From positions 1-20,287 of the IMG/VR virus record IMGVR_UViG_3300022198_002773: a stretch of 20,287 nt of DNA. One strand, 5' to 3'. Position numbers and translations under genes: made by a program. This stretch comes from a virus. This document shows, piece after piece, positions 1-20,287 of this stretch; the first letter of the stretch is position 1, and the number at the start of each line of letters is the position of its first letter. The notes below the pieces were generated by a model. The model was not told where the DNA came from. It saw nothing but the letters and a program-made list of their open reading frames with translations, and made no database searches.

Positions 1-67
1 GGGGTTGTCCGCTGCCCTCCAGCGGGTGAACCACTCCGAGGCGAAGTCAACGGGGTTGTCCGCTGCC
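1..67. repeat. Short in-frame direct repeat at the left edge
   Basis: The 16 bases ggggttgtccgctgcc occur at 1-16 and again at 52-67, a period of 51 bases (17 codons). On the minus strand both copies encode AADNP within the partial virion gene. The array may continue beyond the window, where it would form a 17-residue protein repeat. Only two copies are visible, and the bases between them cannot be compared with a further unit. Confidence 0.5.
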
Positions 68-1077
68 TCGTATGCGTCACCAGCAACCTTGACAGCAGAA
101 CCGATAGACCGGAACGGTGCTCCGAGCGGAGACGTGTACTTCTGCACGGACCGCCTCGACGCCTCGATAACGTCGGGGTCGCTCATGCCGAGGATTCCTC
201 GCATCACCACGTCGAGCGCATCAGGGTCGCGCCCTGGAGTCGCCCACGGTCGCGGGGCAGACCCACCGTATGGATCCGCCTCATTCATCGGCATGAAGTA
301 GTCGCCAGCAAGAGACGCGCCGGAAGCCGCTACACCCCAGCTGTCCTGTATGTCCTCCCAGGTCGCGCCAGGCTTCTCGCGCTCGACCTCAGCCATGGCA
401 TCAACGATCTTCCGGTACCCGTCCTTCTGCGGGTACCTGTCGTCCATGCCGTTGACGAAAGCCTCGCGCTCATCGGGAGGCATCTTCGACAGAGCCTTCG
501 CGTCTGCGATCCAACTAGCCGTGGAGAAGATCGGCCTGGACGCCGCCGTGACAAGGCCAGCGCCGCGCGACACCAGCGACATCGCGCCAGGCACAGAGAG
601 TCCGAAGTCAGCAAGGTCAGCAACCTTCTGGAACCGGCTCATCTCGCCATCAAGCGCAGCGCCGCCCTGAATCGCCTCATCAGCGACCCGTGGCAAAACC
701 TGCGAACGGACTCCGAACTCGCCAGCCTTGGTGATGGCAGCGGCGACCTCTGGAGTCGCGTTGAGCACGTCGTCGCGCCTCACGCCGAGGGCTTCCCGTC
801 CAACCGCGTAGGCAGACATATCCTCGACGTTCACGGCGGGCTTCGGCTGCGCCCGCAACTTCTGGACAACGAACGCCTTTGCGAGCGCCTTGCGCTTCGC
901 AGGGTCCGCCTCGCTGCCGAGGACAGAAGCCTGCTCGTCTGGCGTGAGAGACACCTTCACGCCAGACGGCCCGTCAGTGCTTTCTAGGTAGTCAGCGAGC
1001 AACCCGCGCTGTGCAACAGGGTCAGTCTCGTCGCCGTAGATGGATGGCTGAACCTCCTTCGGAATGTCGAGTCGCAT
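1..1077 (-). CDS. Probable internal virion (ejection) protein, 5' part only
   Basis: The frame is open from an ATG at 1077 to the left edge (359 codons, no stop), so the 3' end is missing. A GGAG lies 7-8 bases before the ATG, just inside the end of the upstream gene, whose stop is 3 bases away. The visible product starts MRLDIPKEVQPSIYGDETD. It is rich in Ala, Asp and charged residues, has no signal peptide and no enzyme motif I can recognise. A mildly hydrophobic Gly/Ser/Ala stretch lies near residues 165-200. Near the left edge the five residues AADNP occur twice, 17 residues apart. As the last gene of the structural run, after three Ala/Gln-rich proteins, it is best explained as a large ejection or internal core protein, as in P22 or T7-like phages. 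That is inference from position and composition. It could also be a tail-associated protein. Confidence 0.6.
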   Translation of the reverse strand, partial: MRLDIPKEVQPSIYGDETDPVAQRGLLADYLESTDGPSGVKVSLTPDEQASVLGSEADPAKRKALAKAFVVQKLRAQPKPAVNVEDMSAYAVGREALGVRRDDVLNATPEVAAAITKAGEFGVRSQVLPRVADEAIQGGAALDGEMSRFQKVADLADFGLSVPGAMSLVSRGAGLVTAASRPIFSTASWIADAKALSKMPPDEREAFVNGMDDRYPQKDGYRKIVDAMAEVEREKPGATWEDIQDSWGVAASGASLAGDYFMPMNEADPYGGSAPRPWATPGRDPDALDVVMRGILGMSDPDVIEASRRSVQKYTSPLGAPFRSIGSAVKVAGDAYEAADNPVDFASEWFTRWRAADNP

Positions 1078-1080
1078 GGA

Positions 1081-2871
1081 CTACAGCTCCAAAGTCTGGT
1101 CTGCCTCACCTGGCTTCACTGGCTGCTTCTGCCCAACCCCGAACCGGTCCACCATGAACTTCTCAAGCAGCGTTCCGGTCGCGGACTTGCCAGCGGCAAG
1201 CCTAGCCAACTGCGACGGGTTGCCCATCACCGCACGGGCTCGCATGGCGTACTCGTCGTCGCTCTTCACCGGCTTGCCGCCAGCCTCGTCCTCGGCGCGC
1301 AGGAGGTACGCGACCTCCGACTCCGAGAGGGGAGGCGCATCGGATGCGGACGGAGGGTCGAAGTACTGGCGGGCGGATGCGGGGTCGAGGATCTGAGCGG
1401 CCGCAAGCGTGGCCCTGCGCTTCGCCTCCTCGTGAACCTCTGGCGGAACTCCACCGGCACCGCCGCCGTTGGCCTTGACGTACTCGCGGTACGCGGTGTC
1501 GTAGACCGACTTGCGGAGGATGTCCAAGTTATGCCTGCTGCGGCCTTCAACCTCCTTGTCTGTCTGCGCGCGGATCAACCCAGGCGTCGCAGCAATGCGC
1601 GACTGCTGGGTGTCAGCAGCCTGCCCAGTGGGCACCTCGTAAGCCTTGGTCTCCATACGGTTGAACAGACCCAAGTACGGGAGATCTTCGGCAGTCGGCT
1701 TGTATCCCTGGAACCGGATGGCGTTGGCGATCTCGGCACCGCGCTGGATGGCGGCAACCTGTTGTGCCTGGGATTCCGCATCGGCGGCTGACTGCCTCTG
1801 CATCAGCGCCGCCATCGAGTCCTGGTACTGCCCCATGCGCTGCGTGTAGAAGTTCTCGTACTGTTGGACGAGCGCAGCCGCTTCTGCCGGGGACTTGCCA
1901 AGCTCCTTCGCGCGTCGGCGAAGGAGCATCGACGCCTCCTGCGGCGTAGGCGCGTAGTCGGGCCGGAACCCGACTGACACCAGCGGGTTCTCTACGGGAA
2001 CGTCAGTCTGGAGCGTGGGGTTCACGCCCTCCATCGACCGCACCTCGGCAAGCAGCCTTCTCGCGTCCTCCTCCGACAGCACACCCTGCCGCACGCGGGA
2101 GATGATGTTCACCTCCTCGGGACTGGTGCCAGCCGACTCCATCTCGCTCAGGTGGTCGCCACCAGCGAGGTTGAAGTTGACGACGCGCCGAACCAGATCC
2201 TGCTCCTGCGGAGACAACCGACCGTCCGACAGGATCTCCTCGGTGCGCGACCGGATCTCGTCGTCACTGAGCCCGTTGGTGTTGGTCAGGATGAACCGCG
2301 AGAGGTTGCGGACCGCTGGCGTCTGCTTGGTGAACTTGTCACCCCAGATCGTCTCGGTATCCCCAACCGGAGTCAGCGACGGACCGTCAACCCCTGTGAG
2401 TCCGTAGTTGACTTGACGACGAACCGCAGCAGCATCGGCATCGCCCCAGTGGCCGTCGCCCAGCATGTTCTCCATGTTGGCGCGGACCTCTGCCTCCGAG
2501 AGACCGCCACGGTTTCCGACGATGAAGTCCGACATCCTCTGCGCCTCCGCAGAGGGTGCGACGTTGCCTGCCTGCCTACGCAGGAACTCGCTGAACCCGC
2601 CGCCGACCGGGACAGAGCCGCTGCCTCCAGACCCAGCCGACCGACCGCCACCACTGACGCCGCCCGCTCCCTGCCCGGGAGTCGCCTGCGTCAACCGGTC
2701 CTGCTGAATGTTGCGTGCGTTCTCGCGAGCGAGTTCGCGGTCGAGGGCAGTCGTGGCGAGCCGGTTCCCGAGGGTCAGCCCGTCCAGCGATGACCGAAAT
2801 GCCTGAGCGAACGCATTCGGACCGGAGAGTCCGAGCATCTCTGGATCGACACCGTAGACCGCGCGAGGCAT
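1081..2871 (-). CDS. Probable internal virion protein with two tandem 50-residue repeats
   Basis: The product has 596 residues starting MPRAVYGVDPEMLGL. Its ATG overlaps the upstream stop as TGATG, so it is translationally coupled. A Gly/Ser-rich linker (about residues 66-92) precedes two similar units, about 111-162 and 188-238. Each runs: helix with F-I, a GLS(D/E) turn, a helix with E-I/V-R, an acidic (G/S)DG loop, then VRR-V-N(Y/F)-L. A third, weaker piece (LSEEDARRLLAEVRSM) follows at about 265-280. Residues 320-390 are Ala/Gln/Arg-rich and look like coiled coil. No catalytic motif was recognised. The repeat loops resemble degenerate EF-hands, but no complete calcium-loop consensus is present. 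Position among the last structural genes and composition suggest a DNA-ejection or core protein. This is inference, and a tail protein is the alternative. Confidence 0.72.
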   Translation of the reverse strand: MPRAVYGVDPEMLGLSGPNAFAQAFRSSLDGLTLGNRLATTALDRELARENARNIQQDRLTQATPGQGAGGVSGGGRSAGSGGSGSVPVGGGFSEFLRRQAGNVAPSAEAQRMSDFIVGNRGGLSEAEVRANMENMLGDGHWGDADAAAVRRQVNYGLTGVDGPSLTPVGDTETIWGDKFTKQTPAVRNLSRFILTNTNGLSDDEIRSRTEEILSDGRLSPQEQDLVRRVVNFNLAGGDHLSEMESAGTSPEEVNIISRVRQGVLSEEDARRLLAEVRSMEGVNPTLQTDVPVENPLVSVGFRPDYAPTPQEASMLLRRRAKELGKSPAEAAALVQQYENFYTQRMGQYQDSMAALMQRQSAADAESQAQQVAAIQRGAEIANAIRFQGYKPTAEDLPYLGLFNRMETKAYEVPTGQAADTQQSRIAATPGLIRAQTDKEVEGRSRHNLDILRKSVYDTAYREYVKANGGGAGGVPPEVHEEAKRRATLAAAQILDPASARQYFDPPSASDAPPLSESEVAYLLRAEDEAGGKPVKSDDEYAMRARAVMGNPSQLARLAAGKSATGTLLEKFMVDRFGVGQKQPVKPGEADQTLEL

Positions 2872-3644
2872 CAGTACATCCCCCCGTACTCGCTCTCAAG
2901 CGCGCGTCGGTACGCAGACGCACGCTGCTGACCAGCGCCCTGGAATCCAGCCGCGCTCTGCCCAGACATGGTGCCGCCAACCGGGATGCCACTCGCCAAC
3001 TTCGACAGATCCAGAGCCTCGATGTTCGACGGACTCAGGTTCTGGGCCTGCTCTGCTCCGATGGCACCGAGGCCAGCGGACATATGAGCAGCGCGTCCTG
3101 CGCCGATTGCCTGAATCGCTGCCCCGAGTCCGGCAAACGGCCCGCCAGCCGCCTGCAACCCAGAGCCAACAGCAGCATCGACTCCAGCCCACACGTTGTT
3201 GCCGATGGTGTCCCGATTGATCCGCTGCCCGACAGCTTCATTCGCACGACGCAGCACGTCGAACCGCGACGGGTCGCTGTTCATCTGGAGCAGTCGCTCT
3301 CGAGCGTCCTGATACGCTGCGGCCTGACGCTGCGCCTGAGCCGAGTTCATGGACGACCCAAGCGCGGACTCCAGCGATGTGCCAGAGAACCCCATACGCT
3401 TCGCTGTGTCAGAGTTCAGAGCCTGAGCAAGAGCACGACCCTGCTGATTGCTCTGCTTGAGACCGCCCATGATCCGCTGGACATTCCGCTCCTCGTCGGG
3501 GCGGATGAAGCGGTCGTAGATCTGCTGACCTGTGATCGGCTTGCCAGCGCCAACGCTGACGCCATCAGGGCGCTCCGTGCCGGTCGCGTTGCGAAGTCGC
3601 CGGTAGAGTTCGTCTGTCGAGCCGATGTAGTCGCCAGCAGCCAT
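2871..3644 (-). CDS. Probable internal virion/ejection protein, Gly/Ala-rich
   Basis: This is a 257-residue protein starting MAAGDYIGSTDELYRRL. It is coupled at both ends by TGATG overlaps. The N-terminal 130 residues are rich in Gln, Ala and Arg (for example QAQRQAAAYQDARERLLQM) and look helical. Residues around 155-200 form a Gly/Ala-rich, nearly uncharged stretch (QAAGGPFAGLGAAIQAIGAG) that could insert in or lie on a membrane. This mixture is typical of small podoviral ejection proteins that help form a channel across the cell envelope, such as the P22 gp7/gp20/gp16 group. No sequence family is recognised, so the function is inferred from composition and neighbours. Confidence 0.68.
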   Translation of the reverse strand: MAAGDYIGSTDELYRRLRNATGTERPDGVSVGAGKPITGQQIYDRFIRPDEERNVQRIMGGLKQSNQQGRALAQALNSDTAKRMGFSGTSLESALGSSMNSAQAQRQAAAYQDARERLLQMNSDPSRFDVLRRANEAVGQRINRDTIGNNVWAGVDAAVGSGLQAAGGPFAGLGAAIQAIGAGRAAHMSAGLGAIGAEQAQNLSPSNIEALDLSKLASGIPVGGTMSGQSAAGFQGAGQQRASAYRRALESEYGGMY

Positions 3645-4114
3645 CAGACGGTCCTCCCGATGCGCGCGATGCGTGGGTCAACAACATCCGTCACGCCAGC
3701 AGGATCGTTGTCGAGTCCAGACAGGAACCTGTCCGCGTAGGGCATCAGATACTTCGCAGCGAGCGCGTTCGCGTACTGCATGCCAGCGCCGTGCGCCTGA
3801 CCAGCAGCGTTCACATGCGCTGCGGCCAGACGGTCCCTGCGCTGCGCCTCCTCCGCGATCAGCCTGTTCCGAAGCGCAAGTTCGTCCAGACCGGCGCGGA
3901 GTCCAGCGCCACCGAATACGGAACCGGCTGCGCCCTGTGCCGCACCAGCGCGTGCGAGGTCAACGCCGCGAACACCAGCAGGACCGACAGGCACAGGCAT
4001 CGCGCCTCGAGACTGACCAACAGCCATCTGAGCGCCCTTCATGGCGACAGTGCGCTGTCGGTCAGATTCCTCTCGGAACGGGCGGGTGGAAAACGTCTGC
4101 TTCATCCAGTCCAT
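3644..4114 (-). CDS. Small Ala/Gly-rich virion protein, possibly an ejection protein
   Basis: The product has 156 residues starting MDWMKQTFSTRPFREESD. The downstream gene begins in its stop codon (TGATG). The upstream gap is 20 bases and holds no strong Shine-Dalgarno (only AGGG about 17 bases away), so initiation may be weak or use a nearby start. After a basic N-terminus the chain is Ala/Gly-rich, with a helical segment at about residues 77-125 (LDELALRNRLIAEEAQRRDR) and a C-terminal Asp-containing tail. No domain is recognised. It opens the run of four proteins that probably travel inside the virion, which is an inference from order and composition. The start is somewhat uncertain because of the weak ribosome binding site. 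Confidence 0.62.
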   Translation of the reverse strand: MDWMKQTFSTRPFREESDRQRTVAMKGAQMAVGQSRGAMPVPVGPAGVRGVDLARAGAAQGAAGSVFGGAGLRAGLDELALRNRLIAEEAQRRDRLAAAHVNAAGQAHGAGMQYANALAAKYLMPYADRFLSGLDNDPAGVTDVVDPRIARIGRTV

Positions 4115-4134
4115 GGCAGTACAAGCCTACCCTG

Positions 4135-4797
4135 TCAACGGTACAAAGCAATGACGTTCAGCGATCTGCCAGAACAACGCCAGTGGATGAACCCGTCGAT
4201 GGCGTTCGAGTCCTCTGTGGACGCGCGGAAGTCCACGCGGACCCATGCGTCATGCCAGCCAGACGAGACACTGGACACCGACTCCAGGTGGATCGGAATC
4301 GGAAGCCTCGCAGCGTCCGCACTCGCCTCAACGGTTTGCACGTCGAACGTGGCCTCTGCCACGCCGTCGAGATACAGGGTCGCCGTGACTGCGTGGGTGA
4401 ACACGACTCCTGCGTGCGATGCCGTCTTGGCGTACACGAGATCGATCTCCGTCGTGATCGAAAGCGTGCCGCCATGCTGGACGTAGAACCTGAGCGACAG
4501 ATCCTCCACGTCGAAACTGTTCAGCAGAGCGAACGTGCGTCCGGTCTGGACGAGGATCCCGTCAGCGCCAGCTGCCACAAGAAACCGCACCGGCATCGAC
4601 GCAGGCAGGCGGCTGTTCGACGCAGACCAGACCTCGGTGAGCGCGCTCTTGTGGAACGACTGCGCGTCCAGAGTCACGATGTTCGTCAAGTCGGTAGATG
4701 CGTTGATCGCGTCACCGAAGTCGCTGAACCCACCGGCAACATCCGCTGGGTCGAACGCATCACCGTTGGAGATCACTGGCGCTGTGAAGGTACTCAT
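4135..4797 (-). CDS. Fibre- or appendage-like virion protein, third of a related trio
   Basis: This 220-residue protein starts MSTFTAPVISNGDAFDP. Its ATG overlaps the upstream stop by four bases (ATGA). The N-terminus has the motif shared with its two upstream neighbours: a G-D/F turn, D-A/P-D-V, then F-D followed by a helix. From about residue 60 the chain is beta-rich with alternating hydrophobics (LSLRFYVQHGGTLSITTEID) and ends in VIALYR, typical of a compact jelly-roll or C1q-like trimeric tip. It probably forms a small fibre, spike or neck appendage. This is inferred from architecture, and no named family was recognised. Its stop codon lies within a TTGACA hexamer. A role as a promoter -35 box is doubtful, because a start site at normal spacing would fall inside the next gene. 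Confidence 0.68.
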   Translation of the reverse strand: MSTFTAPVISNGDAFDPADVAGGFSDFGDAINASTDLTNIVTLDAQSFHKSALTEVWSASNSRLPASMPVRFLVAAGADGILVQTGRTFALLNSFDVEDLSLRFYVQHGGTLSITTEIDLVYAKTASHAGVVFTHAVTATLYLDGVAEATFDVQTVEASADAARLPIPIHLESVSSVSSGWHDAWVRVDFRASTEDSNAIDGFIHWRCSGRSLNVIALYR

Positions 4798-5309
4798 CTG
4801 GACACCGCCAGCACGGTCATCGCGCCGCTCGACAGGGTGCAGTCCGCGCCCTCGCCCTCAAGTTCAACCGTCGTCGTGTTCGCGCTAGCCACCGCAAGCC
4901 ACGCGATTTTGAGCAACTGGATCCCGCTCGCCACAAGGTAGTGCGTCCGCTGGATGACCGTGGACCCTCCGATCTTGATTCGCAGGATCGCAACCGGCGC
5001 AGCGCCAGTCACCGTAGCGCGAACCGTGGCCCTGACGAGGTACGCCTGCGTGCTGAACGTCGTGTAGTCGGACGCCGAACTCGGGATGACTGTGGCAGGC
5101 GTGCCGGACAGCGCGGTGCTGGCAGCAGTCTTCGACTCCAGCGACTTCCAGTCCGCCGCAGTTGTGCAGTGCCTCGTGTGGACGGCACCTGTCTCAACCT
5201 GGCTCGCGCCGACCGCGTTGTTGACCAGCGTGGCGAGATCATCAAAGTTCTGCTCAACCTCGTCTGCGTCGAGGCTGTCGCCTGGCCTGATCCTGTACGT
5301 GAGACTCAT
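4794..5309 (-). CDS. Fibre- or appendage-like virion protein, second of a related trio
   Basis: This is a 171-residue protein starting MSLTYRIRPGDSLDADEVEQ. It is joined to both neighbours by four-base ATGA overlaps. The N-terminal 40 residues match the trio pattern (PGDSLDADEVEQNFDDLATL then VNNAVG), a likely helical attachment motif. The rest is Thr/Ser/Val/Ala-rich and beta-predicted, consistent with a small beta-sandwich. It is the shortest of the three and probably occupies the same structure, either as hetero-oligomer subunits or as separate fibres attached in the same way. No enzymatic motif is visible. The alternative is a head-fibre or decoration protein. Confidence 0.68.
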   Translation of the reverse strand: MSLTYRIRPGDSLDADEVEQNFDDLATLVNNAVGASQVETGAVHTRHCTTAADWKSLESKTAASTALSGTPATVIPSSASDYTTFSTQAYLVRATVRATVTGAAPVAILRIKIGGSTVIQRTHYLVASGIQLLKIAWLAVASANTTTVELEGEGADCTLSSGAMTVLAVSR

Positions 5310-5962
5310 CGCGCGAACCCCATCCCGAGGATCGTCCGTCTTGTGACGTGTGCAACCTGGGCGTCATTCTGGCGAAGCTCAGAGCCAAGCATCGTGATCC
5401 TGTGGGCACCAGCATCGAGGAACACGTTCTGCTCAACGTACCCTGACCAGTACACGGTGCCAGATCCGCTCTGCACGGCAGGCACGGTCGAGATCGTATC
5501 CAGCGGCTTGCCGTCAGCCACGAGACGCAGCCGGATTCCGAAGTAGGTGGCGGACGTTCCCGTCGCGCAACTCCACTCGACTTGCCCGACAAGCACCATC
5601 CACATGGACGAGTTGAGCGTGAACTCAAGCGCAACGGGATCGTTGTCGCTCGTGCCGTCTCCAATCGGGATCCACGCGCCGCGAGAGGTCTTCTCCGTGC
5701 CGGATGTAATCAGCGTCATCGCCTTCGCCGTGCCCGGGTTGGGGTCGATGATCAGCAGGCCGGTGTCGTCGTCATGGGTGAACGTCGTGGAGTTCGCGCT
5801 GCCAGAAGGCGCAGGCGAGTTGGCGACGATTACCCCTAAATCCGCGAGGTTGTTCTGGTCGAGATTGTTGCCAGCCTCCTCGGCGCGCTGGAACTCGCGC
5901 ATGAGCAGATCTGCGTCAGCGACGAAGCCATCTCGCGGAACGAACTTTGCCTTGTACAGCAT
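5306..5962 (-). CDS. Fibre- or appendage-like virion protein, first of a related trio
   Basis: I start this 218-residue product at the ATG at 5962, which overlaps the upstream stop as TGATG. A TTG one codon earlier is possible but unnecessary. The N-terminus (MLYKAKFVPRDGFVADADLL then MREFQRAEEAGNN) carries the trio motif: basic strand, R/P-D-G turn, D-A-D, helix with F. Residues 90-218 are beta-rich with conserved-looking aromatic positions (MWMVLVGQVEWSC, VYWSGYVEQNVFLDAGAHRI) typical of a jelly-roll or C1q-like trimer. It probably assembles a tail or neck fibre that contacts the cell. Fold and role are inferred, since no family was recognised. Confidence 0.68.
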   Translation of the reverse strand: MLYKAKFVPRDGFVADADLLMREFQRAEEAGNNLDQNNLADLGVIVANSPAPSGSANSTTFTHDDDTGLLIIDPNPGTAKAMTLITSGTEKTSRGAWIPIGDGTSDNDPVALEFTLNSSMWMVLVGQVEWSCATGTSATYFGIRLRLVADGKPLDTISTVPAVQSGSGTVYWSGYVEQNVFLDAGAHRITMLGSELRQNDAQVAHVTRRTILGMGFAR

Positions 5963-6162
5963 CAAGCGGCCTCAAGTCGCACCATGGCGCGATACAGAGC
6001 GCCATCGTCATCAAGAGACCTTACTGCGACACCGCCGATGGTGCGTAGGGCCTTGTTCACGGCAGCGAGGAAGTCCGACCGCAACTGCCCAGAGGTCACG
6101 CCGAGATCAGCGTTCGCGTTGATGGCGACCTCAAGCCGACGCAGCACCTCAGAACGTGGCAT
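5962..6162 (-). CDS. Small hypothetical virion-operon protein, 66 residues
   Basis: I start it at the ATG at 6162 (MPRSEVLRRLEVAINANADL), which has AGGA about 9 bases upstream and overlaps the end of the nozzle gene by 14 bases. A longer start at 6207 would overlap by 59 bases and add an arginine/threonine-rich tail typical of out-of-frame reading. The product looks mostly helical (SEVLRRLEVAINANA, LRSDFLAAVNKALRTIGG) with a short C-terminal strand-helix. It is coupled to the first fibre-like gene by TGATG. It could be a fibre chaperone or small connector. Nothing in it identifies a function. Confidence 0.6.
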   Translation of the reverse strand: MPRSEVLRRLEVAINANADLGVTSGQLRSDFLAAVNKALRTIGGVAVRSLDDDGALYRAMVRLEAA

Positions 6163-8062
6163 CTGTACCGTCCTGCCGCTGCCCGTGGTCCTCGTAGAAG
6201 ACCTCAAACCCCGCGATGTGAAACGGCTCGTCAGCGCCGGTCGTTGAGAAGCCGAAGCGGATGCTCTTTCCGAGCACGCTCACGTCTGTACTGTCCGTGA
6301 TATCGACCCGAACGGACCGCGTTCTGCGCGAGTCCCACGTCCTCGATGTGCCCCACACGCCATCGTTCCATGTCGTCGCGTCGCTGTCGGCCACGGCGAC
6401 CGTCGAACTCCCACGGTTCGACCGCCCATCCCACGACACCGCCCAGTCCACAGTCAGGCTGTGCGACCCGTCCTGTACGTAGTAGACGATGATGTGCGAG
6501 AACCTCTTGTCTGAACCTGGAGACTTCAAGTCGAGCCAGCGAGTCTCCCAGCGGCCCGTGTACGCGACTCCACGGATGTTCGTGTCCGCGTCCCACAACC
6601 CGAGTTCCCACTTCGACGTGCCGTCAGACGTAGACCTGAACAGCACCAGCGTCTCGCGCTTGTAGTTCATGGCGGCACCGAGGACGAAGCCAGTAAGGCG
6701 AGTGATCGCACCTGTGTCGATGTGGATCGCCCAGACCTCGTTGTTGAAGTCGGACGCGCCAGCGTTCACAGACAGCATGACTCGACGCCCCTCGCGGTCG
6801 GCCCAGCCGAAGGCGTCCTCAAGGTACGCAGGCGGCAGCAGTCGCACCCACTCGTCAAGCTCCCGCGACAGCGGCTCGGTCTGAGAGCCATCAGTGGCGA
6901 AGAACCCGTCATCGCTCAGGAAGTACACCCGACCGTCGAACTGCACAATCGCGCGGTCTGACACAGCGCCCACGCCCTGGCTGATCGGGGAAAGTACAGG
7001 GTCCTCGTTCCTGTCGTGGGACAGCAGGAAGATCGAATGCCGCTTGAACACAAGCGCATAGTCCTGCGCCACAGCCCAGCCGGTCACAACGTCCCCGTCA
7101 GACGACGACACGTCCAGCACGTTCTGCGTCGGGACCGCCTCTGGTGCGCTCAACCCGCTGTAGTAAAGAAAGGACGGCGTGTTAGCCTCGCCCCAGTAGT
7201 ACGTGCGGCCACGAAACACGAACGCGCCCTTACACACTGGCGGCGGAGAGTTCGTACCCTCGGCAGGCAGGCCGACAGTGGAAGGCTCGGACCCGTCCGG
7301 CGTGTAGTCCATCCACAACTGGCCCTTGATCCCACTGAGCCTCCGCATCAGCGTGAACGTCAGCCCGTCTGTAGCGCGGTAGAACTGCCTTGCGACCACG
7401 TTGTTCTGCTGCGGGTAGCAGTTCGACAGCACGGCGACGTTGTACAGGTAGCCAGACGAGCCAACGGCCTCATCGCTGATCGTAGCGATCACGGATGGCT
7501 CGCTCTCTTGTCCTCGGTCGTTGATGTACGTCTGGACGTAGGAGTACGTGGTCGTCGCAGAACCCTTCGCCATGGCGAGGTCCGTGAACAACTCCGTAGA
7601 CGACGCTGCGTCGATCAGGAACGGGTCAACCGGCGGAGGCGGGGCCTTGATTCCCAGCGGCGCGCCGACGTGACCGTCCCATCTGACGTTCTGCGTCTGC
7701 CCGTCAAAGAACATGATCATGTCGGCGTACTGACACGCGCGAGCCGCGTCCCGCGACCGGCGCTGCCTACGCAACCCCTCAAACACCGTATGGAGGTCGT
7801 CACCCTGTAGCAGCGCGATCTTGTCGTCGTAGGCGACGAGGATCTCAGTCGAGCCGTGGTGATGCAGTTGGTACAGGCCGAACGCGCCATTGGTCACGAA
7901 CAGCGGGTCGGTGTCGGTCCAGTCCACAAGCGGGACAATCCCCTTGACCTTCGCCACTTCGCCGCGCTGGGTGAACACGACGCCCTCTGCGTCATTGCTT
8001 GACCCGTCAGCCTGCCAGACGCGAGTATCCAAACCGGTCACGTTGACCGGCTCAAACCGCAT
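6149..8062 (-). CDS. Tail nozzle / phage stabilisation-like protein (beta-propeller type)
   Basis: This 637-residue protein forms the distal short tail beneath the adaptor in podoviruses. I chose the ATG at 8062 (MRFEPVNVTGLDTRVWQADG), with AAAGGG 7 bases before it. A TTG at 8086, directly after the adaptor stop, is the alternative and would add 8 residues. The chain is beta-rich with recurrent blade-like signatures: EILVAYDDKIALLQGDD, ADMIMFFDGQTQNVRWDG, GAFVFRGRTYYWG, DYALVFKRHSIFLLS, DGRVYFLSDDGFFATDG. These resemble nozzle proteins related to T7 gp12 and P22 gp10. Residues about 170-268 are an inserted module (YINDRGQESEPS, VVARQFYRATDG, MDYTPDGSEPSTVGLP) that also occurs in the adaptor upstream. 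The C-terminal ~150 residues look like a beta-sandwich. The nozzle assignment rests on size, blade pattern and position. Confidence 0.82.
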   Translation of the reverse strand: MRFEPVNVTGLDTRVWQADGSSNDAEGVVFTQRGEVAKVKGIVPLVDWTDTDPLFVTNGAFGLYQLHHHGSTEILVAYDDKIALLQGDDLHTVFEGLRRQRRSRDAARACQYADMIMFFDGQTQNVRWDGHVGAPLGIKAPPPPVDPFLIDAASSTELFTDLAMAKGSATTTYSYVQTYINDRGQESEPSVIATISDEAVGSSGYLYNVAVLSNCYPQQNNVVARQFYRATDGLTFTLMRRLSGIKGQLWMDYTPDGSEPSTVGLPAEGTNSPPPVCKGAFVFRGRTYYWGEANTPSFLYYSGLSAPEAVPTQNVLDVSSSDGDVVTGWAVAQDYALVFKRHSIFLLSHDRNEDPVLSPISQGVGAVSDRAIVQFDGRVYFLSDDGFFATDGSQTEPLSRELDEWVRLLPPAYLEDAFGWADREGRRVMLSVNAGASDFNNEVWAIHIDTGAITRLTGFVLGAAMNYKRETLVLFRSTSDGTSKWELGLWDADTNIRGVAYTGRWETRWLDLKSPGSDKRFSHIIVYYVQDGSHSLTVDWAVSWDGRSNRGSSTVAVADSDATTWNDGVWGTSRTWDSRRTRSVRVDITDSTDVSVLGKSIRFGFSTTGADEPFHIAGFEVFYEDHGQRQDGTDATF

Positions 8063-8086
8063 CGAGTTGCCCTTTGCGCCAGCCAA

Positions 8087-9298
8087 CTACGGACCCTGGA
8101 TCACATCGGGCCAGCCGACAGACACACCGCTGAACACGTCCCGGCTCCCGATCTCAAGGATCTTCGACCCCTCGACGGTATCCTGCCGGATCATCGTCTG
8201 GATCCCAGCCTCGAACCGCGCTTGCGGAGACCCGGCCCTCCCCTGTTCCTCAGCGGACCCGAGCATCCGCATCTCAGCTCCATCCAGCCACACGTTGTCA
8301 TACGTCGCGGGGAACAGCGGCCTGTCGTTGTCGTCGGCAAGGTCAACGCCACGGACGAGGCACACGGCTTCGATCTGGTAGACCGAACTCGGCACAGGCC
8401 ACAGCCGCAGGAACGCTTCAGAGCCGCTCTCAGGCGCTCGCGCCCCCAAGTACTCGTCAGTGGTCGCGTCGAGATACGTCGCCCCGTAGGTGGCAACGTC
8501 GCCAACGTGGTACGGCACGCTGCCGCCAACGCGACTGCGGTACACGCGGACGAGGAAGTCGCGCCTCGACGGCGGGGTGATGACGACGGAATGCTCGTTC
8601 CCGCTCTGCAAGTACGACACGGACGGAGACAACCCCGACTCCGCACCGCTCTGCTTGTCGATGTAGGACACCCAGTACAGGTACACGCCCTGCGCGGGTC
8701 CAGATCCAGAGGTGTAGTCAACGGCAGTGGGCGCTGCCACAGGCGCTGGATTCGGCTCCCTTCGGACGCAGGCGTAGCAGGTAGGCTCACCGGTCGTCGT
8801 CGGGTCCCACGCTGCTGCACGGTCAAGCGCCTCAGCCTTGAGCGTCCGCGCCCAACCTGTCCCGCTTCGCAGGATGACCTGTAGCGCGGTGTCGGCATCC
8901 AGAGGTAGCGCAACCTCGTCGTACAGGACCGTGGGCGTTTGCGACGACACAGACGCCGCGCCCCACGGAGCGTCGAGCGTCAGCGTCGTACCAGCAGAGT
9001 CCAGGTTCTGGACGCGAACCGTGGTGGACGACACCACCATCCGCTTGCCCCACAGCGTCGCAGGACCAGCGGACGTGATGGTCGCAAGGCGGGAACCCTG
9101 CGTCGCAGCGAACGTCGTGATGGACGTGGAGTCCGCCGCTGTCGTACCCATGCGGAACGTCTTGCGGAGCCAAGACCAACGCTTCCGCGACTCGATGTCG
9201 CGGCGGGCGTCGTTCAGGAATCCGTTAAGCGCAGCGTCGCTGTAGCTGCGATCCGAGCGCCGTCGCTTAAGAGACGTTCGGGCGTCTGCTAGTCGCAC
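8087..9298 (-). CDS. Head-to-tail adaptor (neck) protein with an inserted Fn3-like module
   Basis: The product has 403 residues starting MRLADARTSLKRRRSDRSYS, from a GTG with AGGAG six bases upstream. The adaptor ring joins the portal to the nozzle. The N-terminus has the usual helical layout (YSDAALNGFLNDARRDIESR then W-SWL), and the C-terminus has the matching signature (FLRLWPVPSSVYQIEAVCLV, then an Asp/Asn-rich turn, then a helix with A-E-M-R-M-L). Both resemble SU10-type phage adaptors, which are usually much shorter. Two regions are inserted: a small beta domain at about residues 60-130 and, at about 184-290, a module with YLYWVSYIDKQSGAESGLSP and DFLVRVYRSRVGG that matches one in the nozzle protein. 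The order capsid, adaptor, nozzle supports the call. The family name comes from memory of the signature and could not be checked by a search. Confidence 0.8.
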   Translation of the reverse strand: MRLADARTSLKRRRSDRSYSDAALNGFLNDARRDIESRKRWSWLRKTFRMGTTAADSTSITTFAATQGSRLATITSAGPATLWGKRMVVSSTTVRVQNLDSAGTTLTLDAPWGAASVSSQTPTVLYDEVALPLDADTALQVILRSGTGWARTLKAEALDRAAAWDPTTTGEPTCYACVRREPNPAPVAAPTAVDYTSGSGPAQGVYLYWVSYIDKQSGAESGLSPSVSYLQSGNEHSVVITPPSRRDFLVRVYRSRVGGSVPYHVGDVATYGATYLDATTDEYLGARAPESGSEAFLRLWPVPSSVYQIEAVCLVRGVDLADDNDRPLFPATYDNVWLDGAEMRMLGSAEEQGRAGSPQARFEAGIQTMIRQDTVEGSKILEIGSRDVFSGVSVGWPDVIQGP

Positions 9299-9321
9299 AG
9301 CGGACTCCTACCGCCGCGCGC

Positions 9322-9762
9322 CTAGAAGTAGGTGATGCGGCGCTTGAGGGTGACGACCAGCAGTCCAGACAAATCCGACGCCGACGCCGCCTTCGTGAAC
9401 ACGACCTTCCCGACCTCGCCAATGGAGAGGCTGGGAGCCGTCAGCGTGAAGTCTTCGGCGTCGAACGCAGTGATCCCGTTCAGGGATGCCGCTTCCGTCG
9501 TCACCGCCGTCATCATCGCCGTCGAACCCGAGCCGTCCGTCCCGGCGTTCTGCGCCTGGATCGTCCAGTAGTTGCTCGCGTCGGCTGCGATGGTCACGTC
9601 GGGGACGAAGGAGAGCGACACCTCCTGATCACCGTCCACAGCGTAGGCGAACGTGATCGCCGTGGTTGCCGAGATGACAGGCAGCCGAACGCTGTACTGC
9701 ACCAGACCGCCGAGGCTGTTGGGACCGTTGGTCGCGTTGGCGATGTTGGGTGGCAGACTCAT
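9322..9762 (-). CDS. Small beta-rich structural protein, 146 residues
   Basis: I place the start at the ATG at 9762 (MSLPPNIANATNGPNSLGGL), which has a strong GAGAGGAGAG site just upstream. The frame is open for a further 76 codons, but that part reads as His/Arg/Asp-rich shadow of the previous gene. The product is rich in Thr, Ser, Ala and Val (VSLSFVPDVTIAADASNYWT, ITAFDAEDFTLTAPSLSIGE) and ends in a strand with basic residues (LLVVTLKRRITYF), like a small Ig-like or jelly-roll domain. It sits between the decoration-like gene and the adaptor, so a head decoration, head-fibre or neck protein is likely. No family is recognised. Confidence 0.72.
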   Translation of the reverse strand: MSLPPNIANATNGPNSLGGLVQYSVRLPVISATTAITFAYAVDGDQEVSLSFVPDVTIAADASNYWTIQAQNAGTDGSGSTAMMTAVTTEAASLNGITAFDAEDFTLTAPSLSIGEVGKVVFTKAASASDLSGLLVVTLKRRITYF

Positions 9763-9773
9763 CGGCTCTCCTC

Positions 9774-10733
9774 TCAGTTGTGCTTGAGGACGAACACAGG
9801 GATGGTCGTCGCGGTGGTCGCGGAGCCCAGAGCGACCGCAGCCGGAGCGATGTGCTGCCGCAGGATGCGGAAGCCGATGCTGGTCTGGATCGAGCCGTTG
9901 TCCGCAGACGAGCTGCTGAACGTCACGCCCGTGCGGATCGCGATGTTGGCAGTCGTGTTCACGCTGGTCAGACGAGCCATCAGAGGCCACGAGTCCGTCG
10001 CAGCGGCGAGGGCATCAGGACCGCTGCCGGAACCCGTGATGTTGACCTCGCCGGTAGCGCCGGTCGAAACCACGATGGCGCGACCCTGCACGTTCCACAG
10101 GTCGTTGTCGTCCACGTTGATGGCGTCGGAGAGTCCCACGTCGGTCCCGCCGAACTGGACGCTGATCGTCGCCGTGTCGGTGCTGTTCTGGTCCGCGATG
10201 TAGCCGGTGGCCCAGAACTCGATCACGTCGCCAGCAACGAGGGTGTTGGCGCGGATCTCGACCGTCTCGTCGTGGAACTCCTGCGAAGTGCTGGAGTTGC
10301 CAGCCTCGCTGGAAGCCGTGACGTTGCTGTCCGACAGGCCACCGCTCATCGACGGGTTCGTCAACTTGACCAGAGCGGTCGAGCCGTCCTGGCGGATGAG
10401 CGGGTCGCCAGCCGCGATGTTGGTCGTGGACCCATCGACCGAGGCCAGAGGAGCGTACCCCTCGACCACGACCGCGATGTTGGCACCCGCCCCGAACGAC
10501 ACGTCGTCCGCCATGGGGCCATCAGCGACGGACACCACTCCGCCACGGCTCAGGAACGTCTCTGGCTTCGTGGAGTCGAGGTCCGGCGTCTCGAAGTTGT
10601 ACCCGTCCGCGTCAGCACTTCCGTCCGTCAGGTCGCACTGAAGGTACGCGCCAGGAGAGACGGCAGCACCCGTGTTGTTCTTGCCGTAGATGATCTGGGG
10701 CGAAGCGGCCCCACCGATCTGTGCGATGCTCAT
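9774..10733 (-). CDS. Capsid decoration / head-fibre-like protein
   Basis: The start is the ATG at 10733 (MSIAQIGGAASPQIIYGKNN), preceded by CTAGGAGCC. The upstream extension of the frame is out-of-frame reading of the capsid gene. The 319 residues split in two. Residues 10-130 resemble phage capsid cement proteins (VSPGAYLQCDLTDG, IAVVVEGYAPLASVDGSTTN, IAAGDPLIRQDGSTALVKLT), a small beta-barrel that binds the outside of the capsid. Residues about 165-315 form a second beta-rich domain (VEIRANTLVAGDVIEFWATG, TISVQFGGTDVGLS, NIAIRTGVTFSSSS) suggestive of a jelly-roll projecting from the shell. Its place directly after the major capsid gene supports this. The fusion of a cement-like base to a tip domain is my reading, not a searched match. 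Confidence 0.75.
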   Translation of the reverse strand: MSIAQIGGAASPQIIYGKNNTGAAVSPGAYLQCDLTDGSADADGYNFETPDLDSTKPETFLSRGGVVSVADGPMADDVSFGAGANIAVVVEGYAPLASVDGSTTNIAAGDPLIRQDGSTALVKLTNPSMSGGLSDSNVTASSEAGNSSTSQEFHDETVEIRANTLVAGDVIEFWATGYIADQNSTDTATISVQFGGTDVGLSDAINVDDNDLWNVQGRAIVVSTGATGEVNITGSGSGPDALAAATDSWPLMARLTSVNTTANIAIRTGVTFSSSSADNGSIQTSIGFRILRQHIAPAAVALGSATTATTIPVFVLKHN

Positions 10734-10762
10734 GAGTCTGGCTCCTAGATGGTGGCCGCGGC

Positions 10763-11848
10763 CTAGTAGATGACCGAACCGGAGAAGTCGATGGCTCCCT
10801 GCCGCTTGATGCTGGAGCACGACAGGAGGGGGTTCATGTACATGTTCACGACCAGAGCGTCCTGGTTGACCGGCTTCTGCGGCTTGTCGATCCGCAGGAT
10901 GGTCTTGGTGCTCTGCCGCAGGAAGTGGAGCTGGAAGCCGTAGCCCATGCCCTGGTTCTTCGGCATGCCGTTCAGCCCGGGGAGCGTGAACATCTCAGGC
11001 TTGATCCCGCCCTTCACGGTGCGGCCCGTGGTGGTCAGGAAGAAGATCTTGCCCGTGCCCGTCAGGTTGTCGCGGTCGTAGACCAGCGGCATCTCCTTGA
11101 ACATCACGTTGGCGTAGCCGAAGTCCGCCATGTCCTTGTCGAACAACGACTGCTTCGGGGCGAGTTCCTTCTCCAGGAAGCCGTACACCACATCGTCCGC
11201 GATGCCGATGTCGGGGTGAAGACCCTGCGAGGAGCACGCGCGGTACGTCGTGTTCATCACCTCGATGCCGTCCACGCCGAACCGAGTGATCTGGCCGTAC
11301 TTGTTCCGCCAGTTGGCGTAGGTCGCCTTGGGGAGACCGCCTGGAGTGCGCGCGTTGATCGCCTGCTGCGCCTCGGTTGCAAACTCGATGAACGTCTCGA
11401 TGCCCTTGAGTCGCTTGGCGGGCAGGGAGGTGCCGTCCCCCATCAGGTCCGCGCTGACCCCGGCGTTGAACGTGTGGAGCGTCTGGTTCTGCTTCGCCTC
11501 CGCGAGGTCGATGACCTTCTGTGGGCCGCTGTTCTCGTCCACCTCGGTCTGGTCGAGCGTCCACGAGCCACGGTACTTCGGCCACCCCTGGTAGCGGGCG
11601 GAGTCCAGGGTGTCCTCGGGCGTGATGCCGAACGACTCGTACTTCGCCACGGCACCCGTGTTCACCGAGTCCTCAAGGACGACGGGGCAGCGGATCTCAG
11701 ACCCCCCGTTCTCCACCGTGAAGGCACCGCCGCGCAGCATGTGCAGCATCAGCGGGTGAGCCCGCAGGATGTCATACGTGACCTTCGGGTTGATCTTCGG
11801 GAGGGTGGTGGCGAACAGGCCAGCCAGATCGATAGTCGCGGTCGTCAT
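10763..11848 (-). CDS. Major capsid protein (HK97-fold type)
   Basis: The product has 361 residues starting MTTATIDLAGLFATTLPKIN, with GAGGGG 10 bases before the ATG and the scaffold stop 6 bases upstream. It builds the icosahedral or prolate head shell. Typical coat features in order are an N-terminal helix with LRAHPLMLHMLRGGAFT, a beta hairpin with GGSEIRCPVVLED, an extended-loop-like segment (YESFGITPEDTLDSARYQGW then PKYRGSWTLD), a long helix (GPQKVIDLAEAKQNQTLHTF), an axial-domain-like stretch (MPLVYDRDNLTGTGKIFFLT) and a C-terminal strand (NQDALVVNMYMNPLLSCSSI). No N-terminal protease or cleavage region is evident, which fits the separate scaffold upstream. Assignment rests on pattern, length and the scaffold-capsid-decoration order. 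Confidence 0.88.
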   Translation of the reverse strand: MTTATIDLAGLFATTLPKINPKVTYDILRAHPLMLHMLRGGAFTVENGGSEIRCPVVLEDSVNTGAVAKYESFGITPEDTLDSARYQGWPKYRGSWTLDQTEVDENSGPQKVIDLAEAKQNQTLHTFNAGVSADLMGDGTSLPAKRLKGIETFIEFATEAQQAINARTPGGLPKATYANWRNKYGQITRFGVDGIEVMNTTYRACSSQGLHPDIGIADDVVYGFLEKELAPKQSLFDKDMADFGYANVMFKEMPLVYDRDNLTGTGKIFFLTTTGRTVKGGIKPEMFTLPGLNGMPKNQGMGYGFQLHFLRQSTKTILRIDKPQKPVNQDALVVNMYMNPLLSCSSIKRQGAIDFSGSVIY

Positions 11849-11854
11849 GCTGGG

Positions 11855-12622
11855 TTACCCCTCAGCGGTAGGGGCATCGCCCCATGAGTTGGAGAACTGG
11901 AAGTCAGCGCCCGGCTGGACGCCAAACTCCTGAAGAGACTGCTGGAACGCAGCCCCGAAGGAGGACGGGACGGTAGTGGCAACGCGCGAGGGCGCGGCAG
12001 CACCAGTGGGGCGAGCGGGAGGGCGCTTCGCGGGGGACGGCTTGGCGGGCGCGGAAGCCTTCGTCTCCAGTTGCGCCATGCGGATCGCAAGTCGGGCGGC
12101 GCGCTCAGGGTTCTCGGCGGCGAGTTCAGCGATGTCGGGTTCCCGCTCGAGGATCGCGCCGACAGAGCCAGCGAGACCCTTGGCGTTCACGCCCATCTCA
12201 CCGGCCACCTTGTGGTACGCGCCCACGAACTGCTGCTGCTGCTGGATCGGGCTGAGACCCTGCTGGAGCGCATCGAGCTTCGCCATCAGCGGAGCGACAG
12301 CACTCTCAACAGCCTTCTTCGCGTACCAGTTCACGTAGTCGGACGGCGAGGTCGTGGTCGGATCGGGCGGAGTCTCGGGCTCCGCAGCGACGGGCGCGGG
12401 CTCCAGTTGCCTTCCCTGCGCCTGCTGCGCGAGCAGACTGGTCAGGAACTCCACCTTCTCAGCCAGAGCAGAGATGCGCGGGTCATCCGCAGGCGCGACA
12501 GGCGCGTCAGGCGTCTCCTCCGTTTCATCTTGAACCGGAGGCGCGTCATCACCAAAACCGACAGCATCGAGGATGTCGTCGGTCTGATCGGGGTCAAGTC
12601 CCGTCTCGATGTTGTCCTGCAA
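11855..12622 (-). CDS. Capsid scaffolding protein
   Basis: This protein of about 255 residues guides capsid assembly and leaves the prohead. It is very acidic at the N-terminus (DPDQTDDILDAVGFGDDAPP), has helical coiled-coil-like segments (ISALAEKVEFLTSLLAQQAQ, AVESAVAPLMAKLDALQQGL), a Pro/Thr/Ala linker, and a basic Ala/Pro-rich stretch (KPSPAKRPPARPTG) before the C-terminus. Scaffolds often bind coat through such basic or helical C-terminal parts. It lies directly before the major capsid gene. The start is unusual. A GTG at 12628 overlaps the only GGAG, so it cannot use it. The TTG at 12622 lies 5 bases after that GGAG and is preferred. There is no in-frame ATG before the stop at 12647. Confidence 0.82.
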   Translation of the reverse strand: MQDNIETGLDPDQTDDILDAVGFGDDAPPVQDETEETPDAPVAPADDPRISALAEKVEFLTSLLAQQAQGRQLEPAPVAAEPETPPDPTTTSPSDYVNWYAKKAVESAVAPLMAKLDALQQGLSPIQQQQQFVGAYHKVAGEMGVNAKGLAGSVGAILEREPDIAELAAENPERAARLAIRMAQLETKASAPAKPSPAKRPPARPTGAAAPSRVATTVPSSFGAAFQQSLQEFGVQPGADFQFSNSWGDAPTAEG

Positions 12623-12710
12623 TGTCACTCCGAACCATTCGACGTTTCATTTTGCGCCGATGCTGATAGCCTGATGCAAGAGTCGGCACCCTGTCAACGG
12701 AGAATCTCAG
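12623..12710. promoter_or_regulatory. Divergent control region between scaffold and portal
   Basis: These 88 bases separate the leftward scaffold gene from the rightward portal gene, so they must supply start signals for at least one direction unless both are read from afar. A TTGACA hexamer is present on the minus strand at 12692-12697. No good -10 box lies 16-18 bases from it, so I do not call a sigma70 promoter. Both ribosome sites are here: GGAG for scaffold (12628-12631) and CGGAG for portal (12699-12703). The 13 bases accctgtcaacgg also occur once more in the window at 4129-4141. Confidence 0.4.
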
Positions 12711-14660
12711 ATGGCGCGAATTAAGCTGCAAGACGCAATGATCGACAAGTTCCTGACGGACATGGTGTCAGCCAAGGCCAGAATCGATGAACAGCATCTT
12801 GAGAAGTGGCGCGCGGTGGCTGACACCTACGAGGGCAAGGGGCGGTCGGAGCGGGCGGGGCTCGGCAAGAACGCCCGCGAGATCAACTTCAACTTCATCC
12901 TCTCGACCGCGAACACCATCGTGCCGTCTGTCTTGCCTACCGACCCGTACATCAGTTTCAACTCGCGCAACCCGCTCGACAAGGAGGCGGCACGGACCGC
13001 AGAGGCTGCGGTGAACTACGCCTACCGGCTCGGTCGCGCCAACAGTTCCACGACCAAGATCCTCCTCGACTGCGAGATGTTCTCGATGGGTGTCGGAAAG
13101 GTCGTCTACAACCCGGCAGGCAACGTCGTCCCCGTCATCCACTACGACCAGGATGCTGTCATCGAGTTGGACGACGACGACGACGACATCAGCGCACTCG
13201 TCTCTGATGAGATGAGCGAGGATGGATTCGACCCGTTCCTGATGGACGACGGTATCGACATTCCCACGCTTGAGCGTGTGGCCCCGTGGAACTTCCTGTA
13301 CCCCGAGGGGACCGACGACATCAACAAGTGCCCGTGGGTCGCAGAGCGCCTCCTCGTGCGCCTCGACCACCTCCGCATGTTCGACGGGTTCACCGTCAAG
13401 CCCGGGATCGTGGCGAACGAGGCCGAGTTCTCGCCTGCGGCTGGGACGCTTTCACAGGCGTTCAACTACAGGCCAAACGTCAGTGAAGACCCCGCGTTCG
13501 TCACCTTGTACGAGATCCACTACTGGGTTCGGAAGGGCCGCACCCTGCGGCGGCGGATCCTGTGGCTGCTCGACAACACGAACGCCACCGGGTTCGACCG
13601 CGTAGTGCGGCACACAGAGGACGACAGCGGAATGCGCGGCTATCCGTTCGTGATGCTTCGCACCGTGGTCAACCCGGGGAAGATGTGCGAGCCGGATATC
13701 GCTGACTTGGCAGCTATTCACCCCATCGCGGAGCGTCTGAACGACGAGTTGTCTGCCGTCCTTCGCCACCACAGGCAGGCGAGCAAGCAGAAGTACGCCA
13801 CCGTCCCCGGCGTACTCAGCGGTGACTCCCAGCTGGAGGCGATGCTCGCCTCAGATAGAGACATGGCAGTCGCGGAACTCCCGGCGCAGCTAACGGACGT
13901 GAGGCAGGCGCTTCAACTCATCCCCATCGCCCCGATGCCGAACGACGTGCCGTTCATCCTCCAGATGCTCCAGCGGCTCATGTACGAGGTCGGCGGAGTG
14001 GACGTGTTCCAGCGCGGAGGTGTAGCGCGGAAGGGCACGACAGCCACCGAGGTCGCGGTCGCCTCCCAGTCCTTCCAGAACAGGGCTGCTGTCCGCAAGC
14101 GCGCCGTCGAACAGTTCATTGAGGACGTGGCGCGCAGGTTCCTCGACTGCATGCGCCGCTACTGGACCGCGCCCGTATGGATCCGAGGAGCCGGGACCGG
14201 CGACGAAGCGCACGTCGAGGTCAGCGCAGAGATGATGCGCGGCGCGTTCGACATCACCGCGTCCGTCTCCGAGTTCGACCCGAACGAGCAGACCAACGAA
14301 CTTCAGGCGTTCAACGGTCTGCTCCAGACCATCGCAGCGACGACACAGACCATGCTGCCACTGGTGCAGAGTCAGGTGCTTCCTGCTGACACCATCACCA
14401 ACTTCATTGCCAAGGCGTTCGACCTGTGGAAGCAGGACAAGCGGAGACTCATCGGCCCGCTGTCGTCCATGGCGAACCCCATCGCGTCTGCGTCAGGCGC
14501 TCCAGCGAACGCCGCCCCGCCTGGCGAGCCAGCCCCTGGCGAGGACGCAGAGGCCGCAGAGATCGACGGAAACGGATTCGCCCCTGGAATGGGGACGCTA
14601 CTCGGGCTGGCGGGGACTGGACCCCGACCAGGCGCGGGGCAACCTGTGGAGGGTTTCTAG
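12711..14660 (+). CDS. Portal protein
   Basis: The product has 649 residues starting MARIKLQDAMIDKFLTDMVS, with CGGAG 7 bases before the ATG. The portal dodecamer at one head vertex is the channel for DNA packaging and exit. The sequence has the podoviral portal layout: an N-terminal helical part (INFNFILSTANTIVPSVLPT), a wing with VAPWNFLYPEGTDD and LYEIHYWVRKGRTLRRRILW, a clip/stem region with LHPIAERLNDELSAVLRHHR-like text at about 345-360, an acidic/hydrophobic segment around IPIAPMPNDVPFILQMLQRL, then the long helical crown with ATEVAVASQSFQNRAAVRKR. Residues 154-159 are six Asp within an acidic insertion (about 150-190) that I do not expect in relatives. The C-terminus is Ala/Pro/Gly-rich. 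It is on the strand opposite to the other head genes, and the next gene begins directly at its stop. Confidence 0.88.
   Translation: MARIKLQDAMIDKFLTDMVSAKARIDEQHLEKWRAVADTYEGKGRSERAGLGKNAREINFNFILSTANTIVPSVLPTDPYISFNSRNPLDKEAARTAEAAVNYAYRLGRANSSTTKILLDCEMFSMGVGKVVYNPAGNVVPVIHYDQDAVIELDDDDDDISALVSDEMSEDGFDPFLMDDGIDIPTLERVAPWNFLYPEGTDDINKCPWVAERLLVRLDHLRMFDGFTVKPGIVANEAEFSPAAGTLSQAFNYRPNVSEDPAFVTLYEIHYWVRKGRTLRRRILWLLDNTNATGFDRVVRHTEDDSGMRGYPFVMLRTVVNPGKMCEPDIADLAAIHPIAERLNDELSAVLRHHRQASKQKYATVPGVLSGDSQLEAMLASDRDMAVAELPAQLTDVRQALQLIPIAPMPNDVPFILQMLQRLMYEVGGVDVFQRGGVARKGTTATEVAVASQSFQNRAAVRKRAVEQFIEDVARRFLDCMRRYWTAPVWIRGAGTGDEAHVEVSAEMMRGAFDITASVSEFDPNEQTNELQAFNGLLQTIAATTQTMLPLVQSQVLPADTITNFIAKAFDLWKQDKRRLIGPLSSMANPIASASGAPANAAPPGEPAPGEDAEAAEIDGNGFAPGMGTLLGLAGTGPRPGAGQPVEGF
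13170..13187 (+). repeat. (GAC)6 trinucleotide repeat in the portal gene
   Basis: Six uninterrupted GAC codons encode Asp154-Asp159 of the portal. A pure codon run could vary in length by slippage. It lies in a strongly acidic segment with few structural constraints visible in the sequence. Confidence 0.85.
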
Positions 14661-15221
14661 ATGCTGTACGTGTTCAAGTGTCAGAAGGCGACGTGCGGGG
14701 TGAAGTTCGAGGAGGCGATGCCGCTGTCTCGCTACGAGAAGTTGCTGGCGATGGACCCGCCGCTCTACGAGGTCATGTGTCCCGTGTGTCACACGAAGGC
14801 TCCACAGCGCCACTTCGATGCCGAGTCTGCCCCTGCCTACCACCGCGACGTGGGCACGTGGGATCCGCGAACCGCGCCGACCGCGCTCGCGGGGAAGTCG
14901 TGGAACAGCGCAGACGAGAAGAAGGCGCAGGTTCGCGATGTGCTCGGTGACGGGTTTGCTGTGGGCGAGGTGGACCGGGACAAGACCGTCAAGGCCAAGA
15001 GCAGCGAGACGAAGCGCACTCTCGCCAAGGACGCCAAGCCGTCGAAGTCCCCGGTGAACGTGCGCGGCGCTGTGGCTCAAGCGGTGAAGCCGGGTGTCGC
15101 GTTCCGTATCGCAGACCTCGCGCGTGAGATCGGGGCGAAGTACCAGCCCGTCTACGCCGCAGTCATCCGGCTACCCGGAGTCGAGAAGGTGTCGCCAGGC
15201 GAGTACATGCTGTCCGCATGA
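14661..15221 (+). CDS. Zinc-ribbon plus winged-helix-like protein linked to portal
   Basis: The product has 186 residues starting MLYVFKCQKATCGVKFEEAM. Its ATG follows the portal TAG with no gap, and GTGGAGGG lies upstream, so the two are co-expressed. Cys7, Cys12, Cys40 and Cys43 (CPVC) form a zinc-ribbon pattern like FmdB-type small ribbons. A basic linker (about 93-130) rich in Lys leads to a C-terminal segment, FRIADLAREIGAKYQPVYAA then VIRLPGVEKVSPGEYML, with the helix-turn-helix then strand-turn-strand pattern of a winged helix. This suggests nucleic-acid binding: a transcription factor, or an accessory protein at the portal or terminase. The role is inferred. Its stop is one base from the terL stop on the other strand. 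Confidence 0.75.
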   Translation: MLYVFKCQKATCGVKFEEAMPLSRYEKLLAMDPPLYEVMCPVCHTKAPQRHFDAESAPAYHRDVGTWDPRTAPTALAGKSWNSADEKKAQVRDVLGDGFAVGEVDRDKTVKAKSSETKRTLAKDAKPSKSPVNVRGAVAQAVKPGVAFRIADLAREIGAKYQPVYAAVIRLPGVEKVSPGEYMLSA

Positions 15222-15222
15222 C

Positions 15223-17205
15223 CTACTGGTAGACGAACCCCGCGGCGGCGGCGTCGGCCTCATCTGCCTCGACAGCAGCGACCTCCCACATCTCCTCTGT
15301 CCACGTCCTTGCGTCGTAGGGGTCTGGGGCGTCCTCCTTCGGGCGCTTGTTCAGCCGACCGCTGTAGTGGGCCACGGCGCACCCGATGATGACGCTCATC
15401 GCATCGTCGTCGTGCATGCCTGACGGGGCTCCGATCTTGAGCATCCGAGTCCCATCAGCGTCACTCTTGACCACGGCGGCTCGGAGGGCGCGCAGTTCGT
15501 CCAGCGCGTTCCTCGACCGGATCTTGATGTACTTCTCGCGGAAAGCCTTCGTGGCGAGGCCGACAGCGGCGTTCTTGCTGGACGACGTGGTGCTCCACCC
15601 GAGGAGTGCTGTCGGTGACGAACCGACCTGATTCACCACCTTGCGCCGATACAGGTTGTAGTACCGCGTGTGGTACAGCATGGCGATCAACCCCTGACCA
15701 GCGCCAGTGCTCTCAGGCACCAGCACGGCGCGGTTGTAGTAGATGGCAATCAGCATCAGAATGTCGGCGTAGTAGACCTGATCTACCTTCCCGCGCCAGC
15801 CAGCGACCTGATCAAGCGTCTCCTCATCGAACACGGTAACGGAGTCGTAGTCCCCGTCCTCGTGACCAGCAGCAACGTCGGCTGAAACGATGTACCTGCG
15901 ACGAGGCTCAGGCTTCGCCCACACCGAGAACGAACCCTGACCAGGCATCGCTGGCACAAGCTCTGGCTTGTACGTCGTCCACAGCCGCTCGTACTTGTCA
16001 GGCGACCACCCCGACGAATCCACGATCTCGTACCACTGGTGCTCAGGGCACGAATGGAACGAGCCTGGGTCGAAGCCGTTGTAGGGCTCGCACACATCGC
16101 ACGAGCAAACGTGGGCGCGCTCCTGATACTCCATGTCGCTCGCATCAAACACAAGGCGACCTGTGCTGCCGAAAGCCTCCTCGTCAGTGCTCGGGTACTG
16201 CTGGCGGAAGCCTCCGACATCACCTCCGCACTTCGTAGCGATTGTCTCTCTTCGCCACTGGAGACCCTCAAGCGTCACGAAGTCTTTGAAACGGTCGAGC
16301 AGGTCGAGTTCGTCAGGCGACAGCGACTTGCGGAACTCGGCCTCGGAGACCTTGAGAGGCTTCCTGTACTCCGTCATCAGGAACCACGGCGTGAAGATCA
16401 CGTACCACTGGCTGTCCTGGTCCCCGGGGTACTTCTCCTTGAGCGGCATCCACGGTGGGATGTCGCCACCGAACACCTTGCCGTTGCAGTACATCTCGTG
16501 GTGGTAGTCGCCGCCGCCCTCGCAGGTTGACTCCACGTACACGAACGAGTCAGGCGTGTCAGGCACAGCCTGGAGCATGTTGAGCATGAACTCGCGCGGG
16601 TTGTTGTACAGCGCGATCTCGGAGACGTGGACCTTTCGAGCCGTAATGCCGTTGGCCGAGGTCGTCTCGCGCGGAAGGACGACGTTGAACCGCGACCGAA
16701 GCCCCTCGGCTCCAGCCGGGGCTCGGAAGTCCAGCGCGGTCCTGTTGTCGTACTTCTTCTTCGGTTGAAGGCTCGACGGCAGATGCTCGTAGAACAACTT
16801 CGACTTCGTGAAGATCTCGTGAACGGTGTCAGCGTTGTGCGCCACGACCAGCGCCGTCTCGTCAAACGAGGTCACGCACTGGTGGAACAGATACCCCTGA
16901 ACGAACGTAGAACAGCCAGTCTGCCGCGCCTTGGCCTCCCACACCCTGACCGGCTCGCCAGCCGCCTGGATGCTCGTGATCAGCTCCCAGCGGATCTGCT
17001 GCGGAAGGTTGAAGTCAAGCGGCTCAAATGTCCCAGCCTTTGTCTGAATGCGTAGATGCTCGGAAGCAAAGACGGGGTAGTCCGCATGGCGTCCCGAAGT
17101 GAGCACCGACTCAGCCGATCCAGGAGGCGCGGATCGAGCTTCCGAGGAAGCATTCGCTCTCGACGCCTTGGTCTCATCCGGTTCTCTGTTTCGACCTCGT
17201 GCCAA
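15223..17205 (-). CDS. terL: Large terminase subunit (DNA packaging ATPase and nuclease)
   Basis: This protein cuts concatemeric DNA and pumps it through the portal. In a 660-residue reading from the TTG at 17205, the motifs are: Walker A-like EAKARQTGCST (about 91-100), Walker B-like KVHVSEIALY with catalytic Glu196, coupling motif VESTCEG (224-230), and the RNase H-like nuclease with Asp443 (SADVAAG), Glu498 (VPESTGAGQG) and Asp599/600 (HDDDAMS). Between the two domains lies CSCDVC plus SCPEH (Cys367, 369, 372, 386), a possible zinc site. The start is uncertain. TTG 17205 has GAGG 7 bases upstream, GTG 17355 would give 710 residues with a weak site, and GTG 17106 would give 627. All three overlap the upstream gene. 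The gene converges on the portal cassette. Confidence 0.93.
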   Translation of the reverse strand: MARGRNREPDETKASRANASSEARSAPPGSAESVLTSGRHADYPVFASEHLRIQTKAGTFEPLDFNLPQQIRWELITSIQAAGEPVRVWEAKARQTGCSTFVQGYLFHQCVTSFDETALVVAHNADTVHEIFTKSKLFYEHLPSSLQPKKKYDNRTALDFRAPAGAEGLRSRFNVVLPRETTSANGITARKVHVSEIALYNNPREFMLNMLQAVPDTPDSFVYVESTCEGGGDYHHEMYCNGKVFGGDIPPWMPLKEKYPGDQDSQWYVIFTPWFLMTEYRKPLKVSEAEFRKSLSPDELDLLDRFKDFVTLEGLQWRRETIATKCGGDVGGFRQQYPSTDEEAFGSTGRLVFDASDMEYQERAHVCSCDVCEPYNGFDPGSFHSCPEHQWYEIVDSSGWSPDKYERLWTTYKPELVPAMPGQGSFSVWAKPEPRRRYIVSADVAAGHEDGDYDSVTVFDEETLDQVAGWRGKVDQVYYADILMLIAIYYNRAVLVPESTGAGQGLIAMLYHTRYYNLYRRKVVNQVGSSPTALLGWSTTSSSKNAAVGLATKAFREKYIKIRSRNALDELRALRAAVVKSDADGTRMLKIGAPSGMHDDDAMSVIIGCAVAHYSGRLNKRPKEDAPDPYDARTWTEEMWEVAAVEADEADAAAAGFVYQ

Positions 17206-17858
17206 GTCTGAGCCTCGTAGGGGTAGCCGGTCCACGGGTTGATCCCGTTGAAGTAGTCGATCCCAATTGACTTGAGCAGCTCGGTTGGGATCCTGCAACC
17301 ACGCCGTCGCAACAGCAGGACGCTCGCACCACGCAAGCACCTGTTTGTCGGCCACGGATCAGCCGCCAGTTCGACGCCGTTGTCGCGCATGAACTCAGCC
17401 ATCTCGATGACGTAGTACCAGGGCACCCACGACTGGCGGAACTCAGAGCCGCCCCAGACGCTTCGGGTGACCAGCTCGACCGCCTGATAGTCCACGAGAG
17501 TCCGGTACAACTGCACGTAGATCTTCGGCACACCCAGGGTCCACGCTGCGATCTCCTCAGACACCATGTCGCGGCAAACAGACAGCCACACCGTGCCGCG
17601 CTTGTCATGAACGTCGGCCACGGGGCAATGGTCTGGGATGGGGCAACCCCAGACCCGACGACCGTCAATCCCCATCCAGCGCATCGAAGGAAGCACGTCT
17701 CCGTGCATCGCAATGAGGAACTCCCGTCGCCACCGGTCGCCACGAGGAACCCGGCCAAACCCAGTCCAGTCCCCTATGCGCTCGACAGCCTTCGGCGGGG
17801 CAACGACTGTCGGAGTGGTCGCCAGATCCCGTGCCGCTGACTCGAGCCACCAGGACAC
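16980..17858 (-). CDS. Unknown protein before terL; possible small terminase
   Basis: I start this 292-residue product at a GTG at 17858 with CAGGGA 5 bases upstream, one base after the lipoprotein stop. An earlier ATG at 17993 would overlap that gene by over 130 bases. Residues 1-230 look real and conserved in character: VERIGDWTGFGRVPRGDRWR, IDGRRVWGCPIPDHCPVADV, WVPWYYVIEMAEFMRDNGVE, IGIDYFNGINPWTGYPYEAQ. SEEIAAWTLGVPKIYVQLYR fits a helix-turn-helix (A-x3-LGV-x3-YV), which with the position beside terL makes a small-terminase role possible but unproven. The last 60 residues turn Arg/Ser-rich, and the frame runs 226 bases or more into terL in another phase. A frameshift or earlier true end is possible. 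Confidence 0.55.
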   Translation of the reverse strand: MSWWLESAARDLATTPTVVAPPKAVERIGDWTGFGRVPRGDRWRREFLIAMHGDVLPSMRWMGIDGRRVWGCPIPDHCPVADVHDKRGTVWLSVCRDMVSEEIAAWTLGVPKIYVQLYRTLVDYQAVELVTRSVWGGSEFRQSWVPWYYVIEMAEFMRDNGVELAADPWPTNRCLRGASVLLLRRRGCRIPTELLKSIGIDYFNGINPWTGYPYEAQTWHEVETENRMRPRRRERMLPRKLDPRLLDRLSRCSLRDAMRTTPSLLPSIYAFRQRLGHLSRLTSTFRSRSAGS

Positions 17859-17859
17859 G

Positions 17860-18120
17860 CTATCCCTGCTGGCAGATCGGCTGCGTCTCGGTGTGTCCGA
17901 TGTAGAACCACCCAGCAGGGCACGCCATCCCGGCTGCGTTCGTGATGTCGGCAGCGCCAGACCCGGCGTCCTCTGCGTCCACCACGCCGTCACCGTTCAC
18001 GTCCGACCGGAAGAACGTCATCACGCACAACGAACCACCGTTCGCGCCAGCAGGCCCGACGCCCACGCAGGCGCACAGCCCGAGGGCCAGAAAGAACACC
18101 GCAGTCAGTCCGTACTTCAT
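17860..18120 (-). CDS. Small secreted lipoprotein-like protein with a dockerin-type calcium loop
   Basis: I start this 86-residue product at the ATG at 18120, with AAGGGG 8 bases upstream. A longer frame from 18252 reads through the preceding gene. Residues 1-18 (MKYGLTAVFFLALGLCAC) form a signal peptide. Cys18, after Leu-Cys-Ala, fits a lipobox, while Cys16 after Leu-Gly-Leu fits less well. Residues 40-51 (DVNGDGVVDAED) match the dockerin/EF-hand consensus D-x-N-x-D-G-x-x-D-x-x-D exactly. Further cysteines at about 32, 67 and 83 could form disulfides outside the membrane. It sits where T7-like phages carry spanin genes, so an outer-spanin or envelope role is conceivable. Superinfection exclusion is the other common role for phage lipoproteins. 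Neither is shown by the sequence. Confidence 0.68.
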   Translation of the reverse strand: MKYGLTAVFFLALGLCACVGVGPAGANGGSLCVMTFFRSDVNGDGVVDAEDAGSGAADITNAAGMACPAGWFYIGHTETQPICQQG

Positions 18121-18169
18121 CACAGCTACCCCTTCTTCCGACGACGCACCTTGCGCTCGGTCTTCATTC

Positions 18170-18398
18170 TCAGCGAGTGCCTGTGGGGCCGCGGTAGCCA
18201 CGGAAGTTGTTGAGCACGGCGAGCGAGATGATGTAGAAGATCCACCCCTCAAGCGACATCACAGCGACATCAGGCTGGAGACTCTGTGCCGCAGCCTGCC
18301 GGTAGAGGGCACGCATGCGCTCGATTCCGCCATCGAACGTCGGCCACCCTAAACTGGTTGGTCCACCAGGAAGTCTCGTCGCCCACCGCCGCCTCCAT
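18170..18398 (-). CDS. Small membrane protein whose coding signal switches frame
   Basis: An ATG at 18398 with AAGGGG 8 bases upstream (inside the end of the previous gene) opens a frame with GC-rich third positions, MEAAVGDETSWWTNQFRVAD. After codon 20 that frame degenerates and stops at 18270. The +1 frame then shows a clean coding pattern from about 18337: FDGGIERMRALYRQAAAQSL then a membrane segment WIFYIISLAVLNNF, ending GPTGTR at 18170. The two together span 76 codons plus one base. Options are a +1 programmed frameshift, an indel in the genome or assembly, or a separate 48-residue gene from the ATG at 18316. The product would carry one membrane helix. Its place between small genes before terL suggests a holin or inner-spanin-like role, which is only positional inference. 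Confidence 0.45.
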
Positions 18399-18400
18399 CG

Positions 18401-18703
18401 TCAAGACCCCTTCTTCCTTGACCGCTTTGCCTCGGCCACAGGCGCATCAGCGACAGCAGGAGCGTCAGGCTCCGACCGCCAGACCTTCGCCACGGTGACG
18501 CCCTTGAGCAGACGCCCACCGGGCACGAGTTGCTGCGGCCTGTACTCCGCAATCCCAGAGAACAGCATCACCTGAGCAATCGGATCGGCACCCTTCGGAA
18601 ACCGCCAGCCGACGATCAGGCTGTCGCGCAGCTCCCCCTGGTAGTCCATGCGAACAATGTCGCCGGGACGGATCTCATCAACAGGAATGGACTTCTCAGG
18701 CAC
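18401..18703 (-). CDS. Hypothetical 100-residue protein, first gene of the packaging block
   Basis: Starts at a GTG (MPEKSIPVDEIRPGDIVRMD) with AAGGGG 8 bases upstream. The N-terminal 75 residues are beta-rich with a motif common to small SH3-like barrels (IRPGDIVRMDYQGELRDSLI, VGWRFP, QQLVPGGRLLKGVTVAKVWR). The C-terminus is Ala/Pro-rich and ends in a basic cluster (KRSRKKGS). Its last codons contain the AAGGGG used by the next gene, so translation is coupled. No family is recognised. It follows a 210-base non-coding stretch holding a large inverted repeat, so it probably begins a transcription unit. Confidence 0.65.
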   Translation of the reverse strand: MPEKSIPVDEIRPGDIVRMDYQGELRDSLIVGWRFPKGADPIAQVMLFSGIAEYRPQQLVPGGRLLKGVTVAKVWRSEPDAPAVADAPVAEAKRSRKKGS

Positions 18704-18742
18704 GGCTCAACCCCTTTGCGCTGTTCTGGCACGCATCATCGA

Positions 18743-18815
18743 CTCTGGCGACACCCCTGGCCGGTCCTTGACGAATCAAGGCTGCACACCGGCCAGGGGC
18801 TGACGCCGTCCAGAG
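18743..18815. repeat. Nested inverted repeat before the packaging genes
   Basis: Three layers are visible. Cccctggccggt (18754-18765) pairs perfectly with accggccagggg (18788-18799). Inside it ccttga (18766-18771) pairs with tcaagg (18776-18781) around a cgaa loop. Outside it ctctgg (18743-18748) pairs with ccagag (18810-18815). There is no T-run on either strand, so it is not a standard intrinsic terminator. It lies in the gap between 18703 and 18914, within the probable leader of the packaging operon. Candidate roles are a structured 5' leader, a recognition site for terminase or another dimeric protein, or a factor-dependent transcription stop. Confidence 0.75.
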
Positions 18816-18860
18816 ACGGTTCGTGCCGACGGAACGGAGGGAAACGCCGACATTAAAAGG

Positions 18861-18889
18861 AGTCTCGCTGGTGCCTGAGCCGGTGTCAA
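18861..18889 (-). promoter_or_regulatory. Weak candidate promoter for the packaging operon
   Basis: On the minus strand a perfect TTGACA (18889 down to 18884) is followed after 17 bases by GAGACT (18866 down to 18861), which matches 3 of 6 bases of the -10 consensus. Transcription would start near 18854 and give a leader of about 150 bases containing the nested inverted repeat. The -10 is poor, so this is only a candidate. It is the one TTGACA on this strand that is well placed ahead of a gene block. Confidence 0.3.
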
Positions 18890-18913
18890 GAGTCTGACGT
18901 TGGCAAAGACGGC

Positions 18914-19087
18914 TCATGCCGCAGCCTTCCGAGCACGATCCTCGGCCTTGAGCAGTCCAGCCGACAGCCGCTCGATCTTCTCCGTGTCGCACGGGTACTC
19001 CATCCCGGCGTCCTCGAGGTCCCGGACGAACCGCGCCACGACGGCCCTGGCGACCCTGAGACGCGCCGACTGCTTCGGGGTCCACAT
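18914..19087 (-). CDS. Small basic helical protein, 57 residues
   Basis: The ATG at 19087 (MWTPKQSARLRVARAVVARF) overlaps the upstream stop as TGATG and has GAGGTGA upstream. The longer frame to 19309 is out-of-phase reading of the neighbour. The product is Arg/Ala-rich and mostly helical, in two halves separated by MEYPCDTEK, and ends RARKAAA. A small regulator or nucleic-acid-binding helper is plausible from its charge and its position in an operon headed by a DNA-binding protein. No family is recognised. Confidence 0.6.
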   Translation of the reverse strand: MWTPKQSARLRVARAVVARFVRDLEDAGMEYPCDTEKIERLSAGLLKAEDRARKAAA

Positions 19088-19302
19088 CAGGTCACCTCGG
19101 TGAACGAGGCGACCACCACCCACGCAGAACCGGAAGACTGCACAGGGCGGATGAACGAGTCGCAGCAACTCGCCCGGTACACAGTACTGCGGTCCACCTT
19201 TCCGGTGATCGGACAAGGGGCGGACCAGTCCACGAGGCCCGAGATCCCCGTGTCCCCATGGCACGCAGGGCACTCGACATGAGCAGTCTCTGAGCGCCGC
19301 AT
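19087..19302 (-). CDS. Cysteine-rich zinc-ribbon-like protein, 71 residues
   Basis: The ATG at 19302 has GGGGAG six bases upstream and overlaps the stop of the ribbon-helix-helix gene as TGATG. It couples the same way to the next gene. The sequence starts MRRSETAHVECPACHGDTGI. Cys11, Cys14, Cys30 and the pair Cys46-Cys47 could bind zinc, and CPACHGDTG resembles one half of a DnaJ-type or treble-clef ribbon. The C-terminal half is beta-rich (SGSAWVVVASFTEVT). It is probably a small regulatory or nucleic-acid-associated protein, an inference from the ribbon and the operon. Confidence 0.65.
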   Translation of the reverse strand: MRRSETAHVECPACHGDTGISGLVDWSAPCPITGKVDRSTVYRASCCDSFIRPVQSSGSAWVVVASFTEVT

Positions 19303-19625
19303 CACACACTCCCCTCGTAGGGGTCCTCGCCAGCGAGCGCGCACGCCCCGACGTGGATCAGGTCGTCCAGCCGCCGCTCAACGTCCTCGGACCAGCCAGG
19401 AGGCAGAGCAGCGGCCACACCGGCCAACTTGCCCTGGATCTCCTCGACCATCTCCAGAGCCTCCTCAAGCCAGTCGGCAGGGATGACCCGACCTCGGGCC
19501 ACGGCGAGCACGCACTCCCTAACGTAGCGGGCCTCGGTCATCGACTTCCGCTCCGAGGCCGCAGCGAGTTCGGCGCGCTCCTCCAGGCTCATCTTCATCT
19601 CGACCCGGCTATTTCGCTTCGTCAT
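19302..19625 (-). CDS. Ribbon-helix-helix DNA-binding protein, probable autoregulator
   Basis: This 107-residue product has an Arc/MetJ/CopG-type N-terminus. The strand NSRVEMKMS (5-13) is followed by helix LEERAELAAASERKS (14-28) and helix TEARYVRECVLAVARGR (30-46). In this family two strands from a dimer enter the DNA major groove. A C-terminal helical part follows (WLEEALEMVEEIQGKLAGVA), possibly for oligomerisation, then an acidic tail. Five copies of ACCGGCTATTT-like sites lie between 19605 and 19733 over the start codon and upstream region, strongly suggesting it represses its own operon. The ATG at 19625 lacks a clear Shine-Dalgarno, so translation may be weak or nearly leaderless. MobC-like relatives are possible, but no mobilisation genes are visible. 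Confidence 0.78.
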   Translation of the reverse strand: MTKRNSRVEMKMSLEERAELAAASERKSMTEARYVRECVLAVARGRVIPADWLEEALEMVEEIQGKLAGVAAALPPGWSEDVERRLDDLIHVGACALAGEDPYEGSV

Positions 19626-19733
19626 GCCAGAATGGTACGGCTATCTGCGGCCAAGAGGCAAGAATCAAAGTACCGGCTATTTCGCCTGCCGCCGCGATCA
19701 GATAGCCGGTCATTTCTCCGAAAAATAGCCGGT
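19605..19733. promoter_or_regulatory. Five-copy ACCGGCTATTT operator-like array
   Basis: Plus-strand copies are ccggctattt (19605-19614), tacggctatct (19636-19646) and accggctattt (19672-19682). Copies in the opposite orientation are agatagccggt (19700-19710) and aaatagccggt (19723-19733). The pattern on the minus strand is two forward, then three reverse. Copy one is inside the ribbon-helix-helix gene, and the rest lie upstream of its ATG. A weak -10-like TATAGG (minus strand, 19742-19737) precedes the array. Inverted and tandem short sites are typical of ribbon-helix-helix operators. Replication iterons are the alternative. Confidence 0.7.
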
Positions 19734-19808
19734 GAACCTATAAGGGCCACGCCCTCTCGCGTTTTCCTTCTTCGCTCTCTTCGCTTCGCTCAGATTCGCT
19801 GCTCCTTC

Positions 19809-19825
19809 TTCGTGCCTGGCACGAA
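19809..19825. promoter_or_regulatory. 17-base palindrome, repressor-operator-like
   Basis: The bases ttcgtgcc, t, ggcacgaa form a perfect dyad with 8-base arms around one central base. This odd-length symmetry suits a dimeric helix-turn-helix repressor. A single half-site ttcgtgcc recurs at 18820-18827, just beyond the nested inverted repeat. The protein that would bind is not evident in the window. Confidence 0.45.
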
Positions 19826-19892
19826 CAGGTCAGGTACGCTCCACGTGCCATCGGGCGGCGCTCTCCTCCCCCCTCCCACGAAGCCGCCCCCA

Positions 19893-19924
19893 CAACGCCC
19901 GTACGGTTCGCCCTGCGGGCGTTG
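19893..19924. repeat. Inverted repeat, 9-base arms
   Basis: Caacgcccg (19893-19901) and cgggcgttg (19916-19924) are perfectly complementary around a 14-base loop that itself holds cgtacg. No T-run follows on either strand, so a standard terminator is unlikely. Confidence 0.5.
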
Positions 19925-20032
19925 CTGGTTCTGGAAGGCGGCAGACCAGGGGCAGGGTGCTCGCTACCCCACGCGCAGCAGACAGAAGGCGGTCAGGGGT
20001 AGAGGTGGGGGACATAAATAGAACCTGCACCC

Positions 20033-20052
20033 CACCCCCCGGGTGGGGGGTG
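20033..20052. repeat. G/C-block hairpin
   Basis: Cacccccc (20033-20040) pairs with ggggggtg (20045-20052) around a gggt loop. The G-rich strand continues into gaggg, so it could alternatively form a quadruplex. It abuts an AT-rich island at about 20012-20023. Confidence 0.5.
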
Positions 20053-20075
20053 AGGGTCGCCCGGGCCTACGCGAA

Positions 20076-20091
20076 CGCGCGAGCTCGCGCG
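20076..20091. repeat. 16-base perfect palindrome
   Basis: Cgcgcgagctcgcgcg is self-complementary, centred on GAGCTC. In such CG-rich sequence some palindromes arise by chance, so function is uncertain. Confidence 0.45.
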
Positions 20092-20131
20092 CCAGGCGAA
20101 CGCGCAGGCGCGCGCGCTGCTCGAGCGCGCC

Positions 20132-20159
20132 AGCGGCGCAGATCAGCGCCTGCGCCGCT
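20132..20159. repeat. Inverted repeat, 9-base arms
   Basis: Agcggcgca (20132-20140) and tgcgccgct (20151-20159) pair perfectly around a 10-base loop (gatcagcgcc). No T-run follows. Confidence 0.5.
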
Positions 20160-20241
20160 TCCCCCGCCTCCTCCCCGGCACAGCGGGTTCCCACAGTGTC
20201 GGGGAGCGGGCCGGGCCGGTCGCGCCGGGGAGATGGCCACC

Positions 20242-20260
20242 CCCGAAGGTGTCCTTCGGG
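20242..20260. repeat. Tight hairpin, 8-base stem and 3-base loop
   Basis: Cccgaagg (20242-20249), loop tgt, ccttcggg (20253-20260) form a strong hairpin. It resembles the stem of a terminator but lacks a T-run on both strands. If a leftward gene ends nearby it could still be a factor-dependent stop or a processing site. Confidence 0.55.
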
Positions 20261-20287
20261 CCACAGCGCCCGAATGCGGCGCATCGG

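Follow-up and report, generated by a model that had tools for sequence, protein, structure and literature searches.

A phage head requires 12 copies of the portal protein alongside capsid subunits that number in the hundreds, and to our knowledge the means by which phages maintain the portal to capsid ratio are poorly understood. A portal gene that is opposed to its capsid gene has been described in phage P2 (Peduovirus, NC_001895). P2 carries the portal gene Q and the large terminase gene P (terL) on one strand and the scaffold gene O, the capsid gene N and the TerS gene M on the other. Its short divergent control region contains a single activator site which serves both promoters. Divergent starts with −10-like symmetry in a short gap are also found in the bidirectional promoters of Escherichia coli. 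These show no competition at basal expression, but strong activation of one side can bring the two into competition; noise is lowered as well (PMC12825309). Searches of an open library gave no previous description of a portal inversion of the kind reported below, which is weak evidence of absence.

The window analyzed here is an entire IMG/VR record (IMGVR_UViG_3300022198_002773; 20,287 bases) from a lineage of uncultivated short-tailed, podovirus-like phages. Its portal gene (12,711–14,660, plus strand) encodes 649 amino acids and matches the Pfam family SU10_portal (PF23899; E = 1.7e-14; 53.6 bits against a gathering cut-off of 30), the PHROG portal families 1216 and 156 and, through a profile of the clade, solved portals in the PDB (best E = 4e-10). 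It is followed on the same strand by a gene (14,661–15,221) for a 186-residue protein with a zinc ribbon and a predicted winged helix. These two genes are the only recognizable plus-strand genes in the window; all other recognizable genes are on the minus strand. Differences between the portal genes of the window and relative L022 amount to 0.23, 0.17 and 0.57 at codon positions 1, 2 and 3, respectively, the pattern of protein-coding evolution on the plus strand.

On one side of this cassette, the minus-strand genes begin with the scaffold gene (11,855–12,628), the first of the capsid-tail unit, which starts with a GTG codon at 12,628. The scaffold itself has no significant family match and was identified by its position and by a relative in L033 that matches the head scaffolding family phrog_3927 (E = 4.7e-11). 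The same strand carries the major capsid protein (MCP; 10,763–11,848; phrog_9953, E = 2.3e-30; no PDB match by profile), the adaptor or neck protein (8,087–9,298; Pfam SU10_adaptor, E = 1.8e-6), a nozzle or tail-tube-like virion protein (6,149–8,086; PHROG virion structural and internal virion families, E of about 1e-10 to 1e-13) and other tail-region genes. On the other side are terL (15,223–17,355; PHROG 2, E = 9e-16; T4 gp17, E = 3.7e-10 with a clade profile), whose true start, judged by its relatives, is probably near 17,268, and the genes upstream of it. Among the latter, an ORF at 16,980–17,993 (minus strand) has no PHROG match and its family was not recognized; its position makes it a possible small terminase. 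An initial annotation had reported the portal and zinc-ribbon genes on the plus strand inside a minus-strand head cluster, and both ORFs are located where it placed them. It correctly counted a single base (15,222) between the convergent stops of the zinc-ribbon gene and terL. The 88 bases it gave between the scaffold start and the portal are in fact 82 (12,629–12,710), and it recognized the zinc ribbon of the partner protein while missing the predicted C-terminal winged helix.

Further IMG/VR contigs were gathered by profile searches with the portal, terL and MCP, and their portals were clustered at 95% amino acid identity, giving 45 clusters with outgroups included. The orientation of the scaffold or MCP could be assigned in 38 ingroup clusters, and the portal is opposed to the scaffold or capsid in every one of them. 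Counted over redundant loci with a portal and a scaffold or MCP, the opposed layout is present in 159 of 164, and the five exceptions are outgroups. The zinc-ribbon gene is co-oriented with the portal and lies directly behind it in all clusters scored for this feature (42/42). Portal identity to the window falls as low as about 36% among these relatives, hence the opposed state is old. Reversal of the portal is common to the lineage and stable: its divergence from the scaffold is fixed across the ingroup, and the portal has never reverted.

The window is a single metagenomic contig, and the initial annotation had raised the possibility of misassembly; a flipping, phase-variable segment was considered as well. 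Misassembly is ruled out by another contig that matches the window at 99.92% identity across 14,361 bp and crosses both cassette junctions, and by the common layout of 38 diverged clusters. Phase-variable inversion was rejected because the cassette is not flanked by long inverted repeats with matched arms at both ends. The probability left to either possibility is negligible, and the arrangement is real, as the annotation had supposed.

The annotation also regarded an opposed portal as unusual for tailed phages, a view that is weakened by P2, in which the portal is likewise opposed to the scaffold and capsid. P2 has a short divergent control region with its activator site, and the present clade a short divergent gap with a conserved box of putative regulatory role. 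The two differ in the placement of terL, which in P2 precedes the portal on the portal strand, whereas here it is usually on the capsid strand. Even in the L024 and L185 clades, which have terL on the portal strand as in P2, it is downstream of the portal. Unlike in P2, the portal of the clade is first on its strand and is succeeded by the zinc-ribbon/winged-helix gene. The portal also belongs to a different family, the Pfam and PHROG matches include no P2 family, and the partner protein does not match the family of Ogr, the zinc-finger activator of P2. The layout thus resembles the divergent head region of P2 in the way it would work, yet it is not a member of that group. Podoviruses of the SU10 (Kuravirus) type are related in another manner, through their virion proteins: both the portal and the adaptor fall into Pfam families named for SU10, a remote similarity at the level of protein families.

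The origin of the opposed layout can be traced through co-oriented relatives. Portal, scaffold and MCP genes in that order on one strand are found only in L138–L140, L142 and the phage record ct52p938 (MW202803). On the portal tree, orientation requires one change and the co-oriented L142, L138 and L080 fall outside the clade, although the branch that separates them has moderate support (86/62). This tree, together with the restriction of the co-oriented layout to outgroups, bears out the suggestion in the initial annotation that an inversion was fixed in the lineage. The IMG/VR lineages L142 and L138 have a portal related to that of the window at 32%, as well as related scaffold and MCP, but differ in having all genes on one strand. 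In L142 the order is terL, portal, zinc-ribbon gene, scaffold and MCP, and the third of these is a full-length homolog of the zinc-ribbon/winged-helix gene of the window (E = 5e-14), likewise found behind the portal. A single in-place inversion of the portal/zinc-ribbon pair in this order yields the observed map exactly. An ancestor would have carried terL, portal, zinc-ribbon gene, scaffold and capsid on one strand, and the two-gene block would have been inverted in place once and then retained. The polarity of this change draws on two co-oriented metagenomic lineages, whose terL shows no recognizable relationship to that of the clade, and a very long-branched third.

Other relatives are more distant. 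In ct52p938 the scaffold and MCP are related and the portal remotely so, but all genes are on one strand and a small cysteine-rich gene precedes the portal; this gene was rejected as a homolog of the cassette gene since it gave no profile match. The nearest isolates by terL, at about 25% identity, are CRP-7, ctuNt529 and Vibrio phage 1.205.O, which have terL, the gene at the portal position and the capsid-region genes all on one strand. The terL of L142 (5,101–6,603 of that contig) is not recognizably related to the terL of the clade, which points to an exchange of terL along the part of the tree where the inversion took place. A prophage-based host search found no relative of terL or the portal among genome contigs.

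The orientation of terL is less constant than that of the portal. It is opposed to the portal in 35 clusters and lies on the portal strand, downstream of the portal, in two separate clades that comprise L024, L131, L144, L185 and L187. The breakpoints differ, with terL alone inverted in L024 and the upstream ORF and terL co-inverted in L185 and L187, so in-place inversions have occurred repeatedly. The order of head genes can therefore be rearranged by clean and repeated in-place inversions, though this region is normally treated as fixed synteny. Since two subclades have turned terL away, its convergence with the cassette is not the conserved part of the layout; divergence from the scaffold is. 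This observation makes it highly improbable that convergence is the point of the arrangement, with antisense overlap at the 3′ end of terL mutually damping the terL and portal messages. In favor of such damping, as judged from sequence, the stops abut or overlap in all convergent members measured, with a gap of 0–1 nt in the window, L022 and L021 and an overlap of 16–44 nt in the others, and no terminator-like site was found at the junction between the cassette and terL in the window. The two subclades that lost terL convergence, however, still have the portal opposed to the scaffold.

The divergent gap is AT-richer than its surroundings, with a GC content of 52% compared to 64% in the window. 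It contains the hexamer TTGACA (12,692–12,697, minus strand), a −35-like box that faces the scaffold and lies about 14 nt ahead of the portal ATG. An exact TTGACA toward the scaffold, mostly 14–15 nt ahead of the portal start and with diverged flanks, is present in 35 of the 38 lineages, the exceptions being L043, L185 and L192. The 20-kb window contains four copies of this hexamer when both strands are counted. At a spacer of 20 nt, the −10 score exceeds the 99th percentile of a circular-shift null (22 lineages). The corresponding −10-like hexamer of the window, GGCTAT (12,666–12,671, minus strand), is weak and tentative, and its 20-nt spacing from TTGACA compares with the usual 17 nt for sigma-70. 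A scan for consensus sigma-70 promoters between 11,700 and 18,100 returned none, no consistent second copy of the late-promoter motif was found elsewhere in these genomes, and an Rfam search of the window gave no matches.

Evidence for a promoter facing the portal comes from a mirrored −10-like hexamer, which also exceeds the null, at the same place, across 22 lineages. Given the symmetry of −10 elements, the mirrored score is not independent of the first and could merely reflect that symmetry. In its predicted divergent starts and −10-like symmetry within a short gap, the locus is similar to the bidirectional promoters of E. coli; it differs in that the starts are predicted here from conservation alone and at a spacing of 20 nt. 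Hairpins of differing sequence are found just ahead of the scaffold ribosome site in L054, L045, L123, L068 and others, but not in the window. A scaffold-leader hairpin was rejected as a conserved element, as the results were inconsistent against shuffles (z < −1 in only 10 of 22; z = +0.65 in the window).

Inversion of the cassette most likely split the head region into two divergent late units. Upstream of the portal, the window has no recognizable gene on the plus strand, so transcription of the portal would have to start within the gap or close to it. It is fairly probable that the inversion, having occurred once, was kept with back-to-back promoters in the gap that uncouple the dose of the portal from that of the capsid. 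One unit would comprise the portal and zinc-ribbon genes and the other the scaffold, capsid and neck and tail genes, with both starting in the gap from the conserved −35-like TTGACA for the scaffold and a putative overlapping promoter on the portal side. The two start sites would share about 80–140 bp in the majority of members, and a strongly activated capsid side could therefore hold down the portal side. The result would be a low and even output of the portal that is not tied to capsid output. Separate control of the portal dose, as posited in the initial annotation, is plausible: no gene of the cassette precedes the portal, and the conserved element in the gap faces the scaffold.

A real inversion with no regulatory meaning, neutral and now hard to undo as the promoters and overlapping stops have adapted, is a possible but unlikely account. 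That terL has flipped twice and in-place inversions recur suggests that changes of orientation are tolerated. Yet against two flips of terL, the portal has not reverted in any of the 38 scorable clusters, and the divergent gap retains a specific DNA box in 35 of 38 lineages. A more elaborate proposal is unlikely on the whole. It holds that polymerase competition at an overlapping divergent promoter fixes the ratio of the 12-copy portal to the many-copy capsid and lowers cell-to-cell noise under lineage-wide selection, with the zinc-ribbon/winged-helix protein as regulator. If the portal and capsid are permanently uncoupled, as favored here, the clade and its co-oriented relatives offer a natural experiment in which the effect of gene order on their ratio can be weighed against that of a separate promoter.

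The zinc ribbon of the partner protein includes four invariant cysteines (C7, C12, C40 and C43), and AF2 predicts a C-terminal winged helix at residues 134–184. This combination marks the protein as a candidate DNA-binding protein. By analogy to Ogr of P2, it has been considered as a regulator that would bind the gap and switch one or both late units. Its predicted architecture, the use in P2 of a single activator site for its two divergent head promoters, and the nearly fixed place and unusual spacing of TTGACA are all consistent with such a role, which nevertheless is rather unlikely. The protein has no Ogr family match, and Foldseek matches to winged-helix DNA-binding domains are weak (best E = 0.026). 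Moreover, its gene is already behind the portal in the co-oriented L142, so its link to the portal predates the divergent gap. A role in the portal or packaging is accordingly at least as likely as divergent control, and the protein may serve as a factor in packaging or in assembly.

Two other features were observed. A small ORF at 19,302–19,625 (minus strand) has a sub-threshold match to NikA-like mobilization proteins and is probably a ribbon-helix-helix regulator. terL contains a Cys/His cluster (CxCxxC...CPxH) that is invariant across the clade, at about residues 388–410 of the first aligned sequence, and this cluster is possibly a zinc-binding insertion.
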